From Halohasta litorea (lineage in GTDB: Archaea > Halobacteriota > Halobacteria > Halobacteriales > Haloferacaceae), in contig NZ_JANHDJ010000002.1 of assembly GCF_024494645.1 (NCBI RefSeq), positions 558,001-622,000 on the forward strand: DNA of 64,000 nt. The letters run 5' to 3'. Under the pieces are notes generated by a model. The model did not search any database and had not been told where the DNA came from. It was given only the letters and a program-made list of their open reading frames with translations. Positions 1 through 64,000 of the stretch are shown one piece after another; the stretch's first letter is position 1; each line of letters starts with the position of its first letter. Both the position numbers and the translations under genes were made by a program.

Positions 1-1
1 G

Positions 2-439
2 GTCGTCAAGGACCTGGTCGTCGACATGGACCACTTCTACGAGGAGATGGAGGCGGTCGACCCCTACTTCGACCCCGACGAGACGCCCGATGGCGAACTC
101 GAAGAGCAGCGCCAGTCCAGAGAAAACAGAGAGAAGGTGAAGATGTCGACGCGGTGTATCTGGTGTGGGGCCTGCTTTTCGTCCTGTAACATCGCTGCCG
201 GGGACAACCAGTATCTCGGCCCGGCGGCCCTTAATAAGGCCTACCGGTTTGCGATGGACGACCGCGAGGGCGAGAGCCGCAAAACCGAGCGGCTCGAAAC
301 CATCGAACAGGAACACGGCGTCTGGCGGTGTCAGACCCAGTTCTCCTGTACCAACGTCTGTCCCAAGGACATCCCACTGACCGAGCACATCCAGGAACTG
401 AAACGCGAAGCGGTCAAGAAGAATCTGAAGTTCTGGTAG
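2..439 (+). CDS. sdhB: Succinate dehydrogenase iron-sulfur subunit, C-terminal part
   Basis: This is the 3' part of the gene; the reading frame is open to the window edge (frame starting at base 2), so the N-terminal 2Fe-2S domain lies upstream and the first internal Met should not be taken as the start. SdhB passes electrons from the flavoprotein SdhA to quinone through three Fe-S clusters at the inner face of the membrane. The fragment shows the C-terminal ferredoxin-like domain: CIWCGACFSSC (4Fe-4S ligands) and later C-x5-CTNVCPKDI (3Fe-4S ligands plus the shared Cys-Pro). It is followed after 43 bp by sdhA on the same strand, as in the haloarchaeal sdhCDBA operon. Identification is secure; only its length is unknown. 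Confidence 0.95.
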   Translation, partial: VVKDLVVDMDHFYEEMEAVDPYFDPDETPDGELEEQRQSRENREKVKMSTRCIWCGACFSSCNIAAGDNQYLGPAALNKAYRFAMDDREGESRKTERLETIEQEHGVWRCQTQFSCTNVCPKDIPLTEHIQELKREAVKKNLKFW

Positions 440-482
440 TCAGTATCAAGAGCCTTCAGACCCAATAAACCAACAATCAATT

Positions 483-2327
483 ATGTACGAACACGACGTA
501 ATCGTGGTCGGTGCGGGCGGTGCCGGGCTTCGAGCAGCGATTGCCGCCGACGAGGCCGGTGCCGACGTAGCGATCGTCTCGAAACTCCACCCGGTGCGGA
601 GCCACACGGGCGCAGCCGAGGGCGGCATTAATGCTGCACTCCGGGATGCGGACTCCTGGGAGGATCACGCCTACGATACGATGAAGGGGTCGGACTATCT
701 GGGCGATGCCCCGGCGATCGAAACGCTCTGTCAGGACAGCCCCTACGAGGTCATCCAGCTCGAACACTGGGGGATGGCCTTCTCCCGCGAGGAGGACGGC
801 CGCGTCTCCCAGCGACCCTTTGGAGGACTGTCGTTCCCACGGACTACCTACGCGGGCGCAGAGACGGGCCACCAGCTACTCCACACGCTGTACGAACAGC
901 TCGTCAAACGCGGCATTCAGGTGTACGACGAGTGGTACGTGATGAACCTCGCGGTCACCGACGAGGAGCGGCCCGAGGACCGCCACTGTCACGGCGTCGT
1001 CGCCTATGACGTCCAGACCAGCGAAGTGGCTGGCTTCAAGGCCCGTGACGGCGTAATCCTCGCGACCGGCGGTCCCGGACAGGCGTTCGATCACACGACC
1101 AACGCGGTCTCCTGTACCGGCGACGGCCAGGCGATGGCCTACCGCGCGGGCGTCCCCCTCGAAGATATGGAATTCATTCAGTTCCACCCGACGACGCTCC
1201 CCTCTACCGGGGTGCTGATCTCCGAGGGTGTCCGCGGCGAGGGTGGGATCCTCTACAACGAGGAGGGCGAGCGCTTCATGTACGAACGCGGCTACGCCAA
1301 CAACGACGGCGAACTCGCCTCCCGCGACGTGGTCTCCCGCGCGGAGTTGACGGAGGTCAACGAAGGGAGAGGGATCGAAGACGAGTACGTTCACCTCGAT
1401 ATGCGCCACCTCGGCGAGGACCGTATCATGGATCGGCTCGAAAACATCCTCCACCTCGCGGAGGACTTTGAGGGCGCGGATGGGATCGAGGAGCCGATGC
1501 CGGTCAAACCCGGCCAACACTACGCGATGGGCGGCATCGAGACCGACGAGAACGGCGAGACCTGTGTCGGTGGGCTCTACGCTGCCGGTGAGTGTGCCTG
1601 TGCGTCGGTCCACGGCGCGAACCGCCTCGGCGGCAACGCGCTGCCCGAACTCATCGTCCTGGGCAAACGCGCGGGCTACCACGCCGCGGGCAAGGAGATC
1701 GAGGAGGCGAAAGTCGAGACCGGCAAACGCGGCGAGTACGAAACCGCGACGATCGACTCCCCGGTCGAACTCGGCGAGGGCGGCTCGCCCGGCGACGCTG
1801 TCGCCGACGGCGGCGCGGTCGCCGCGGGCGGGTCGGCCGACCCCGACACGCTGCTCGAACAAACGGTGGAATCCGAGCGCCAGCGCGTCGACGAGCTCCA
1901 GTCGGGCGAAGATGGCATCCACCACTCGGAGGTTCGCTCGAAGGTCCAGGAGACGATGACCGACCACGTCAACGTCTTCCGCGAGGAGGAGGGGCTCAAA
2001 CAGGCTCTCCGCGATATTCGGGAGGCCCGCGACGAATACGAGAACGTGCGGGTGATGGACCCCTCGAAAACGTTCAACACGGATCTGCTCCAGACCATCG
2101 AGACCCAGAACCTCCTGGACCTTGCTGAGGCGATCACCGTCGGCGCGCTCGCCCGCAAGGAGTTCCGCGGGGCCCACTGGCGTGCGGAGGCCCAGGAGCG
2201 AAAGGACGACGAGTGGCTCAAACACACCCTGCTCTCCTGGAACGACGGCTCACCGGAGCTGTGGTACCGCCCGGTGATCCTGGAAGGCGAGAACAAGACC
2301 TACGAGCCGAAGGTCCGCAGCTACTGA
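483..2327 (+). CDS. sdhA: Succinate dehydrogenase flavoprotein subunit
   Basis: 614 residues, normal for SdhA. It oxidises succinate to fumarate and feeds electrons to SdhB (TCA cycle / complex II, peripheral cytoplasmic side of the membrane). The N-terminus has the FAD dinucleotide fold VVGAGGAGLRAA (residues ~9-20), and H41 in the motif RSHTGAAEGGIN is the usual site of covalent FAD attachment. The substrate-site segment QFHPTTLPSTG and the downstream EGVRGEGG are present, as is HGANRLGGNALPE near residue 380. Residues ~430-470 are a low-complexity acidic/Gly insert typical of halophilic versions. The ATG at 483 follows the sdhB stop by 43 bp, so the two are co-transcribed. A T6 run lies just after the stop. 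Confidence 0.97.
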   Translation: MYEHDVIVVGAGGAGLRAAIAADEAGADVAIVSKLHPVRSHTGAAEGGINAALRDADSWEDHAYDTMKGSDYLGDAPAIETLCQDSPYEVIQLEHWGMAFSREEDGRVSQRPFGGLSFPRTTYAGAETGHQLLHTLYEQLVKRGIQVYDEWYVMNLAVTDEERPEDRHCHGVVAYDVQTSEVAGFKARDGVILATGGPGQAFDHTTNAVSCTGDGQAMAYRAGVPLEDMEFIQFHPTTLPSTGVLISEGVRGEGGILYNEEGERFMYERGYANNDGELASRDVVSRAELTEVNEGRGIEDEYVHLDMRHLGEDRIMDRLENILHLAEDFEGADGIEEPMPVKPGQHYAMGGIETDENGETCVGGLYAAGECACASVHGANRLGGNALPELIVLGKRAGYHAAGKEIEEAKVETGKRGEYETATIDSPVELGEGGSPGDAVADGGAVAAGGSADPDTLLEQTVESERQRVDELQSGEDGIHHSEVRSKVQETMTDHVNVFREEEGLKQALRDIREARDEYENVRVMDPSKTFNTDLLQTIETQNLLDLAEAITVGALARKEFRGAHWRAEAQERKDDEWLKHTLLSWNDGSPELWYRPVILEGENKTYEPKVRSY

Positions 2328-2345
2328 CCTACCCTGTTTCGTGTG

Positions 2346-2351
2346 TTTTTT
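2346..2351 (+). terminator. T-rich terminator candidate after sdhA
   Basis: Six consecutive T bases lie 19 bp after the sdhA stop codon. Haloarchaeal genes usually terminate at short T runs without a strong hairpin. The remaining bases up to 2588 show no convincing ORF or RNA. Confidence 0.35.
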
Positions 2352-2588
2352 CTCCTGTCGACGAGCAGCGCAGCCGTCCGAAACCGATGTAATTCGCTCC
2401 CGATGGCAGTGGTGTGGCTTCCGTGAGGCCTTGTGTGAGTCCGTCTCCCACGGATTCGTCACGAGTCGAAAGGAGGCGGCTATTTCCGACGGATTCGGCC
2501 GGTCTCGACGCACGTCGAAAACCCATTTCGGGGTCGAAACCCCTGATATCGGTCACCAGAGAGCCTCTCCGCGACTTCGACGACTGTC

Positions 2589-2618
2589 TTAGGGTACCTT
2601 TATTATTGTCGAACCTAA
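2589..2618 (+). promoter_or_regulatory. Promoter with inverted repeat ahead of the 74-aa regulator
   Basis: A TATA-like stretch (TTTATTATT, about 2599-2607) sits ~20 bp before the ATG at 2622, implying a leaderless transcript. It is framed by the inverted pentamers TTAGG (2589-2593) and CCTAA (2614-2618). An inverted repeat around the TATA box is the usual layout for autorepression, which would fit the HTH protein encoded immediately downstream. Confidence 0.45.
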
Positions 2619-2621
2619 CCC

Positions 2622-2846
2622 ATGAGTATGATCACACAGTCGAAGCACGCGGTCGAGGTCCCGACCGACCTTCGGTCGCCACGGGCAAAACTCGTCTATC
2701 TGTTCCTCTCGATGAACGGCACGACATCGATCACGGAACTCCAGGACGGACTCAATATGAAGAAGATTTCTCTCTACAGCATTCTCAAAACACTCGAAAA
2801 ACAGGACGTTATCTCGAAAGACGGCGAGCGGTACGCACTGGCGTAA
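2622..2846 (+). CDS. Small winged-helix DNA-binding protein (TrmB/MarR-like)
   Basis: 74 residues, essentially a single winged helix. Residues ~15-70 read as helix-turn-helix (LVYLFLSMNGTTSITELQDGL, MKKISLYSILKTLEKQDVI) followed by a short wing (SKDGERYALA). Such minimal HTH proteins are common in haloarchaea and usually act as local transcription regulators; the ligand and target cannot be told from the sequence. The ATG at 2622 is placed just behind a TATA-like box and an inverted repeat, so leaderless translation and autoregulation are likely. A second in-frame ATG at 2628 is possible. It stands alone between sdhA and tRNA-Pro. Confidence 0.8.
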   Translation: MSMITQSKHAVEVPTDLRSPRAKLVYLFLSMNGTTSITELQDGLNMKKISLYSILKTLEKQDVISKDGERYALA

Positions 2847-2941
2847 GGTTCGGCGTTGTTCGGCGGCTGGACTGTGAGCGGTCGCTGTCGAGTTTTTAAC
2901 TAGTACACCGCCGACTAGGTGCTCGTGTCGAGCTTTTATAT

Positions 2942-2963
2942 TGGGTTCGCCCGGATTCGAACC
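2942..2963. repeat. Duplicated tRNA-Pro 3' end (possible old att site)
   Basis: The 22 bases 2942-2963 are identical to 3068-3089, the T-arm and acceptor 3' end of tRNA-Pro, in the same orientation and 126 bp away. The segment between them encodes no protein. Partial duplications of a tRNA 3' end are what tRNA-targeting integrases leave behind, so this may be a remnant of an excised or decayed element. A locally conserved spacer repeat is the alternative. Confidence 0.55.
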
Positions 2964-2978
2964 TCAGTCGTTCCGTTC

Positions 2979-2996
2979 GCAGAGCGTGCGCTCTGC
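2979..2996. repeat. Perfect 8-bp hairpin between the tRNA-Pro repeats
   Basis: GCAGAGCG-TG-CGCTCTGC forms a perfect 8-bp stem with a 2-base loop. It lies inside the 126-bp segment bounded by the duplicated tRNA-Pro ends. No function is evident. Confidence 0.4.
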
Positions 2997-3030
2997 TCGC
3001 TCCACTCCCTGCTTCGAATCCGCGCTCACA

Positions 3031-3066
3031 GAAAATAAAACACGCCTCACTTCGTTCGGCGGTTTT
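3031..3066 (-). terminator. Hairpin plus T-run terminator of tRNA-Pro
   Basis: Read on the minus strand directly after the tRNA 3' end: AAAAC-CGCC, a loop, GGCG-(T)-GTTTT, then TTTTATTTTC. The stem (arms 3037-3046 and 3058-3066, one bulge) followed by a T run looks like an intrinsic terminator for the tRNA transcript. Confidence 0.5.
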
Positions 3067-3067
3067 A

Positions 3068-3141
3068 TGGGTTCGCCCGGATTCGAACCGGGGTCACGGG
3101 CACCCAAGGCCCGAAGTATGGCCAAGCTAACCCACGAACCC
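3068..3141 (-). tRNA. tRNA-Pro (anticodon TGG)
   Basis: 74-nt cloverleaf on the minus strand. Acceptor arm GGGTTCG (3141-3135) pairs with CGAACCC (3075-3069), with discriminator A at 3068. The anticodon arm is CGGGC-CTTGGGT-GCCCG, giving anticodon TGG (reads CCA and, by wobble, other Pro codons). The T arm contains the invariant GGTTCGAATCC. No intron and no encoded CCA. Its 3' end is duplicated at 2942-2963. Confidence 0.95.
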
Positions 3142-3192
3142 TCACTTCCCTCTACCGGGCAGATACTGTAAAGGGTTTCGTTCCGCTGCCGG

Positions 3193-5427
3193 TCACTGGG
3201 TTTCGATAGTCACATAGAACGTCGTCCCGTCGTCGGTCGATTCGACCCAGATATCGCCGTTGTGGCGGGTGACGATCCGCTCGCAGATGGCGAGGCCGAT
3301 CCCCGTCCCGTCGCTGTCGTCGCCTTTGTCAAACAGCCCGAAGACCTCGTCCTGCTGGTGGGTCGGTATCCCCGGCCCGTCGTCGCTGACGGCGAACCGA
3401 TAGCCCGAGGCGATCTCCTCGCCCGTGATTTCGATGGTCGAGCCGCCGTGTTCGATCGCGTTCGAGACGAGGTTCTGGAACAACTGACCCAGCTGATCGT
3501 CGTCGGCCGGGATCGTCGGCAGCGAACCCACCGACAGCTCGGCGTCGGCCTCGTCGATCGACAACTGCAGGTCGTGTCGAACTCCCTTGATGACCGCCTC
3601 GACGTCGACTGGTTCGAACGCCTCACCCTCGGTTTCGACACGGGAGTACTGCAGGAGGCCGTCGATCATTCCCCGCATTCGCTCGGCCCCGTCGACGGCG
3701 AAGGTCATGTACTCGCGGGTCTCCTCATCGAGGTGCTCGTCGAGTTCCGTCTCCAGGAGATCCACGTAGCTCGACACCATCCGGAGCGGCTCCTGAAGAT
3801 CGTGGGAGAGAATATAGGCGAACTCCTGGAGGCGTTCGTTGGAGCGTTCGAGTTCGGCCTCGTGGGCCTTGCGGTCGGTGATGTCCTTGGAGATCACCGC
3901 CAGTCCGTCCTCGTCGGGGTAGATCTGGAGTTCGGTCCAGTAGTCGGCGGGCTCGTAGTAGTACTCACAGCTCGTTGGCTCCTGTGTCTCGATGGCCTCG
4001 TGGAACCGCTGTTCGATAACGGTCCCCTCAATCTCGGGGAAATACTCCCAGAGGTTCTCCCCGAGGACGTCGTCGGCCGGTACATCGATCCGTTCGGCCA
4101 TCGCGTCGTTCCAGTAGGTGACGGTGAACTCGGTGTCGACGGCGTAGTAAGCATCCGAGATGCGTTCGGTCAGTCGCCGGTATTTCCGCTCGCGTTCGGC
4201 GCGTTCGAGCTCGTAGCTCATCCACTCGCTGAGCAGCTCGATGAACGTCTCTTGGATCTCGGTGAACGCCTTGTCCTGTGGCTCGCGGTCGGCGAAACAG
4301 ATGGTGCCGACGACTTCGTCGCCGACGGTGATCGTCGAGCCCGCATAACAGGCCAGCTCGAACCGTTCGTAGGCCGGGTCGTCCGCCCAGCCCTCCTCGA
4401 CGGCGTTAGTCACCGTCAGCGGGCTCTTGGAGTCGGGATCGACGGTGTGTCGGCAGTAGGATTCGGAAAACGGTGCGGTGGCTCCGTTTTGGAGCTGACT
4501 GTTCGGCCCCACGCCGACGACGATTTCCTGTGTGCCGTCGTCGAACCGGGTGAAAAAGCCCTGCTCGACGTGCAGATACTCCCGACCGAAATCGAGCAGT
4601 TCGGCGACTTTCTCCTCGAACGGGGCCGAGGTCGAGGCCGTCTGGTGGAGCCGACGGAACGCCTGTTCCTGCTGTTCGATCCGCTGAAGGTGCCGTTTCC
4701 GGTCGGCGATATCGCGGCCGATCCCGATGATCCCGCGGGGTTCGCCATCCGCGTCAGTCAGCCGTGTGCCGGTGAACTCGTAGGGGATCGACTCGCCGTC
4801 CTTGGTGACGTAGTCGGCCTCGACCACCGCCGACCCGGTTTCGATCACCTCGGTGATCGAGCGCCCGACGGCCTCGGCATCGTCGGCGGCGAAAAACTCC
4901 ATGGCGTGCATCCCGTCGATCTCGTGGTCGCTGTAGCCCGTCACCTCTGTGACAGCGTCGTTCCACCGCTCCAGCCGACCGTTCGGATCGAGCATATAAA
5001 ACACGTCGTCGAGCGTGTTGAGGCTCTGCTGGATGAACGAGCGTTCGGCTTCGAGTGTACGCTGGCGTTCTTTTTGTTCGGAGATATCCTGGATCTCCGC
5101 GATGACGTACTCCTCGCCGTCGAGTTGGGTCAACGCGAGCCGAACTCGGACCCAGACGCGCTCGCCGTCCGGCTGTTCGATCCGCCACTCGAAGGTCTGT
5201 GGCTCGCCCTCGGCGGCGGCCCGAATACGCTCCTCGGCGGCGGCCTGTGTGAACCCCTCGTCGGTCGCACTGTAGTCGGCAACCGACATCTCCTGGAGTT
5301 CGGCCTCCCGATACCCGTACAGCGTTTCGAGCCGACTGTTGACCGCGACGATGGCTCCCGTCTCCGGATCGTGCAGCGTAATCCCGATCTCCAGATCGTC
5401 GAAGACAGTCGAGACAGTCTCTTTCAT
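3193..5427 (-). CDS. Multi-PAS/GAF sensor histidine kinase
   Basis: 744 residues, no membrane segment, so probably a cytoplasmic sensor. Domain order: PAS (about 1-115, ending in the typical AEIQDISEQKERQRTL), PAS (about 130-245, ending GIGRDIADRKRHL), GAF (about 255-400), PAS (about 410-525, ending VISKDITDRKAH), HisKA dimerisation/phosphoacceptor helix (FAYILSHDLQEPLRM, about 545) and HATPase with N box LFQNLVSNAIEHGG, G1 box VSDDGPGIP and GDDSDGTGIGLAICE. It autophosphorylates on the HisKA His and would donate to a receiver domain; the divergent neighbours at 5619 and 6061 encode receivers and are the natural partners. The signal is unknown. Confidence 0.92.
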   Translation of the reverse strand: MKETVSTVFDDLEIGITLHDPETGAIVAVNSRLETLYGYREAELQEMSVADYSATDEGFTQAAAEERIRAAAEGEPQTFEWRIEQPDGERVWVRVRLALTQLDGEEYVIAEIQDISEQKERQRTLEAERSFIQQSLNTLDDVFYMLDPNGRLERWNDAVTEVTGYSDHEIDGMHAMEFFAADDAEAVGRSITEVIETGSAVVEADYVTKDGESIPYEFTGTRLTDADGEPRGIIGIGRDIADRKRHLQRIEQQEQAFRRLHQTASTSAPFEEKVAELLDFGREYLHVEQGFFTRFDDGTQEIVVGVGPNSQLQNGATAPFSESYCRHTVDPDSKSPLTVTNAVEEGWADDPAYERFELACYAGSTITVGDEVVGTICFADREPQDKAFTEIQETFIELLSEWMSYELERAERERKYRRLTERISDAYYAVDTEFTVTYWNDAMAERIDVPADDVLGENLWEYFPEIEGTVIEQRFHEAIETQEPTSCEYYYEPADYWTELQIYPDEDGLAVISKDITDRKAHEAELERSNERLQEFAYILSHDLQEPLRMVSSYVDLLETELDEHLDEETREYMTFAVDGAERMRGMIDGLLQYSRVETEGEAFEPVDVEAVIKGVRHDLQLSIDEADAELSVGSLPTIPADDDQLGQLFQNLVSNAIEHGGSTIEITGEEIASGYRFAVSDDGPGIPTHQQDEVFGLFDKGDDSDGTGIGLAICERIVTRHNGDIWVESTDDGTTFYVTIETQ

Positions 5428-5618
5428 TGGGTCTCTGGACTGCTAGCCGGAGCGCAAACATAAACTGTCGGTCAGCACTGACTGTACTGGAAAACTGACT
5501 GTCGGCCCCGTTTCTCCAATAAAAAATAAGACAGAATGCCTAAACCGGACGGGTGCGTAGGAAGACTAATGAGTTTTTCAGCTCGACTGCGGGCCCGCTG
5601 TCTCGGTGGTGAGCCGGA

Positions 5619-6059
5619 ATGAGCGCGCCGGACAAAACCGTCGAGATCCTGCTCGCGGAGGACAATCCGGGCGATGTCATGCTGACCAAGAAGGCCCTCG
5701 AACAGGGCAAACTCGCCAACAACCTCCACGTCGTCACCGATGGCATCGAGGCGCTGGATTTCCTCAGGCAGAACGGTGAGTACGACGACACACCCCGGCC
5801 GGATCTCATTTTGCTTGACCTCAATATGCCGCGGAAGGACGGCCAGGACGTCTTAAAAGAGCTCAAAACCGACGACGACCTCTGCCGGATTCCGGTGGTC
5901 GTCTTGACAAGCTCCGAGTCGGAAGAAGACATCGCCAAATCCTACGAACTCAACGCCAACGCCTATCTGACCAAGCCCGTCGACTTCGATGGCTTCATCG
6001 AGATCGTCAACCGGTTAGAGAACTTCTGGTTCAAGGTCGTGAAACTCCCGGAGGAGTAA
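5619..6059 (+). CDS. Response regulator, stand-alone receiver (Rcp1-like)
   Basis: 146 residues, a single receiver domain with a short C-terminal extension. Acidic pocket EDN (residues 14-16), phosphoacceptor D67 in LILLDLNMPRKDG, the Thr/Ser position in VVLTSSESEED and K in LTKPVDF are all present. The sequence resembles phytochrome-type Rcp1 receivers often paired with PAS/GAF kinases. It ends 1 bp before the ATG of the receiver-kinase hybrid, so the two form an operon, divergent from the large kinase at 3193-5427; all three probably make one phosphorelay. There is no output domain, so it acts by protein contact or as a phosphate shuttle. Confidence 0.9.
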   Translation: MSAPDKTVEILLAEDNPGDVMLTKKALEQGKLANNLHVVTDGIEALDFLRQNGEYDDTPRPDLILLDLNMPRKDGQDVLKELKTDDDLCRIPVVVLTSSESEEDIAKSYELNANAYLTKPVDFDGFIEIVNRLENFWFKVVKLPEE

Positions 6060-6060
6060 G

Positions 6061-7113
6061 ATGTCGCTCACCGCAGACGACGGGGTCAGGCTGCTCCTTA
6101 TCGAGGACAATCCTGGAGACGCCAAGCTGTTCGAACACCACCTCACCACCAGCCGGAGCGAGTCGTTTCCACCCGCGACGGTGAGCCACGTCAGGTCGCT
6201 CGACGAGGGAATCGAGGCGCTCGAAACCGACGACTACGATCTGGTGTTGCTCGATCTCGGCCTTCCTGGCAGTAGCGGGTTGGAGACGCTCGACCGCTAC
6301 AACGAGGCCATCGAGAGCGGTGACCACCGGCCGGTTCCGGTGATCGTCCTCACCGGATTGAAGGACGATGCTGCGGCCGTCGAGGCGATCGAACGCGGGG
6401 CCCAAGACTACCTCGTGAAGGACAACGTCGACGAGAACGTCCTCCACCGGACGATCCGCTACGGCCTCGAACGCCACCACCAACAGGAGGAGCTCCGCCG
6501 ACAGAACGAGCGGTTGGAGCAGTTCGCCAACGTCGTCAGCCACGACCTGCGGAACCCGCTGAACGTCGCCAAAGGCCGCATCGAGATGGTCGACAGCGAC
6601 CACGCCGCGGTCATCGAGCGGAACCTCGACCGGATGGGGACGATCATTGACGACGTGCTCACGCTGGCCCGCGAGGGCAAATCCGTCGAGGAGACCGAAC
6701 CGGTCGACCTCGCGACGCTCGTGACCCAGTGTTGGGACTCCGTCGAGACCGCCGACGCCTCCCTGTCGACCGCCGAGGAGATCACTGTGATGGCCGATCC
6801 GAGCCGGTGTCGACAGCTGCTGGAAAACCTGATTCGCAACAGTATCGAACACGTCGGCGAGACGGTCTCGATCCATCTCGGCACGCTCGATGGCGGCTTC
6901 TATTTCGAGGACGATGGGCCGGGCATTCCCGAAGCCGAGCGTGGAGAGATTTTCGAGGCAGGCTACACGACCAACGAGGACGGTACCGGATTCGGGCTGA
7001 ATATCGTCCGAGAGATCGCCGAAGCCCACGGCTGGGCGGTCGAGATCACCGACGGCACCGAGGGCGGTGCACGCTTCGAGTTCACCGGTGTCACACCCGG
7101 AGTGTCGAGCTAA
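6061..7113 (+). CDS. Hybrid receiver-histidine kinase
   Basis: 350 residues with the receiver first: acidic EDN (15-17), phosphoacceptor D65 (LVLLDLGLPG), VIVLTGLKDD and K in DYLVKDN. Then HisKA with H161 in NVVSHDLRNPLNVAKG, and HATPase with N box LLENLIRNSIEHVGE, EDDGPGIPEAERG and GYTTNEDGTGFGLNIV. The REC-HisKA-HATPase order, without a sensory domain, suggests that kinase activity is controlled by phosphorylation of its own receiver, e.g. from the divergent PAS/GAF kinase. Translationally coupled to the upstream receiver (1-bp gap). Confidence 0.92.
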   Translation: MSLTADDGVRLLLIEDNPGDAKLFEHHLTTSRSESFPPATVSHVRSLDEGIEALETDDYDLVLLDLGLPGSSGLETLDRYNEAIESGDHRPVPVIVLTGLKDDAAAVEAIERGAQDYLVKDNVDENVLHRTIRYGLERHHQQEELRRQNERLEQFANVVSHDLRNPLNVAKGRIEMVDSDHAAVIERNLDRMGTIIDDVLTLAREGKSVEETEPVDLATLVTQCWDSVETADASLSTAEEITVMADPSRCRQLLENLIRNSIEHVGETVSIHLGTLDGGFYFEDDGPGIPEAERGEIFEAGYTTNEDGTGFGLNIVREIAEAHGWAVEITDGTEGGARFEFTGVTPGVSS

Positions 7114-7131
7114 CACGACCGAAGCCGCCGC

Positions 7132-8352
7132 TCAGCCAGCGAGCACGCCGAAGCCGAACAGCGGCCCCCAGAGCAGATGGAGCCCGACACCGACGACGAG
7201 TGCGGGCACTGTCGTGTAGATGCTGGCGACGATGGCGGCCTTTTTGTCGATGGCGAGCAGCGGGAATAGCGCATCGCCGTCCTGGCTGATCGCGTTCGCG
7301 GTGAGCGCCGAAAACGGAATCCCGCCCTGTGCGTAGGCGCTCGCCAGGACGATCTGTGGGCCACAGCCCGGAATCACCCCGAGCAAGGCCCCGCCGATCG
7401 GTGCGAGCACGCCCGCGGCGGCCGCGACCGCGGCGATATCGAGACTGAACAGTGCCACGGGGTACTCGTAGAGCAGATAGGCCGCAAGCACCCAGACCGT
7501 GACGAAGCTCGTCTCCATCGCCGCATGCTGGAACGTCCCATAGAGGCTCGCAAACGACTCGCGGGCGCGACCGATCTCGCCCTCGCCGATGTAGTGTCGA
7601 CCGACGAGGTAGAGATACACCGACAGCGTCGTGCCGGTGAGCCCCACGACGGTGAACGCCCCGTCAAAAGAGCCCTCGAAGACGAGCGGGATGTCGGGGG
7701 CTCCACGGAGCAAATAGAGGATGCCGATCACGAACCCGGCGGCCGCCGCGAGCCACCAGACGGCGTGGAGCGCGTGGCTCAGCGGTGTGAGAATGGGGGA
7801 GGACCGATCGGGACCCGTATCGTGGCTGTGCCCTGGCGAGGGGCCCTCGTAGGCGTGGGCCGGATTCGAACTCCGACCAATCACGCTGACCGAGGCACCG
7901 CCGTCGGTCATCGGCTCGCTGAGCTGGCTGACCGCGCGGTCGACCCGGCCGACGCCCAGCCCGAAGCGGTCGACCGCGTAGCCGAAGACGACCGCCGTCA
8001 CGAACGTGATGCCGTAGGAATACAAGGCCGCCTCGGGGGCTAACGCGAGGATAACGAACGCCGAGTCCCCGGCGGTGGCGATCAACGTCGCGACTACCGT
8101 GCCGAAACTCACCGTCCCGCGGATGTAGAGCGGCATCATCACGATCGCCCCACCACAGCCGGGCGTGAGCCCCAGCAGCGCCCCGACGAGCGGCTGGATC
8201 CGGCTGTTGTCACCGAGTTTGGCGGTTAGTTTGCCTCGAGTTCGGTACTGAATATAACTGAACAGGAGCACCGTGACCGCGACGAACGCACTGACCTGTA
8301 GGTAGCTGTCCCGTACCGAGAAGACGAAGATGTCGACGATCTCACTCGCCAC
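7132..8352 (-). CDS. 10-TM metal exporter, ArsP_2 / putative manganese transporter family
   Basis: 406-residue integral membrane protein with about ten hydrophobic segments in two halves separated by a hydrophilic, His-containing loop (roughly residues 155-200). Each half contains the same signature, GLTPGCGGAIVM near residue 58 and GVIPGCGPQIVL near 330, followed by conserved TLIATAGDSAF and TANAISQDGDALF, so it arose by internal duplication. The family (Pfam ArsP_2, putative 10TM heavy-metal exporter) is often annotated as a manganese transporter. The promoter carries a palindrome of the kind bound by DtxR/MntR-type metalloregulators (see 8395-8408), which supports metal export. The substrate is inferred, not shown. 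Confidence 0.82.
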   Translation of the reverse strand: MASEIVDIFVFSVRDSYLQVSAFVAVTVLLFSYIQYRTRGKLTAKLGDNSRIQPLVGALLGLTPGCGGAIVMMPLYIRGTVSFGTVVATLIATAGDSAFVILALAPEAALYSYGITFVTAVVFGYAVDRFGLGVGRVDRAVSQLSEPMTDGGASVSVIGRSSNPAHAYEGPSPGHSHDTGPDRSSPILTPLSHALHAVWWLAAAAGFVIGILYLLRGAPDIPLVFEGSFDGAFTVVGLTGTTLSVYLYLVGRHYIGEGEIGRARESFASLYGTFQHAAMETSFVTVWVLAAYLLYEYPVALFSLDIAAVAAAAGVLAPIGGALLGVIPGCGPQIVLASAYAQGGIPFSALTANAISQDGDALFPLLAIDKKAAIVASIYTTVPALVVGVGLHLLWGPLFGFGVLAG

Positions 8353-8394
8353 GGAGGATCCACCCCCACCTGTCGCTGCCGTGCTGCAACTGAA

Positions 8395-8408
8395 TTAGAC
8401 TCATCTAA
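8395..8408 (-). promoter_or_regulatory. DtxR/MntR-like operator at the metal-exporter promoter
   Basis: Perfect inverted repeat TTAGA-CTCA-TCTAA overlapping an AT-rich TATA-like stretch (on the minus strand TATTTTTTAGATG), 43 bp upstream of the exporter start at 8352. Spacing and half-sites resemble haloarchaeal SirR/MntR-type sites. The rest of the 8353-8622 interval shows no gene. Confidence 0.5.
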
Positions 8409-8622
8409 AAAATAGATTTGTCGTCTACTACAAAACTATTTCGCCAGACGCAGAATTCAGTGCCGATCCGACTGCCGATACCGACCGCTCCAGGAACGGA
8501 TGGCTGTCAACGGTTGCGGCCGTTGTCGCTACAAACAGTCGAAACGCGCGGGGTCGAGATGCCTCTCGCCGGTCGAAAAATGAAGGAAGATGTAGTTGTC
8601 TGTGAGTGTTCGCGAGGCGAAC

Positions 8623-8817
8623 TTACAGACGGGTTAGGTTATTCGCGCGTGGGCCTTTCGGGGACTGCTCGATGTCGAACTCGACATCCTGGCCCTCTTC
8701 GAGATCCGGACCGCCGACGTCTTCCATGTGGAAGAACACGTCGTCGTCAGCATCTTCTGTGTCGATAAAACCGTAGCCGCCAGTGTCGTTGAAGAAATCA
8801 ACCGTACCGTTTGCCAT
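8623..8817 (-). CDS. cspA: Cold-shock domain protein
   Basis: 64 residues, a complete cold-shock (OB-fold) domain: GTVDFFNDTGGYGFI carries the RNP1-like motif (GYGFI) and DDVFFHMEDV carries RNP2 (VFFHM). These small proteins bind single-stranded RNA/DNA and melt RNA structure in the cytoplasm; haloarchaea keep short acidic versions like this. The ATG at 8815-8817 lies ~22-32 bp from a clear TATA box (minus strand TTATTTATATAGG at 8839-8849), giving a leaderless or near-leaderless mRNA. Single-gene unit. Confidence 0.95.
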   Translation of the reverse strand: MANGTVDFFNDTGGYGFIDTEDADDDVFFHMEDVGGPDLEEGQDVEFDIEQSPKGPRANNLTRL

Positions 8818-8838
8818 TGCCTTTGTTCGAAACGCCCC

Positions 8839-8849
8839 TATATAAATAA
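8839..8849 (-). promoter_or_regulatory. TATA box of cspA
   Basis: On the minus strand TTATTTATATAGG lies about 25 bp ahead of the cspA ATG, the standard archaeal promoter spacing for a leaderless transcript. Confidence 0.6.
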
Positions 8850-8903
8850 GGCTTGCGCGGGACGAGCTACCATGGACCGCCCGGTGTATGCGACCACAGA
8901 CAC

Positions 8904-10097
8904 CTACGTATCGCCGAACAGCGCCGTCAGGTGGACTCGGGGCGCGTTACGGTGTTTCTCGGTGGAGTCGGCCCCGCTGGCGAGACCGTCCTGGAGTTCG
9001 TCTTCGGTCGGGGCCTCCGTCGGGAACAGCCCGGAAAACCGTGTCTCGACGCCTGTGATGGTTCCGCTGGCGTCGATTGTCGGTTCGAGCCCAGCAACGA
9101 ACGTCTCGAGGCCATCGAACACCGGGTCGTCGGTGCTGCTGGGAGTTGTCCCGACCGTCTCGGCGATGCGTGCGAGCGGCTCGTCGGCCCCCCAGACGCC
9201 GAGGCTCAACGCCGTGGGGCCGGTCGTCTCGAAGAGCCACTCGCCGTTTTCGTCGTCGACGATCCGATCGAGCGTGTTGATGTACCCCGAGAGGGTGTGG
9301 GCGAGGACGGTGTCGCCGGACGCCTCTCGGTCGGCGTTTTCGGTCGGCACGACAAGTAGATCGTCGCCAACGGCGAAGGCCCGCCCCGAGCCGTCCTCGT
9401 AGATCGCCATACTGCGCTGTTGGTCGACCTGTTGGAACTCGGTCGTATATCGGTTCTCGAAGATCGATCCGTCATAGCTCCCATCGAAGAGCAGTAGGTC
9501 GTCGATCAGCGTGACCGCAGTGACCTCGATTCCGGTGTCGATCTCACCGTCGGCCGTCGTTTCGATGGTCGTGTTACCGGTCGTTCCGTTTTCGACCGTC
9601 CCGTTGTCCGCCGTCTCGTTGCCAGGCCTCGTTCCGTTCATAGCGGTTCCGTTCGTCCTCCAGGAGCCCTCGACCGTCTCGTTGGTCGCAACGATCGTGT
9701 GGTTGGTCACCGTCCCGTCGTCGGCTCGATAGACGGCGGCGTCGGTGATTGCTTGGCGGAGGGGGGCCGCAAACGGATAGCTAGTGATCGTCTCGACGGC
9801 CGCAACGACTGGCTCACTACTCGAGAGTGGGAGTTCGGCGACCGGATCATCGGGGAGTCGCTGGGCGTCGAGGGCCTGCTGTACCGGCCCGAACGCCGAC
9901 AGCCGCAGGTGACAGACGACGACGCCATCCCCGGTGTGGGTTTCGGCGGGCGTCAGCTCGCTGTACGGCGGGAGATCGTACCGCGGTGGCCCGTCTCCCA
10001 GCTCCGGTGTGGGCTCATCGTCGTCACTGAGACAGCCCGCGAGCCCGACCGAGCCGGTCGCGGCCGCGGCCGCCCGCATGAGTGTCCGTCGGTCCAT
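8904..10097 (-). CDS. Hypothetical Tat lipoprotein, halophile type
   Basis: 397 residues. I place the start at the ATG at 10097, because it gives a proper signal: MDRRTLMRAAAA (twin Arg) followed by GSVGLAGC, a lipobox with Cys as the first mature residue. The remainder is acidic, with an N/T/G-rich linker around residues 165-200 (repeats of NETADNGT / NGTTGNTT) that looks like a flexible or glycosylatable stalk. No domain is recognised. It would be exported folded and anchored to the outer membrane face by a lipid. A longer reading frame extends upstream but lacks a signal and is less likely. Single gene; it diverges from the candidate RNA/GNAT unit. Confidence 0.75.
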   Translation of the reverse strand: MDRRTLMRAAAAATGSVGLAGCLSDDDEPTPELGDGPPRYDLPPYSELTPAETHTGDGVVVCHLRLSAFGPVQQALDAQRLPDDPVAELPLSSSEPVVAAVETITSYPFAAPLRQAITDAAVYRADDGTVTNHTIVATNETVEGSWRTNGTAMNGTRPGNETADNGTVENGTTGNTTIETTADGEIDTGIEVTAVTLIDDLLLFDGSYDGSIFENRYTTEFQQVDQQRSMAIYEDGSGRAFAVGDDLLVVPTENADREASGDTVLAHTLSGYINTLDRIVDDENGEWLFETTGPTALSLGVWGADEPLARIAETVGTTPSSTDDPVFDGLETFVAGLEPTIDASGTITGVETRFSGLFPTEAPTEDELQDGLASGADSTEKHRNAPRVHLTALFGDT

Positions 10098-10235
10098 GGC
10101 CGATTGTACGGCTCCAGCTACAAGTACCATACCAACACAGTCGGCTGCTCGCCACGCGACCACGCCGTCGAAGGCGGCTGACCGGATCAACACACAAATA
10201 CTACAATATGTCAAACATCTTAGTATAACCGTAGT

Positions 10236-10440
10236 ATTTTTTATTGGTCCCGACCGAGCACCATGTGACAGAGATTCTGAGTGTACCTCTGGGGGGTTCG
10301 CAGGTCTCTGTCACTGGAAGCGACTACTTGGGAGGGTAGTCGCTCCCACTGTTATACTGACGCCATGGTGGCCGGGGTCCGTTCAGGGATGGTCTCCAGG
10401 ACGACGCGATTTCAGCTGTAGGCCCCGAGGATGTTTAGTG
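10236..10440 (+). ncRNA. Candidate structured RNA (or long structured leader of the GNAT gene)
   Basis: An AT-rich TATA-like box (TATTTTTTATTGG, ~10232-10244) lies about 25 bp ahead of GTGACAGAGA (10265-10274), which pairs perfectly (10 bp) with TCTCTGTCAC (10305-10314). Six bases later GCGACTAC (10320-10327) pairs perfectly with GTAGTCGC (10336-10343); its loop GGGAG could pair with CTCCC just downstream, a possible pseudoknot. GGCCGGGG (from ~10370) and GGCCCCGA (~10421) may close a third domain. The interval has no plausible ORF. It does not match SRP RNA, RNase P RNA, C/D or H/ACA patterns that I can recognise. The 3' end is uncertain. Confidence 0.5.
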
Positions 10441-10461
10441 GTCGGGCTGCTACTGAGAGGT

Positions 10462-11040
10462 ATGTACGTCCGCGATGCCAAAAACCGGGACGAGGCGTGG
10501 CTGTTGGACCGGATCGACGCACTGGGGATCGACGCGGAGGCCTTCCGGTCGCGTGACTACGTGCTGGCAGTCGACGAGGATACCAACACGCGGGTGGGCT
10601 TCGGGCGGCTTCGGGTCCATCCGGGCGAGCCCGAAGCCTGCGAACTCACCGGCATCGGCGTACTCGAACCGTGGCGTGGCCAGGGCGTCGGCGCACACGT
10701 CATCGAGCGGCTCATCGCTGAGGCTGGCGACGAGGGTTTTGACACCGTCTATGTGTTGACCGACCAGGCCGACTACCTCACCCAATTTGGCTTCGATCAG
10801 GTCGACCCGGAACTGCTTCCCGATCAGTTGGTCGAGCGCCTGGCGCGCAAACGCGAGCAGCTGGATGGGGCGGTCGTCCCGCTGGCGGTCGACGTCGCAG
10901 CCTTCGAGATGCCGGAGCGGCTCCGCGAGGCGTTCAAGACTGCGAGTGCTGACGACGGCGCGGCGGAGCCGGACGAAACGGCCGAGGATTTCGGGATCGA
11001 TTCGGAGACGGCGACCTACAAGTACGATACCGGGCAGTAA
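10462..11040 (+). CDS. GNAT-family N-acetyltransferase
   Basis: 192 residues. The acetyl-CoA binding motif A is clear: ELTGIGVLEPWRGQGVGAHVIERLI (core R-G-Q-G-V-G, about residues 75-80), preceded by a beta strand VGFGRLRV. The C-terminal ~60 residues are an acidic tail of uncertain role. The acceptor substrate cannot be predicted. The ATG at 10462 is preceded by GAGAGG, a usable ribosome-binding site, and by ~197 nt of structured sequence (10265 onward), so the gene may have a long leader or simply follow an independent small RNA gene. Any longer upstream frame runs through the structured region and is rejected. Confidence 0.85.
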   Translation: MYVRDAKNRDEAWLLDRIDALGIDAEAFRSRDYVLAVDEDTNTRVGFGRLRVHPGEPEACELTGIGVLEPWRGQGVGAHVIERLIAEAGDEGFDTVYVLTDQADYLTQFGFDQVDPELLPDQLVERLARKREQLDGAVVPLAVDVAAFEMPERLREAFKTASADDGAAEPDETAEDFGIDSETATYKYDTGQ

Positions 11041-11055
11041 GCGTCGGATACCGGC

Positions 11056-11349
11056 CTACTGGACGCCTTCCCGTCCGTCGAGGAAGTCCGTGCTGAAGAC
11101 GATGTAGGTCAACACCGTACAGAACAGGATCGGCGGCAACAGCAGGAAGGCCCACAGCGGTTCGAGCCCCCACGTGAGGATCAGGGCGACGTTGCCGAGG
11201 CCGAGCAGGAGGAACGGCAGCGAATAGAGGGCTGCCCGTTTTCGTTTCCGGCCGGAATCGAGAACCTCCTCGTCGAGGATGTCGTCCCGAGACGGCCCCT
11301 CGGTAGCGGAGCCATCGTCGGAGTCAGCCTCACCGGTCGGCGTTTCCAT
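11056..11349 (-). CDS. Small two-TM membrane protein
   Basis: 97 residues, start at the ATG METPTGEAD (11349). An acidic N-terminal ~45 residues (cytoplasmic, DDILDEEVLDSGRKRKRA) is followed by two hydrophobic helices, LYSLPFLLLGLGNVALILTW and LEPLWAFLLLPPILFCTVLTY. It lies 41 bp after the other small membrane protein (11391-11666), same strand, so they are probably one transcript. No function is known to me. Confidence 0.7.
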   Translation of the reverse strand: METPTGEADSDDGSATEGPSRDDILDEEVLDSGRKRKRAALYSLPFLLLGLGNVALILTWGLEPLWAFLLLPPILFCTVLTYIVFSTDFLDGREGVQ

Positions 11350-11390
11350 ACCCTCGCTACGGGGCCGAGACTGAAAAACCGTCCCACATC

Positions 11391-11666
11391 TCACTGTGCG
11401 TTGGTATCGTACCGCGAGGCCAGCGACACCGCCCCATACAGCAGGGCAATGGCGACCGCGACGACGACCATTCCGTAGAGCGTCATCGCCCCTGGCGAGA
11501 CAGGCACCGTTAGCACGCCGAAGAGCGTCAGTTCAGTCAGCGTCTCACCGCCGTTGCCACCGACAATAAATCCCAGCAGCCCGCCCAGCAGGACCAGTCC
11601 GCCGCCGAGACCAAGCAGGATACGCCGCCCCAACCCACTGACGCCCGGTGCCGATTCCTCGCTCAT
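11391..11666 (-). CDS. Small membrane protein, haloarchaeal hypothetical
   Basis: 91 residues with a cytoplasmic N-terminus and two hydrophobic stretches: ILLGLGGGLVLLGGLLGFIV (about 16-35) and MTLYGMVVVAVAIALLYGAV (about 60-80). It is the first gene of a two-gene minus-strand unit with 11056-11349 and diverges from cdd. The family is common in haloarchaea but not characterised. Confidence 0.7.
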   Translation of the reverse strand: MSEESAPGVSGLGRRILLGLGGGLVLLGGLLGFIVGGNGGETLTELTLFGVLTVPVSPGAMTLYGMVVVAVAIALLYGAVSLASRYDTNAQ

Positions 11667-11745
11667 ACTTTCCCTAGGTGGCCCGCGGTGGAGAGCCTTT
11701 CCGTTTCGCCCCTGCTTATATATTCGCCCGCTACGGGCATACGGT

Positions 11746-12165
11746 ATGACCGACTCACTGATCGAACGGGCGCGCGAGGCGCTGGACTCGGCCCACGTCC
11801 CCTACTCGGAGTATCGAGTGGGCGCAGCGCTTCGCACCGCCGATGGCGGCGTCTTCGTCGGCTGCAACATCGAGAACGCCAACTACTCCAACAGCCTCCA
11901 CGCCGAGGAAGTAGCGGTCGCCGAGGCCGTCAAAACCGGCCACCGGGAATTTACACGCCTCGCGGTCACCTCCGCCGCCCGCGATGGGGTCACGCCCTGC
12001 GGGATGTGTCGACAAACCCTCGCGGAGTTCGCCGACGAGGACCTGGAGATCGTCTGCGACCGCGGGGAAAGGGTCGACACCTACACGCTGGGGGAACTCC
12101 TTCCGAATACGATCTCGGAGAAAACACTCGACGATGCCAGCCGACAGCGGGGCGAGGACCGATGA
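11746..12165 (+). CDS. cdd: Cytidine deaminase
   Basis: 139 residues, the size of the tetrameric CDA class. It deaminates cytidine/deoxycytidine to uridine in pyrimidine salvage. Catalytic zinc site: H-A-E in NSLHAEEVAVAEA (Cys-type third ligands in PCGMC), with the general acid/base Glu in HAE; the substrate-binding NIENANYS is intact. Start ATG 11746 follows a TATA-like TTATATATTC by ~25 bp. Its stop overlaps the start of the uridine phosphorylase gene (ATGA), so the two are translationally coupled and act in sequence: cytidine to uridine to uracil plus ribose-1-phosphate. Confidence 0.95.
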   Translation: MTDSLIERAREALDSAHVPYSEYRVGAALRTADGGVFVGCNIENANYSNSLHAEEVAVAEAVKTGHREFTRLAVTSAARDGVTPCGMCRQTLAEFADEDLEIVCDRGERVDTYTLGELLPNTISEKTLDDASRQRGEDR

Positions 12166-13076
12166 CGACACCGCCGGATGGAGACGAGCCAGTCGGCGCG
12201 GATCAGTCGGTGCCCGGTAATAGCGTGGAACGGAGTTCCACGGACAGCCGGGCGGTGCCCGGCGATAGCGAGGACCCCAACGCCGACCGCCAGTACCATC
12301 TCGAAGTCACGGGCGACGATGTCGCCGACAGCGTGCTGTTGCCGGGCAATCCCGACCGCATCGAGACGATCACCGACCTGTGGGATTCCTCCAGGACAGT
12401 CGCCAGCCACCGCGAGTACCGCACGGCAACTGGCCGCTACGATGGGACGCCGATCTCGGCGACTTCAACGGGGATCGGCGGCCCCTCGGCGGCGATCGCG
12501 CTCGAAGAACTCGCCCGCGCGGGCTCGGCGACGTTCATCCGGGTGGGCTCCTGTGGGGCGATCCAACCCGAGATCGATGTTGGCGATCTGGTCATCACCT
12601 CCGGCGCAGTCCGCCAGGAGGGCACCAGCGAGGAGTATATACATAACGACTACCCGGCAGTCGCCGACCATGAAGTCGTCTCGGCGCTGATCGCCGCCGC
12701 CGAGCGGTTGGGCTACGATTACCACGTCGGCCTCACGATGAGCGCCGACAGTTTCTACGCGGGCCAGGGCCGACCCGGCTTCGACGGCTACGAGGCCCCC
12801 GGCAGCGACGACCTCGTCGAGACCCTGCGGAACGCCAACGTGAAGAACATCGAGATGGAGGCGGCCACCATCCTGACGCTGGCGTCGCTCTACGACTTGC
12901 GGGCTGGCGCGGTCTGTGCGGTGTACGCCAACCGCCAAACGGGGGAGTTCCGAACCGAGGGTGACGCGCGGGCCGCCGAAACCGCGAGCCTCGCGGTCGC
13001 CCTGCTGGCCCGGATGGACCAGCGCAAGCGTGAGTTGGGTGTGAATCAGTGGCATGCTGGTCTCTCACTCGATTGA
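12162..13076 (+). CDS. udp: Uridine phosphorylase (PNP/UDP family)
   Basis: 304 residues. Phosphorolysis of uridine. Motifs: phosphate loop VLLPGNPDRIE (residues ~65), IRVGSCGAIQ (phosphate/nucleoside site) and VKNIEMEAATILTLA (ribose-binding Met-Glu). The first ~45 residues are an acidic disordered halophilic extension. The ATG at 12162 overlaps the cdd TGA by one ATGA, indicating coupling; a longer upstream frame antisense-free of cdd is not needed. Pathway: nucleoside salvage with cdd. Confidence 0.92.
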   Translation: MTTPPDGDEPVGADQSVPGNSVERSSTDSRAVPGDSEDPNADRQYHLEVTGDDVADSVLLPGNPDRIETITDLWDSSRTVASHREYRTATGRYDGTPISATSTGIGGPSAAIALEELARAGSATFIRVGSCGAIQPEIDVGDLVITSGAVRQEGTSEEYIHNDYPAVADHEVVSALIAAAERLGYDYHVGLTMSADSFYAGQGRPGFDGYEAPGSDDLVETLRNANVKNIEMEAATILTLASLYDLRAGAVCAVYANRQTGEFRTEGDARAAETASLAVALLARMDQRKRELGVNQWHAGLSLD

Positions 13077-13197
13077 GCAAATACGTAGTTTGTGGGCGTC
13101 TGTGGCTCTGAAGCAATGGTTTAGCTCTCGTTTTGTAGGGGATCCAGTCGACCGCTGTTTCAAAGCCGATTTATTCGATGCCGTCGCACACCCACAC

Positions 13198-14364
13198 ATG
13201 ACAGAGCATGTTGTCGTCGTCGGTGCGGGCTATGCGGGCGCTGGGACGGTCCAATCGTTCGAAGACGAAATCGAGGAGGGCGAGGCCGAACTCACGTGGA
13301 TTTCGGAACACGATTACCACCTCATTCTCCACGAGACCCACCGCGTCATCCGCGATCCGCAGGTCGAGTCGAAGGTCACCATCCCGGTCGATGAGATCAA
13401 ATCCCCGGAGACGAACTTCATCCGGGACCGCGTCACGAGCGTCGACACCGACGAGCGGACGATCGAACTCCGAGACGGGGAAAGTGTCGACTACGACTAC
13501 CTGCTGGTCGGCGTCGGCAGTTCGACGGCCTTCTTCGGCATCGACGGGCTCGAAGAACACTCACACACGCTCAAAAGTCTGGACGATGCCCGCGGCATCC
13601 ACGAGGCCATTCGGAGCGCGGGCGAGGAGGCGACCCAAAGTGAGCCAGCCCAAGTGATCGTCGGCGGGGCCGGGCTCTCGGGCATCCAGGTCGCCGGTGA
13701 GATCGCCGAGTACCGGGATCTCCACCGCGCGCCGCTCGACATCAAGCTGGTCGAGGGGCTCGACGAGATCTTCCCCGGCAACGATCCCGAGATCCAGGGC
13801 GCACTCAAAAAGCGCCTCCTGGACCGAGATGTCGAGATCCTCACCGGCGACTTCATCTCGGAAGTCGACGAAGAGACCATCTCCCTCGGCGAGGAGAGCG
13901 AACTCGATTACGACGTGCTCGTCTGGACCGGCGGCATCACCGGCCGCGAGGAGATCGCCGAGACGGACCTCGACAAGGATGAGCGGTCGAACCGCGTCTT
14001 TGCCGAGTCGGACTTCCAGACCAGCGACGAGCGCGTCTTCGCCATCGGCGATGCAGCCCTCATCGATCAGGGCAACGACGACGTCGCGCCGCCGACCGCA
14101 CAGGCAGCCTGGATGGCCGCCGAGGTCGCAGGCGAGAACCTCGCCCGCGCCGTCCGCGGCGCGCCGCTGAAATCCTGGAAACACACGGACAAGGGAACGG
14201 TCATCTCGGTCGGCGAGGAGGCAGTCGCCCACGATGTGAAGGGGATTCCGGTCAACACCTTCGGCGGCCCGGCCGCCAAGGCACTCAAAAAGGGGATCGC
14301 CTGCCGCTGGATCTCGGATATCACCTCGCTCAAACGCGCCGCGAAGGCGTGGAGCGATATGTGA
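13198..14364 (+). CDS. NAD(P)/FAD-dependent oxidoreductase, NDH-2-like
   Basis: 388 residues. Two dinucleotide folds: FAD site VVVVGAGYAGAGTVQSF at the N-terminus and NAD(P) site VIVGGAGLSGIQVAGEIAE around residue 155, plus the C-terminal FAD contact RVFAIGDAALI near 280. This is the type II NADH dehydrogenase / ferredoxin-NAD(P) reductase-like fold; in haloarchaea, which often lack a complete NADH-oxidising complex I, such proteins are candidates for NADH:menaquinone oxidation, but sulfide:quinone-type activity cannot be excluded. ATG at 13198 chosen; the frame upstream has no RBS-like or TATA-consistent start. Single gene. Confidence 0.85.
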   Translation: MTEHVVVVGAGYAGAGTVQSFEDEIEEGEAELTWISEHDYHLILHETHRVIRDPQVESKVTIPVDEIKSPETNFIRDRVTSVDTDERTIELRDGESVDYDYLLVGVGSSTAFFGIDGLEEHSHTLKSLDDARGIHEAIRSAGEEATQSEPAQVIVGGAGLSGIQVAGEIAEYRDLHRAPLDIKLVEGLDEIFPGNDPEIQGALKKRLLDRDVEILTGDFISEVDEETISLGEESELDYDVLVWTGGITGREEIAETDLDKDERSNRVFAESDFQTSDERVFAIGDAALIDQGNDDVAPPTAQAAWMAAEVAGENLARAVRGAPLKSWKHTDKGTVISVGEEAVAHDVKGIPVNTFGGPAAKALKKGIACRWISDITSLKRAAKAWSDM

Positions 14365-14453
14365 GATAGGTCGAGACGCTTTTTAGTAGATACCGTTCGG
14401 TCGCCGTAACTCTGCTGCAGCGGGAATCCAATAGGACGCCGGAACCGACCCGA

Positions 14454-14987
14454 TTAGTGGGCCGGATCTTCGGCGGGCGCGAGCATATCGTCGATCTGCA
14501 GAATCAGAATGTTGTTCGTGTCGTCTTTGGCATCCAGCGTCCCCGTGATGCGGAGCTTCGACAGCGGCGTCGGGCCGACGATCACTTCGTCGCCCTCGTG
14601 GAAGTCACGAACCGACCCCTGCAGATGGATTTCGGCCCGGCAGAGTTCGGGGTGGTGAACGCTCGAGAGATCGATGCTCTCGACGTTTGCGCTCTCGACG
14701 GTTTCGTCGTTGTGGAACAGCGGTACCGATGCCGCGTCGTCCATCTCGTCGACGTCGAGGGCCTCGTAGGCGTTGGCGGTCGGCTTATAGCCGCCTTTGG
14801 GGCCGGGGACACCCTCGACCAGCTGGAGGGCCTTGAGGCTCTGCATCTGGTTGCGGATCGTGCCGGGGTTGCGGTTGACCTCCTCGGCGATGTCTTCGCC
14901 TTTGACCGCGTCTTCGGTCTGTCGGTGAAGATTTGTGAGCGCAGTCAGGATCGTTTTTTGGCTCGGTGTGAGCTCGATTGATGACAT
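14454..14987 (-). CDS. Winged-helix regulator with C-terminal beta domain
   Basis: 177 residues from ATG 14987 (MSSIELTPSQ). N-terminal winged helix: KTILTALTNLHRQ ... VKGEDIAEEVNRNPGTIRNQMQSLKALQLVEGVPGPKGGYKPT, in which the recognition helix and wing are easy to see; the fold resembles Rrf2/MarR. Residues ~110-175 are a beta-rich domain (IHLQGSVRDFHEGDEVIVGP, LRITGTLDAKDDTNNILIL) that may sense a ligand or mediate dimerisation. No cysteine cluster for Fe-S is present. It is convergent with the NDH-2-like gene and divergent from arginase; the target is unknown. Confidence 0.8.
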   Translation of the reverse strand: MSSIELTPSQKTILTALTNLHRQTEDAVKGEDIAEEVNRNPGTIRNQMQSLKALQLVEGVPGPKGGYKPTANAYEALDVDEMDDAASVPLFHNDETVESANVESIDLSSVHHPELCRAEIHLQGSVRDFHEGDEVIVGPTPLSKLRITGTLDAKDDTNNILILQIDDMLAPAEDPAH

Positions 14988-15207
14988 ACGACCCGTTTGG
15001 AGCGGATCGTTCATAAATCCGATGGAAAACTAGTAACAATTCAGTGTGACCAACGCGTTCGTTATCTCTTCTGCTCACCATTTGGAATCGATCTAGCGAC
15101 TCTCGGTGTCGACTCACATGTCGCATACGTGTGGGTCGATCACGGCGATGTCTGTTACCGACTTCGAGCACCCATATTGCTAAGTAGCCGCCACCTCTCC
15201 CGTGAGC

Positions 15208-16116
15208 ATGGAACAGATCGTACGAGTCATCGGTGCGCCGACCGACTACGGGGCGAACAGGCGGGGCGTCGACATGGGGCCGTCGGCGATCCGGTATGCC
15301 GGACTCGCCGACCAGCTCCGAGCCGCCGGTGTCGAGCCGGTCGAGGCGGGCGATATCCGGGCTCCGTATGCCGAGGAGTGCGATCCCGAAACGCGGTCGC
15401 TCCGCACCGGCACGGCGAGGTTCTTCGACGAGACGAAAGCCGTCTGCACGCAGCTGGCCGAAACCGTCGAATCGGCACTTGCGGCGGGCGAACTCCCCGT
15501 AGTGCTCGGTGGCGACCACTCGGTTGCGATCGGCTCGGTCTCCGGCTCTGCGGCCGCCAGCCCGATCGGTGCGATCTGGTTCGACGCCCACGCGGATCTC
15601 AACACGCCCTCTACTTCGCCGTCGGGCAACATCCACGGCATGCCGCTGGCGGCGCTCCTCGGCATCGGGGAGTTCGGCGAGCTGGAGTGGGCGACCGCAC
15701 CGAATCTTCGGGAGGAAAACGTCGTCCTCGTGGGGCTTCGGAGCGCCGACGAGGCCGAACGGGCCCTGCTTGAGGAGCGAGACCTCACCGTCTTAACCAT
15801 GTCCGATATCGACCGCCGAGGAATCACTGCTGTCGTCGATGACGCCCTTGAGGCGGCGACCGACGGCGTCGACGAAATCCACGTGAGCCTCGATCTCGAC
15901 TGGCTCGATCCGACCGCGGCCCCCGGCGTCGGGACCCCGGTTCGCGGCGGCGTCACCTACCGGGAGGCTCACGCAGCGATGGAGCAGGTCGCCGCGAGAT
16001 CGGCGATCCGGTCGCTTGATCTCGTCGAGGTGAATCCGACCCTCGACCGATCCAACGAAACCGCCGAGCTGGCGACCGAACTCGCTGCCAGCGCTCTCGG
16101 CAAACGCATCCTGTGA
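15208..16116 (+). CDS. rocF: Arginase
   Basis: 302 residues. Hydrolyses L-arginine to ornithine and urea using a binuclear Mn centre. Ligand motifs: GGDHSVAIG (His), WFDAHADLNTP (Asp-His-Asp) and SLDLDWLDPTAAPG (Asp, Asp). The segment TSPSGNIHGMPLAALLG is the RocF-type sequence and distinguishes arginase from agmatinase. ATG 15208 preferred over the GTG six bases upstream (15202). It has its own promoter region (14988-15207 holds no other gene) and is convergent with crtB. Confidence 0.92.
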   Translation: MEQIVRVIGAPTDYGANRRGVDMGPSAIRYAGLADQLRAAGVEPVEAGDIRAPYAEECDPETRSLRTGTARFFDETKAVCTQLAETVESALAAGELPVVLGGDHSVAIGSVSGSAAASPIGAIWFDAHADLNTPSTSPSGNIHGMPLAALLGIGEFGELEWATAPNLREENVVLVGLRSADEAERALLEERDLTVLTMSDIDRRGITAVVDDALEAATDGVDEIHVSLDLDWLDPTAAPGVGTPVRGGVTYREAHAAMEQVAARSAIRSLDLVEVNPTLDRSNETAELATELAASALGKRIL

Positions 16117-16151
16117 TCGATTTCGCGGCCGACCACGGCAGTAGTCACTAA

Positions 16152-17108
16152 CTACCGGACCGGTAGCCGGTCGACTAACTCCGCCCCGCGAGTGAACATG
16201 CCGCCGCGACCCTTGCCGTCGGTGATATTTCGGAACACGGCCTCGGGGTCTTTGTTCCAGACCCACTGCCAGCGCGTTCGGGCCAGGAGTGCGAGCTTCC
16301 GGGCGGTGGTGAGCTGCGGCGTTTCCGAGAGCACATCGTACTCCCGGTTGCGGATGAGTCGGTGGTGGTCGGCGTACAGAACGGCTGCAAGCAGGACCGC
16401 GAGCTGGCAGTCTTCGGGAAGGTATTTGATACCAGCGACGCCCTCGGCGTATAGCTGTTCGGCGCGGTTGAGTTCGTCCTGCATCACTGCGGCGACCTTG
16501 GTGTCCATCTCGAAGGCTTTGAGCTGCTCGTTGGTGACGCCGTGACGGTCGAGCGTCGATTGCGGGAGGTAGATCCGGTCGCGCTCAACGATGTCTTCGC
16601 GCACGTCTCGGAGGAAGTTCGTCAGCTGGAAGGCCTCACCGAGCGCGGTCGCATGGGGCAGCGCCCGCTCTGGGTTGTCGGGTTCCATGACCGCAGTCAT
16701 CATTCGCCCGACGGCAGAGGCCGAGCCGTCCATGTAGGCTTCGAGTTCGTCGTAGGTTTCGTAGCGGTCGGTTTCGATATCCGAGGCCATCGCGTCGACG
16801 AACGTGTTGACGTCCTCGGGATCGATCTCGTATTCTTCACGGAGTTCCGCGAACGCCGACAGGACCGGATCGTCGGTGTCGATCTCGCCGAGTGCGGCGG
16901 CCCGAATCCGTTCGAGTTCTTCCCGCTGTTGTGCTGGCGGGACGTCGCCTGCGTCGTCGACCACTTCGTCGGCGACACGAAAGAAGGCATACAGCACGTA
17001 GGTCGCCTCTCTGATCCGCTGTGGCAACAGTCGCGTGGCGACGTGGAACGTTTTCCCGGTCCGCTGTTGGATCGCTTTGCTCCGGGCGATCTGTGTGTCT
17101 TCTACCAT
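16152..17108 (-). CDS. crtB: Phytoene synthase
   Basis: 318 residues. Condenses two geranylgeranyl diphosphates to phytoene, the first step of carotenoid (bacterioruberin) synthesis. Both Asp-rich Mg-diphosphate motifs are present: FRVADEVVDDAGD (about residue 55) and FLRDVREDIVERDRIYLP (about 165-180). ATG 17108 (MVEDTQIARSKAIQQ) gives the usual length; the frame also extends 25 codons upstream to a TTG but this region instead carries the promoter motif shared with crtD. Last gene of the minus-strand carotenoid cluster, separated from the zinc-finger gene by 136 bp and so probably with its own promoter. Confidence 0.95.
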   Translation of the reverse strand: MVEDTQIARSKAIQQRTGKTFHVATRLLPQRIREATYVLYAFFRVADEVVDDAGDVPPAQQREELERIRAAALGEIDTDDPVLSAFAELREEYEIDPEDVNTFVDAMASDIETDRYETYDELEAYMDGSASAVGRMMTAVMEPDNPERALPHATALGEAFQLTNFLRDVREDIVERDRIYLPQSTLDRHGVTNEQLKAFEMDTKVAAVMQDELNRAEQLYAEGVAGIKYLPEDCQLAVLLAAVLYADHHRLIRNREYDVLSETPQLTTARKLALLARTRWQWVWNKDPEAVFRNITDGKGRGGMFTRGAELVDRLPVR

Positions 17109-17160
17109 AGCTCTCCGGGAGCCATCGGTCGTCTCGTCGGCCGGTTCCGGCGGCACAGCA

Positions 17161-17179
17161 TATACGTCTACATACGGAC
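17161..17179 (-). promoter_or_regulatory. Carotenoid-cluster motif upstream of crtB
   Basis: On the minus strand CGTATGT-A-GACGTATA. The same two words occur before crtD as CGTATGT and GACGTATA but 11 bp apart instead of 1, a difference of about one helical turn. Candidate binding site for a common regulator. Confidence 0.35.
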
Positions 17180-17244
17180 GCAATCAACATAACAGTTCGT
17201 ACACAGACTGATTGTAACTGATATTCGACCGGATTCGCAGACTC

Positions 17245-17373
17245 TCAGTAGAAGGTGTCCGAACAGTCGTACACCACGCCGTGGGTCGGACAGACGTACT
17301 TGCAGTGGCGGTGGGTCATCGAGGACCCACAGAGTGGACAGGGTCGACCCGGGGGTTCGTCGCCGTCATCCAT
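17245..17373 (-). CDS. Zinc-finger micro-protein (HVO_2523-like)
   Basis: 42 residues from ATG 17373 (MDDGDEPPGRPC). It is little more than a zinc knuckle pair: RPCPLCGSSM (C-x2-C) and KYVCPTHGVVYDC (C-x2-H...C). Very small two-CPxCG proteins are abundant in haloarchaea, and one of this kind (HVO_2523) sits by the phytoene synthase gene of Haloferax volcanii; the position here is the same. A start at the upstream ATG 17400 (MSVHSIYTR) is also possible. The palindrome ATACGCGTAT covers the chosen start codon. Function unknown; a regulatory or protein-binding role in carotenoid synthesis is only suggested by conserved location. Confidence 0.75.
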   Translation of the reverse strand: MDDGDEPPGRPCPLCGSSMTHRHCKYVCPTHGVVYDCSDTFY

Positions 17374-17381
17374 ACGCGTAT
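17372..17381 (-). promoter_or_regulatory. Palindrome ATACGCGTAT at the zinc-finger gene start
   Basis: Perfect 10-bp palindrome overlapping the ATG of the zinc-finger gene. It resembles the TATACGTATG word in the crtD promoter, so it may belong to the same regulatory set. Confidence 0.3.
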
Positions 17382-17442
17382 AGATCGAGTGAACACTCAT
17401 TACTGTTACCGTTTTGCCGGTCGTCACTCCGGTAGGCACCGA

Positions 17443-18387
17443 CTACCGGTCGACGACGCAGGGAACGTAGATTCCAGTTGAGGGACGGAGCAGGCCAGCG
17501 TCGAACCGCTTGGCCCGGAGGATCGCCACGCCGAACAGTAGTGCGACACCGACAGCCAACCAGTTGCCGAACCACGCGTTGATCACGCCCCAAAGAATGA
17601 CGAAGCTCACCAGATCGTCCAACAGGAACTCACACTGGGCCAGTCGGGCGTCGAGCACGCCGCGGTCGATCGTCCAGTCCAGGACACCGACCGAGACGGC
17701 CGCGCTCAATACCCAGCCCGCGTAGTTCGACAGCGGCACGCCGTAGAAGACGCCACCGTCCAGATACTCCCAGAACCCCAGCGAGACCGCGGCCGGATCG
17801 AGCACGACGTCCATCGCCACGACCGCCGGAACCACGACACCGAGTCGGAACAGCCGCGAGTCGCCGCGGTCCCCGAGCAACAGCAGCGAGAGCACGTAGG
17901 TGTTGAGGACGATCGGGAGGAAGAAGACCGGCAGCGCTGCCGGAATATCACCGATCATCGGCCCGAGACTGATCCCGTACTCGAAGGTACCGTAGGGCCA
18001 GCCGGTCGAGACGCCTACGTACTCGATCAGGTAGGTGTAGCCGACTAACACCCCAACACCACCCAGCGCCCGCCGATCGATCGCCGGAATCACGCCGACG
18101 ATAAGCGGGGCAGCCATCACGATCGTCCCGAACAGGATTAGGGGCACGTTGAACCGCAGCGGCGCGGGAATGAACGACCAACTTTCGGCACTCCCCAGCA
18201 ACATGATCGCGCCGATCAGGGGGAAGAAGACGGCGATCGTAAACCGGTTGCCATCGACGAAAGCATCGAGCCACGCCTCGGTCTCCCGGCGGGTTCGGGG
18301 CAGTCCCGACAGCACGGCCGACAGCCCCTCGGCCTCCTGGATTCGCGGTTCGGCGCGCGACTCGCCCTCGGCGACTGATTCGCTCAC
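17443..18387 (-). CDS. cruF: Bisanhydrobacterioruberin hydratase (CruF family)
   Basis: 314 residues, integral membrane protein with about seven hydrophobic helices. CruF adds water to the C2 isopentenyl ends, converting bisanhydrobacterioruberin to bacterioruberin, the red C50 membrane carotenoid. Typical segments: YTYLIEYVGVSTGWPYGTFEYG and MDVVLDPAAVSLGFWEY, including the conserved acidic residues in the membrane region. Start is GTG at 18387: GGGAGGTG lies 5-8 bp upstream and the GTG overlaps the lyeJ stop as GTGA, so translation is coupled. A longer ATG frame upstream overlaps lyeJ and is rejected. Third gene of crtD-lyeJ-cruF. Confidence 0.92.
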   Translation of the reverse strand: MSESVAEGESRAEPRIQEAEGLSAVLSGLPRTRRETEAWLDAFVDGNRFTIAVFFPLIGAIMLLGSAESWSFIPAPLRFNVPLILFGTIVMAAPLIVGVIPAIDRRALGGVGVLVGYTYLIEYVGVSTGWPYGTFEYGISLGPMIGDIPAALPVFFLPIVLNTYVLSLLLLGDRGDSRLFRLGVVVPAVVAMDVVLDPAAVSLGFWEYLDGGVFYGVPLSNYAGWVLSAAVSVGVLDWTIDRGVLDARLAQCEFLLDDLVSFVILWGVINAWFGNWLAVGVALLFGVAILRAKRFDAGLLRPSTGIYVPCVVDR

Positions 18388-19271
18388 GGCAGCACCTCCC
18401 AAACAGGGACGATCTCCCAGAGCGCACCGAGGGTGATGAGCGTGCCGACCGCAGTGTTGAGCGCCGGGAACCACCAGTAGGCTCTTGCTACTGCGACCGA
18501 CGACCCCGAGACCCACACGACAAAGATGGGGTAGACCGCGAGGAGTGCGCCGAGCCGGAGGTCGACGGCTCCGAAAGCGAGGGCCGCGGCCACCCAGCAG
18601 GAAGCGACGTAGCCGTAGGTCCAACGTTCGCCGAGGGCGGTCGCAGTTGTCCGAATCCCTGCGGCGCGGTCCGGTTCGATGTCAGGAATCGCCGAAAACG
18701 TGTGCATTCCCATCGTCCAGAGCCACGCCCCAGCGACCGCAAGGAGCGGTGGCTGTATGCCAGCGACGACGACGTAGGCGGCGATCCCTGGCAGTATATA
18801 CAGGCCGTTCGAGATCGAGTCCAGGAACGGCGTCGTTTTGAACCGGAGCGGCGGCGCGCTGTACTCGACGGCGAGGAACAGAAAGCCGACGAGCCACGGC
18901 CACGCCGCCGGTGGCGTGAGGCCGAGGAGTCCAACACCGAGGAGACCACAAAGAATCACCGCCGCCGTCACCAGACGGTCGCCCTGCCAGCGGACCTCCT
19001 TGTCGTCTTTTTTCGGGTTCTCGGTGTCGATCTCGGCGTCGAAGATATCGTTAACCCCGTACAGCAGGACGTTCGCCGGGAGCAGGAAGTAGGCGAACAG
19101 CGCGAGGCCGGTCGGCAGGAACAGATCGTCGACCGTGGTTGCCCCAACCGCGACACCGACCACAATCGGCCCGGCGAGATAGAACCAAAAGCGCGGTCGG
19201 GAGAGCATCAGCAGATAGGTGAGTCGGTCGACCAGCCCACCGCTACCGGTGTCGTCGGTCACAGTCGACAT
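18384..19271 (-). CDS. lyeJ: Lycopene elongase/hydratase, UbiA-family prenyltransferase
   Basis: 295 residues, UbiA-type membrane prenyltransferase with about nine helices. It adds C5 units (and water) to the ends of lycopene, making the C50 skeleton of bacterioruberin. First Asp motif NDIFDAEIDTENPKKDD (about residues 70-85) and second Asp motif DIEPDRAAGIRTTATALG (about 195-210) bind Mg-DMAPP. The ATG 19271 overlaps the crtD TGA (TGATG), so the genes are coupled; the GTG three bases upstream is an alternative. Middle gene of the cluster. Confidence 0.93.
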   Translation of the reverse strand: MSTVTDDTGSGGLVDRLTYLLMLSRPRFWFYLAGPIVVGVAVGATTVDDLFLPTGLALFAYFLLPANVLLYGVNDIFDAEIDTENPKKDDKEVRWQGDRLVTAAVILCGLLGVGLLGLTPPAAWPWLVGFLFLAVEYSAPPLRFKTTPFLDSISNGLYILPGIAAYVVVAGIQPPLLAVAGAWLWTMGMHTFSAIPDIEPDRAAGIRTTATALGERWTYGYVASCWVAAALAFGAVDLRLGALLAVYPIFVVWVSGSSVAVARAYWWFPALNTAVGTLITLGALWEIVPVWEVLP

Positions 19272-20812
19272 CACTCCGCGACGGCGTCGGCAGTTAATTG
19301 GCCACTAATCAGACACATCGGCACACCGATTCCAGGTGTGGTGTACGAGCCGGTGAAGTAGAGACCGTCTACCTCGTCGGACTTCCGCGAAGGGCGGAAC
19401 AGCGAGGTCTGGCTGAGGGTGTGGGCCATCCCCAGCGCGGTGCCCTCCATTGAGTTGTAGCGATCGGTGAAGTCGTCCACGCAGAAGGTCTCCTCGACGA
19501 CAATCCGATTGCGGAGGTCGACGCCCGTGTTGTCGGCGATATCGTCGAGCACCAGCTCGCGGTAGGTCTCCCGAAGTTCGGGGCTGTCGTCGAGCCCGGC
19601 CGCGATCGGCACGAGCGCAAAGAGGTTGCTGTGGCCCTCCGGCGCGACCGAGTCGTCGGTCTTCGAGGGCACACAGAGGTAGTAGGCCGGATCGTCGGGC
19701 CAGGCCGGATCGTCGAAGATGGTCTCGAAGTGGTCACTCCAGTCGGTGGGAAGGACGAGGCTGTGGTGGGCCAGTTCGTCGACGTCACCCTCGACGCCGA
19801 GGTAGAGCAGGAACGCCGAGGGGGCGTAGGTTCGGGAGTCCCAATAGTCGGCGCTGTATTGGCGTTTTTCCGGTGGCAGTAGCTCCTGTTCGGTGTGGGC
19901 GTAGTCGGCGTTCGAGACGACCCGATCGGCGAGGTACTCCTCGCCGTGTTCGGTTCGGACCGCGAACGCTCCTTTTCGCCCTGCGATTTCGGTCACCGGC
20001 TGGTCGGTGACGAACTCGACGCCGAGTTCCTCGGCGAGTTCGACGATCCCGTCGACCACCGCCCCCATCCCGCCGTCGGGGTAGTAGACGCCCATGTTGA
20101 AGTCGACGTGGCTCATCAGGTTGTAGAGCGCGGGAGTGTTGGTCGGCGCGCCGCCGAGGAAAACGAGGGTATACTGCATGATCTGCTGGAGTTTCGGATG
20201 CTCGAAGTAGCTCTCGACGTGGCCCTGCATCTTCCCGAGCAGGGAGAGTCCCCAGGAGTACCGCAGCACGTCGAGGTCCATGTAGTCCCGCAGCCGGGGG
20301 CGGTCGGTATAGACGAAGTGTTCCATTCCGACCTCGTAGGTGTACTGGGATTTGTCGAGATAGCGGTCAAGGGCCTCGCCCGCACCGGGTTCGTAGCTCT
20401 CGAACAGCTGCTTGTTGGCCTCGACATCGGGGAGCAAGTCGACCTGATCGCCGTCCTTGAAGAAGATCCGGTAGTGGGGGTCGAGCTGTGAGAGCGAATA
20501 ATAGTCCTCGGGGCGCTTGCCGAAGTGACCGAAGAACCGCTCGAAGACGTCGGGCATCAGGTACCACGAGGGCCCCATATCGAACGTGAAGCCGTCGCGT
20601 TCGAGTCGGCTCGCGCGGCCACCCAACTGCTCGTTTTTCTCGACGACCGTGACGTTCGCCCCTGCGTCGGCGAGATAACAAGCAGTCGACAACCCACCAA
20701 ATCCGCTGCCGATGACGACGATCTCCTCGCCATCGACCGCCGAGAGGTCGCCGTCGTATCGGCCTTCGTTGCCGCCGTGTCTGTTGCTGTCCTCGTTCGA
20801 GACGGTGGCCAT
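19271..20812 (-). CDS. crtD: Carotenoid 3,4-desaturase (CrtI/CrtD type)
   Basis: 513 residues, FAD-dependent phytoene-desaturase family. N-terminal ADP-binding fold IVVIGSGFGGLSTACYLADAG (about residues 31-51) and C-terminal FAD motif GLYFTGSYTTPGIGVPMCLISG. By its place upstream of lyeJ and cruF it is the 3,4-desaturase of bacterioruberin synthesis; a phytoene desaturase role cannot be excluded by sequence alone. The first ~28 residues are an acidic extension. The ATG at 20812 is directly preceded by a TATA box and an inverted repeat (20813-20844), implying a leaderless, regulated mRNA for crtD-lyeJ-cruF. Confidence 0.92.
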   Translation of the reverse strand: MATVSNEDSNRHGGNEGRYDGDLSAVDGEEIVVIGSGFGGLSTACYLADAGANVTVVEKNEQLGGRASRLERDGFTFDMGPSWYLMPDVFERFFGHFGKRPEDYYSLSQLDPHYRIFFKDGDQVDLLPDVEANKQLFESYEPGAGEALDRYLDKSQYTYEVGMEHFVYTDRPRLRDYMDLDVLRYSWGLSLLGKMQGHVESYFEHPKLQQIMQYTLVFLGGAPTNTPALYNLMSHVDFNMGVYYPDGGMGAVVDGIVELAEELGVEFVTDQPVTEIAGRKGAFAVRTEHGEEYLADRVVSNADYAHTEQELLPPEKRQYSADYWDSRTYAPSAFLLYLGVEGDVDELAHHSLVLPTDWSDHFETIFDDPAWPDDPAYYLCVPSKTDDSVAPEGHSNLFALVPIAAGLDDSPELRETYRELVLDDIADNTGVDLRNRIVVEETFCVDDFTDRYNSMEGTALGMAHTLSQTSLFRPSRKSDEVDGLYFTGSYTTPGIGVPMCLISGQLTADAVAE

Positions 20813-20844
20813 TTATACGTCAAATAGGACGGACATACGTATAA
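20813..20844 (-). promoter_or_regulatory. crtD promoter with 8-bp inverted repeat
   Basis: TTATACGT (20813-20820) and ACGTATAA (20837-20844) are perfect inverted arms separated by 16 bp. On the minus strand the upstream arm overlaps the TATA box (TTTTATACGTATG) and the downstream arm abuts the crtD ATG, i.e. the expected start of transcription. A protein bound here would block initiation. Confidence 0.5.
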
Positions 20845-20908
20845 AAGAATGGACTTCGCACCCACCGGCACGCCGCAGCTTTAGGGTCGATCCGGCCGAT
20901 GGGAACCC

Positions 20909-21610
20909 ATGGACGACCAGACAGCAGTCATCACTGGCGGTACCCGTGGCATCGGCCGTGCGGTCGCCGAGCAGTTCGCCAACGCGGGCGCAGAAGTCGT
21001 GCTCTGCGGCCGTGATCTCGCGGGTGTCGACCGGACGGTCAGTCGGCTCACCGACGTAACCGGCTCCGATCGAATGTCGGGGATTCGGGCCGACGTGCGC
21101 GATGCGAGTGACGTCGCCGCGTTGGTCGACCACGCTGTCAATCAGGGCGGCGAGATCGACATCCTCGTCGCCAACGCGGCGGTCAACCACGGCACGCCCG
21201 GCGAGATGCCTCTCCAGGAGGAGTCCGACGGCGTCTATCACGACACGATGGAGACGAACGTTCGCGGCGTGTTCACAACAGTCAAGAAAGCGGTGCCGTA
21301 TCTCGCGCCGGGTGCCCGCGTGCTGATTCCCTCCGGAAGTGTCGCTCGCGAAGCCAAACCCGGAATGGGCGTGTATGCCGTCTCGAAAGCCGCCGTAGAG
21401 GGTCTTGCCCGTGGCTTCGCGGCCGATCTCGACCAGTCCGTCTGCGTCGTCGATCCGGGTCTCGTCGCCACCGATCTCACTGGTATCGAAAACGCCCGCA
21501 ACCCGACCGACATCGCGCCGATGTACCAGTGGATCGCTACCGAGGCCGATCCCGACGAAATCAACGGCGAGATCATCGACTTAAAAATGTGGAAGCGGTC
21601 GACTCGGTAG
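20909..21610 (+). CDS. Short-chain dehydrogenase/reductase
   Basis: 233 residues, classical SDR. Cofactor loop VITGGTRGIGRAVAEQF (TGxxxGxG, residues ~8-24), VANAAVNHG (NAG-type motif), catalytic Ser in LIPSGSVAREA and YAVSKAAVEG (Y-x3-K). NAD(P)H-dependent oxidoreductase of unknown substrate. Note the divergent position relative to crtD: the 96 bp between contain both promoters. No specific link to carotenoids is claimed. Confidence 0.9.
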   Translation: MDDQTAVITGGTRGIGRAVAEQFANAGAEVVLCGRDLAGVDRTVSRLTDVTGSDRMSGIRADVRDASDVAALVDHAVNQGGEIDILVANAAVNHGTPGEMPLQEESDGVYHDTMETNVRGVFTTVKKAVPYLAPGARVLIPSGSVAREAKPGMGVYAVSKAAVEGLARGFAADLDQSVCVVDPGLVATDLTGIENARNPTDIAPMYQWIATEADPDEINGEIIDLKMWKRSTR

Positions 21611-21661
21611 CCCAACTAACACGTAAAAGACAGTCACGAGAGCCGTTGCGTCCATCGATTT

Positions 21662-21857
21662 ATGGACTCGCTCGGCGAACGTTGTGCCAAGTGCCACAGG
21701 CACGTGATCCCCCATGAATGACCCCGACGACTACTACCGAACGCTCGCCGAAGATCGACAGAAGCGCTGGCGGCCACGATCGACCGACGACGCGGTCGAC
21801 CGCGCGGCCGCGGCCATCGGTGAACCGCTGTCGCCGCCCGACGTCGACCACGTCTAA
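21662..21857 (+). pseudogene. Small two-part ORF: 64-aa protein split at a C5 run, or two overlapping micro-ORFs
   Basis: Frame one starts at ATG 21662 and reads MDSLGERCAKCHRHVIPHE then stops at 21719-21721; it holds a C-x2-C-H pattern like half a zinc finger. Frame two starts at ATG 21714 (MNDPDDYYRTLAED) and runs 47 codons to TAA 21855-21857. The shift falls at a run of five C (21709-21713): with four C the two parts join into one continuous 64-residue protein. This is either a frameshift (real or a sequencing error) or two overlapping coupled genes. The acidic second part looks like true haloarchaeal protein. Confidence 0.5.
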
Positions 21858-21870
21858 CCCTTTTATAACC

Positions 21871-22710
21871 TCAGATAACGCGTTCGACCCGCTCGGTGAG
21901 GTCGACCTCCAACTCACGCGCCACGTCTGGCGTGAAGTTCCAGACGGAATCCAGGAAGTTCTCGTTGTAGCTCGCCGGGCCGTTCCGATCGAGCTCGGCG
22001 GCGCGTTCGCCGACCAGTCCGAACGCGAGGGTTGCGTGGAGCGCGGCGGTCAGTGGGTCATCGACGCTCCCGCAGAAGGTCGCCACGGTGCTGCCGAGCA
22101 TACAGCCAGTCCCGACGACCTGGCCCATCATCTCGTGGCCCGACTCGACCCGATAGACCGCCTCCGGACTCGCAACGATATCGGTGACGCCGGAGGCGAC
22201 GACCACGGTGTCGGTGGACTCGGCGAGGGCGTGGGCCGTCTTCTCGATCTCCTCGTAGTCGCCGACCGATTCGACGCCCTTGACCTCGGCCTCCGCACCC
22301 GCCAGCGCGGTGATCTCGCCGTAGTTGCCTTTGATCGCCGCGAGGTCGACTTCATCGACCAACTGTTCGACGAGTTCGTTCCGGCTCGGCGTCGAGCCCA
22401 TTCCCACAGGGTCAAGGACGACCGGAACGCCGCGCTCGGTGGCTGCAATGCCGGTTTCGACGAGCGCCTCGTTGATCGAGGCGTTCAGCTGGCCGGTGTT
22501 GAGCAGGACTGCCCCGGCGCCCTGGGCCATCTCGGGGCCGTCGTCGGGCCCGTCGGCCATTACCGGCAGCGCGCCCCAGTGGAGCGTGATCTGTGCGAGG
22601 TCGTTGATCGTCACCCGGTTGGTGAGATGCTGGACCAGCGGTTCGGTCTCGTCGATCGCCGAAAACGAGTCGGCCAGCGCGGCCGCCGAGCAATCGGGGC
22701 CATTAGTCAT
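21871..22710 (-). CDS. thiM: Hydroxyethylthiazole kinase
   Basis: 279 residues. Phosphorylates 4-methyl-5-(2-hydroxyethyl)thiazole in thiamine salvage. ThiM-type ribokinase-like fold: VQHLTNRVTINDLAQITLHWGALPVMAD near the N-terminus, VLDPVGMGSTPSRNE, IKGNYGEITAL, and TGCMLGSTVATFCG (catalytic GTGC-like loop). The ATG 22710 lies inside the thiE 3' end (8-nt overlap with its TAA), so thiE-thiM are coupled and together make thiamine phosphate from salvaged thiazole. Confidence 0.93.
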   Translation of the reverse strand: MTNGPDCSAAALADSFSAIDETEPLVQHLTNRVTINDLAQITLHWGALPVMADGPDDGPEMAQGAGAVLLNTGQLNASINEALVETGIAATERGVPVVLDPVGMGSTPSRNELVEQLVDEVDLAAIKGNYGEITALAGAEAEVKGVESVGDYEEIEKTAHALAESTDTVVVASGVTDIVASPEAVYRVESGHEMMGQVVGTGCMLGSTVATFCGSVDDPLTAALHATLAFGLVGERAAELDRNGPASYNENFLDSVWNFTPDVARELEVDLTERVERVI

Positions 22711-23383
22711 CGTCGGCCTCTACGGTTTCGGCTTCGGCTTCGACCGACGCTCCGTCGACGGCCTCGCTGAGTTCGCGGGCAGCCGCTGTGGGATCGTCAG
22801 CGCCGGTGATCGCGCTGATAACCGCGACCGCGTCCGCACCGGCATCGATCGCCGCCGCGGCGTTGTCGGGGGTGATGCCGCCGATGGCGACGACCGGAAT
22901 CTTGACTGCCGCGGCGATATCCGTGAGCCGATCGAGGCCGAGGCCCTCGTCGGCGGTCTCGGCGTCGGGCTTCGAGTCGGTGCCGTAGACCGCGCCGACG
23001 CCGAGGTAGTCCGCGCCGGTGATCGCCGCGAGTCGGGCCTCCGAGACCGTCGAGACCGACGCGCCGATAATCGCCTCCGGGCCGAGGATCTCCCGTGCCG
23101 CCGAAACGGGGAGATCGGACTGGCCGAGGTGAACGCCGTCGGCCCCGATCGCGTGGGCGAGGTCGACCCGGTCGTTGACGATCAGATCGATACCCGCTTC
23201 GGTCGTCAACTCGCGGAGTTCCCGGCCCAGCTCGTAGCGCGTCCCGATGTCGAGGCCCTTCTCCCGGAGTTGGACCGCGTCGACGCCGCCCTCGATGGCC
23301 GCTTCGACGATGTCGGTGGTCGATCGCCCTGCCGAGAGCGACGCCTGTGTCACGAGATAGGTTTGCCACTGGTCCGGATTCAT
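22703..23383 (-). CDS. thiE: Thiamine-phosphate synthase
   Basis: 226 residues from ATG 23383 (MNPDQWQTYLVTQ). TIM-barrel enzyme joining HMP-diphosphate with thiazole phosphate. Motifs: VDAVQLREKG, LIVNDRVDLAHAIGADGVHLGQSDLP (diphosphate/HMP site), IIGASVSTVSEA, DYLGVGAVYGTDSKPDA and VVAIGGITPDNAAAAIDAGADAVAVISAI. The C-terminal ~15 residues are an acidic tail. First gene of thiE-thiM; divergent from the MATE exporter. Confidence 0.94.
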   Translation of the reverse strand: MNPDQWQTYLVTQASLSAGRSTTDIVEAAIEGGVDAVQLREKGLDIGTRYELGRELRELTTEAGIDLIVNDRVDLAHAIGADGVHLGQSDLPVSAAREILGPEAIIGASVSTVSEARLAAITGADYLGVGAVYGTDSKPDAETADEGLGLDRLTDIAAAVKIPVVAIGGITPDNAAAAIDAGADAVAVISAITGADDPTAAARELSEAVDGASVEAEAETVEADDD

Positions 23384-23487
23384 GACCGAGAGTCTGGCAT
23401 CCACCCTCAAGCGGGTTACGGTATCGCGTGGCAGCCAGCCCGGCGGCGAACCAACAGACGAAAGCGGCGGGAGTCGAACGGAGGCAT

Positions 23488-24909
23488 ATGGACCGGCTCC
23501 GCAGCCTGCTCGCGTTCGTTGGGTCCCTCCTGGAACGGGCGGGCATCATCGAACAGGGTCGGCTCCGGTCGACCGTCGATCTCGCCTGGCCCCGCGTGAT
23601 CACCGGCTTCGCCATCATGTCGAAACAGACCGCGGACCTCGCCATGGTGGGGATGGTCCTCGGCGCGCCCGCGGTGGCGGGGTTGGCCTTCGCCGGGGCC
23701 TACTGGTCGGTCGGCAAGTTCGTCGCCATCGGTCTCGCCGGGGGAACGGTCAGTCTCGTTTCCCAAAATTACGGCGGCGACGAGGCCGGACGGGCCGCCT
23801 TGGTCGTCAAACAGAGCCTCTGGATCGCCCTGCTGTTAGCGGTACCGATCGTCGCGGGCTATGTCGCCCTTGCCGAGCCGCTGATCGGCCTGCTCAGCGA
23901 CAACCCCGCGGCCGTCGGCTACGGGACGACCTATCTCGCTGTCGTCGCTCCCGGCCTCGGCTTCGAGTTTTTAAACATGATCGCCAGCCGGACCTACGCC
24001 GGGGTGAGCGATACCTTCACGCCGATGGTCGTCCGGGCCGGTGGCGCGGTGATGAACGTCCTCATCAGCGGAACGTTGATCTTCGGCTTCGGACAGGGTG
24101 TGATGGGTGCGGCCATCGGGACGGCGGTCTCGACCGGCCTCGTGACGCTGGTGTTCTCCTGGGGAATGTTCGGCCGCGACTACTTCGGGACGGGGGCCAG
24201 TCCGGTCGCCCTCTCGGTGAGCGGCCCGCAGTTCGATCTCGACCTCACCCGGCAGTTGGTGCGGGTGTCGACGCCCCTTGTCGCCCGTCGGCTCTCGCAG
24301 GGGCTGGTCGTCTTCCCCCTGCTGGGAATCGCTGACCAGTTCGGCTCCGAGGCGGTCGCGGCCCTCGAAGTCGGCCGCCGGGTCCGGAATCTCGCTAACA
24401 GCGTGACGTGGGGCTTTTCGATCGCGGCGAGCACGCTCGTCGGCCAGCGGCTCGGCCGGGGCGAGGAGGCCGAAGCGGGGGCCTTCGGCCGGGAAATCAT
24501 CTCCCTCTCGCTGGTCGTCTACCTTCTGGTCGCCGCCGTGGTCGCCGGATTCGCCGAGCCGATCGCGGGCGTGTTCGTCGACGATCCCGCGGCGATCATA
24601 CTGACGACGAGTTTCGTGATCGTGGCAGCGGTGAGCGTGATCCCGCTGGGGGTCGGCGGCTCGGCGACCGGCGTACTCCGCGGGGCGGGCGACACCCGTA
24701 TCCCGTTTTATGCGTCGCTGATCGGCCTCTATCTCTGTGCGCTGCCGACGGCCTATCTGGGACTCGTGACGCCGCTGGGCGTGACTGCCCTGTATATCGC
24801 GCTCGTCGTCGAGACGACCGTTCCGGCGGCGATCTCGCTGTGGCGGTTCCGCACCGACCGCTGGAAGGCGGTCAGCCGGGCCTACCGTCCGGCTGGGGCC
24901 GACGACTGA
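23488..24909 (+). CDS. MATE-family multidrug exporter
   Basis: 473 residues and about twelve hydrophobic helices in two homologous halves (MatE repeats), e.g. MVGMVLGAPAVAGLAFAGAYW and the second-half counterpart LVARRLSQGLVVFPLLGIAD. Cation-coupled efflux of organic compounds across the membrane. ATG 23488 is preceded by GGAGG at 5-8 bp, which decides it over the in-frame GTG at 23428. Divergent from thiE; no regulator gene adjacent. Confidence 0.9.
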   Translation: MDRLRSLLAFVGSLLERAGIIEQGRLRSTVDLAWPRVITGFAIMSKQTADLAMVGMVLGAPAVAGLAFAGAYWSVGKFVAIGLAGGTVSLVSQNYGGDEAGRAALVVKQSLWIALLLAVPIVAGYVALAEPLIGLLSDNPAAVGYGTTYLAVVAPGLGFEFLNMIASRTYAGVSDTFTPMVVRAGGAVMNVLISGTLIFGFGQGVMGAAIGTAVSTGLVTLVFSWGMFGRDYFGTGASPVALSVSGPQFDLDLTRQLVRVSTPLVARRLSQGLVVFPLLGIADQFGSEAVAALEVGRRVRNLANSVTWGFSIAASTLVGQRLGRGEEAEAGAFGREIISLSLVVYLLVAAVVAGFAEPIAGVFVDDPAAIILTTSFVIVAAVSVIPLGVGGSATGVLRGAGDTRIPFYASLIGLYLCALPTAYLGLVTPLGVTALYIALVVETTVPAAISLWRFRTDRWKAVSRAYRPAGADD

Positions 24910-24920
24910 GCAGTGACTTC

Positions 24921-25559
24921 TTACTGTAGTTCGCCTGCGAACCAGTCGGCGGCCACGTCGGCGACTTCCGCCAGCTGTCCTTCTTCCTCAAAGAGGTGGC
25001 CAGCCCCCTCGACGACGTGGAGTTCCGTCTTGCAGGCCAACTGCGTGTCGGCCTCGCGGTTCAGTTCGAGGACGTCCCTGTCGGCTCCGCCGACGATCAA
25101 CAGTGTCGGGCTCTCGACCGCGTCGAAGGCCTCGCTGGCCATGTCGACCCGGCCGCCACGGGAGACGACTGCCCCGATATCGTCGCTCATGCGTGCGGCT
25201 GCCCGGAGCGCCGCCGCCGCGCCAGTGCTGGAGCCGAACAGGCCGACGCTCGGCTCGCGGTCGGCCTCGCGTGCTCGGAGCCAGTCGACTGCACCGACCA
25301 GCCGGTTGGTCAAACGCGGGATGTCGAACCGGTTTGCCCGGACCCGATCTTCGCCCTCGGTCAACAGGTCGAACAGCAGCGTGCCGAGGCCACGGCTGCG
25401 GATCACTTCGGCGACGTAGTTGTTCCGCGGGCTGTGGCGGCTCGACCCGCTGCCGTGGGCGAAGACGACGATCCCCGAGGCCCCGTCGGGCACCTCCAGG
25501 ATGCCGTCGAGTGTCACCTCGTCGAGTTCGATGTCGACGTGCGAGTCATGTTGTGTCAT
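24921..25559 (-). CDS. Alpha/beta hydrolase, dienelactone-hydrolase type
   Basis: 212 residues from ATG 25559 (MTQHDSHVDIE). Oxyanion segment VVFAHGSGSSRHSPRN near residue 35, nucleophile elbow GLFGSSTGAAAAL (Ser, about 110), acid in ILIVGGADRDVLEL-like strand and His in VVEGAGHLFEEEGQL. A small serine hydrolase; close relatives are annotated phosphoribosyltransferase-linked or dienelactone hydrolases, substrate unknown. It is convergent with the MATE gene (11-bp gap). Confidence 0.85.
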   Translation of the reverse strand: MTQHDSHVDIELDEVTLDGILEVPDGASGIVVFAHGSGSSRHSPRNNYVAEVIRSRGLGTLLFDLLTEGEDRVRANRFDIPRLTNRLVGAVDWLRAREADREPSVGLFGSSTGAAAALRAAARMSDDIGAVVSRGGRVDMASEAFDAVESPTLLIVGGADRDVLELNREADTQLACKTELHVVEGAGHLFEEEGQLAEVADVAADWFAGELQ

Positions 25560-25624
25560 ATGGTACCTAGGCACTCGACAGTGAATACGGTACGGATCGG
25601 TCGATCGTTCGGAACGAACGGTCG

Positions 25625-26554
25625 CTATTCGGGATGGGGCTCGTAGCCGTCACCGACTGCAATCCGGAGCGCCTTCGGCTGAATGCGAAGCGAGAGCTCT
25701 CGGCGTCGGATGATTTCGCCGTCGAGACTGAACGCGACCGGCTCCTCGTCGGCGACGGTGATGTCGAGGGCCGAAACGGTGTATCGGGCGGTCCAAGCGG
25801 TTTCCCGCTTCAGGAGGCGCTCGGCAGCGGCGGTTTTCAAGAGGCCGACTGAGCCGGAGGCCCTGACGAGGGTCACGTCGAACCGGCCGTCCTCCATGTT
25901 GGCCTGCTCGCTGCCGCTCGGCGGGAACCGTCGGCCGTTACCGATGAGCACGCCGACGGCGTCGCCGGTCCACACCGGATCGCTGCTACGATCGTCGTAC
26001 ATCTTCACGGCGACTCGAATACTATCGAAGCTGCGAACAGTTCGCAGCGTCGACAGCAGGTAGGCCGCCGCGCCCAAGCGGCGTTTCAGCTCCGGGCTCG
26101 TCTCCGCGCTGGCCTCCGCGGTGAGCCCGCCGACACAGGAGTTTATAAATGGGCGGTCGTCGGCAACGGCGAGGTCGATCCGGCGTCGCTCGCCGCGCTC
26201 GAAGACCTCGAAGGCCTGTTCGATCCCGTTGATCCCGATGTTTCGGGCGAAGTTGTTCCCCGTCCCGCAGGGGACGACGCCGACAGTGACACGGTCGAGC
26301 CCCCCGGCATCGGCGATGCCGCGGACGACCTCGTTGAGGGTGCCATCTCCACCGGCCGCAGCCACGAACGTCGCACCCCCCGCGACGGCCTCCCTGGCGA
26401 GGTCGACGCCGTGGCCCGCGTGGTCGGTCTCACGAACCCGAACCCCGTGGTCGGCCGCCGCCTCCCGAACCGCCGGGAGGTGGTCGCCGCTGCCGCTCAC
26501 GGGATTGCACACGACGACGGTGTCTGCCGAAGCGTCGGTACCACTGGAGAGCAT
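25625..26554 (-). CDS. Diacylglycerol/lipid kinase family protein (YegS/DagK-like)
   Basis: 309 residues from ATG 26554 (MLSSGTDASADTV). DAGK catalytic domain: VVCNPVSGSGDH at the N-terminus, AAAGGDGTLNEVVRGIA (Gly-rich ATP loop, G-G-D-G), and VGVVPCGTGNNFARN; the C-terminal beta sandwich includes FSLDGEIIRRRELSLRIQP. Phosphorylates a lipid-linked alcohol; in archaea the natural substrate (archaeol-type or polyprenol) is not known from sequence. The frame runs another 70 codons upstream without likely start signals, overlapping the divergent gene at 26733. Confidence 0.88.
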   Translation of the reverse strand: MLSSGTDASADTVVVCNPVSGSGDHLPAVREAAADHGVRVRETDHAGHGVDLAREAVAGGATFVAAAGGDGTLNEVVRGIADAGGLDRVTVGVVPCGTGNNFARNIGINGIEQAFEVFERGERRRIDLAVADDRPFINSCVGGLTAEASAETSPELKRRLGAAAYLLSTLRTVRSFDSIRVAVKMYDDRSSDPVWTGDAVGVLIGNGRRFPPSGSEQANMEDGRFDVTLVRASGSVGLLKTAAAERLLKRETAWTARYTVSALDITVADEEPVAFSLDGEIIRRRELSLRIQPKALRIAVGDGYEPHPE

Positions 26555-26732
26555 TCGGGACGTGCGGGGCCACAGACAGCGACGGTGTGCATCCCCAAGA
26601 CCGTTGTTGCCAACGGCGGTACCCACGCTCGGACGACTCTCCGCTGTCAGCGAGTCTCCCGTGAATCGATCTATCTTTCGGCCGGAAGTCAGAGCTAAGT
26701 AACTCAGCGGCGGCCATACTAGACGGACAATT

Positions 26733-28526
26733 ATGCGCGATACAGATACCAGTCCCCACGACATTACGACCGACCACGAAACGATCAGAGAGTGGGTCGA
26801 GCAGCGAGACGGGACGCCTGCACAGGAGACCGGACAGGGCGACGACGCCCGGAGCCTCTATGTCGTCCAGGAGGACGAGACTATGGAGGGCCTCGAACCG
26901 ATCTCGTGGGAGGCGTTCTTCGAGACGTTCGAGGCCGAGGAGTTGGCGTTCGTCTACCAGGACCGGGATGTCGGCGAGACCGACGAGTGGCTCTACGATC
27001 TGATCGACCGCGAGGAGGTCGCCGAACGGGCCTCCCTGGGGACGACAGACGTCGAGCAGTCGCTGCTCGACGGCGAGGTCGTCCGCAGCGAGCTCACCGA
27101 GACGAAAGTCATCGAGACGACGGTGGTCGAAACCGACCGGATCGAAAGCGAGATCGTCGACAGCGAGATCGTCGAGAGCAACCTCGTCGACCGCGAGACG
27201 ATCGGCCGCGAGATCATCGGCGTCTCCTTCGAGGACGCGCCGGACGACCTCACTCCCACGCTCCGATCGGAACGGGCCGAGCCGACAACTGTCGAGGGAG
27301 ACACCGGTCAGGCGTCTCCAGGAGCCGAGTCGCCAGCCGCCGAGGGCGATTCCGATCAGGATTCGACGACCCCTGCAGACAGCCCCTTCGACGAGCCAAC
27401 CGACAAGACGATTCCGGACCCACCGGTCCAGCGGCGGTCGACCGACCGCGAGGAGGTCAACCGAACGGCGACGAGCCAGCAGTCGATGCGACGGGATGCC
27501 ACCGGCCAAGAGCCCGGCGACCGCCGAGCGAGCGACTCACAGTCGGACGACGCGTCGACTTCCCACCAGACCAGCGACGAGGCGACGACTGACCGCCAGC
27601 CGATCGACGAGACGACAGCCGAGCCCGCGGCCGACCGACAGGATGAGACGGCCTCGACAGCGGGATTAGACGTCGGCGACGGCGTCGTCCTGGATGTCCA
27701 CGACACCGTCCGGACGACGACCGAGGTGTTCGACCGCAAAACAGTCGAAAGTCGTGTGGTCGACCAGGAGATCACCGAGGCGGATACCGTCGAGAGCGAC
27801 GCGATCGACATTCAGGGTGTCGAGGAGACGATCATCGAAAGCGATCTGATCGACGGGGAGGTCGTTACCGACGAGACTGGCGAGACCGACGCCCCGACTG
27901 CAGGAATGCCCAGCGGGGCGATCGAAAGCGAGCGAACCGAGGGCGATGCGATCCACAGCCAGTTCGTCGAGCGCCGCCTCGTCGAGACCGAGTCGACCGA
28001 ACACCACCAGCTGACCTGCGATATTTCCGATCACATGTTGGCCGACACCGTAGACAGCCGGAGCACGGTGATCGAGCGGGCGATCGTCGACCGGGAGGCC
28101 GACGAGGAGGTCATGCTCCAGGAGCCCGAGGCTGGCGTTCGGACGTCCGACGAACAGATAGCGGCTGCCGAGGAAAGTGCGACGCCGACCGCCGGAGCCG
28201 ACGCCGAGATGGCTGCCGAGCCCGGCGACACCGGCGAGGCGGGGGCGACCAGTGAGGGTGGAGCGTCCGACGACTCGGCCACAGAAATGCAGGCGCTGAC
28301 TGACGACGAGATCGGCAAACAGGTCGTCTCCGGCAACAAGGACGTCGGGATCGTCAGCGACGTCGACACCGAAACCCAGACGCTGTATGTCGACCCCGAG
28401 CCGAGCCTCACCGATCGCATCAAAGCCACCCTCGACTGGGGCGATACCGACGACGACAGCTATCCCGTCGGCGAGGATCAAATCGAGGCAGTCGACGACG
28501 ACGAGATACGGATCTCCAAACTCTGA
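26733..28526 (+). CDS. Pentad-repeat acidic protein with C-terminal PRC-barrel-like domain
   Basis: 597 residues, no signal peptide. Residues 1-105 look like a small stand-alone haloarchaeal domain (REWVEQRDGTPA ... ISWEAFFETFEAEELAFVYQ). Then three blocks (about 110-168, 329-392 and 398-455) of five-residue repeats with consensus E-S-x-[VIL]-[VI], e.g. IVDSE IVESN LVDRE and ESRVV DQEIT EADTV ESDAI, joined by disordered acidic Gln/Thr/Asp-rich linkers (about 170-325). The last ~70 residues (LTDDEIGKQVVSGNKDVGIVSDVDTE ...) resemble a PRC barrel. The regular pentads suggest a beta-helix or elongated scaffold. Function unknown; single gene, divergent from the lipid kinase. Confidence 0.8.
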   Translation: MRDTDTSPHDITTDHETIREWVEQRDGTPAQETGQGDDARSLYVVQEDETMEGLEPISWEAFFETFEAEELAFVYQDRDVGETDEWLYDLIDREEVAERASLGTTDVEQSLLDGEVVRSELTETKVIETTVVETDRIESEIVDSEIVESNLVDRETIGREIIGVSFEDAPDDLTPTLRSERAEPTTVEGDTGQASPGAESPAAEGDSDQDSTTPADSPFDEPTDKTIPDPPVQRRSTDREEVNRTATSQQSMRRDATGQEPGDRRASDSQSDDASTSHQTSDEATTDRQPIDETTAEPAADRQDETASTAGLDVGDGVVLDVHDTVRTTTEVFDRKTVESRVVDQEITEADTVESDAIDIQGVEETIIESDLIDGEVVTDETGETDAPTAGMPSGAIESERTEGDAIHSQFVERRLVETESTEHHQLTCDISDHMLADTVDSRSTVIERAIVDREADEEVMLQEPEAGVRTSDEQIAAAEESATPTAGADAEMAAEPGDTGEAGATSEGGASDDSATEMQALTDDEIGKQVVSGNKDVGIVSDVDTETQTLYVDPEPSLTDRIKATLDWGDTDDDSYPVGEDQIEAVDDDEIRISKL

Positions 28527-28532
28527 GCGAGG

Positions 28533-29447
28533 TCAGTCGACGCGACAACCGGCACAGCCGACTGCCGTCGCGAGACCGTCGGGGAGGTCCAGTTCGGTGG
28601 GCGGAAGCTCGGCCCAGAGACACCGCTGGAAGGCCACGTCGACGCCGGTCGTGTCCCGAATGGCATCCAGGCTGGTGCGGAGGGTCTCCCACTCGTCGGG
28701 CTGGAGGTCGAGTTCGTCTTGGCTTCCCATCACGCCCGTGTTAGTTGGATCGGTCGAGTGACACAGCGCCAAGTGGGCGATCTCGTGGCAGATCAGTTTG
28801 GCTTCGGCCTCGGGGCTGTGGCTGCCAGCAACCACCGCGCGGTTGCCGGTGTTGAACCCGCTGACGTAGCCCGAGCCGCCATCGAACTTCGTCCACGGAC
28901 TGTAGAGGTACTCGTGGTGCGCCCCCTCGCCGAACCCCGGGACGACGATCAGCTGGATGGCGACGTTTTTCAGTCGGCGCTCGATGGTTCGGTGGTAGAA
29001 ACTCCACGGCGACCAGAGGATCTCTCGGGCGTTGTAACCGTATCGCCGCTCGAAGGTCGCCCGGTCGTAGCGATCGGGGTAGTCGAGCCACTGGAGGTGG
29101 ATGCCGTTGGCTCGAAACAGCTCGACCAGCCGTGATTTCGTTCGCTCGCGAACCGACGCGTCACCAACGTACCGGACGTCGACCAGGAGATCGCGGCGCG
29201 TGCTGTCGAGCCCCGAAAACTGGTCGGCCCCGAAAACGCCGGTCAGCCACTCCCCGAACGCCGCATCCGCTTCGAGCGAGTCGGGAATCCCGTCGCCGTC
29301 GGCGTCCCGATACGAGCGGTCGAGCCCGTAGGCGGTCGCCCCGATCCCGATCGGCGTCGCAACCAGCCCGCCGACGGCCCTGAGAACCCCGCGCCGACTC
29401 CGCGGCCTCGACCTGCCCGGCTCGCCGTTTCGATCAGTACCATTCAC
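28533..29447 (-). CDS. Exported zincin-like metalloprotease candidate
   Basis: 304 residues. A twin-arginine signal (RPRSRRGVLRAVGG, hydrophobic to about residue 42) targets it outside. Next, DADGDGIPDSLE is a calcium-binding thrombospondin-3/EF-type loop. Around residue 220 ICHEIAHLALCH gives H-E-x2-H-x4-H, a gluzincin/metzincin-like zinc site. No known peptidase family is obvious beyond this motif; six Cys are present. The stop lies 6 bp from that of the pentad protein (convergent). Protease activity is an inference from the zinc motif. Confidence 0.75.
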   Translation of the reverse strand: MNGTDRNGEPGRSRPRSRRGVLRAVGGLVATPIGIGATAYGLDRSYRDADGDGIPDSLEADAAFGEWLTGVFGADQFSGLDSTRRDLLVDVRYVGDASVRERTKSRLVELFRANGIHLQWLDYPDRYDRATFERRYGYNAREILWSPWSFYHRTIERRLKNVAIQLIVVPGFGEGAHHEYLYSPWTKFDGGSGYVSGFNTGNRAVVAGSHSPEAEAKLICHEIAHLALCHSTDPTNTGVMGSQDELDLQPDEWETLRTSLDAIRDTTGVDVAFQRCLWAELPPTELDLPDGLATAVGCAGCRVD

Positions 29448-29695
29448 AGTCAGGTTGCCCGGACTGTCCTGAATTCGATATATGAATAGTCGAATCGATT
29501 ATCTCTGTAAACAGTAAATATACGTAAGATATAACGAACATAGTTACAGCCATGTCACCATATGTGGTATATGAATACAGCTATCTGACAGCCAGCTGTA
29601 TCCGGATGGTTTCAATTGTAAAACACTTAAAATCAAAATCGATGGGAGAAGTGTAACGCAGAAACTACTATATATCCACCCGACAATCGCATGGC

Positions 29696-30079
29696 ATGAG
29701 CGACCGGGCACTCGTTGTCGACGACTCTTCGTTCCAGCGGACTATCGTCTCGAATACCATCGAAGACTGGTTCGATATCGTCGCGACTGCCGAAAACGGA
29801 AAGGAGGCCATCGAGCAGTTCAAAAAGGAGCGGCCGGACGTGGTGACGATGGATATCATGATGCCGGAGATGGACGGCATCACGGCGGTCAAAAACATCA
29901 AGGAGATCTCCCCGGAGACGATCATCGTGATGGTCACGAGCGTCAAGCAGAAACAGAAGATGCGGGAGGCCGCCAAGGCGGGGGCCGACGGCTACGTGAC
30001 CAAGCCGGTCAACACGAAAAAGCTCCGCGACGAGTTCGCCGACGTGCTCGACTGGCCCGCCGCGAGCCAAGATATATAA
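29696..30079 (+). CDS. CheY-like response regulator
   Basis: 127 residues, one receiver domain: acidic pair DD (9-10), phosphoacceptor D53 in VVTMDIMMPEMDG, T81 in VMVTSVKQKQK and K103 in YVTKPVN. The MPEMDGI sequence is characteristic of CheY, but no chemotaxis gene is nearby, so the partner kinase is unknown. TATA-like CTATATAT lies ~25 bp before the ATG. The preceding 248 bp (29448-29695) are AT-rich and show no gene. Confidence 0.88.
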   Translation: MSDRALVVDDSSFQRTIVSNTIEDWFDIVATAENGKEAIEQFKKERPDVVTMDIMMPEMDGITAVKNIKEISPETIIVMVTSVKQKQKMREAAKAGADGYVTKPVNTKKLRDEFADVLDWPAASQDI

Positions 30080-30083
30080 ACCG

Positions 30084-30890
30084 CTACCGCAGCGACGAGA
30101 GGACCGCCGAGAGACCCTGTTGGCTTTTCATCGCACCGAGTTTCGCCAGCGATCCGCCTTTCAGCGCCGCGAGTTTGGCGTAGGAGGCGGTCGTCACGGT
30201 GCCGAGTTTGGCGTAGTAGCCGCTTTTGCGCCCCGCGCCGATACAGTAGTGTTTGGCCGCCATCGGGATCGGGGCGCGGCGACCCTGAACGCCGGTCGAC
30301 CCCTCGCGGATCGCCGCCAGCACGTCCTCGGCGGTCACCGACGCCCGACTCTCGGCCTCGACGGTGATTTCGGTGTAGGCGCGACCAACATAGGGGAGCG
30401 TGTGAGCGTCGCTGGCGGCGACCGTCGGATAGCCGTAAGCGTCGGCAAAGCGGCGGGCCCGACGGTTCTTGTAGCCGGTGAACAGCCACGCGTTGAACGC
30501 TTCGACGGCGTCGACGTCCGGGATGTTCTTCTTGCGGACGCCGTGGCGGGTCCGCTGGAACGGATGGGGGACGACCGCGACGCCGCCGTGGTCCCGGATC
30601 CACTCGACGGTCTCGTCGTAGGGCGCGCGGCGGGGTGGCATCTCCTCGACGCCGATCGCCAGCAGGTGGCCGTGGGCCGTCGAGACCTCGACGCCCGGAA
30701 TCCCCACCAGCCCGTAGTTGGGGGCCAACTCGGCGGCTCGAAGCGACTCGTCCATCACGTCGTGGTCGGTGATGACGACGCCATCGAGGCCGATGTCGGC
30801 GGCGTGTTCTAGAATGAGATCGACCGGTTCGCTCCCGTCATAGGAGTCCTCGGAGTGGACGTGGAGGTCGATCTGGAGGGGTAGCTCCAT
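30084..30890 (-). CDS. PHP-domain phosphoesterase with basic 11-residue repeat tail
   Basis: 268 residues from ATG 30890. PHP metal-site motifs in order: DLHVHSEDSYDGS, VITDHDVMDE, GVEVSTAHGHLLAIG, VVPHPFQRTRHG and AASDAHTLPYVGRAYT, so a trinuclear metal hydrolase acting on phosphoesters. The C-terminal ~35 residues are unusual: three 11-residue units, YAKLGTVTTAS, YAKLAALKGGS and LAKLGAMKSQQ, basic and amphipathic in an otherwise acidic protein, possibly for membrane or nucleic-acid contact. Convergent with the CheY-like gene (4-bp gap). Confidence 0.85.
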   Translation of the reverse strand: MELPLQIDLHVHSEDSYDGSEPVDLILEHAADIGLDGVVITDHDVMDESLRAAELAPNYGLVGIPGVEVSTAHGHLLAIGVEEMPPRRAPYDETVEWIRDHGGVAVVPHPFQRTRHGVRKKNIPDVDAVEAFNAWLFTGYKNRRARRFADAYGYPTVAASDAHTLPYVGRAYTEITVEAESRASVTAEDVLAAIREGSTGVQGRRAPIPMAAKHYCIGAGRKSGYYAKLGTVTTASYAKLAALKGGSLAKLGAMKSQQGLSAVLSSLR

Positions 30891-31007
30891 GTCTACAACT
30901 ACTACCAAGCGGACACGGAAAAAGACACTCATCAGATATTGACATTGGAGGGCGTGAGACGACGTTGCCGAGGGAGTATCGAACGCGGATCACAGTCCGG
31001 CCGACAG

Positions 31008-32069
31008 TCAGCGGTCGTCCACTACTGCCTCGCCGACGTCGACCCCGTTCCAGAAGGCTTTGTGGGCCCGTCCCTCGCCGACGAGCCAGTCGCCAGCGAC
31101 GTACAGCCCCTCGTTTCGGAGTTCGCTGACGGCGTCATCGTTGAGGCCCGCATTCGGCTGGGCATACCGCCAGCCTTGGTCGTCGACCCATCCGGGCTCG
31201 GCGAGCCGATCGTCGTCCAGGAGGTCGGCGACCATCCCCGCAACCTCGTCGGCGGCCGAATCGAGGGGGTCGTCGTAGTGGGCCGTAGACCAGTCGGGAG
31301 CCATCTGGACGATCAGCAGGCTCTCGCCGTCGGGGACGTGGCCCTCCTTACAGGATTCGCGGGCTAGCCAGCCGATCGGGTGTTCGCGGTCGGTGTTGAC
31401 CAGCGCGTAGTAGGGCCGGTCGGTCTCGAAGGGATACTGGAGGACGAGGGTCCGAACCGTCCGGTAGGGAACCTCGCGGACGGCGTCGATCGCTTTTTTA
31501 AGTGTGGACATAGCAGGATTGTCGGCGGCGAGGGTCGTCGACGCCAACAACTCGGCAGTCTGCGGCGCTGGCGGCGTGAGGACGACTCCCTCGAAGGAAC
31601 CGTGGCTGTCGCCGTCGGTGTCCGACGGCGTCCAGCCGTCGTCCCTTTTATAAAGGCCGTCGACGCGGGTCGACTGTTTGACGGTCGCATCACTCTCACT
31701 TAAAAGGCGTTTGGCGAACTGGGTGATGCCGTCGGTCCAGGACCACTTGTGGGCCTCCTGACGGTCGCCGGGGGCGATATCGCCGCTGGCGTCGAACGTC
31801 CAGACCGGTTCGTCGATGTCGACCAGTCCCTCCGTGCCGAGCTCGCGGACCAGCTCGTCGGTCCGGCCGTCGCTGTCCTTGATGTAGTTCGCGCCGTGGT
31901 CGTAGCGACAGCCGTGTTTCCGCCGGGTCGCCGCCCGCCCGCCGACCCCGCGGCTCTTTTCGAGAATCGTCACGTCGACCGGCTCCTCCCGGAGCCGGTA
32001 GGCAACCGCGACGCCCGCCAGTCCCGCGCCGACGATACAGACCTCGCCGTCGCCCGCTGCTGTTGTCAT
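31008..32069 (-). CDS. FAD/NAD(P)-binding amine-oxidase-like protein (renalase-like)
   Basis: 353 residues from ATG 32069. FAD fold VCIVGAGLAGVAVAYRL at residues ~9-25, then LEKSRGVGGRAATRR (typical of renalase/phytoene-desaturase-like amine oxidases), C-terminal GLYVAGDWLVGEGRAHKAFWNG. Likely soluble flavoprotein oxidoreductase; the substrate is unknown. A longer upstream frame (to 32426) is rejected because it is out of character (Arg-rich) and overlaps the divergent HAD gene. Confidence 0.85.
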   Translation of the reverse strand: MTTAAGDGEVCIVGAGLAGVAVAYRLREEPVDVTILEKSRGVGGRAATRRKHGCRYDHGANYIKDSDGRTDELVRELGTEGLVDIDEPVWTFDASGDIAPGDRQEAHKWSWTDGITQFAKRLLSESDATVKQSTRVDGLYKRDDGWTPSDTDGDSHGSFEGVVLTPPAPQTAELLASTTLAADNPAMSTLKKAIDAVREVPYRTVRTLVLQYPFETDRPYYALVNTDREHPIGWLARESCKEGHVPDGESLLIVQMAPDWSTAHYDDPLDSAADEVAGMVADLLDDDRLAEPGWVDDQGWRYAQPNAGLNDDAVSELRNEGLYVAGDWLVGEGRAHKAFWNGVDVGEAVVDDR

Positions 32070-32170
32070 ACTCGCTCTACGGTGGCGACGGGCTAAAATC
32101 CCCGCCGCGGATCGCCTTCTCGTGGCCGGTGTTGCACACTGTTTTCCCGCTGCCGGTCGTGGATTCCGAT

Positions 32171-32836
32171 ATGTACGATGCGGTGATATTCGATAGCGAC
32201 GGGGTGTTGGTCTCGCGGACACCCTACGACGTGCTTCGGGAGGCGACCTGGGCGGCCTTCGACGCCGCGGGCGTTGCCGATCCCGAACCCTCGACGGTCG
32301 AGTCGATGGTGGTCGACGTCTCGCCCGCCGAGGTTCGGCAGGTCTGCGACCGGTATGACCTCGACCCCGAGGCGTTCTGGGAACAGCGGGACCGACTGTC
32401 GGCCAAGCGCCAGCAGGTCGAGGCACGCGCTGGCCGGAAGACGCCCTACGAGGACGTCAGCGCCCTCGATCGGCTCTCGATCCCCTTGGGGATCGTCAGT
32501 TCGAACCAGCAGGCGACCGTCGATTTCCTCTTAGAGCAGTTCGGGTTGGGTTCCTATTTCGCGGTCGCTCTCGGTCGCGAGCCGACCCTCGCCAGCCTCA
32601 ACCGGAAAAAACCGGCTCCCTACTACCTCCACCGTGCCGCCGACGCGCTCGATGCGGAGTCGGTGCTGTTCGTCGGCGACAACGACTCGGATATCGAAGC
32701 CGCAGCCAACGCGGGCGTCGACTCGGCGTTCATCCGCCGACCCCACCGCCGGAACCACCAGCCGTCGCCGACACCGACACATATCGTCGAAGACCTCCAC
32801 GATATCGTCGGCCTCTGCCGGTCACGGCCCGCCTGA
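32171..32836 (+). CDS. HAD-superfamily hydrolase
   Basis: 221 residues. Motif I VIFDSDGVLVSRTP (D-x-D-G), motif II IVSSNQQ, motif III Lys in NRKKPAPYYLHRA, motif IV VLFVGDNDSDIEAAANAG. Member of the phosphoglycolate-phosphatase-like branch (alpha-helical cap between motif I and II). Substrate unknown. ATG 32171, about 100 bp from the divergent flavoprotein gene. Confidence 0.9.
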   Translation: MYDAVIFDSDGVLVSRTPYDVLREATWAAFDAAGVADPEPSTVESMVVDVSPAEVRQVCDRYDLDPEAFWEQRDRLSAKRQQVEARAGRKTPYEDVSALDRLSIPLGIVSSNQQATVDFLLEQFGLGSYFAVALGREPTLASLNRKKPAPYYLHRAADALDAESVLFVGDNDSDIEAAANAGVDSAFIRRPHRRNHQPSPTPTHIVEDLHDIVGLCRSRPA

Positions 32837-32977
32837 GATCGGTTCTGCGTGCGGTTCGTGATGCAGTCGGGCCCATTCTCACTTATGTCAGATTCATGTT
32901 ACAGATTCGTATCATCATATTCACTGAATGTGTAGAATAATTTATATGTATGCCACTCGTTTGTAGTTTTGTATCAT

Positions 32978-33793
32978 ATGGCGACACACAACCGACGAGC
33001 GGTAGTGAAGACGGTAGGCAGTGTGGCAGTAATCGGTGGTCTCGCAGGCTGTGCCGGAGGCCAAGAAGAGAACGGCGATGGTAACGAATCTGATATGAAC
33101 GACAGCGAGGGCAACACCACCGACGACGGAATGGATGGTGGCGAGATGGCTAGCGTCCGTGTTGCCCACCTGTCGCCGGATGCCCCGAACGTCGACATCT
33201 ACGTCGACGGCGAGGCGGTCCTCGAAGACGTCGCCTTCCGCGATGTCAGCGACTACCTCGAACTCGAACCGGCGACCTACGACGTACAGATCACCGAAGC
33301 GGGCGATCAAGAGGCGGTGATCTACGAGGACTCCCTGGAGGTCGAAGCGGTCGACTACACGGTCGCCGCAGTCGGTGAAGCCGAGGAAGAAAACGAGCCG
33401 CTGGCGGTCGAAGTGTTCGAGGACGACCTGAGCGATCCGGGCGAGAACGCCCGCATCCGTGGCATCCACGCCGCCCCCGACGCCCCCGCAGTCGATATCG
33501 TCGGCGCCGACAGCGGTGATGCACTGTTCGAGGGCCTCGGGTTTGGCGAGTCCGCGACCGCCGAAGCGCCTCCTGGAGAGTACACCTTCGACGTCGTGCC
33601 AGCCGGGGAAGACGACGCCGAGCCGGTGGCGAGCTTCGATGCCAGTGTCGAGGCCGGAACCATCTACTCGGCGTTCGCCGTCGGCTACCTCGAACCCGAC
33701 GACGCACCGGTCGACGAGGAGTTCGGTGTCGAGATCGTCGAGGACACCACCGGGACGACCGGTGGGAACGGAATGGACAACGAGAGTACGTGA
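32978..33793 (+). CDS. DUF4397 lipoprotein
   Basis: 271 residues from ATG 32978 (MATHNRRAVVKTVGS). Signal with twin Arg and lipobox GGLAGC. A disordered acidic linker (~30-55) leads to two DUF4397 beta domains: VRVAHLSPDAPNVDIYVDGE (about 60-150) and IRGIHAAPDAPAVDIVGAD (about 155-250), clearly homologous to each other. Cell-surface protein of unknown role; DUF4397 repeats are common in secreted halophile proteins. TATA-like TAATTTATATG upstream at about 32938-32948. Confidence 0.85.
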   Translation: MATHNRRAVVKTVGSVAVIGGLAGCAGGQEENGDGNESDMNDSEGNTTDDGMDGGEMASVRVAHLSPDAPNVDIYVDGEAVLEDVAFRDVSDYLELEPATYDVQITEAGDQEAVIYEDSLEVEAVDYTVAAVGEAEEENEPLAVEVFEDDLSDPGENARIRGIHAAPDAPAVDIVGADSGDALFEGLGFGESATAEAPPGEYTFDVVPAGEDDAEPVASFDASVEAGTIYSAFAVGYLEPDDAPVDEEFGVEIVEDTTGTTGGNGMDNEST

Positions 33794-33850
33794 GCGACGA
33801 GGACCCCGCCTAACGCCGCTGGCTCGCGGTTCTCACACGATGGCCGCGGG

Positions 33851-34603
33851 TCACTCGATGCGGTAGGTTATTCTGGCGGTCGCCCGCACCGTCACGTCGT
33901 CCGGCTGGAGTTCGGTCGACCCCGAGTCGGCCGCCTCCGCGGTGTCGTACTGACGGCTCACCGGCGAGATGTCGCCGCCCGAGGTGTCGACGCTTTTGAC
34001 ACCGATGACAGACTGATCGACCTCTCCGGCGACGTACTCCGATTCTTCCCGTGCGGCTTGGATCGCCGAGTCGAGGGCCTCCTCGCGGAGTTCGGCGCGC
34101 CGGTCCTCCGAGAGGGTGAACTCGATGTGGCTGACGGTGTCGGCCCCCGAATCGACGGCTGTATCCACCACGCTGCCGACCGACTCTACGTCGCCGACCT
34201 CGATGCGGAACGAGTGGGTTCCCTCGTAGCGCGTGGTTTCTTGCGGCTCGCCGTCCGACCCGGTTTCGCCACCGTCAGGGATTCGTGTTTGCTCGCGACG
34301 CTCGTAAATATTGAACTGGCCGGTCGTGATGTCGTCTTCGGGGATGCCTGCGGCGATCAGTCCATCGTTCAGCGCTGTCGATCCCGCCGAAAGGTCGGTT
34401 CGAACGGCCGAAGCGCTGTCGCCGGTGGCCTCGATGCTCACGTGGACGACTGCTTTATCCGGCGCGGCAGTCGCCTCGCCGCTTTTGCTCACCGTCAGCG
34501 TTCGGCTCTCGCCGCTGCTGTTCGTCTGGGCGCTCCCGATACAGCCCGCAAGGGCGGCTGTTGCTACGGTACCGCCGCCAATGAGGAGTTGTCGTCGCTT
34601 CAT
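33851..34603 (-). CDS. SIMPL-domain (DUF541) lipoprotein
   Basis: 250 residues. Signal MKRRQLLIGGGTVATAALAGC with lipobox. The mature part is one SIMPL/DUF541 domain: LTVSKSGEATAAPDKAVVHVSIEATG, EYVAGEVDQSVIGVKSV and VTVRATARITYRIE at the C-terminus. Bacterial relatives are periplasmic/outer membrane proteins linked to oxidative stress and kinase signalling; the archaeal role is unknown. ATG 34603. Confidence 0.87.
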   Translation of the reverse strand: MKRRQLLIGGGTVATAALAGCIGSAQTNSSGESRTLTVSKSGEATAAPDKAVVHVSIEATGDSASAVRTDLSAGSTALNDGLIAAGIPEDDITTGQFNIYERREQTRIPDGGETGSDGEPQETTRYEGTHSFRIEVGDVESVGSVVDTAVDSGADTVSHIEFTLSEDRRAELREEALDSAIQAAREESEYVAGEVDQSVIGVKSVDTSGGDISPVSRQYDTAEAADSGSTELQPDDVTVRATARITYRIE

Positions 34604-34664
34604 ACACAACCAATGGACTGGATGGGCTATTATCGTTCGTAAGGGTGAAACAGCCGTTTGTCGA

Positions 34665-35384
34665 CTACCGTTCGCTTTCGCCGCCGAGCCGCTGGCGGTC
34701 TCCCTTTTTAACCCGGGTTGCGAACGCCCAGAACAGCGGGATGATCGTCAACACGACTGCACCCCACGCTGCGAGATCGAACGCGGTCGCCCCGGCGGCG
34801 ATCGGCGTCCCGTCGGCCAGCGGGATCGTCGTATGGTGTGGCTCGCCGACGACCGGAATGAAGTAGTCGACCGTCAGGTCGATCGTATACCAGAGCGTGG
34901 CGACGCCGACCGCCGACAGCGGGAAGTCGGTGATACGGTGGAGCACAAGGGCCTGGACGACCATCGCCAGATGGCTAACAAGCAGGAAGGCGTACATCGC
35001 CGGGGCGGTGAATTCGAGAAAGGCGTCGGCGAAGACGACCAACACCCACGGCGTCCAGAGGCCGAGTTTGATATTACCGAAAAAGGCGAGTGCGGTCAGG
35101 GTGTCGTTCGAGCGGTCGACTGCCCACAGCGCGAACGCGCCAGCAATAAACAGCGTCGCCATCGGACTGTCGGGGACGAAGGCCCACATCTCCGGCGGCG
35201 TCCGGGCGAACTGTGCCGAGTAGTACCAGAAGCCGAAGGCCGTGCCTGCGAGGTTGATCGCGACGACGAGCCAGACCAGCCGCAAACCGAGGGTTTCGAC
35301 TCGCTCGGGTACCGGCGCGAGCCATCCTGGAAGCTCGTCACGTGTCGGGAGCGACCTGCCGTCACGATCTAGTCGACGCACCAT
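34665..35384 (-). CDS. DUF1405 membrane protein
   Basis: 239 residues from ATG 35384. About six hydrophobic helices, e.g. LVWLVVAINLAGTAFGFWYY, ATLFIAGAFALWAVD, LWTPWVLVVFADAFLEF and AWGAVVLTIIPLFWAFAT. Matches the DUF1405 family by its aromatic/acidic pattern (FWYYSAQ, NIKLGLWTPWVL). Function not known. Single gene on the minus strand. Confidence 0.8.
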   Translation of the reverse strand: MVRRLDRDGRSLPTRDELPGWLAPVPERVETLGLRLVWLVVAINLAGTAFGFWYYSAQFARTPPEMWAFVPDSPMATLFIAGAFALWAVDRSNDTLTALAFFGNIKLGLWTPWVLVVFADAFLEFTAPAMYAFLLVSHLAMVVQALVLHRITDFPLSAVGVATLWYTIDLTVDYFIPVVGEPHHTTIPLADGTPIAAGATAFDLAAWGAVVLTIIPLFWAFATRVKKGDRQRLGGESER

Positions 35385-35520
35385 ACCTGCACGTTCGGCT
35401 ATCACTCACAAATCCGTGCCGGTCGACGGATGGCCATCACTGCGGCGGCTGGGTAACGATTTAACCCGCTTGCGGTTGTAGTCGGCCCATGACCGCGAGT
35501 ACAACGATGGAGGGGGTCCG

Positions 35521-36546
35521 ATGACCGAGTTCGTCCGCGCCGATTCGGGCACCTCGACCTCCGAGACAGATCCCAGAAACGTCAGTAGCCGCCCCAGCAG
35601 CCGACGCAAGCCGATCAATCGGAGCCAACAGTCGCTTCGTCGACCGTCACGCGAAGCGTACTCCACACGCAGCGTCGAGTTCGACAGCGACGGCGAAACC
35701 TGTCGCGGTACCCTCTACCTCCCTGACCGCCCCGAACACCCGCCAGTCGTCGTGATGGCTCCTGGACTGGGCTTCTGGCAATCGTTCGGCCTCCCGGCAG
35801 TCGCCGAGCGGTTCGCCGAGGCTGGCTACGCCGCTTTCACCTTCGACTACCGGCACCACGGCGACAGTGACGGCGAGCCGCGGGGGCTCGTCAGCCCCGC
35901 CAAACAGGTCGACGACTACGAGGCAGCCATCGACGCCATGCGCGCCGCCGAGGACGTCGACAGCAACCGCCTCGTGGTCTGGGGCCACTCGCTGTCGGGC
36001 GGCCACGCGCTGTCGGTCGCCGCCGAGAACTTCCGGGTTGCGGGCGTCATTGCGACCTGTCCGTTCGTCGACGGCCGTGCCCAGACGCTCGGCATGGTTC
36101 GCCAGCCGAAACGGCTATTTAAATCGTTGGCCGCTGGCCTGCGGGACGGCCTCGGCTACCGCCTCGGGCTCGGGGCCGAGGTACGGATCGTCGACGAGGA
36201 AGACGGCTTCGGCGTCGTGACCGCACCGGGTGCAAAGCGGGCGGCGTTCGACCTCGTCGACCGGCAGGCCGACTGGGACAACCGGATTCCCGCCCGGATC
36301 TTCCTCTCGCTGCCGCGCTACCGCCCCATCGCCGAGGTCGAAGAGATCCGGTGTCCCGCCCTCCTCATCGGCGGCCGCGAAGATGTGGTCGTCCCTGCGG
36401 AGGGGGCGGCGACGGCTGCCGACGGCATCGCCGAGGCGACGTATCTCGAACTCCCGGTCGACCACTTCTCGGTGTTCAGCGACGACTTCGAGACGGTTGT
36501 GGGCCACCAGTTGACGTTTCTCCGGTCGGTCGTCGGCCACCGCTGA
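35521..36546 (+). CDS. Alpha/beta hydrolase
   Basis: 341 residues. Oxyanion hole segment VVVMAPGLGFWQSFG, FDYRHHGDSDGEPRG, nucleophile GHSLSGGHALS (Ser, about residue 160), acid in LLIGGREDVVVPAEG and His in LPVDHFSVFSDD. Resembles the 2,6-dihydropseudooxynicotine/ dienelactone-type hydrolases; substrate unknown. The ATG at 35521 follows GGAGGGGG by 4-8 bp; the first ~40 residues are Ser/Arg-rich and the core fold starts at about residue 45, so a later start remains possible. A tiny 11-codon frame ends in the ATGA overlap with this start. Confidence 0.82.
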   Translation: MTEFVRADSGTSTSETDPRNVSSRPSSRRKPINRSQQSLRRPSREAYSTRSVEFDSDGETCRGTLYLPDRPEHPPVVVMAPGLGFWQSFGLPAVAERFAEAGYAAFTFDYRHHGDSDGEPRGLVSPAKQVDDYEAAIDAMRAAEDVDSNRLVVWGHSLSGGHALSVAAENFRVAGVIATCPFVDGRAQTLGMVRQPKRLFKSLAAGLRDGLGYRLGLGAEVRIVDEEDGFGVVTAPGAKRAAFDLVDRQADWDNRIPARIFLSLPRYRPIAEVEEIRCPALLIGGREDVVVPAEGAATAADGIAEATYLELPVDHFSVFSDDFETVVGHQLTFLRSVVGHR

Positions 36547-36605
36547 CCGGCGGCCGGCCGCTGGAGACCGATAACCCTTAGCAACCGCCCCGACCATGCA
36601 CTGCC

Positions 36606-37886
36606 ATGACCGCAGACGCCGATCCAGACGCGACTGAGACCGACGAGGCAGGCGGCCCCGCGGCCGCCGACTTCGAGCGGGCCGCCGAACTCGCCGCCGA
36701 AGTCAGCGACGGCGACCGACGACTCCACGAACTCGACGACAACGCCGACCCGGATACCGCTGCTGCCGCGCGCCGACTGCTCGTCGAAGACCAGTCGGGC
36801 GCAGAGCTCTCATCGATCGGCTCCTATGGGTTCCCCGCCGAGGCCGCCGAGCCGAATATCGAAAACATGATCGGGACCGTCCAGGTCCCGCTGGGTGTCG
36901 TCGGTCCCGTCGACATCAACGGCGGCGCGCTCGACGACGAGCGGTATCTGCCGCTGGCGACGACCGAGGGCGCACTGCTGGCGTCGGTCAACCGGGGCTG
37001 TTCGGTCATCAACCGCGCCGGGGGGGCCACGGCCCGCGTCACCAAAGCCGGGATGACTCGCGCGCCCGTGTTCCGCGTCGACGACGTCGCCGAGGGCCTC
37101 GCGCTCGTCGAGTGGGTCCGCGAGCATGGCGACGAACTCCGCGAGGCCGCGGAGTCGACGACCAACCACGGCGAGCTCCAGGACGTCACGCCCTACGTCG
37201 TCGGCAACAACGTCTATCTCCGCTTCCGATACGACACCAAGGACGCGATGGGGATGAACATGGTCACCATCGCCACGAAGGAGGCCTGCGAACTGGTCGA
37301 GGCCGAAACCTCGGCCTCGCTGGTCGCGCTGTCGGGCAACCTCTGTACGGACAAAAAGCCCGCTGCGATCAACGCCGTCGAAGGTCGGGGTCGGTCCGTA
37401 ACGGCCGACGTGGTGGTTCCGCGCGAGGTCGTCGACGCCAAACTCCACACGACGCCCGAGGCCATCGCCGAGATCAACACCCGGAAGAACCTCATCGGCT
37501 CGGCGAAAGCTGGCTCCTTCGGGTTCAATGCGCACGTCGCCAACCCGGTGGCGGCGATGTTCCTGGCGACCGGCCAGGACGAGGCCCAGGTCGTCGAGGG
37601 CGCGAACGCGATCACGACCGCCGAAGTCACCGACGACGGTGATCTCTACTTTTCCGTCTCGCTGGCCAGCCTCGAAATCGGCACCGTCGGCGGCGGCACC
37701 AAACTCCCGACCCAGTCGGAGGCCCTCGACATCCTCGGCGTTCGCGGCGGCGGCGACCCCGCCGGGAGCAACGCCGACGCGCTGGCCGAAGCGATCGCCG
37801 TCGGCTCGCTGGCTGGCGAACTCTCACTGCTCGCCGCGCTCGGTTCCCGGCATCTGTCGAGCGCCCACGAGTCGCTCGGCCGGTAG
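36606..37886 (+). CDS. hmgA: Hydroxymethylglutaryl-CoA reductase (NADPH), class I
   Basis: 426 residues. Makes mevalonate for isoprenoid membrane lipids and carotenoids. Motifs: ENMIGTVQVPLGVVGPV, catalytic Glu in TTEGALLASVNRGCSVI, Lys in LCTDKKPAAIN, Asp in DTKDAMGMNMVT and the C-terminal SSAHESLGR His. Class I type by ENMIG and DAMGMN. The N-terminal ~35 residues are an acidic leader. ATG 36606. Target of statins in haloarchaea (mevinolin resistance arises here), so a useful chromosomal landmark. Confidence 0.96.
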   Translation: MTADADPDATETDEAGGPAAADFERAAELAAEVSDGDRRLHELDDNADPDTAAAARRLLVEDQSGAELSSIGSYGFPAEAAEPNIENMIGTVQVPLGVVGPVDINGGALDDERYLPLATTEGALLASVNRGCSVINRAGGATARVTKAGMTRAPVFRVDDVAEGLALVEWVREHGDELREAAESTTNHGELQDVTPYVVGNNVYLRFRYDTKDAMGMNMVTIATKEACELVEAETSASLVALSGNLCTDKKPAAINAVEGRGRSVTADVVVPREVVDAKLHTTPEAIAEINTRKNLIGSAKAGSFGFNAHVANPVAAMFLATGQDEAQVVEGANAITTAEVTDDGDLYFSVSLASLEIGTVGGGTKLPTQSEALDILGVRGGGDPAGSNADALAEAIAVGSLAGELSLLAALGSRHLSSAHESLGR

Positions 37887-37980
37887 GTCATCTCCACGCG
37901 CGGTTTAAAAGATATTATTTCAGCTCAGATTACTGGACGAATTGGGTATTCTTATCAGTGGCCGCGCGTGAGACTCGGCT

Positions 37981-38496
37981 GTGAACCGTCGTCGACTGGG
38001 GACGAGTCTGTACGCCGGGCTGTTGTTCACCGTCCTCGGGCTTCTCGCGTGGGCAACCGGGCAGCCGTTTATCTTCCCGAGTCTCGGTCCCTCGGCGTTT
38101 ATTCTCGCTTTCGAACGCCGAGGAAAACGGACCGCTACCTACCGGATCGTCGGGAGCCATCTGATCGGCGGCCTCGCGGGACTGTTCGCGTATCTGACTA
38201 TTGCCGGGGATGTCTCGCTGACGAGCATTCCGCCTGCCCTCTCGATGGAGGGCCTGCGGTTCACGCTGAGTGCGGTCGTCTCGATGATCCTCACCAGTTG
38301 GGGGATGATCGCCACCGACTGGATTCACGCCCCGGCCTGTGCGACGACGCTGATCGTTTCGCTCGGACTGTTGTCGACGCCGGTCGCCGTCGCTACCATC
38401 GTCGTGAGTATCGTTATTCTGGTCGAATTCCATGCGGGCGTGCTGATGTTGTTCAATCGACTGCTCGGCACAACGCGGTCGACCACCGCTACCTGA
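37981..38496 (+). CDS. HPP-family membrane protein
   Basis: 171 residues with about four helices. The family signature is IFPSLGPSAFILAFE (the P-S-L-G-P-S motif) near residue 32 and ATDWIHAPACATTLIV near 120. Start GTG 37981, in register with the first hydrophobic helix (GTSLYAGLLFTVLGLLAW). HPP proteins include chloroplast nitrite transporters, so ion transport is possible but unproven here. Confidence 0.8.
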   Translation: MNRRRLGTSLYAGLLFTVLGLLAWATGQPFIFPSLGPSAFILAFERRGKRTATYRIVGSHLIGGLAGLFAYLTIAGDVSLTSIPPALSMEGLRFTLSAVVSMILTSWGMIATDWIHAPACATTLIVSLGLLSTPVAVATIVVSIVILVEFHAGVLMLFNRLLGTTRSTTAT

Positions 38497-38520
38497 ATCG
38501 CGCCACCGACTGAACACCAG

Positions 38521-39048
38521 TTATAAAAGACGGTAGCGGCCGCCGCTCTCGGAGGCCTCGCCCCGTCGACAGAGTTTGATAAGCAGCTCGCTGGCTTTCT
38601 CGGCTGGCACACCCTGCCGTTCGGCGTAGTCGAGGATCTCTGATTCGGTCGGTTTGTCGTCGCCAGCCGCCTCGACGGCTTCGCGGACGATCTCGTCGCG
38701 GGATTTCGAGCCGCCAGCCGAGTGGTCACCGGCGGCGGCGACCTCCTCGGCGTCCAGGCCCGCGGCTTCGAGATATTCGCGGTCCGCTATCACCGGCTCG
38801 TCGGTCTGGGCTTCGAGATCGGCGACGTGGTCGAGGTCGGCAAAGGATTCGGACTGACCCTGTTTTTTGGCCAGGAGTGCCGACCGGGCCTGCTGGGCGG
38901 CCGTTCGGTCGTCGGACTCGAATAGCCGTTTGAGTTTCTTCGTTTGGTGGGTCTTCCCACAGCGTGGACACTGGGCCGTCTTCGAGACCCGCGGATCGGA
39001 CAGTAGCCACAGCATACTACAGTCGTTGCAGCCGACGACCGCGTACAT
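38521..39048 (-). CDS. DUF5817-type zinc-ribbon protein with C-terminal helical domain
   Basis: 175 residues. N-terminal zinc ribbon: VGCNDCSMLW and AQCPRCGKTH (two C-x2-C pairs, about residues 7-30). A coiled acidic/helical stretch follows, and residues ~125-175 (PTESEILDYAERQGVPAEKASELLIKLCRRGEASESGGRYRLL) fold like a winged helix. The combination suggests a nucleic-acid binding factor; family common in haloarchaea. ATG 39048 behind a TATA-like TATTTATAG. Confidence 0.82.
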   Translation of the reverse strand: MYAVVGCNDCSMLWLLSDPRVSKTAQCPRCGKTHQTKKLKRLFESDDRTAAQQARSALLAKKQGQSESFADLDHVADLEAQTDEPVIADREYLEAAGLDAEEVAAAGDHSAGGSKSRDEIVREAVEAAGDDKPTESEILDYAERQGVPAEKASELLIKLCRRGEASESGGRYRLL

Positions 39049-39227
39049 ATCCGAGCTAACGGCCGCTCGTATTTATAGACAGGGAGCATCGGATCGCTCG
39101 CAATTATAAGGAAGCAAGCCAACCGTTCGGCCCGCTCACGGCCGACACACCGGCAGTATGTCGTCCATACCGACAGTCAGCCGACGCCTAACCAAGTCCC
39201 TTGAGGCTCGGCCACTAACAGTCACAG

Positions 39228-40043
39228 ATGGGTGGCGAAACACGGCTCGTCGACCGGCTCGCCCGTCTTCCGCCAGTGCGGTTGGGCGAACAGGTCGTCT
39301 CGCTGGCCCGCGAGCGGAACATCACCTTCGCCGCCGCCGGGGTCGCCTACTACGCGCTGGCCTCGCTGGTGCCCATGCTGCTTTTGGCCTTCGCAGTCAC
39401 GACGGCGGTTGGCCTTGAACTCGTCTTGGAGCAGGTCCTGGAGGTCGTCGAAAACCTGCTGACGAATACCGGCCAAGAGCTGCTGACCGACGCACTCGCC
39501 GAGACGTCGGGCCGAACCGGTGCGGGCGTCGTGGGGACCCTCGGTTTGATCTGGGGGACCCTCAAGCTCTCCCGGGGACTCTCTCGGGCCTTCGGCGAGC
39601 TCTACGACTACGAGTCGGCGATCTCGATCCGCAAACAGATCACGAACACGCTGATCGTCTTCGGCTCGCTGTTGGTCGCGGTGGTCGTGCTGGTCGGCTT
39701 CGACCTGTTGATCGCCTACGGCCCCGTCCCGGAGTGGATCGTCGGCTCGCTCGAACAGGTGACGCTGTTCGTCGCACTGCTGGTCGCATTGCTGCCGCTC
39801 TATGCGCTGTTACCACCCGGCCGGCTCCGAGTTCGGGAGGTCCTTCCCGGCGCGCTGATCGCCGCCACCGGCTGGGTACTGTTGCGGCTTGGCTTCGAAC
39901 TATACGCCGTCTACGCCGCCGAGTACCAGGTTTACGGCGTTTTGGGTGCCCTCCTACTGTTTATCACGTGGCTCTACGTCGGCGCGCTCACCGTCCTCGC
40001 CGGTGCGGTCGTCAACGTCGTCGTCCGGGACGCTCGACTGTAA
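39228..40043 (+). CDS. YihY/BrkB-family membrane protein
   Basis: 271 residues, about six helices. YihY features: RLGEQVVSLARERNITFAAAGVAYYALASLVPMLLL near the N-terminus and the central LYDYESAISIRKQITNTLIVFGSLLV, then ITWLYVGALTVLAGAVVNVVV. Often called BrkB or ribonuclease BN in old annotations, without enzymatic support. Function unknown. ATG 39228. Confidence 0.88.
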   Translation: MGGETRLVDRLARLPPVRLGEQVVSLARERNITFAAAGVAYYALASLVPMLLLAFAVTTAVGLELVLEQVLEVVENLLTNTGQELLTDALAETSGRTGAGVVGTLGLIWGTLKLSRGLSRAFGELYDYESAISIRKQITNTLIVFGSLLVAVVVLVGFDLLIAYGPVPEWIVGSLEQVTLFVALLVALLPLYALLPPGRLRVREVLPGALIAATGWVLLRLGFELYAVYAAEYQVYGVLGALLLFITWLYVGALTVLAGAVVNVVVRDARL

Positions 40044-40102
40044 CCCGGCGTCCTTCCGGTAGTTCCCGTCGAGGAGCTGCGACCCGAGCGGACCGAGCAG
40101 GG

Positions 40103-40144
40103 ATACATATGTTACATGAAAATACATAAAAATAATATATGTAT
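40103..40144 (+). promoter_or_regulatory. AT-rich inverted repeat upstream of a regulator gene
   Basis: ATACATAT (40103-40110) and ATATGTAT (40137-40144) are perfect inverted arms around an AT-rich segment that contains the only TATA-like sequences between the YihY gene and the regulator starting at 40202. Candidate autoregulatory operator. Confidence 0.35.
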
Positions 40145-40201
40145 AAATTGATTGTCTGTATCCCCATAATATATAGTATTCGAGTCGGGACTGCTGGACG
40201 T

Positions 40202-40996
40202 ATGACACCTCCCGCTGCTGTCCTCGATGAGATCTCCTTTTTGGCTCGGGCCCCCTCCCGTGTCCGTATTCTGGTGTTTCTCTCGGAGTCAGGGCCGACC
40301 ACCAAGCGGGAGCTCCGCGGGCAGCTCTCGCAGTCCCGGTCGACGATCTCCCGCGGGGTGGACTCGCTCGTCGAAGCGGGCTGGCTGAGAGAGCGGTCCG
40401 ACAGGGTAGAGCTGACGCCGACGGGGGCCCTCGTCATCCAGGAGTTCCTCGGGCTCGCCGAGACGATGGCGACCGCCGAAGAGCTATCGCCGTTCCTGGA
40501 GTGGTTCCCGGTCTCGGAGTTCGACCTCGCGGTCGAGGAGTTCCAGTCGGGCACCGTGACCGGCGCCGTCGATGGCGACCCCTATGCCCCGGCGCGGAAG
40601 CATACGAACCGAATCCGGACTGCCGAGCGGCTTCGCGCCCTGCTCCCGTCGATCGGGCAGAACGCGATCTCCGAGATCCACCGGCGCATCCTGGCCGGTG
40701 ACCTCGAAGCGACGCTGATCGTCTCGTCGAGCGTCGAGACACGGATTCGAACCACCCAGCTGGCCCCACAGTTCGAGGAGATGCTCTCGACCGATCGGCT
40801 TACCGTCCTGGTCACCGAATCGGTCCCCTTCTTCCTCGGGCTGGTCGACGACCGGACGACACAGATCGGAGTCGAGGACGACAACGGAATACCCCGCGCA
40901 CTGTTCGAGACCGACGCCGAGGCGGTCCGCGAGTGGGCCGAGGCGCTGTTTGCCGACTACCGGGAGGCATCGAGCAGCCGCCTCACGGAGTTATAA
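40202..40996 (+). CDS. Winged-helix transcription regulator (haloarchaeal, FilR1-like middle domain)
   Basis: 264 residues from ATG 40202 (MTPPAAVLDEISFLARA). N-terminal winged helix, residues ~10-75: RVRILVFLSESGPTTKRELRGQL, SQSRSTISRGVDSLVEAGWLRERSDRVELTPTG. The C-terminal 150 residues (sensor-like, DUF1724/FilR1 region) include VTGAVDGDPYAPARKHTNRIRTAERLRALLP and FLGLVDDRTTQIGVEDDNGIPRALFETD. Family members bind small molecules and often repress neighbours or themselves. The inverted repeat at 40103-40144 lies upstream. Confidence 0.85.
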   Translation: MTPPAAVLDEISFLARAPSRVRILVFLSESGPTTKRELRGQLSQSRSTISRGVDSLVEAGWLRERSDRVELTPTGALVIQEFLGLAETMATAEELSPFLEWFPVSEFDLAVEEFQSGTVTGAVDGDPYAPARKHTNRIRTAERLRALLPSIGQNAISEIHRRILAGDLEATLIVSSSVETRIRTTQLAPQFEEMLSTDRLTVLVTESVPFFLGLVDDRTTQIGVEDDNGIPRALFETDAEAVREWAEALFADYREASSSRLTEL

Positions 40997-41074
40997 GCCC
41001 CGAACTAGTCAACTGTAAACCCTGTTCGAGTTTCGTGCATGGGGTGCACGGATTCTACGCCGTGAATTTATATA

Positions 41075-41095
41075 ATGTAACGCCGAGCGTTACAT
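41075..41095 (+). promoter_or_regulatory. Operator copy 1 upstream of msrB
   Basis: ATGTAAC-GCCGAGC-GTTACAT, a perfect 7-bp inverted repeat with a 7-bp (itself near-palindromic) spacer, directly downstream of a TATA-like TTTATATAA. Same architecture as the second copy at 41207-41227: (A/G)TGTAAC-N7-GTTACA(T/C). Confidence 0.6.
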
Positions 41096-41206
41096 TGCCA
41101 AGAGACCCCCACAGTTCGTCCCCGCTGACCTCCACCATCTCTTGGCCCCCTCAGGTGTTGATACTCCCAGTGACTCACAACGCCGAGCCGTGGCTCTGCC
41201 GGGATC

Positions 41207-41227
41207 GTGTAACGCGATCGGTTACAC
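41207..41227 (+). promoter_or_regulatory. Operator copy 2 upstream of msrB
   Basis: GTGTAAC-GCGATCG-GTTACAC, perfect inverted repeat, immediately before the TATA-like TTATAC (41237-41242) of the leaderless msrB promoter. A half-site CACGTTACGG occurs between TATA and the ATG. Two matching operators in one 268-bp intergenic region indicate a specific regulator, perhaps redox-linked. Confidence 0.6.
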
Positions 41228-41264
41228 CACGGATGCTTATACTCGTGTATCACGTTACGGTGGT

Positions 41265-41666
41265 ATGGTCGACCAGTCCAATCAGCCGCAAACGGACGCC
41301 GAGTGGAGAGAACGACTCACCGACGAGGAGTACCGAATCCTCCGCGAAGAGGGCACTGAACGTCGCGGCTCGTCGGAGCTCCTGGACGTCGATGACGACG
41401 GCGTGTTCCGGTGTGCGGGCTGCGGGCAGGTCCTCTTTACGAGCGACACGAAGTACGGGTCGGGAACGGGGTGGCCGAGTTTCTACGATCCGGCCGACAG
41501 CGACGCCGTCGAAACACGAGCCGACCACAGCCACGGCATGACTCGCACGGAGGTCGTCTGTCGTAACTGCGAGGGTCATCTCGGCCACGTCTTCGATGAC
41601 GGTCCCGAGCCGACCGGCAAGCGCTACTGTATCAACGGGATTGCGCTGGATTTCGACGAGGAGTAA
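41265..41666 (+). CDS. msrB: Peptide-methionine (R)-S-oxide reductase
   Basis: 133 residues from ATG 41265. Repairs oxidised methionine. Zinc ligands CAGCG (~47-50) and CRNCEGHLGHVF (~97), substrate residues SGTGWPSFYD, catalytic Cys in KRYCINGIALDF. A longer frame upstream covers the operator region and is rejected. Followed after 26 bp by msrA: together they repair both sulfoxide stereoisomers. Promoter carries two operator palindromes. Confidence 0.95.
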   Translation: MVDQSNQPQTDAEWRERLTDEEYRILREEGTERRGSSELLDVDDDGVFRCAGCGQVLFTSDTKYGSGTGWPSFYDPADSDAVETRADHSHGMTRTEVVCRNCEGHLGHVFDDGPEPTGKRYCINGIALDFDEE

Positions 41667-41692
41667 CGCGACCACTGCCGACGCCCACCATC

Positions 41693-42319
41693 ATGAGCCC
41701 CACCCCATCCACCATCCAGGAGTACGACCGAGCCGCCCCGTCGCCGGAGCAAACCGAGACCGCCACCTTCGCCCTCGGCTGTTTCTGGGGCCCCGACGCC
41801 CGCTTCGGCGCGCTGGAGGGCGTCGTCCGCACCCGTGTCGGCTACGCTGGCGGCACCAAAGCCGATCCGACCTACCACGACCTCGGCGAGCATAGCGAGG
41901 CCTTTCAGGTCGACTACGATCCCGAGCAGCGATCATTTAAAAGCCTCCTGGACCTAGCGTTCCGGAGCCACGACCACACCCGCCAGCCCTCGTCGATCCA
42001 GTACCAAAACATCGTCTTCGCCTCGACAGCCGAGCAGGCCGACGCAATCGCCTCGTATCTCGACGCCCGCGGGCTGACTCGGGAGGGGATCGCCACGCGA
42101 GTCGAACAGCTCTCGCGGTTCCATCCCGCCGAGGACTATCACCAAAAACACAGTCTCAGGGGTCGGCAATCCCTTTTAAACACCGTCGAACAGGCGGGCT
42201 ACGACGACGCCGACATTCGGGAATCGCCAGCCGCAGCCAAACTGAACGGCTACGCTGCGGGGAACGACCTCCCCGAGGGCCACGACCTCGGCACGTCGGC
42301 GAACCGAACCGTTCACTGA
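41693..42319 (+). CDS. msrA: Peptide-methionine (S)-S-oxide reductase
   Basis: 208 residues. Catalytic Cys in FALGCFWGPDARFGALEGV, substrate pocket RTRVGYAGG, YHDLGEHSEAFQVDYDP, and SIQYQNIVF. The C-terminal extension (~165-208) is acidic and lacks resolving Cys, so reduction is probably by a different route than in the E. coli type. Second gene of the msrB-msrA unit. Confidence 0.94.
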   Translation: MSPTPSTIQEYDRAAPSPEQTETATFALGCFWGPDARFGALEGVVRTRVGYAGGTKADPTYHDLGEHSEAFQVDYDPEQRSFKSLLDLAFRSHDHTRQPSSIQYQNIVFASTAEQADAIASYLDARGLTREGIATRVEQLSRFHPAEDYHQKHSLRGRQSLLNTVEQAGYDDADIRESPAAAKLNGYAAGNDLPEGHDLGTSANRTVH

Positions 42320-42416
42320 AACGCTCCAAGCCGACACGTTTTGGAGACTGGTTTCAAACCGTGTCTGTCGGTATACCTGAAAAAACGTTGAATCGGCTCG
42401 GCGTGGACCCTCGGGT

Positions 42417-44384
42417 ATGGAGTTCGCAGACGTGACCACGGTCTCAGTGCTCGGTGCCGGGAATATGGGCCACGGAATCGCGGAGGTGGCCGCGCTCGCT
42501 GGCTACGAGGTGACGTTGCGAGATATCAACGAGGAGCTGGTCCAGGAGGGCTACGAGGCCATCGAGTGGAGCCTCAACAAGCTCGCCGAGAACGACCGGC
42601 TCTCCGACGAGGAGGCCGCGGCCGCCCGCGACCGCATCGAACCGGTGGTCGAAATGGAGGCGGCCGTCGGGGAAGCCGACGTGATCATCGAGGTTGTCCC
42701 GGAAGTCATGGATATCAAGACAGACGTATTCAGCGAGGTCACGGAACACGCCCCCGATCACGCGATTTTCGTCACCAACACCTCCAGCCTCTCGATCACC
42801 GACCTCTCGGAGGCCACTGATCGCCCCGAGCAGTTCTGCGGGATGCACTTTTTCAATCCGCCGGTCCGGATGGAGCTGGTCGAGGTCATCGCGGGCGACC
42901 ACACCAGCGAGGAGACGCTGGCACTCGTCGAGGAGTTGGCCGAGGCGATGGCCAAAACCCCCGTCCGGGTCCACAAGGACAGTCCCGGCTTCATCGTCAA
43001 CCGGGTCCTGATCCCGCTGCTCAACGAGGCCGCGTGGCTCGTCGAGGAGGGAACGGCGACGATCGCCGAGGTCGACGCCACCGCAAAGTTCGACATGGGC
43101 CTGCCCATGGGGGCCTTCGAGCTGGCTGACCAGATCGGTATCGACGTGAGCTATCACGTCCTGGAGTATCTACACGAGACGCTCGGCGAGGCCTACCGGC
43201 CCTGCCCGCTGCTCGCCGAGAAAGTCGAGGCCGATGCCGTCGGCAAAAAAGCCGGTGAGGGGTTTTATACCTACGACGACGGCGGCATCGAGATCCCGCC
43301 CGACGCCGGTCGACAGGAGATCGCCGACCGGCTGCTCGCGCTGATGGCAAACGAGGTCGCCGGACTGATCGACGGCGGAGTAGCCGACGCCGAAGCGATC
43401 GACCGGGCAATGCAACTCGGTGCGGGGTTCCCCGACGGTCCGGCAACGATGGCCGACAGTCGTGGCCTGGAGCCGCTGGTGGCGGTGCTCGACGAACGGT
43501 TCGACTCGACCGATGAACCACGGTACGATGCGGTCGACCGGCTCCGGGAGTTGGCTGCCGAAGATCGGGGGTTCTATCCTCCCGGCGATGCTGGCGACTC
43601 CATGGACTTCGAGACGATTCAGGTCGACCGCGAGGAGCGAATCGGCCACATCACGCTCGACCGACCCGACCAGCTGAACACGATCAGCGCCGAGCTCCTG
43701 GAGGAACTCTCGGCGGCCATCGAGGAACTCGACGCCGACAGCGAGGTACGGTGTCTCCTCCTGTCGGGTGTGGGTGATCGGGCGTTCTGTGCCGGGGCGG
43801 ACGTCTCCCGGATGACCGGCGATCCCGACCCGATCGAGATCACCGAGCTCTCACGGACGGGCCAGCAGACCTTCGGGCAGCTCGAAGCCTGCGACACGCC
43901 CGTCGTCGCCGCCATCGATGGCTTCTGTCTCGGCGGCGGGATGGAACTGGCAACGGTTGCGGATCTCCGTATTGCCAGCGAGCGCGCCGAGTTCGGCCAG
44001 CCCGAGCACAACCTCGGCTTGCTGCCCGGCTGGGGCGGCACCCAGCGGCTGAGCCACCTGATCGGCGAGAGTCGAGCCAAGGAGATCATCTTCACCGGCG
44101 ACCGGTTCGACGCCGCAACGATGGCCGACTACGGCTTCCTGGCGGAGGTCGTCGACAGCGAGGATCTCGACGCGGCGGCAATGGAACTCGCGGAGAAACT
44201 GGCTGCCGGGCCGCCGATCGCCCAGCAGTTCACCAAGCGGGCGATGCTCGCTGGCCGGGACGACACCGATGCCGGACTGGAGATCGAGGCCCAGGCCTTC
44301 GGCCTGCTGATGGCTACCGACGACCTCCAGGAAGGGCTGCGCGCCTTTATGAACGATGACGAACCGGAGTTCACCGGCGAGTAA
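42417..44384 (+). CDS. Bifunctional 3-hydroxyacyl-CoA dehydrogenase / enoyl-CoA hydratase
   Basis: 655 residues. The dehydrogenase comes first: NAD fold VSVLGAGNMGHGIAEVAALAG (about 7-27), FVTNTSSLSI, GMHFFNPPVRMELVEVI (catalytic His) and SPGFIVNRVLIPLLNEA, C-terminal dimer domain to about 385. The crotonase domain follows (about 395-655): FCAGADVSRMTG, CLGGGMELATVADLRIAS and GLLPGWGGTQRLSHLIG with both catalytic acidic residues. This dehydrogenase-hydratase order is the archaeal arrangement, as in crotonyl-CoA hydratase/(S)-3-hydroxybutyryl-CoA dehydrogenase, opposite to bacterial FadB. Role in fatty-acid/hydroxybutyrate metabolism. Confidence 0.93.
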   Translation: MEFADVTTVSVLGAGNMGHGIAEVAALAGYEVTLRDINEELVQEGYEAIEWSLNKLAENDRLSDEEAAAARDRIEPVVEMEAAVGEADVIIEVVPEVMDIKTDVFSEVTEHAPDHAIFVTNTSSLSITDLSEATDRPEQFCGMHFFNPPVRMELVEVIAGDHTSEETLALVEELAEAMAKTPVRVHKDSPGFIVNRVLIPLLNEAAWLVEEGTATIAEVDATAKFDMGLPMGAFELADQIGIDVSYHVLEYLHETLGEAYRPCPLLAEKVEADAVGKKAGEGFYTYDDGGIEIPPDAGRQEIADRLLALMANEVAGLIDGGVADAEAIDRAMQLGAGFPDGPATMADSRGLEPLVAVLDERFDSTDEPRYDAVDRLRELAAEDRGFYPPGDAGDSMDFETIQVDREERIGHITLDRPDQLNTISAELLEELSAAIEELDADSEVRCLLLSGVGDRAFCAGADVSRMTGDPDPIEITELSRTGQQTFGQLEACDTPVVAAIDGFCLGGGMELATVADLRIASERAEFGQPEHNLGLLPGWGGTQRLSHLIGESRAKEIIFTGDRFDAATMADYGFLAEVVDSEDLDAAAMELAEKLAAGPPIAQQFTKRAMLAGRDDTDAGLEIEAQAFGLLMATDDLQEGLRAFMNDDEPEFTGE

Positions 44385-44484
44385 CCCGGTCACGGTCGCC
44401 ACAGCCTGCGGTCTGATAGGGTGGCACACGGGGCGGGCGATTGATGAGATTTATATGTCCGTACTTCCTCGGCTGATATGCAGC

Positions 44485-44559
<75 letters not shown>

Positions 44560-44570
44560 TTCCATTCTAC

Positions 44571-44708
44571 CGCCGTCTTGCGATTATTGGCCGTGAACTC
44601 AGAGCTGATAGCCAATGATTCAGGCCAAGTTAATTCAAAAGGTTCGACGACCCCGACGCCGTCTTGGGATTAGCCGTTTTGCCCCACCAAGTAGATTCAA
44701 AGGATTCG
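44571..44708 (+). repeat. Two imperfect direct repeats between tRNA-Glu and integrase (possible arm sites)
   Basis: CGCCGTCTTGCGATTA (44571-44586) recurs as CGCCGTCTTGGGATTA (44657-44672), and AGTTAATTCAAAAGGTTCG (44628-44646) recurs as AGTAGATTCAAAGGATTCG (44690-44708), in the same order. They lie between the tRNA end and the integrase, where recombinase arm-binding sites are expected. Confidence 0.45.
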
Positions 44709-44745
44709 CCAAGTGGACACGAACCCGTCGACGGAGGCGGGATTG

Positions 44746-45849
44746 ATGGACGAACTTGCCGAACTCCCCGTCGTTACCGAAACGTCGACAGAATATCTCA
44801 ACCCGCGCCAGCAACTCGACTATCGGAACGAGCGCGAAGAGTGTCTTGAATGGCTCCTTACGTTCGGAAAACGCCCTGACCAAGCAAGTGGGTATGCTCT
44901 CGGTACCCTGAAACCCGGTGCGTACCGAATGGACCGGTTCTACCGGTTCGTTTGGGAGCAGGAAGGCGGGTACACAGTGAACGTCACGCATGAGAACGCC
45001 GACGCGTGGATGAAACATCTTGCGCGAGAGAACGTGAGCACTACACACAAACGAAACTGCCAGAAAGCCGTTAAACGACTGTTCAAATGGCGGCACCATG
45101 AACACGGGCTCAGCGCGTGGGATCCTGACATCACGTTCGCAGCTGAGACGAGTACAAGTCCCCGGGACTACCTGACTCGTGACGAGCGCTCTGCTGTTCG
45201 TGAAGCGGCGCTCGAATACGGTTCCGTTCCCAAGTACAATAACCTCACACCGTCGGCACGAGACCGGTGGAAACAGTACCTCGCCCAGCGATTCGAGAAA
45301 CCAAAATCAGAGGTTGAACCAGCCGACTGGGACCGAGCAAACGGGTGGAAAGTCCCGTCGCTCGTCTGGGCGAGTCTTGATGCCGGGCTTCGGCCAATCG
45401 AAGTACAACGGTCAACAATCAGTTGGATTGACACCGACAACGCAGTTCTCCGGATCCCGAAAGAAGATAGCTCGAAAAATCGAGAACACTGGGTCATCGG
45501 TCTTCAATCCCGGACCGCAGAAGCACTCGATAATTGGCTTGCAGAGCGAGAAACATATGAAAAGTACGACGATACAGACGCGATCTGGCTTACTCGAAAC
45601 TCGAATCCGTACCACACAAAGTCGCTTCGCTACCTCCTGCAACAACTCTGTGACATTGCCGGTATCGACACAACCCACCGGCAAATGAGCTGGTACACGA
45701 TTCGACACTCTGTTGGGACGTATATGACGCGAGAGGAGGACTTGGCAGCGACGCAAGCACAACTCCGGCACAAGAGCGCCGAAACAACAATGAAGTACGA
45801 TCAAGCACCAGTCGAAGACCGGCAGGACGCATTAGATCGGATGGGGTGA
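44746..45849 (+). CDS. Tyrosine recombinase / integrase
   Basis: 367 residues. N-terminal SAM-like DNA-binding domain (about 30-125, e.g. MDRFYRFVWEQEGGYTVNV) and catalytic domain from about 150. Catalytic residues: Arg in SLDAGLRPIEVQ, Arg-His in SWYTIRHSVGTYM (H-x2-R replaced by Y-x2-R), His in AQLRHKSAE and nucleophile Tyr in TTMKYDQAP. I prefer ATG 44746 because GGAGG precedes it by 8-12 bp; a GTG at 44713 would add 11 residues. Adjacent to tRNA-Glu, so it probably catalysed insertion of the island there. Confidence 0.88.
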   Translation: MDELAELPVVTETSTEYLNPRQQLDYRNEREECLEWLLTFGKRPDQASGYALGTLKPGAYRMDRFYRFVWEQEGGYTVNVTHENADAWMKHLARENVSTTHKRNCQKAVKRLFKWRHHEHGLSAWDPDITFAAETSTSPRDYLTRDERSAVREAALEYGSVPKYNNLTPSARDRWKQYLAQRFEKPKSEVEPADWDRANGWKVPSLVWASLDAGLRPIEVQRSTISWIDTDNAVLRIPKEDSSKNREHWVIGLQSRTAEALDNWLAERETYEKYDDTDAIWLTRNSNPYHTKSLRYLLQQLCDIAGIDTTHRQMSWYTIRHSVGTYMTREEDLAATQAQLRHKSAETTMKYDQAPVEDRQDALDRMG

Positions 45850-45852
45850 ATA

Positions 45853-46974
45853 TTAAAGAATATTCGCGGCATTTCGCAGGATTTCATCAGTTGGGTGGAC
45901 GTATCGAGCGGCTGATGCCGTACTGTTTTGTCGTAATGTCTCAGCAACGATTTCGAGGTCGTGGAACTCTTCGTACGTGTATGTCCCGAGTGTATGCCTG
46001 AATGAGTACCAGGAAATCTTCCGACCTCCTATACTGATTTCTGCTTCCTCTATAAGTCCATCAAGGATGTCGTTGAGGGTTTTTGAATTATACGGGTTAG
46101 CTTCTCTATTCAACCACATGTAGTCTGAGTTGTCGTAATTTTTAATATTTTCTCGTTGTTCAATCCAGCGTTCAAGCGGGTCAATTGCTTTGTCTGGCAA
46201 ATGCTGCACCCATTTTGAATCATTTTTCACTGCTTGGTCTGCAGGAATTATGATTGTTTTTGAGTTAGCGTCGTACCAGTCGACCTTCATTCGTTCAATG
46301 AGTGCGGGTCGCCAGCCCGCTGCTCTTTCAGTTGCGATTATTGAGGGGATTTTCCAGTTCGTGTTTACCTGCTCCCAATCAGCAGGGCTGACATCGGTTT
46401 TCGGTTTGCTGAGTTCCTGGGCAAGATATATTCGCCAGCGATCTCGCTCTTCTGGAGTGAGGTTGTTGTACTTTGGGATGGACTTGTAGGTCAGTGACGC
46501 TTCCCAGAGTTCACTCACCTCTCTTTTCGTGAATGGGTCAGCGTGATTCGCGGATGCCTCTCCTTGAAAGGTGATATCTGGCTCCCAGTCGGAGTCTTTG
46601 AATTGAAACCAGTTGACTAGCGCGTCCGAAATCTTTCGCTTGCTATCTTCCCGGTATCGCCCATTATCTTGGCGACGGAAATCGTCGGTGGCGAGTGACT
46701 CGATTGCTTGATCTGCTTGCTCTGGTGTGATTTCCGTTGTCGCACCATCCTGCTCCCAAATCCATCGAATAGCTTGCAGCACTCGTGACACTCGCGTGCC
46801 AATCGATTTTTCTGCATATCCCTTTTGTTTTAATGGATCTTTACCTTCAGAGCGCAAGTACTGCTTGAATCGGTTAACCTTCGATTTGAAGATATCCTGT
46901 TGTCGCTGGCCCAGCTGTGGATACGATTCATTCCGATCATCCTCTACACGACTACTCATTGTCGACGACCCCAT
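45853..46974 (-). CDS. Second tyrosine recombinase, probably degenerate
   Basis: 373 residues from ATG 46974 (ATG 46959 also possible). Clear homologue of the neighbouring integrase: shared segment IPKYNNLTPEERDRWRIYLAQ versus VPKYNNLTPSARDRWKQYLAQ. Catalytic region: Arg in AAGWRPALIE, Arg-His in SWYSFRHTLGTY, but the expected His near the end is Gln (LRQNSTASA) ahead of Tyr in ARYVHPTDE. The local DNA is much more AT-rich than the chromosome. It is tail-to-tail with the first integrase (3-bp gap). It may be inactive, or have another role such as excision or resolution. Confidence 0.85.
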   Translation of the reverse strand: MGSSTMSSRVEDDRNESYPQLGQRQQDIFKSKVNRFKQYLRSEGKDPLKQKGYAEKSIGTRVSRVLQAIRWIWEQDGATTEITPEQADQAIESLATDDFRRQDNGRYREDSKRKISDALVNWFQFKDSDWEPDITFQGEASANHADPFTKREVSELWEASLTYKSIPKYNNLTPEERDRWRIYLAQELSKPKTDVSPADWEQVNTNWKIPSIIATERAAGWRPALIERMKVDWYDANSKTIIIPADQAVKNDSKWVQHLPDKAIDPLERWIEQRENIKNYDNSDYMWLNREANPYNSKTLNDILDGLIEEAEISIGGRKISWYSFRHTLGTYTYEEFHDLEIVAETLRQNSTASAARYVHPTDEILRNAANIL

Positions 46975-47253
46975 TGTGAGAACCAGTGTGGTTGTTTTCC
47001 TGGCAGTTTCGGTGGTTTGTGGTTTTGTCAAGTAATACGCGGATTTCACGCATTCTCTGACTGTTTTGTTTGGTTGTTTTATTCATCAAGCACAAAAGTA
47101 CAGAAGCCAGTTGTTTTAAAAACTTAGGTTAATTATTTTGATAATTGTGCGATTGGCCAGGAATAATTATATGTAATCAGACATCTCAGGGATACACTAC
47201 AGATACATTTCAAAATAAAACTGAAAAGTGGCAAACTATAAACTAGTTTCTAC

Positions 47254-47784
47254 TTATTCACTTAGTTTTACCACCGCTCCTAGTTTATTCATCTCATCTA
47301 CTAATTTAGCTGGCGGCTCCCCGAGCACGTAGATGTGGCTAGGGAACCGAGCTGTTGAATCCGCTCCGATGAAGCTCACTCGCTGATTGTGGAAGCACAC
47401 GTACGATGCGTCTTCAAACAGGCCATGCCACCAGTTAGTTGATGAGTCGCCGCGACAAAGGAACACAATGAACTCAACGCGGTCTTTTGTTAGTTCCTCG
47501 CGTGCCTTTGCAACCCATTTTTTCTTTTCTCGTGAGTACGGAGGGTTAACGAAGACTTTACCAAACCACTGTTGAGAGAGCCCGTCGTCGCTTTTGGTGT
47601 AGTAGTTTTCGGCAATGTGGGTTATCTCTTTATTAGTTGCCGCGTCAAGATCGTACCCTCCAGCACCCCTTTTTAGTGGTTCAATAATCTCTGGTGGAGT
47701 TCCCTTTTCATTTGAACCCTTCATCTTCATGAATTCTCTTAAACGCTCATCCAACCATCTTGGTTTTTTGTTGGTCTTACTCAT
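47254..47784 (-). CDS. Phage-type DNA N6-adenine methyltransferase (Dam family)
   Basis: 176 residues from ATG 47784. Motif IV NPPYSREKKKWV (N-P-P-Y) near residue 80 and an upstream AdoMet-binding stretch GGYDLDAATNKE (~43-54), followed by FIVFLCRGDSSTNWWHGLF and RVSFIGADSTARFPSHIYVLG as in small viral Dam-like enzymes. No restriction gene accompanies it, so it is an orphan methylase, probably protecting or marking the element's DNA. AT-rich codons, unlike the chromosome. The flanking 47050-47253 is AT-rich with no gene seen. Confidence 0.82.
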   Translation of the reverse strand: MSKTNKKPRWLDERLREFMKMKGSNEKGTPPEIIEPLKRGAGGYDLDAATNKEITHIAENYYTKSDDGLSQQWFGKVFVNPPYSREKKKWVAKAREELTKDRVEFIVFLCRGDSSTNWWHGLFEDASYVCFHNQRVSFIGADSTARFPSHIYVLGEPPAKLVDEMNKLGAVVKLSE

Positions 47785-47938
47785 AATTAATTTATTGTTT
47801 ATTTGTTTAAACTGCGATTTCACGCAGCGATTTTTTGTGGCTTCAAAACTTTCGACCGAATCCTATTCTGATCTACAGTTTCTTCGTCCACAAAAACTAC
47901 AAATAGCGCTATATCATTGTCAGTTTTTAGGACATTTT

Positions 47939-47998
47939 CAACTTACAAATCCTGCTTTTGACAAACATATCAAGTCGTTTTATAAGGGTTGTAAGTTG
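47939..47998 (+). promoter_or_regulatory. 10-bp inverted repeat around the promoter of 48012
   Basis: CAACTTACAA (47939-47948) and TTGTAAGTTG (47989-47998) are perfect inverted arms 40 bp apart; the TATA-like TTTTATAAGG lies between them and the ATG at 48012 follows. An arrangement expected for a dimeric repressor, e.g. of proviral or integrative-element genes. Confidence 0.5.
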
Positions 47999-48011
47999 GT
48001 TATTGGTTGAG

Positions 48012-48683
48012 ATGGATGACGAAACGCCCGGTATATTGACAACTGCAGACAAAAAGTGGCTTCGTAATGAAATCGAGTACAAGAATCGGCAAACAGAGTT
48101 TCAACGGAGAGAAGATATCCGGGACCGAGTAGCCTCAGCGATGCAGGATTTTGAACTCCTCATTGAGCTCTGGTCAAAAGAAGAGCGTCAAAAAGCGATG
48201 GACGAAATTGACACAACGAAATCTGCCAGTGATATGATCGAGTTCTTGTACTTATCTTTAAATGAGCCTGCTCAGGATGCAGATCAAATGACTGATGAAA
48301 CTGCGGTGGATCAAGCGTTGGCATTCAGGCGTTCCCTTTCTGATGGAATAAGAAATGCGAAAGAAAGGCTGGGAAATACACCAGATACGGTCCTCATTGA
48401 TTCGAATACAGAACTGTTTGAGACTCCTTCAAAAAACGATCTTAAACGTGCGATAGACACAGATCAATGGCGTGACGCTAATGACTATGTCAGGGGGGCT
48501 ATTGGTGTACCAGATGATGAGGTAATTGACAAAGATGAAGCTGCTAGTAACTACCATATGGAACTACACTTAGCAATAGAAAGAGAACTTTATTCACGTA
48601 GACAGGGGTCTAATACCGATATATCGAGGCACGATGATTATGTTGGATCCACAGGTTTATTCAGCAATAAGAACGATTCTTAA
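48012..48683 (+). CDS. Hypothetical protein of haloarchaeal integrative-element type
   Basis: 223 residues from ATG 48012. Its start, MDDETPGILTTADKKWLRNE with the following YKNRQTEFQRREDIRDRVASAMQDFELL, matches a family I know from haloarchaeal proviruses and plasmid-like elements near integrases, but no function is assigned. Mostly charged and helical; no membrane segment or catalytic motif. The promoter is framed by a perfect inverted repeat. AT-rich. Confidence 0.7.
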   Translation: MDDETPGILTTADKKWLRNEIEYKNRQTEFQRREDIRDRVASAMQDFELLIELWSKEERQKAMDEIDTTKSASDMIEFLYLSLNEPAQDADQMTDETAVDQALAFRRSLSDGIRNAKERLGNTPDTVLIDSNTELFETPSKNDLKRAIDTDQWRDANDYVRGAIGVPDDEVIDKDEAASNYHMELHLAIERELYSRRQGSNTDISRHDDYVGSTGLFSNKNDS

Positions 48684-48780
48684 TCAACACCAATTTTCTC
48701 CCAAAAGCTACAGTAAATACTAAAAACTCACCCATTGCTTTATTTAGAATTATACTGGAAATTATACGCTCTATCTCGTT

Positions 48781-48867
48781 CAACTAGCATTTAACTCGGT
48801 ATTTGCCATAGTCTTCGACCAATGCCAAAACGTGAACCGACCATACTGACTGTCGTTAAATAATTAG
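48781..48867 (+). repeat. Imperfect direct repeat A flanking the helicase-nuclease cassette
   Basis: About 87 bp, roughly 75% identical to 54549-54635 in the same orientation (shared words include ACTCGGT, TTTGCCA, GTCTTCGACC, CAAAACGT, CCGACCAT). A few bases later, AGGATGTCAC (48876-48885) equals the terminal bases of the IS605-type right end at 54781-54790, as if this copy were an internally deleted version. The helicase stop codon falls in that sequence. Confidence 0.6.
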
Positions 48868-48880
48868 ACATGAAAGGATG

Positions 48881-51781
48881 TCACTGATTCGCTGCTCTGG
48901 CGGTGTCACATAAGGCCTCTAACTTTAACGGAGACAATTCTACATGCTCATCGTTAGCAGTGTAGAAGATCGTAATCGAAACATCTCGATCAGGATATGT
49001 CTCTGATGCGACGTGGTAGTACACGCTGAGTTGCTTCCGGTATTCGGCTTCGGCGTGACGGCTGAGGTCTGTTTTGTAATCGATGATATGGATCTGATCG
49101 GGTGTAATGACGAGTAGATCTATGATGCCAACAAGTGTGATTGGTGGCTCCGTATTGAGAGGGAGAATCGCTGTGATTTCTGGTTTGAACTCGCCATCAA
49201 ACGAATCGAGTAGCTTAGCAACGTTTTGTTGATCGCCTCCAACCGGTGAGACATCGGCACCTTGCACGTAATCTTCGGCGAACTGGTGAACTTCGTCTCC
49301 AAACTCGGTTCCTCGTCCCTCCTCTATGTCGTCGTACACGCTATCGTCCATAATGGCGTGGACACTCATTCGCTGCGGCCCTGACTGTTCAGGCACTGTG
49401 ATCGAAAACGTATCTTTCTCCATATCCTCAATCGTTCTGGGTTCGACAGATGGTTCAACTTCTACAGGGTCAACTGAGAGTTCGGTAAAGAATGGACTCG
49501 GCGACCCGCCAGCAGTCAGAACCAAGTGTCGTTTCGCCCGCGTTACTGCAACGTAGAACAGACGACGTTCCTCATCGTATGTCGATGGAAGACACCCTGT
49601 GAGAAGATTGTTAGGCCAGTGCTTGTAGACATACGGGTTACCGTTTGCCTCGCTGTACACGGACCGTTGTCTGAGACCCAATGGTTCCTGATACTGGATC
49701 GTTCCAGCAGACGGTTTCCCGTAGCTCGGGAACGCTCGTCGATTGATGTTCGCACAGAATACAATCGGGTATTCCAATCCTTTCGCGCTATGAATTGTTT
49801 GCAGTGTAACTGAGTCCTCTCCTGGACTCGAATCAATCTCAATCGTCGACCCTGCTTTGAGATTCGCTTCAAGATATGTGATAGCTTCACTCCGCGTCGA
49901 CAGCGTGGTTTCGACCATCCCGGTAAGCTCGCCAAGCAATCCATTTGCATACGCACCATCATACCCATACTCGTCGAATACGATCCGAGCCAACCCACCA
50001 ATCGTCTCACTCTCGCGTAAACGATCCCGGAACGTAGCCATCGCATCAGGATACGCTTCATCATCGAGAATCTCCTCGGCGTGTTGCAGTGTGTACCCGG
50101 CTTCTTCCAACACGGTCGCCCACCCTCGCTGGTCATCCGACTCGCAAATCCGGAGCCACGCCAACAACAACTTCGCCTGATCCGTATCGAACAGTTCAAC
50201 TCCGCCCTCGTATGCCATCGGAATCCCGTACTCGCCTGCCTTTTCGAGGAGATCCCTCGCAAACGACCGATTCCGAGAAAAGACCGCTATATCACTGTAC
50301 GATGGTTTCCCCAGCCGTTCGGCCTCGGCAGCTTCTTTTTCACCCTGCGACATTTCGTCTGTCGATGCCGGTTCATCCCGAACCTCGACACTGTACTCCT
50401 CATTCCCAACGACGTGCTGTATTTGATCCAGAATGAGTTCGATCTCATCCTCATGCGTTACCGCCTTGATCTGACTGTTGTCGACGTAATTCGTCGCGTC
50501 CAACGACGTCATCTCGTCTTCGATAGCTTCGACATCAACAGAATCTCCGTTCGTCGCTGGCACTGTCAGCGTCTCTCTTGCTAACGAGAGAATTGAGGCC
50601 GTCGAACGGTAATTCTTTTCGAGCGGAATCGTTTCTATCTCTGTTTCGTCGACAGAGTACGGAACTCGTGTCTCACCACGATTCAACTCCGATTTATATC
50701 GGGTGATCCGCTCGCCGAACTCTTGGATGTTTTTGATGCTAGTGTACTGGAACCCGTAGATGCTCTGCTGCCAGTCACCAACAACACAAATGTTGTTCTC
50801 GGCTGCAAGGAGTAGTGTGAGTTTGAACTGCAACTCATTGGTATCCTGGAATTCGTCAACCATGACGTACTCGTGGCGAACCTGCTCACGAACCGTTGCG
50901 TCCTCACTCAGCATAACGAACGCCAACACGAGCATGAGCCCCTGGGTGAGATAGTTGCGTTGTAGCGCATACTCCAGATATTCAAAGTACACGTCGTGCA
51001 CAAATTCGAGTAACTCGTCGCGGTCTTCATCGAAAGCCTGCTCGACCGAGTCACGATGCAGTTGGGTGTCTCCGAGAACATCCTCTGCTTTCGGTGCATC
51101 GGGTACGTACTCCGAATCAGTCCAACTCACAGACGACCGTGCATTTGATTGTGTCGGACCGTAGGCCCCTTCGTTTGGTTGATTCTCTTGTTCGAAGATA
51201 CTGATAAACGCTTCTCGATCTCCTGTGAGCGTGGACCCTGTCTCCTGATACCACCCATTGCGTTCAGGAATTACTCCCTTCGAAGCCAATTCCGTTGTCA
51301 GTGATCGGAGAGTACCGGGGTCGTTGATTGCCGCAAAGAGATGCTCGTACTCTGGATGTCGATCTTCGAACTGGGAAATGAATGTGTTGAATAGCTTCGA
51401 CTCTCGGATACCATCCTCAATTAGATCGAGTGACTGTGGAATCTGATCGTGAATTCCAAGCTCACTCGGTGTTTCATGACCGTACCGTCGAAGCAACTGA
51501 TAACAGTACCCGTGGAACGTGCTGATTGGGGCATCCTGTAGCTGCACAGGATCGTACGGTGACTGTTGGGCGATTCTATCGGCCATTTCCGCAGCCGCAT
51601 TCCGAGTGAATGTGACCAAGAGAATGTCTTCAGGCTCGATTCCTGGTTGTTCGAGGATATTTGCATACCGACGCGTGATAGAGAATGTTTTCCCGGTCCC
51701 TGCACCAGCATTGACGCGATAGATCCCGTCGGTACTCTCAATCAGTCGTCGTTGTTCTGTGTTTGGTGAAATTCCAGTCAT
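48881..51781 (-). CDS. UvrD/Rep-type helicase with C-terminal PD-(D/E)XK nuclease (AddA-like)
   Basis: 966 residues. All superfamily-1 motifs are intact: I NAGAGTGKT (24-32), Ia LLVTFTRNAAAEM, II DEFQDT (309-314), III GDWQQSIYGF (335-344), IV LEKNYRST, V TLQTIHSAKGLE, VI YVAVTRAKRH. The C-terminal region (about 840-950) is a RecB-family nuclease: GIIDLLVI, IIDYKTD (D-x-K, ~900) and QLSVYYHVA. Together an ATP-dependent DNA helicase-nuclease as in AddA. The ATG 51781 overlaps the stop of the upstream partner (51778), so both are made together. Flanked by repeats; likely recombination/repair or defence against foreign DNA. Confidence 0.9.
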   Translation of the reverse strand: MTGISPNTEQRRLIESTDGIYRVNAGAGTGKTFSITRRYANILEQPGIEPEDILLVTFTRNAAAEMADRIAQQSPYDPVQLQDAPISTFHGYCYQLLRRYGHETPSELGIHDQIPQSLDLIEDGIRESKLFNTFISQFEDRHPEYEHLFAAINDPGTLRSLTTELASKGVIPERNGWYQETGSTLTGDREAFISIFEQENQPNEGAYGPTQSNARSSVSWTDSEYVPDAPKAEDVLGDTQLHRDSVEQAFDEDRDELLEFVHDVYFEYLEYALQRNYLTQGLMLVLAFVMLSEDATVREQVRHEYVMVDEFQDTNELQFKLTLLLAAENNICVVGDWQQSIYGFQYTSIKNIQEFGERITRYKSELNRGETRVPYSVDETEIETIPLEKNYRSTASILSLARETLTVPATNGDSVDVEAIEDEMTSLDATNYVDNSQIKAVTHEDEIELILDQIQHVVGNEEYSVEVRDEPASTDEMSQGEKEAAEAERLGKPSYSDIAVFSRNRSFARDLLEKAGEYGIPMAYEGGVELFDTDQAKLLLAWLRICESDDQRGWATVLEEAGYTLQHAEEILDDEAYPDAMATFRDRLRESETIGGLARIVFDEYGYDGAYANGLLGELTGMVETTLSTRSEAITYLEANLKAGSTIEIDSSPGEDSVTLQTIHSAKGLEYPIVFCANINRRAFPSYGKPSAGTIQYQEPLGLRQRSVYSEANGNPYVYKHWPNNLLTGCLPSTYDEERRLFYVAVTRAKRHLVLTAGGSPSPFFTELSVDPVEVEPSVEPRTIEDMEKDTFSITVPEQSGPQRMSVHAIMDDSVYDDIEEGRGTEFGDEVHQFAEDYVQGADVSPVGGDQQNVAKLLDSFDGEFKPEITAILPLNTEPPITLVGIIDLLVITPDQIHIIDYKTDLSRHAEAEYRKQLSVYYHVASETYPDRDVSITIFYTANDEHVELSPLKLEALCDTARAANQ

Positions 51782-54369
51782 CGGTCTGTAAGAATCAGGT
51801 CACGGTGGTCAACTCGATCCCAGTTTGGCCCATCCTCTCGGTAGGCAACCGGGAACCGGTCTTGACGGTACTCGTTCAGCGCAGTAAGTTGCTCATCGAC
51901 AAACGCTTCGAACGCATCGAGATCGGACTTCAGAACATATCCTGACGGCACGTCATCAAGATCATCAATAACCAGCCTACACCCCTCACGCACATACTTG
52001 TGCGGCCCAACGTGATCCTGAGCGTACTCAATAAAGGCTTCAGTCACTCTGTGACGTTGATCAGGGTCTTCACCGGCTCGCGGAAGTTCGTGAGTTTCGA
52101 AAAACTCCCTGTATGCCTCATACCCGAGTTTGTACAGTGTTTTGCACCGATCATTCGAATCAGCAAAGTCAGTTACTGTTTCGAACGTCTCCCGACGTGC
52201 GACGAACTCACCGAACCGTGCTGGAACATACGTAATGGTCGTCACGAGATCCGCTGGCTCTGGAGGATTCCCTCTGATGGTTTCATCAGTGTCGTGGAGC
52301 AGGTGCACAAAGTGCATATTTAGCTGCTCGTCTGGACGCTCTTCACGATGTTTAGCAAGGTAGACGAGCGCTTGGAAATTAGGGTACTCGTCGACGGGAT
52401 CAATCGCCGCAGAGTCCAGGATATCTGCAGCACTGTCCTTACTCCCCGATTTGTAATCGACCAACGTGGTAGTATCCTGGATTAGATCGATGTACCCATG
52501 CATTCCGATGGAGGGAGATTCGAACCATCGTTCGGTGAGTGGTGAGTCACAATCAACGCCCAGTGTATTAGCGAGCTCATTTTCACGGTCCAAGAAATCG
52601 TACGTCTCATACTCACCCCCGGAAGCAGGGTTCGCATCCAGATACGCTGTGATGGCATCAAGACCGAGTTCCAAATGCGTTCGCTGCACAGCTCGCTTCG
52701 AATCACCCAGATACGGATCTAACTGAGTACACATCGCATCCAGAACCCTCTCACGCTGATCTTCAAGCACAGACGGATCTGCGACATAGATCTCAGCGGC
52801 TTCGTGAAGCACCGTCCCTCGCGCCATCGGAAGCACCTCGGGAGAATCGACTAACCGGTCAAAATACGCATCCCGAGGCGAGTTCACGAGCGACTTCAAC
52901 CGAGACTGACTCACTGTTTCAACATCTTCGTGCGGTGTTGTGGACGCATCCGGCTCAGCAAATGGTGCTGTTTGCGGTGTGCTCGGTACACCGTTGTGAC
53001 GCGTGTGCGGAAGATCATCGAACGTCTCGAAGGATTCATCGAGGAGTCGACGGAGATACACGCACGGTGTAACGTCACTGCCTGCCTGAGTCTCCTGGAC
53101 AAAATAGTACCGTTGCTCCCCGTTCTGAAGCAATCGTTCGAACCGTGTGAGATCGTGTTCGAGATAATCGGTCTGATCTATCCACGGGTACTCCGGTGGT
53201 GTCTGCGCCCAGTCTGGGCCGAGACCAATGTAGAACACAACCGGCCGGTCAACATACGCTGTCGACGTTGCTCCTGCCAACAGAACCCCATCCGACGCAT
53301 CCGTCTCGGTCGGAACAGAGAACGCATTCAGATAGTACTGGAAGCGCGTCACTCGTTCTTCGGTCACCGAGTCATCGATCATCCCGAGTTCATCGAATTC
53401 ACGCCGGAGATCGGTGAGCTTCGTCTCAGCGATTGACTCATACACAGTGACAACATCACGGAACGTCCCGTTCTCAACAGCCTCCCGAAACTCCACGTAG
53501 GAACTAAGTTGACCACTGGAAAGTGAGTCAACACGCTGTTGTTCGATACCACGAGGGATTTCAATCCCTGCCGTAGTGAGTACGGGCCGAATGTCCGAGA
53601 CACGTTGGTCTGCCCCGGCAAACGTTGTTTCCAGCAACCGGAGGAACGCTCTCACATCCTCATCATCTTCGAATCCTGGACCACCACGGTACGGTATCTC
53701 TCGTGCTTCAAGCGCCGATTCAATCAAAGCACTGTACAAACTATCTTCGACAAGAACGATCCCGAATTGGTCAGCCGTTTCCGGATCGATTTGATCAACG
53801 ATAGTCGACACAATTGATGTCGCAGACGAGAATATCCTCAGTTCGGGAAACGAAACGTGACTACTACTCAATGATGAATGCGTCTCATACTCTGTTTGTG
53901 GTGGGAGAATACTCCGATCTAGCTCAGAGAGGTGATCTTCGTCAATAACTGCAATATCTTGGTCTGCAGAGAGACTCATGCGTTCGGTGGCCAAGTAACT
54001 ACTTTGTAACTCTCCTAACATCGATACAACGGACCGTATTGCAGGCGTGTCAAACTCAGGGTACGCAAGGATCCCGTCTCGGTCACCGGTCGCGGTCCAA
54101 CAGTCAATACAGAGTTCGAGTGCCCTAACAGCCTGTTTCCACGACAAATCGGTCTCTGCAATAATCTCAAAAAACAGCGATCTAATATCATCTGGGAACA
54201 TTTCCTGAACAGCATGGCTGCGAGGCGTAGCAGATAATCGACCGATTCGAGGTGTCTTCACTCGATTATCGAGCGCGAGTGCAAGCGGTGCTTCGTCAGT
54301 AAGAACAGTATCATATTCAGCAACCACTGAATAGAGTTGGTCGATTGACCGGGCTTCCCGTAATGGCAC
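51778..54369 (-). CDS. AddB-like protein with PD-(D/E)XK nuclease domain
   Basis: 863 residues, GTG start at 54369. The N-terminal ~450 residues look like a helicase fold without a Walker A motif (as in AddB/RexB, the structural arm). The C-terminal part holds the nuclease: SRLKSLVNSPRDAYFDRLV (about 500), GTVLHEAAEIY (His), MHGYIDLIQDTTTLVDYKSGSK (G-x-I-D and D-Y-K, about 620-645) and YPNFQALVYLAKH (Q). No Cys cluster for the AddB 4Fe-4S is evident. First gene of the two-gene unit with the UvrD/AddA-like partner. Moderate GC, unlike the AT-rich genes before it. Confidence 0.82.
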   Translation of the reverse strand: MPLREARSIDQLYSVVAEYDTVLTDEAPLALALDNRVKTPRIGRLSATPRSHAVQEMFPDDIRSLFFEIIAETDLSWKQAVRALELCIDCWTATGDRDGILAYPEFDTPAIRSVVSMLGELQSSYLATERMSLSADQDIAVIDEDHLSELDRSILPPQTEYETHSSLSSSHVSFPELRIFSSATSIVSTIVDQIDPETADQFGIVLVEDSLYSALIESALEAREIPYRGGPGFEDDEDVRAFLRLLETTFAGADQRVSDIRPVLTTAGIEIPRGIEQQRVDSLSSGQLSSYVEFREAVENGTFRDVVTVYESIAETKLTDLRREFDELGMIDDSVTEERVTRFQYYLNAFSVPTETDASDGVLLAGATSTAYVDRPVVFYIGLGPDWAQTPPEYPWIDQTDYLEHDLTRFERLLQNGEQRYYFVQETQAGSDVTPCVYLRRLLDESFETFDDLPHTRHNGVPSTPQTAPFAEPDASTTPHEDVETVSQSRLKSLVNSPRDAYFDRLVDSPEVLPMARGTVLHEAAEIYVADPSVLEDQRERVLDAMCTQLDPYLGDSKRAVQRTHLELGLDAITAYLDANPASGGEYETYDFLDRENELANTLGVDCDSPLTERWFESPSIGMHGYIDLIQDTTTLVDYKSGSKDSAADILDSAAIDPVDEYPNFQALVYLAKHREERPDEQLNMHFVHLLHDTDETIRGNPPEPADLVTTITYVPARFGEFVARRETFETVTDFADSNDRCKTLYKLGYEAYREFFETHELPRAGEDPDQRHRVTEAFIEYAQDHVGPHKYVREGCRLVIDDLDDVPSGYVLKSDLDAFEAFVDEQLTALNEYRQDRFPVAYREDGPNWDRVDHRDLILTDR

Positions 54370-54548
54370 ACTCGAACAAGCAAACCCACCTACTTGTACT
54401 TACTCCGAAAGCAACAGGTCAATATCACCGTATCCACACGGGGGGTGTCCGCAATTATAGAGATTCAAGGAAAATACTGGTGGCTTCAGACACCAGATGA
54501 ATCCCACAATTCAAGTCACAAACCACCGTATAGAAGGTTGTGCATGGA

Positions 54549-54790
54549 CAATTGGCAGTTGACTCGGTGTTTGCCACGGTCTTCGACCGAGAACAAAACG
54601 TAAGCCGACCATGCCGACAGTCACAAAACAATCAGGTAACTCGAAGCCCTCTGAGGGGTACGAGTAACGGCTTCGTGGCAGAGCCACTGGTTGACTGTCC
54701 AGTAAACCTTAGACTCTCAACCTTCAGGATTGACCTGCTCGGCTAACGCCGGGTAAGAGGCCCGCGCCTTTAGGCGCGGGAGGATGTCAC
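54549..54790 (+). mobile_element. IS200/IS605-type right-end remnant without tnpB (contains repeat B)
   Basis: Repeat B (54549-54635) continues into a structured stretch ending in hairpin CCCGCGCC-TTTA-GGCGCGGG (54761-54780) and AGGATGTCAC (54781-54790). A perfect-stem hairpin followed by GAGGATGTCA is the typical right end of haloarchaeal IS605/IS1341 elements. No tnpA or tnpB lies beside it. The remaining part of the 535-bp gap (54370-54548) contains the helicase-nuclease promoter region and nothing else I can identify. Confidence 0.6.
54642..54790 (+). ncRNA. Omega-RNA-like transcript candidate at the IS605-type end
   Basis: Paired elements in order: CGAAGCC (54642-54648) with GGCTTCG (54669-54675), TGGC-AGA-GCCA (54676-54686) and the terminal 8-bp hairpin (54761-54780) followed by GAGGATGTCA. 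In TnpB systems the RNA scaffold occupies exactly this right end and the guide is the adjacent ~20 bases, here from about 54791. Transcription is not shown and tnpB is absent locally. Confidence 0.4.
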
Positions 54791-54842
54791 CCAGCTTCAC
54801 AACAACTTTGAATCGACCTGTGGAGACTGCGTTCCCGTTTGA

Positions 54843-54900
54843 TGTGCAAGCTCTGTGCAAACGCCGAAATTATTATCTTTCTGTGTGCAGAACTTGCACA
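54843..54900 (+). promoter_or_regulatory. Operator pair of the RHH-PIN toxin-antitoxin module
   Basis: TGTGCAAGCTCTGTGCA (54843-54859) and, inverted, TGTGCAGAACTTGCACA (54884-54900) flank the TATA-like TTATTATC. The second ends 4 bp before the antitoxin ATG (54905). The pair fits autorepression by a ribbon-helix-helix antitoxin. Confidence 0.55.
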
Positions 54901-54904
54901 TAGA

Positions 54905-55273
54905 ATGAGTGCAAGTGACGATCCCAGACGAGTCCATTTCCAGTCCCCGGAATACCTCGTCGAGCGGCTCGATGCGATTGCTGACCTCTTCGACAAGGAT
55001 CGAACGGACGTCCTTGTTGAGGCTATGCGAGAGTATATAGAGGATACCGCCGACAGCGAGACGTTCCAAGAATTGGTCGCTGCGAAGTATTACGATGACC
55101 AACTGGATTTCGAAACAGTAAAACAGCTCGTCGGCGCTGAGACCGCCCAACGACTACGGCTTCTCAAATCTGACTTAGCAGACGAACCGCTCGATATTGC
55201 TGCGCCGGATGACGTCGACATCTATGATGCGGAAGCAACGACAGTCGTGACTGATGATGTCGACGACCGATGA
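54905..55273 (+). CDS. Ribbon-helix-helix antitoxin
   Basis: 122 residues from ATG 54905. N-terminal RHH: RRVHFQSPEYLVERLDAIADLFDKDRTDVLVEAMREYI (about residues 8-46), the beta strand being RVHFQS. The C-terminal half is acidic and would wrap the toxin. Stop overlaps the start of the PIN gene (ATGA at 55270-55273), so the pair is coupled. The promoter has two inverted operator copies. Confidence 0.85.
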   Translation: MSASDDPRRVHFQSPEYLVERLDAIADLFDKDRTDVLVEAMREYIEDTADSETFQELVAAKYYDDQLDFETVKQLVGAETAQRLRLLKSDLADEPLDIAAPDDVDIYDAEATTVVTDDVDDR

Positions 55274-55839
55274 GTGGGTCACGCCTACGAACGGTTGTCG
55301 CCGATACGAGCGCACTGGTAAGTCTCGCCGTTCCGCGTGCTGACGAAGCCTACGATACGACGACCGCACCGGATCCGCTTCAGTATCTGCTTACCGCCTG
55401 TGAGGTTGCTGTCCCACCCGAAGTCGTCTCGGAGCTCCAGGACATCACACAGTACCAGGATATCCACAGTGCTGCTGCTACCAACGTTCTCGCTGCCCAG
55501 GACTACTTCACAGTCGAAGATCCGTATGCACGGTCGGATACCGCCGAAGCGAGACCAACATTCGGACTTGACGATGGCGAAACGGATGGAATCGTTCTTG
55601 CGAATGCACTCGGTGTCGACGGGTTTCTGACAGACGAATTCGGTGGGACAAATTTTGCACTCATCCATGCCGTCCTCCGGGGACCACGGATTGTGCCAAC
55701 ACCACGGTTGATCTGTGATCACGCACGGAACGGACATATGACTCACTCGGAGGCACAATCACTCATTACGAATATCGGTCTGTATCGGAGCTGGGACAAC
55801 AGTCCCTACGTCAGTCAGGTGCTGTCTCTATTGGACTGA
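55270..55839 (+). CDS. PIN-domain nuclease toxin
   Basis: 189 residues. PIN fold acidic residues: D12 in VVADTSALVSLA, E/D in LDDGETDGIVLA (about 103-110) and D in GFLTDEFGG (about 120). Mg-dependent RNase of VapC type. Longer than typical VapC (~130), with a C-terminal helical extension. Translationally coupled to the RHH antitoxin; this RHH+PIN pair is a recurrent haloarchaeal type. Confidence 0.85.
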   Translation: MSGSRLRTVVADTSALVSLAVPRADEAYDTTTAPDPLQYLLTACEVAVPPEVVSELQDITQYQDIHSAAATNVLAAQDYFTVEDPYARSDTAEARPTFGLDDGETDGIVLANALGVDGFLTDEFGGTNFALIHAVLRGPRIVPTPRLICDHARNGHMTHSEAQSLITNIGLYRSWDNSPYVSQVLSLLD

Positions 55840-56008
55840 TTATGTATACCAGAGGGCCCAGAAAATCAACACGCCCTGCAAGGGGAATCGACCTCACCGA
55901 ACGAGTTCGGACGGATCGCCACCACCTGGCATTCCCTCGATGACAACTCCTGCACGACAAAATGTAAGCCACTGACTTCATTCATACAGAGCCCATTATA
56001 CAGCTATT

Positions 56009-56623
56009 ATGCCGCAAGTCTTCTCCGAGACAGATCGTGCAAAGATCGATAGTAGCAACGACGAGTCCTTCTATCGGTCACCACGCTTTGTCACCCACGC
56101 AGATGATCCATTCTGTTCCCGATTGACTGACCTGTATGCGTCTGTGATGTCTCCCGGAGATCGGGTTTTCGATGCGATGAGCAGTTGGATTTCCTTCTTC
56201 CCTCCGCTGTCATTCGACCGCGTCGTCGGCCACGGCCTCAACAGGGCCGAACTCGAAGCCAACGAGCAGCTCGATGAGTTCTTCCTCCAGGATTTCAACA
56301 CCACTCAGAGACTTCCACTGGACGACGCGCAGTTCGATGTCGTCTGTTGTGCTCTCTCGGTACAGTATCTCCAGTATCCTGGTCCGATATTCAGCGAGTT
56401 CGAACGGATACTTTCACCCAGTGGAACCGCAGTCGTGAGTTTCACGAATCGTATGTTCCCGACAAAGGCTGTCCATGCATGGCGAACGCGGTCGATGAAC
56501 GAGCGGGCCTCACTCGTCGAGGAGTATTTCACCGCAAGCGAGTTCACTCATTCTGAGCGTGTCGTCGACCATCTTGGCAACGATCCGTTCTACGCCGTTG
56601 TAGGGTATACAGGTTCTAAATAA
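56009..56623 (+). CDS. Class I SAM-dependent methyltransferase with atypical motif I
   Basis: 204 residues. Methyltransferase-11-like: FDVVCCALSVQYLQYP (motif IV region) and ILSPSGTAVVSFTNRMFP (post-motif). But motif I reads DRVFDAMSSWISFFP instead of the usual E/D-x-G-x-G, so cofactor binding may be altered; haloarchaeal relatives share this. The substrate is unknown. It follows the RHH-PIN module by 169 bp with no clear tie. Confidence 0.75.
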   Translation: MPQVFSETDRAKIDSSNDESFYRSPRFVTHADDPFCSRLTDLYASVMSPGDRVFDAMSSWISFFPPLSFDRVVGHGLNRAELEANEQLDEFFLQDFNTTQRLPLDDAQFDVVCCALSVQYLQYPGPIFSEFERILSPSGTAVVSFTNRMFPTKAVHAWRTRSMNERASLVEEYFTASEFTHSERVVDHLGNDPFYAVVGYTGSK

Positions 56624-56719
56624 TGTCTCTGCCCCAGTGAGAGGATATACAGGACAGGTGAGTGCAAGTTTGATTTCACCTAACCCTACATACTTACGAC
56701 AAGTAGTGTAACGGAAATT

Positions 56720-57988
56720 GTGACTACTGCTGACCACCCGCCTCAGCAATCATCGGCAGGAGATACTAACAGACCACCCCCAGAATCAGCTACGAGTCGT
56801 CTCGGCCGTCGACGACTACTTGCAGTCACCGGGAGTACAATAGGGAGCACACTGAGTGGCTGCATTTCGATTGGCCAGAATGAGTCGACGGCCCCACTGC
56901 ATACCGGCAATTGGCACTCATTCGGGAACGGTCCTCGAAACACGAATCACGTCTCAGGCGGCACACCCAAACCACAGAGCTACGAGGTACTCACACCGGC
57001 TGGATGGATCTACACACCCCCAGTAGTACACGATGGCATCGTCTACTTCGCTACCGACCGAGAAGTCGTTGCACTCGGGACAGCAGGAACCGAGCAGTGG
57101 ACCCATCAGTTAGAACAGGACGTCTCCGGTGCGCCTTGTCTCGATCCGGATCGTCGACGGCTCTACGTCCCCACCCAGATCACTGGATCAGCTGACGATG
57201 TCTCACAACGTGCCATGGTGAGTGTGTTTTCGCTTTCAGAGGGCGACCTGCTCAATACATATCGGGTCGGGACTGAGAAAACATACGGTGCGACCGTCGT
57301 AGACGGCGATATCTTCGTCAGGAGTGACTCAGCCTGCCTCAGACTGGCTGCCGATGGCACCGAGCGCTGGCGACAGTCGCTTGAACCCCTCGTCTATGAT
57401 GAGTACAATCTCGGCGATTCAACAGCCACACAGATCGTCCCCGCAGTCGACGGCGACGGTGTCTATATCCCAGATCGCAACGCGATTGTGAAACTCGACC
57501 GTGAGAGTGGCGACGAACGGTTTCGTATCCCGGTTGACACCGCCTATGCGGCTCCGACAGTCGACGACGACGGTATCATTCAGACTGGCTGGCAAGAAAC
57601 CGTTGGGATAACTCCGTCTGGGGACGTTCGGTGGCGACGAGACCTCCAGAGTCGTTCGGCAGCAGCAGCCAGTGATGACGAAATATATGTGATTTCGAGC
57701 GATCTCCATTGTCTCACAGCAGACACAGGAGAGACGAAGTGGCAGGCACACCTCCCGAGTGAGGGGACAGCTGCGCCTGTTGTTACAGACGACAGCATCA
57801 TTGTGGTCTCGGGTGATGTCCGTGTGTTTCGGAGGAGCACCGACGGCATACTCAGCGGTGATCGAAAGCGGTGGGAGTATTCTGACGTCCATACCCACGA
57901 CTACGCCTCTCCGGTGGTCGCAGCGGGACGAATCTTCGTCTCAGGACCGTTTGGACTGCTCGCACTCAATCCAGAGGGTGACCAATGA
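56720..57988 (+). CDS. PQQ-type beta-propeller lipoprotein
   Basis: 422 residues, GTG start at 56720. Twin-Arg signal GRRRLLAVTG and lipobox TLSGC around residue 52 anchor it outside. The body is a series of PQQ-like blades ending in typical W/A-A/G-x-D strands: GIVYFATDREVVALGTAGTEQWTH, GDIFVRSDSACLRLAADGTERWRQ, GVYIPDRNAIVKLDRESGDERFR, DDEIYVISSDLHCLTADTGETKWQ, GRIFVSGPFGLLALN. Binding or scaffold role rather than dehydrogenase. Stop overlaps the next lipoprotein (ATGA), so both act together at the cell surface. Confidence 0.85.
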   Translation: MTTADHPPQQSSAGDTNRPPPESATSRLGRRRLLAVTGSTIGSTLSGCISIGQNESTAPLHTGNWHSFGNGPRNTNHVSGGTPKPQSYEVLTPAGWIYTPPVVHDGIVYFATDREVVALGTAGTEQWTHQLEQDVSGAPCLDPDRRRLYVPTQITGSADDVSQRAMVSVFSLSEGDLLNTYRVGTEKTYGATVVDGDIFVRSDSACLRLAADGTERWRQSLEPLVYDEYNLGDSTATQIVPAVDGDGVYIPDRNAIVKLDRESGDERFRIPVDTAYAAPTVDDDGIIQTGWQETVGITPSGDVRWRRDLQSRSAAAASDDEIYVISSDLHCLTADTGETKWQAHLPSEGTAAPVVTDDSIIVVSGDVRVFRRSTDGILSGDRKRWEYSDVHTHDYASPVVAAGRIFVSGPFGLLALNPEGDQ

Positions 57989-58923
57989 CTCCCACCCGTC
58001 GACGCACGCTTCAAGCGACCGGAACGGCGACTCTGATGACTTTGGCTGGTTGTCTGAGCGACAATCGATCTAACTCTCAAGGCTCAACTGAGGAGTACAC
58101 CCTCGATATCGATCGGATCGAGAGTTCTCCCATCGAGTACGCTCTGTACGAACCCGATGACAGTCCGCTGTTCGGCGAACCCGCACGAATTGCCCTTGAG
58201 AACATTCTTCCGGCGGGTCAACACACGACATACGGCTACGAACCGTTGCCGAACGACGGCTACGTCGACTACGAGGAATCGTATTATCAGATCAAATATG
58301 TCGTCACTGGTCGACAGCAGATGGAGCGCCAGATTGTTCGCGTTGATACCGTTCCACAGGAGCAGGTGCCTGATGATGCGATTCTGGTCGACACACTTGA
58401 GCGGCCGAGTGCTCGGATCATTAAAATATTGCACTCGTACACACAGAGTGGCGGTGGATCGAGCAGTGCGGAGTTACTTCGAGACGATGGGTATGTGTTG
58501 CGACGGCCGAGCGAACGTGAGAGCCGACTCGCAAGCGGTGAGTTAGACGGTCAAGTCATAACAATGACCGACAGCGGAGCGTGGGCATACCGCGTCGACG
58601 TCACAACAGAGCAACTCACAGAAACAACTCATACCGCCTTGGCCGTTGAGGTGGCGAGCTCACAGAGTGAGTTCCGCGAGGTTGTCTTTGGCTCTCGGAT
58701 CGATGCGGAGCTCTCTGCTGACGAGATGCCAACAGAACCACGAGAGATCCTTGATCAGGCGATTGCTAAAGGGACCTACACAGAAGAGACCCCAACAACA
58801 GACGCATTCGAGAGGCTGCTTGATCTACTTGGACTCGGAACGGTCGAGAAGGGAGTGAATGGAGAGCTACTGTGGTATGACGACGAATTTTATCGCTACG
58901 GTCTGTACATTAACACTACATAA
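57985..58923 (+). CDS. Hypothetical lipoprotein coupled to the PQQ propeller
   Basis: 312 residues. Signal MTPTRRRTLQATG ... TLAGC with twin Arg and lipobox. The mature part is acidic, with no domain I recognise; it contains ERPSARIIKILHSYTQSGGGSSSAELLRDDGYVLRRPSERE and a C-terminal acidic helix region. Start at ATG 57985 inside the stop of the propeller gene, showing translational coupling. Probably a partner protein of the propeller. Confidence 0.78.
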   Translation: MTPTRRRTLQATGTATLMTLAGCLSDNRSNSQGSTEEYTLDIDRIESSPIEYALYEPDDSPLFGEPARIALENILPAGQHTTYGYEPLPNDGYVDYEESYYQIKYVVTGRQQMERQIVRVDTVPQEQVPDDAILVDTLERPSARIIKILHSYTQSGGGSSSAELLRDDGYVLRRPSERESRLASGELDGQVITMTDSGAWAYRVDVTTEQLTETTHTALAVEVASSQSEFREVVFGSRIDAELSADEMPTEPREILDQAIAKGTYTEETPTTDAFERLLDLLGLGTVEKGVNGELLWYDDEFYRYGLYINTT

Positions 58924-59111
58924 TTGGATTTCAAATGGAGTCGGGAGTCTGTTCGATCTCAACTACAAACCATCACCACACCACTACTCTCAGAGGAATT
59001 TTCCATGCCCAAAGGTGTGGGTACTCGATCCAGCAGGAAGATCTCCTTTCGACAGTGTCGGCGGTAATTCTTTCATTCACAACTACCATTTTGGCGCCGA
59101 AAACGCTTTAA

Positions 59112-59133
59112 ATATGAATATGATATGAATATG
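59112..59133 (+). promoter_or_regulatory. Tandem 11-bp repeat at the mazEF promoter
   Basis: ATATGAATATG occurs twice in tandem (59112-59122 and 59123-59133), just before the antitoxin ATG (59135) and next to the TATA-like TTTAAATATG. Direct repeats over the start site are a common AbrB/MazE operator layout. The preceding 58924-59106 shows no gene. Confidence 0.5.
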
Positions 59134-59134
59134 C

Positions 59135-59401
59135 ATGAGTCGAACCCGGGAGCGCAAAGTCGGCGAACGGGGACAAGTCACCCTGCCGAAAGAACTGCGA
59201 GAGAAGCTGAACATCCAAGGCGGTGACGAAGTGCTCGTTCACGAAGAAGACGGTAAGATCACCATCGAGAAACCCGTGAGCCGCGAGGAACTCTCGGAGG
59301 GGTATCGACAGTATGCGGCAAAGTCCAAAGCCCTCGCCACGGAGATGGCTGATGTGTCCCGAGAAGCTGACGAGTACCTCGGCGATGTGCCCGAGTGGTA
59401 G
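59135..59401 (+). CDS. AbrB/MazE-family antitoxin
   Basis: 88 residues. AbrB swapped-hairpin domain at residues ~8-48: GERGQVTLPKELREKLNIQGGDEVLVHEEDGKITIEKPV. The C-terminal helical ~35 residues would neutralise the toxin. The promoter carries a perfect tandem 11-bp repeat. Stop at 59399-59401 and MazF ATG at 59404, 2 bp apart. Confidence 0.88.
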   Translation: MSRTRERKVGERGQVTLPKELREKLNIQGGDEVLVHEEDGKITIEKPVSREELSEGYRQYAAKSKALATEMADVSREADEYLGDVPEW

Positions 59402-59403
59402 CG

Positions 59404-59757
59404 ATGAACGTTCGCCGCGGAGACATCGTTATTGTTGATCTCAACCCGACGGAAGGCTCGGAGCAGCGTGGGACACGACCATGTCTCGTCGTCCAAAACG
59501 ACGTTGGCAACGAGAACGCCCCGACGACTATTGTGGTCCCATTTACGACATCGAACGGAGACAAACTATATCCATTCGAGGTACTCGTCTCGGCCGGGGA
59601 GTCTCCCCTTCGAGAGGATTCAGTCGCTCTCTGTAGTCAGATTCGCACCGTTTCTATTGAGCACCGCATCAGAGACAATATCGGCTCTATCCCGGATACA
59701 CGTCTGAAGGAAGTTGATACGGCACTCGAATACAGCCTCGGCCTGAAAGAATTCTGA
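59404..59757 (+). CDS. MazF/PemK-type endoribonuclease toxin
   Basis: 117 residues from ATG 59404. MazF core: RRGDIVIVDLNPTEGSEQRGTRPCLVVQND, then VVPFTTSN and DSVALCSQIRTVSIEHRI with the expected Arg/Thr active-site residues. Sequence-specific mRNA cleavage, neutralised by the adjacent AbrB-like antitoxin. A start six bases earlier (GTG at 59395-59397) is possible. Confidence 0.88.
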   Translation: MNVRRGDIVIVDLNPTEGSEQRGTRPCLVVQNDVGNENAPTTIVVPFTTSNGDKLYPFEVLVSAGESPLREDSVALCSQIRTVSIEHRIRDNIGSIPDTRLKEVDTALEYSLGLKEF

Positions 59758-59760
59758 ATA

Positions 59761-59904
59761 ACTGGTACCCACGGAGTACTCTCAGACCTGGGCGATGGTT
59801 GGCTGGTCGCCTGCCTAGAGGATAGCGAAATCAAGAATCTGAATCGGAAGTTCGCCGTTGATCCAGGAGCGAAGCAGGACCAACGAGTCCTCAACTCATT
59901 TTGA
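59761..59904 (+). pseudogene. C-terminal gene fragment (~47 codons), identity unknown
   Basis: An open stretch follows the MazF stop in a different frame: DLGDGWLVACLEDSEIKNLNRKF and DPGAKQDQRVLNSF, ending at TGA 59902-59904. The composition is protein-like and it ends cleanly, but it has no start or full domain, so I read it as the tail of a gene truncated by rearrangement. Confidence 0.3.
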
Positions 59905-59945
59905 AGATCCAAATAGCTTAGTACATCTGATACATAGTGATACAT

Positions 59946-60308
59946 ATGCCAATTAGCGCGGACCGGTTCGAGGAGATTGACGACCACGACAGTGGTCCGA
60001 CTCCGGGGACGAATGCACACGAGATTCTCTCATTTCTCGAATCTTATCCGAACCAGGCATTCTCCCAGAGCGAGATCGCAGAAGCAACTGGCGTCACAAG
60101 AGGATCTCTGGGACCGACGCTCGTCCGTCTCCGCGAGGCTGGGCGTGTCGACCACAGAGGCAACTACTGGCGCGTGAGTGACCATGTTCAGAGTGTAGAC
60201 GCTGCGACGGGTCATGCGGCTGAGGTCGCAGCGAGCCACGAAAATGAACCAATGGCGTACGACGAATGGCAAGACCACGCCGTTGACCCCCGCAAAGACC
60301 GTGAGTGA
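59946..60308 (+). CDS. Winged-helix antitoxin-like protein (partner of a PemK/MazF toxin)
   Basis: 120 residues from ATG 59946. MarR-type helix-turn-helix in residues ~20-75: LESYPNQAFSQSEIAEATGVTRGSLGPTLVRLREAGRVDHRGNYWRV. The C-terminal acidic tail (EWQDHAVDPRKDRE) fits antitoxin binding. Its stop overlaps the toxin frame beginning at GTG 60301. In other haloarchaea such an HTH gene precedes a PemK/MazF-like gene, here broken by an internal stop. Confidence 0.75.
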   Translation: MPISADRFEEIDDHDSGPTPGTNAHEILSFLESYPNQAFSQSEIAEATGVTRGSLGPTLVRLREAGRVDHRGNYWRVSDHVQSVDAATGHAAEVAASHENEPMAYDEWQDHAVDPRKDRE

Positions 60309-60639
60309 CCGGTTCCAGAAAGGGAATGTTATTTGGGCATCAGACCCGTTCAAGCAGGATTCTAATCCGAGGCTCTAGCTGGTTCTCAGCGCAGAACAAC
60401 TCCCGTACCCCGGAGAAGAGTACCTCTGTGCTGCGCTCACAACAAGTGATCTCCCAGCGAACCACGAGGTTGGAGACGACTGGGTGACTGGCCGCAACCC
60501 CGACAAAACATCGTACTGTTCGCCGTGGGTCATCGGGACAATCAAACACCGAGTAGTGGCGAATCCCCAGGGACAAATATCAATGGCGTTCACCGACCGA
60601 ATGATCGACCGGTGTGAGGAATTCCTGCGCGAGAAGTAG
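60301..60639 (+). pseudogene. PemK/MazF-like toxin with in-frame amber at codon 26
   Basis: From GTG 60301 the frame reads VSDRFQKGNVIWASDPF..., as in haloarchaeal PemK-family toxins, hits TAG at 60376-60378, then continues without any other stop through LVLSAEQLPYPGEEYLCAALTTSD, WVTGRNPDKTSYCSPWVIGT and MIDRCEEFL to TAG 60637-60639. Relatives have Trp in place of the stop (R-L-W-L-V-L), so the change is a single TGG to TAG. The intact context on both sides says the gene was inactivated recently, or is read through. Confidence 0.65.
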
Positions 60640-60741
60640 CCATCTTCGTCGGCAGCGTCCGCCCCCAAGACCACGTTGGGCGCGCCGATCAAGAGGTTGG
60701 TGACCACCAGAGATAACTCACTTCTGGACGCAAACAGTTCT

Positions 60742-61599
60742 ATGGCACCCACAAACGAGAGCGGAACGTTCGATCTTGATGGAGAACTGACAGTGCACCG
60801 ACTAGGGTTCGGCGCAATGCGCCTCTGTGGCGAGGATATCATCGGGCCACCTGACGATGAACAGGAAGCCAAAAACGTCGTCCAGGAGGCCGTCGACCTC
60901 GGCGTTGACTTCATCGATACTGCAGACTCCTACGGGCCGGGTGTCAGCGAACGCCTGCTGCGTGAGGCAACCGATACGAGCGACGTAACTGTTGCCACGA
61001 AGGCCGGACTGCTCCGAAACAGTGACGGTGAATGGCTCAACCACGCCGATCCTGACTACATCCGTAATCAGGTGCTTGTCAGTCGTGACCGCCTCGGGGT
61101 GGACTCGATTGATCTGTATCAACTGCACAGTCCTGACCCGGACACGCCGTTCGAGGACAGTGTCACAGCGTTCGCTGAACTCAAAGACGAGGGGTTTATC
61201 GATCACGTTGGGCTCTCGAACGTCAGCGTTGAGCAACTCGAAGAAGCCAGAAATCACGTCGAGATCGCGACGGTCCAAAACGAGTACAACGTGTTGAACC
61301 GCGACCACGAGGATGTCCTCAAAGCCTGTGAGGAATACGGGATCGGCTTCATTCCTTACTTCCCAATCGCTGCCGGGTCTATTTCGGGGGTCGACGTCAT
61401 CCAGGAGGTTGCAGACGCACATGACGCCACAGTCTACCAGATTGCACTCGCGTGGCTGCTCGAACACTCGGATGTGACACTGCCGATCCCAGGTACTGCA
61501 AGCTTAGACCACCTCGAAGAGAACGTCGCTGCCTCCTCGATCTCGCTCTCGAACGAGGAGTACACCCGGTTGGCAGAGATAGCGTCGACCAGTTCGTAG
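60742..61599 (+). CDS. Aldo/keto reductase
   Basis: 285 residues from ATG 60742. (beta/alpha)8 barrel with catalytic tetrad: Asp and Tyr in DTADSYGPGVSE, Lys in TVATKAGLL, His in DLYQLHSPD. NADPH site near the C-terminus: IPGTASLDHLEENV. Reduces carbonyl compounds; the substrate is unknown. A GTG-led frame from 60676 is considered an overlong extension. Cargo gene of the island. Confidence 0.9.
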   Translation: MAPTNESGTFDLDGELTVHRLGFGAMRLCGEDIIGPPDDEQEAKNVVQEAVDLGVDFIDTADSYGPGVSERLLREATDTSDVTVATKAGLLRNSDGEWLNHADPDYIRNQVLVSRDRLGVDSIDLYQLHSPDPDTPFEDSVTAFAELKDEGFIDHVGLSNVSVEQLEEARNHVEIATVQNEYNVLNRDHEDVLKACEEYGIGFIPYFPIAAGSISGVDVIQEVADAHDATVYQIALAWLLEHSDVTLPIPGTASLDHLEENVAASSISLSNEEYTRLAEIASTSS

Positions 61600-61836
61600 A
61601 TCGCTGTTCAAGGCTCTGAGAATGAGTGCGTTGAGGGATGTTCGGTATTCCCCTCGTACTGTGTGGTCGACGTTCTTTCCGAACAGCGCTGTGACTACCG
61701 TTCCATCGAACTGCCGGTGAGATGAGTGGTCAGACTCGATACCACCCAACTGTCAGGCCGCTCCATCCCTGCTGTACTGCTGTCAGCGTGGCATCGTCCA
61801 TCAGTACGTGTTTTGCTCGTATCACCCGGAACCACA

Positions 61837-61922
61837 CAGTATGATATCGCCGTTTGTGGGGCGACCGGGTTCGTCGGTCAATTCGTTGCTGAACAGCTGG
61901 TCAGCCAGTATCCTGCTGATGA
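61837..61922 (+). pseudogene. Fragment of a saccharopine-dehydrogenase-like NADP-binding protein
   Basis: YDIAVCGATGFVGQFVAEQLVSQYPADEL matches the N-terminal Rossmann fold of haloarchaeal saccharopine-dehydrogenase-like/trans-acting enoyl reductase proteins. After PADEL (about 61922) the similarity ends abruptly, exactly where the antisense small membrane-protein gene (stop 61924) begins, so a rearrangement joined the two. The gap 61600-61836 holds nothing else convincing. Confidence 0.45.
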
Positions 61923-61923
61923 G

Positions 61924-62127
61924 CTACTCGACAGTCGATTGCGAGGTCTTCGCAGCCCGATACCGAACGCGGAGAAACCCGATGAAGGTGCCAAGACCGA
62001 TTAAAATCAAGAGAATACCAGGGATGGCACTACCGAAGAGTTCCTCTCGCCATACCAGCGCGAAAATCCCTCCGTAGAGAACAACAGCACAGAATACGAG
62101 GATAGCGAGCGTTCGAAGCGTTCCCAT
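61924..62127 (-). CDS. Small two-TM membrane protein
   Basis: 67 residues from ATG 62127 (MGTLRTLAILVFC). Two hydrophobic helices: LAILVFCAVVLYGGIFALVW and AIPGILLILIGLGTFIGFL, joined by RREELFGS-like polar loop, with a basic C-terminus. No family recognised. Its 3' end abuts the truncated dehydrogenase fragment on the other strand. Confidence 0.55.
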   Translation of the reverse strand: MGTLRTLAILVFCAVVLYGGIFALVWREELFGSAIPGILLILIGLGTFIGFLRVRYRAAKTSQSTVE

Positions 62128-62350
62128 TACGAGATATTCAGCAGCGATGATAATGAAACCCGGGAGTCGCAATCGACCGAAACTGACCGTCGGCGGGATA
62201 GTCAGAGCCGTCCTTTGTGATGTGCAGACGCAAGCGATTTCAGCCTCAGTCGTTGACGAATCCTATGGCGAAATCTGCTTGTTGGACACGAGGATTATCT
62301 ACGAGAACCAGCCATCTAAGATGTATGCTCAAAACAGCTGGTGGTAGCTA

Positions 62351-62614
62351 ATGATTGATCCGCTGTCTCTCGGAATCGGCATCGTCATCGGTGCTGTCGT
62401 TGGTATCGGCGGCAGCATCTGGTTCGTGAAGCGGAAACTCCAGCAAATGCAAAACAATATGCTTGGACCGATGGGCGGCATGATGCAGGACCCAGCAACC
62501 CAACAGGACCAGCCGGACATGGAAGCCGTCATGGGAGATATGATGGACATGATGGAGAATCCAGACGGCGATGAATTGGACCTTGATGACGATGAGGTCG
62601 ACTGGAAAAAGTAA
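62351..62614 (+). CDS. Small membrane-anchored acidic protein
   Basis: 87 residues from ATG 62351. One N-terminal membrane helix (PLSLGIGIVIGAVVGIGGSI) followed by a Met/Gln-rich then strongly acidic tail (MMENPDGDELDLDDDEVDW). Similar short anchored acidic proteins occur widely in haloarchaea, without known function. The preceding 62128-62350 contains no gene that I can support. Confidence 0.65.
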   Translation: MIDPLSLGIGIVIGAVVGIGGSIWFVKRKLQQMQNNMLGPMGGMMQDPATQQDQPDMEAVMGDMMDMMENPDGDELDLDDDEVDWKK

Positions 62615-62712
62615 TATGACTGATTAAAAACCACATACACATTCGGAAGGTTGGGATATTTTCTCAGGGCAATCGTTTAAAAGTGAGTAGAAAACTCAAG
62701 GCATGCCGACAG

Positions 62713-63804
62713 ATGACCGAAAGCACAACCGACCCGAATATGACCAGAGTAGAACACGTTGTTCTGAAACCGAACGCAGACGATATTAGCGTTGCTGCGA
62801 CGGCCGAAGTACTACGCGCTGCAGGGCTTGATCAAGAACAATGTGACCCAAATAAATTCGACAGACTCGTTGAACAATGGAACACATCTGATCGCTGGAG
62901 TGTCACCCGACACTCAACCACAATCCACGGCGATGTACGACAACCACACATAAACGGTATTCAGGAACACGATTATGCAGGAACTGTGTCTACTCGGCTC
63001 AAAACTCGAAGCTGGCACAACAAAATGATGGACACCGTAGAGTGCCCAGAATGTGGCTCTGAACACACACGCCTCTCACTTTACGGGCATCAAGACTCAC
63101 GGAGCTGCCGCGCACAACAAAATAAGAACGAAGTCAAAGAACGCGGACTACAGCAACTAACTACCCAATCAAAGTACCTCCGCGAACTAATTGAGGAACA
63201 CAGCGACGTTGGAATCAAAAAATTTGCAACAAAGTACGTGCCTGGCAGTCGAAACAAAAAGTCAGTACTTCGAAATTTGAGATACGCAACGCCAAATGGG
63301 ATCAAAAAAGCGCGACAGCAGTATCTCCCGGCACCTAACAAAAAGGGAACGACAGCCCAGATCGTGTGGCGGAACACAGATCACTGCATCGTGAAGACTG
63401 ATGACGCAATGCACGTCATTGACATCGAACATCCAGATCGGATCTACCGTCGACAATCATTGTACGTGAACCCAAGCATTGGCACCCTCATCAGTTACAA
63501 CCGTGATGGGTGGCGGGTTGGCGAAGCAATCACAAAATACGCAGGCAAAATCACAGAACAAATCTGGCACTCAGATCATGCTGTCATCGTGATTGAAACA
63601 GATGCTGGTACTGAACACACAATTAAAATCGATCACCCGATTGAGATTATCGGTCGTGATTCAAAATATCCAGATGAATTCGACTCCCATACGGACGCTA
63701 TCGATCACGGAGCGAATATCAGCATAGAAGCTAAGCCAACATCAGCCGGATTAATACCTGGAAAAATTGTTGCGGCCGATAACGGCGTTATCGTTGAACT
63801 GTAA
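62713..63804 (+). CDS. Hypothetical protein with zinc-ribbon centre
   Basis: 363 residues from ATG 62713 (other ATG at 62740). Central C-x2-C pair and distal His/Cys: VECPECGSEHTRLSLYGHQDSRSC (about residues 103-126). The N-terminal part is acidic/helical; the rest has repeated short beta units (VWRNTDHCIVKTDDAMHVIDIEHPDRIYRRQ and the similar IWHSDHAVIVIETDAGTEHTIKIDHPIEI), suggesting an internally duplicated C-terminal domain. No known family. Lower GC than the core chromosome, so part of the island. It sits just before the putative Mrr gene. Confidence 0.6.
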   Translation: MTESTTDPNMTRVEHVVLKPNADDISVAATAEVLRAAGLDQEQCDPNKFDRLVEQWNTSDRWSVTRHSTTIHGDVRQPHINGIQEHDYAGTVSTRLKTRSWHNKMMDTVECPECGSEHTRLSLYGHQDSRSCRAQQNKNEVKERGLQQLTTQSKYLRELIEEHSDVGIKKFATKYVPGSRNKKSVLRNLRYATPNGIKKARQQYLPAPNKKGTTAQIVWRNTDHCIVKTDDAMHVIDIEHPDRIYRRQSLYVNPSIGTLISYNRDGWRVGEAITKYAGKITEQIWHSDHAVIVIETDAGTEHTIKIDHPIEIIGRDSKYPDEFDSHTDAIDHGANISIEAKPTSAGLIPGKIVAADNGVIVEL

Positions 63805-63942
63805 ACCCAGACCCATCGCCACAGCAGCTTTAACCCGTCATCTCAACTAATCTGGTTCAGAGTTCTCTCCAATCAATACTGGAGTTGCCAGCCACTGACA
63901 ACGTATTTAGTACCTGCAATATATTCACCATATACTACTGAA

Positions 63943-64000
63943 ATGGCAGTCTTGGATGATCTCTCGGGGTTCGAATTTGAAGACGTAATCGAGGACGTAT
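63943..64000 (+). CDS. Start of a putative Mrr-type restriction endonuclease (partial)
   Basis: The ATG at 63943 opens MAVLDDLSGFEFEDVIEDV and runs off the window. This opening matches the N-terminus of haloarchaeal Mrr-family restriction endonucleases, which start with a conserved FEFEDV segment before the PD-(D/E)XK core. Only 19 residues are visible, so the call is tentative. TATA-like ATATATTCACC and CATATACTAC upstream. Confidence 0.45.
   Translation, partial: MAVLDDLSGFEFEDVIEDV

Follow-up and report, generated by a model that had tools for sequence, protein, structure and literature searches.

The haloarchaeal gene pair addBA is best explained, on a somewhat favourable balance of the evidence, as an AddAB-like helicase-nuclease that degrades DNA from its ends and travels as a mobile accessory cassette, with defence as its most likely benefit. 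It is probably an uncharacterised module for defence against viruses or plasmids. The pair is a self-contained accessory unit of two genes that has been exchanged across genera and families and is held by selection. The copy described here is found in Halohasta litorea, within a stretch of 64,000 nucleotides that was analysed whole and is called the window below.

Both genes lie on the minus strand, the addB-like gene first and the addA-like gene second, with a 4 bp overlap between them. The addB-like gene (51778-54369) opens with GTG, a start backed by relatives that align from residue 1, and encodes 863 aa. The protein has a RecB-family nuclease in its C-terminal part (PDDEXK_1, E 8e-11) and a conserved N-terminal half without a Walker A motif. 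The addA-like gene (48881-51781) encodes 966 aa, with an SF1 UvrD-type helicase (UvrD N, E 4.7e-51; UvrD_C) and a C-terminal RecB-family PD-(D/E)XK nuclease (PDDEXK_1, E 7e-9). Locus statistics were taken from 99 complete addB-addA loci. The addA-like helicase motifs (AGxGTGKT, DEFQD and others) and nuclease residues (H832, D888, D901, K903, Q917 and Y921) are kept in at least 97% of 99 homologues, and the addB-like nuclease residues (H522, D628, D638, K640, Q666 and Y670) in at least 97% of the 99 pairs. The order addB then addA occurs in 99 of 99 loci, with an overlap in 98 and a 36 bp gap in one, and both genes are under purifying selection (dN/dS 0.07-0.22 for close pairs). The addB-like and addA-like genes are thereby confirmed as a real gene pair, and the complete UvrD-type helicase with RecB nuclease and coupled second nuclease, as first read from the sequence, is upheld by the domains, the overlap and the conserved motifs.

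Bacterial AddAB is a heterodimer that carries out ATP-dependent degradation from DNA ends under regulation by Chi. The haloarchaeal pair is like the Firmicutes type (PDB 3u4q, 3u44) in being a two-gene operon, with an SF1A helicase joined to a RecB nuclease in one subunit and a coupled second subunit that has a C-terminal RecB nuclease. The addA-like protein has the AddA architecture (SF1 UvrD/Rep helicase, C-terminal RecB-family nuclease), and an AddAB-type partner is present as the adjacent upstream gene with PDDEXK_1, coupled to it in all 99 loci. However, its score against the AddA equivalog is 152 bits, well under the cut-off of 708 (NCBIfam TIGR02785). In AddB the N-terminal half is an inactive helicase-like fold, and the cysteines of the Fe-S cluster form a C-x2-C-x5-C motif near the C-terminus. 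Neither a Walker A motif nor the cysteine pattern C..C.{4,8}C occurs in any of the 99 addB-like sequences. The addB-like protein is also shorter than bacterial AddB, with no AddB match in NCBIfam (E up to 0.1) and no match in the PDB (E up to 10, with a single sequence and with a 41-sequence profile); an AlphaFold model made from 4 sequences has a mean pLDDT of 35, too low for use in a structure search. For the gene first described as an AddB-like nuclease, then, the nuclease domain and gene order fit, but the sequence match, the Fe-S motif and Walker A do not. The pair may be called AddAB-like, not AddAB, with the second subunit a putative AddB in part, by architecture alone.

Other known systems offer partial likenesses. 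AdnA of mycobacteria retains a helicase-like ATPase domain, in contrast to the addB-like protein, which has no Walker A. Mycobacterial AdnAB (PDB 6ppj, 6ppr) is nevertheless a heterodimeric helicase-nuclease with two nuclease domains, as the haloarchaeal dimer is predicted to be, and its UvrD/REP chain matches the addA-like protein (E about 1e-15). GajB of Gabija has no fused nuclease, and its partner is an OLD-family nuclease. The matches of GajB and the other UvrD defence helicases in PADLOC to the addA-like protein, a UvrD-family helicase like them, cover the helicase alone and represent generic UvrD similarity; the addB-like protein is not covered by any PADLOC model. UvrD-Cas4(pfam12705) fusions, which a survey of Cas4-type nucleases reports from bacteria and mesophilic archaea and predicts to be a component of several defence systems, resemble the addA-like protein in that a UvrD helicase is fused to a PDDEXK_1 nuclease (PMC5704561). 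The addA-like gene differs from these in its constant addB-like partner and in having different neighbours.

To judge from its domains, the pair should work in the manner of AddAB, with one SF1 motor, two nucleases and entry at a free end. From the families involved, the two proteins would form an AddAB/AdnAB-like heterodimer, which would load onto double-stranded DNA at a free end. Unwinding would fall to the AddA-like subunit, moving 3' to 5' along its strand, and cutting of the separated strands to the two RecB-type nuclease domains. Linear or broken invading DNA could be destroyed in this way. Alternatively, the enzyme may finish off DNA that has been stalled or cut by partners such as BREX-5.

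The distribution of the family is that of an accessory gene, as had been proposed from the window. The addB-like gene is found in 111 of 293 Halobacteriales genomes and in 54 of the 87 genera sampled. Some genomes have two or more copies, and several divergent copies can occur within one genome. Outside Halobacteriales, a phylum-wide sample yielded matches in 2 genomes. In a plasmid collection the gene is present on 33 haloarchaeal plasmids, and many addBA copies lie on contigs longer than 1 Mb. A single-sequence query of viral contigs and phage records returned no addB-like relatives. Public records annotate the pair as a PD-(D/E)XK nuclease family protein and an ATP-dependent DNA helicase. 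Searches of the open literature turned up no account of a haloarchaeal AddAB-like cassette, and it is plausible that addBA is a system not yet described.

Neighbouring genes vary. No third obligate gene accompanies the pair, the most frequent neighbour cluster being present at no more than 10 of the 99 loci. A Fic-like gene that recurs beside addBA was rejected as a component; it occurs in 109 of the 293 genomes, mostly elsewhere. With its patchy distribution, variable neighbours and inter-family transfer, addBA is not an invariant core component that keeps one genomic position.

Horizontal spread of the two genes as a unit is evident from their joint tree, which has 39 changes of host family (minimum 10). 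Host-family labels also cluster on this tree above shuffles, so vertical inheritance is present as well. For example, two copies from different host families (L111 in f6 and L113 in f7) are 97.2% identical over 5942 bp and have unrelated flanks, the common block running from 95 bp before addB to 417 bp past addA. Near-identical copies across families often have merely ~0.1-0.4 kb of common flank. Loci L050 and L051 have little or nothing in common beyond addBA, and the same is true of L088 compared with each of six others (L092, L052, L095, L091, L096 and L112). Other close pairs have longer flanks in common. The family changes, and near-identical copies limited to addBA with a short flank, bear out the claim of a mobile cassette. 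At the inspected junctions of close copies neither terminal inverted repeats nor target duplications were evident; the pair could be moved by homologous exchange alone, within islands and plasmids.

In the window, addBA is flanked by two direct repeats of 87 bp in the same orientation (48781-48867 and 54549-54635), which the sequence-only reading took as imperfect repeats bordering the cassette. They are 75.9% identical without gaps, and their alignment score of 69 is far above the best of 200 shuffles (26). The repeats are thus real, but "border" is misleading, since the repeat belongs to another mobile element. The second copy is contained in a non-coding mini-element of ~337 bp on the plus strand (~54455-54790), outside the cassette; it derives from a TnpB element, with left-end similarity and the right end GCGCGGGAGGATGTCAC. 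The two ends of this mini-element match those of ~1430-bp elements (L073 and L074) that have a TnpB gene in between, which assigns it to the IS200/IS605 (IS1341) type. Solitary copies, 80-88% identical, are found at unrelated sites in other genomes of the family. The first repeat belongs to a truncated copy of the mini-element (48781-48884, plus strand), where it is followed by the right-end AGGATGTCAC. This copy overlaps the 3' end of addA: on the minus strand the AGGATGTCAC end gives addA its stop codon and the last base of its final sense codon, and the tails of addA relatives differ where the window addA ends in the decayed copy. Beside the closest addBA relatives (L039-L042, 72-74% identical) the mini-element is absent, and repeat-flanked copies of addBA, which were to be looked for in other genomes, were not found there. 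Because of this absence and the overlap with addA, the mini-elements are later arrivals than the cassette, and it is unlikely that they mobilised it. A transposable unit that carries addBA and has the repeats as its ends is therefore highly improbable, in spite of the position and score of the repeats; the two copies also differ by 24%, unlike those of a recent composite. As cassette borders the repeats were rejected, being fragments of a TnpB-family mini-element that is found alone elsewhere.

The proposal that the window copy lies in a tRNA-linked island is well supported. A tRNA-Glu (TTC) gene (44485-44559, plus strand) forms the proximal anchor and is followed by two tyrosine integrases (both PF00589), one on the plus strand (44713-45849) and one on the minus strand (45853-47049). 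GC content is 51% in the island and 64% over positions 1-44000. The methylase noted earlier among the neighbours is a Dam-type adenine methyltransferase (PF05869; 47254-47823, minus strand). A search of the window and the 16 kb beyond it for a second copy of the tRNA 3' end, which would mark the far att site, gave none. A sister genome (G001) has the tRNA-Glu and integrase region, and the addB-like gene is absent from it genome-wide. In another genome (G002), an addB-like copy, 39% identical, is on a different contig from the tRNA-Glu match. On the other side of addBA, outside the cassette, is a pair of plus-strand genes (54905-55839) encoding proteins of 122 aa (probably ribbon-helix-helix) and 189 aa. 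Pairs ~76-78% identical to it in DNA are found on six haloarchaeal plasmids, mostly annotated as a ribbon-helix-helix protein and a hypothetical protein. The window thus does have a two-gene pair where toxin-antitoxin genes had been suggested, but it has no significant Pfam match, and a toxin-antitoxin function is plausible.

The association with defence comes from the family as a whole, and in particular from BREX, to which addBA is physically linked as a neighbour. BrxC (PADLOC model PDLC02474) is present in 41 of the 293 genomes, and addB co-occurs with it in 24 of these (odds ratio 2.8, p 0.003). The two lie within 40 kb of each other on one contig in 15 of those 24 genomes, compared with 0 of 37 for the gas-vesicle protein GvpA, a limited control given that islands gather accessory genes of many kinds. 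At four loci (L105, L111, L127 and L082) addA is followed by brxA and brxC on the same strand. Systems of BREX type 5 and of the BREX-related DUF499 kind are frequent physical neighbours of addBA. On a plasmid of Halococcus dombrowskii, pglX, pglZ, a helicase gene, addB and addA run in one direction, and on one of Halorhabdus tiamatea a BREX-5 set adjoins addBA. Plasmid copies are near SNF2, DUF499 and DUF1156 genes in Haloglomus halophilum, SNF2 and DUF1156 genes in Natronorubrum bangense, DNA cytosine methyltransferase and helicase genes in Haloferax larsenii, and CRISPR genes in Halosegnis marinus. A recent survey of BREX describes PD-(D/E)XK nucleases as auxiliary effectors at BREX loci, and its main text nowhere mentions UvrD, RecB or AddA (PMC12839542).

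A place for addBA as an obligate member of BREX type 5 was rejected, since 87 of the 111 addB genomes have no BrxC match; addBA is mostly found without BREX. Several observations count against a role in defence. Most of the 99 loci do not adjoin BREX. No recognised defence system was found adjoining the window copy; the same contig has a PglZ match about 64 kb downstream, and the genome lacks a BrxC of the PDLC02474 type. A PADLOC/Pfam survey of 120 neighbours and 120 control genes gave a modest excess of defence families, which is inflated by overlapping models and is not the main evidence. The suggestion of a defence or anti-defence module is kept for defence, at the level of the family; its anti-defence half is unsupported, with no viral or phage relative in the single-sequence query.

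In bacteria the known role of AddAB is end resection and recombination. By analogy, addBA could be a repair or recombination accessory that supplements Mre11-Rad50/HerA-NurA in end resection and has spread through a benefit to repair or to homologous recombination; it would then play no direct part in defence. Three loci of one genus (L054, L056 and L125) would agree with this, their surroundings being partly conserved, as for a settled repair gene. The explanation is unlikely, however, for a pair that is missing from about 62% of genomes, is frequently transferred between families, can be present as several divergent copies in one genome, and is strongly linked to BREX. Still less likely is a module for the maintenance of plasmids or integrated elements, which would serve megaplasmid replication or recombination, or the destruction of competing plasmids. 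The 33 plasmid records speak for it, as do several copies near orc1/cdc6, ParA or integrase genes and the recurrence of a ParA-family ATPase gene as a neighbour (8 loci in 8 genera). Other plasmid copies have no annotated defence gene nearby, and several sit near replication genes; the copies close to orc1/cdc6 or ParA also fit plasmid upkeep. But maintenance agrees poorly with the many copies on contigs over 1 Mb, with a common block between close copies that excludes replication genes, and with the lack of phage or viral relatives for a single-sequence query.

For the defence explanation a broader form can be offered, as a rather unlikely speculation. In this form addBA would be a haloarchaea-centred AddAB-like enzyme, its AddB-like subunit of an undescribed lineage without the ATP-binding and Fe-S motifs. 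As a portable end-processing nuclease module it would serve several antiviral systems, BREX-5 and BREX-related ones among them, and degrade the DNA that they stall or cut.

As a mobile and defence-associated unit, the addBA family stands as the sequence-only reading proposed, on a basis other than the repeats: the AddAB-like architecture, the accessory and mobile status and the family-wide association with defence were retained, while the repeats as mobilisers or borders and the anti-defence role were not. RecBCD and AddAB are housekeeping enzymes in bacteria, where they are also a barrier to phage and feed CRISPR adaptation. In archaea an AddAB-type enzyme behaves as defence cargo: it is optional, clusters with BREX and moves across families as a set of two genes. 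More than one third of the sampled Halobacteriales genomes carry a member of the family, which has no more than a generic annotation. If its role is confirmed, addBA would fill a gap in haloarchaeal BREX-5, as an effector or a clean-up step, and its two genes would be ready for laboratory study in Haloferax.

A Fic-like protein of about 285 amino acids (weak Pfam Fic match) repeatedly adjoins addBA, the nuclease and helicase-nuclease gene pair, in two separate branches. Among the homologous loci of other haloarchaea, its gene is found at L100:13953-14828 and L039:7034-7876, on the minus strand in both. The protein is held by 109 of the 293 Halobacteriales genomes sampled, mostly away from addBA, and broken copies of its gene are numerous. 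On a plasmid of Halosegnis marinus, addBA is directly preceded by genes for the large and small subunits of Exonuclease VII (L217:7134-8780, minus strand), an enzyme unusual among archaea; CRISPR genes lie close to this stretch.

In the window, the two genes upstream of addB (54840-55813), for which there is no Pfam model, have counterparts on six haloarchaeal plasmids that are about 76-78% identical in DNA sequence and are annotated mostly as ribbon-helix-helix and hypothetical protein. They are a candidate for a widespread toxin-antitoxin pair. Outside the window, the contig that carries addBA also has a PglZ-domain gene (G000:C23:676118-676618), at a distance of about 64 kb from the pair. 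About 14 genomes lacking the BrxC used here (haloarchaeal BREX protein model PDLC02474) have a PglZ gene of similar type.

The protein encoded at 62683-63804 has weak Zn-ribbon and BRCT domain matches (E about 0.002) that, if real, would be unusual for an archaeal island. Adjoining tRNA-Glu, two different tyrosine integrases are placed end to end (44713-47049), and this arrangement suggests nested or successive integrations.
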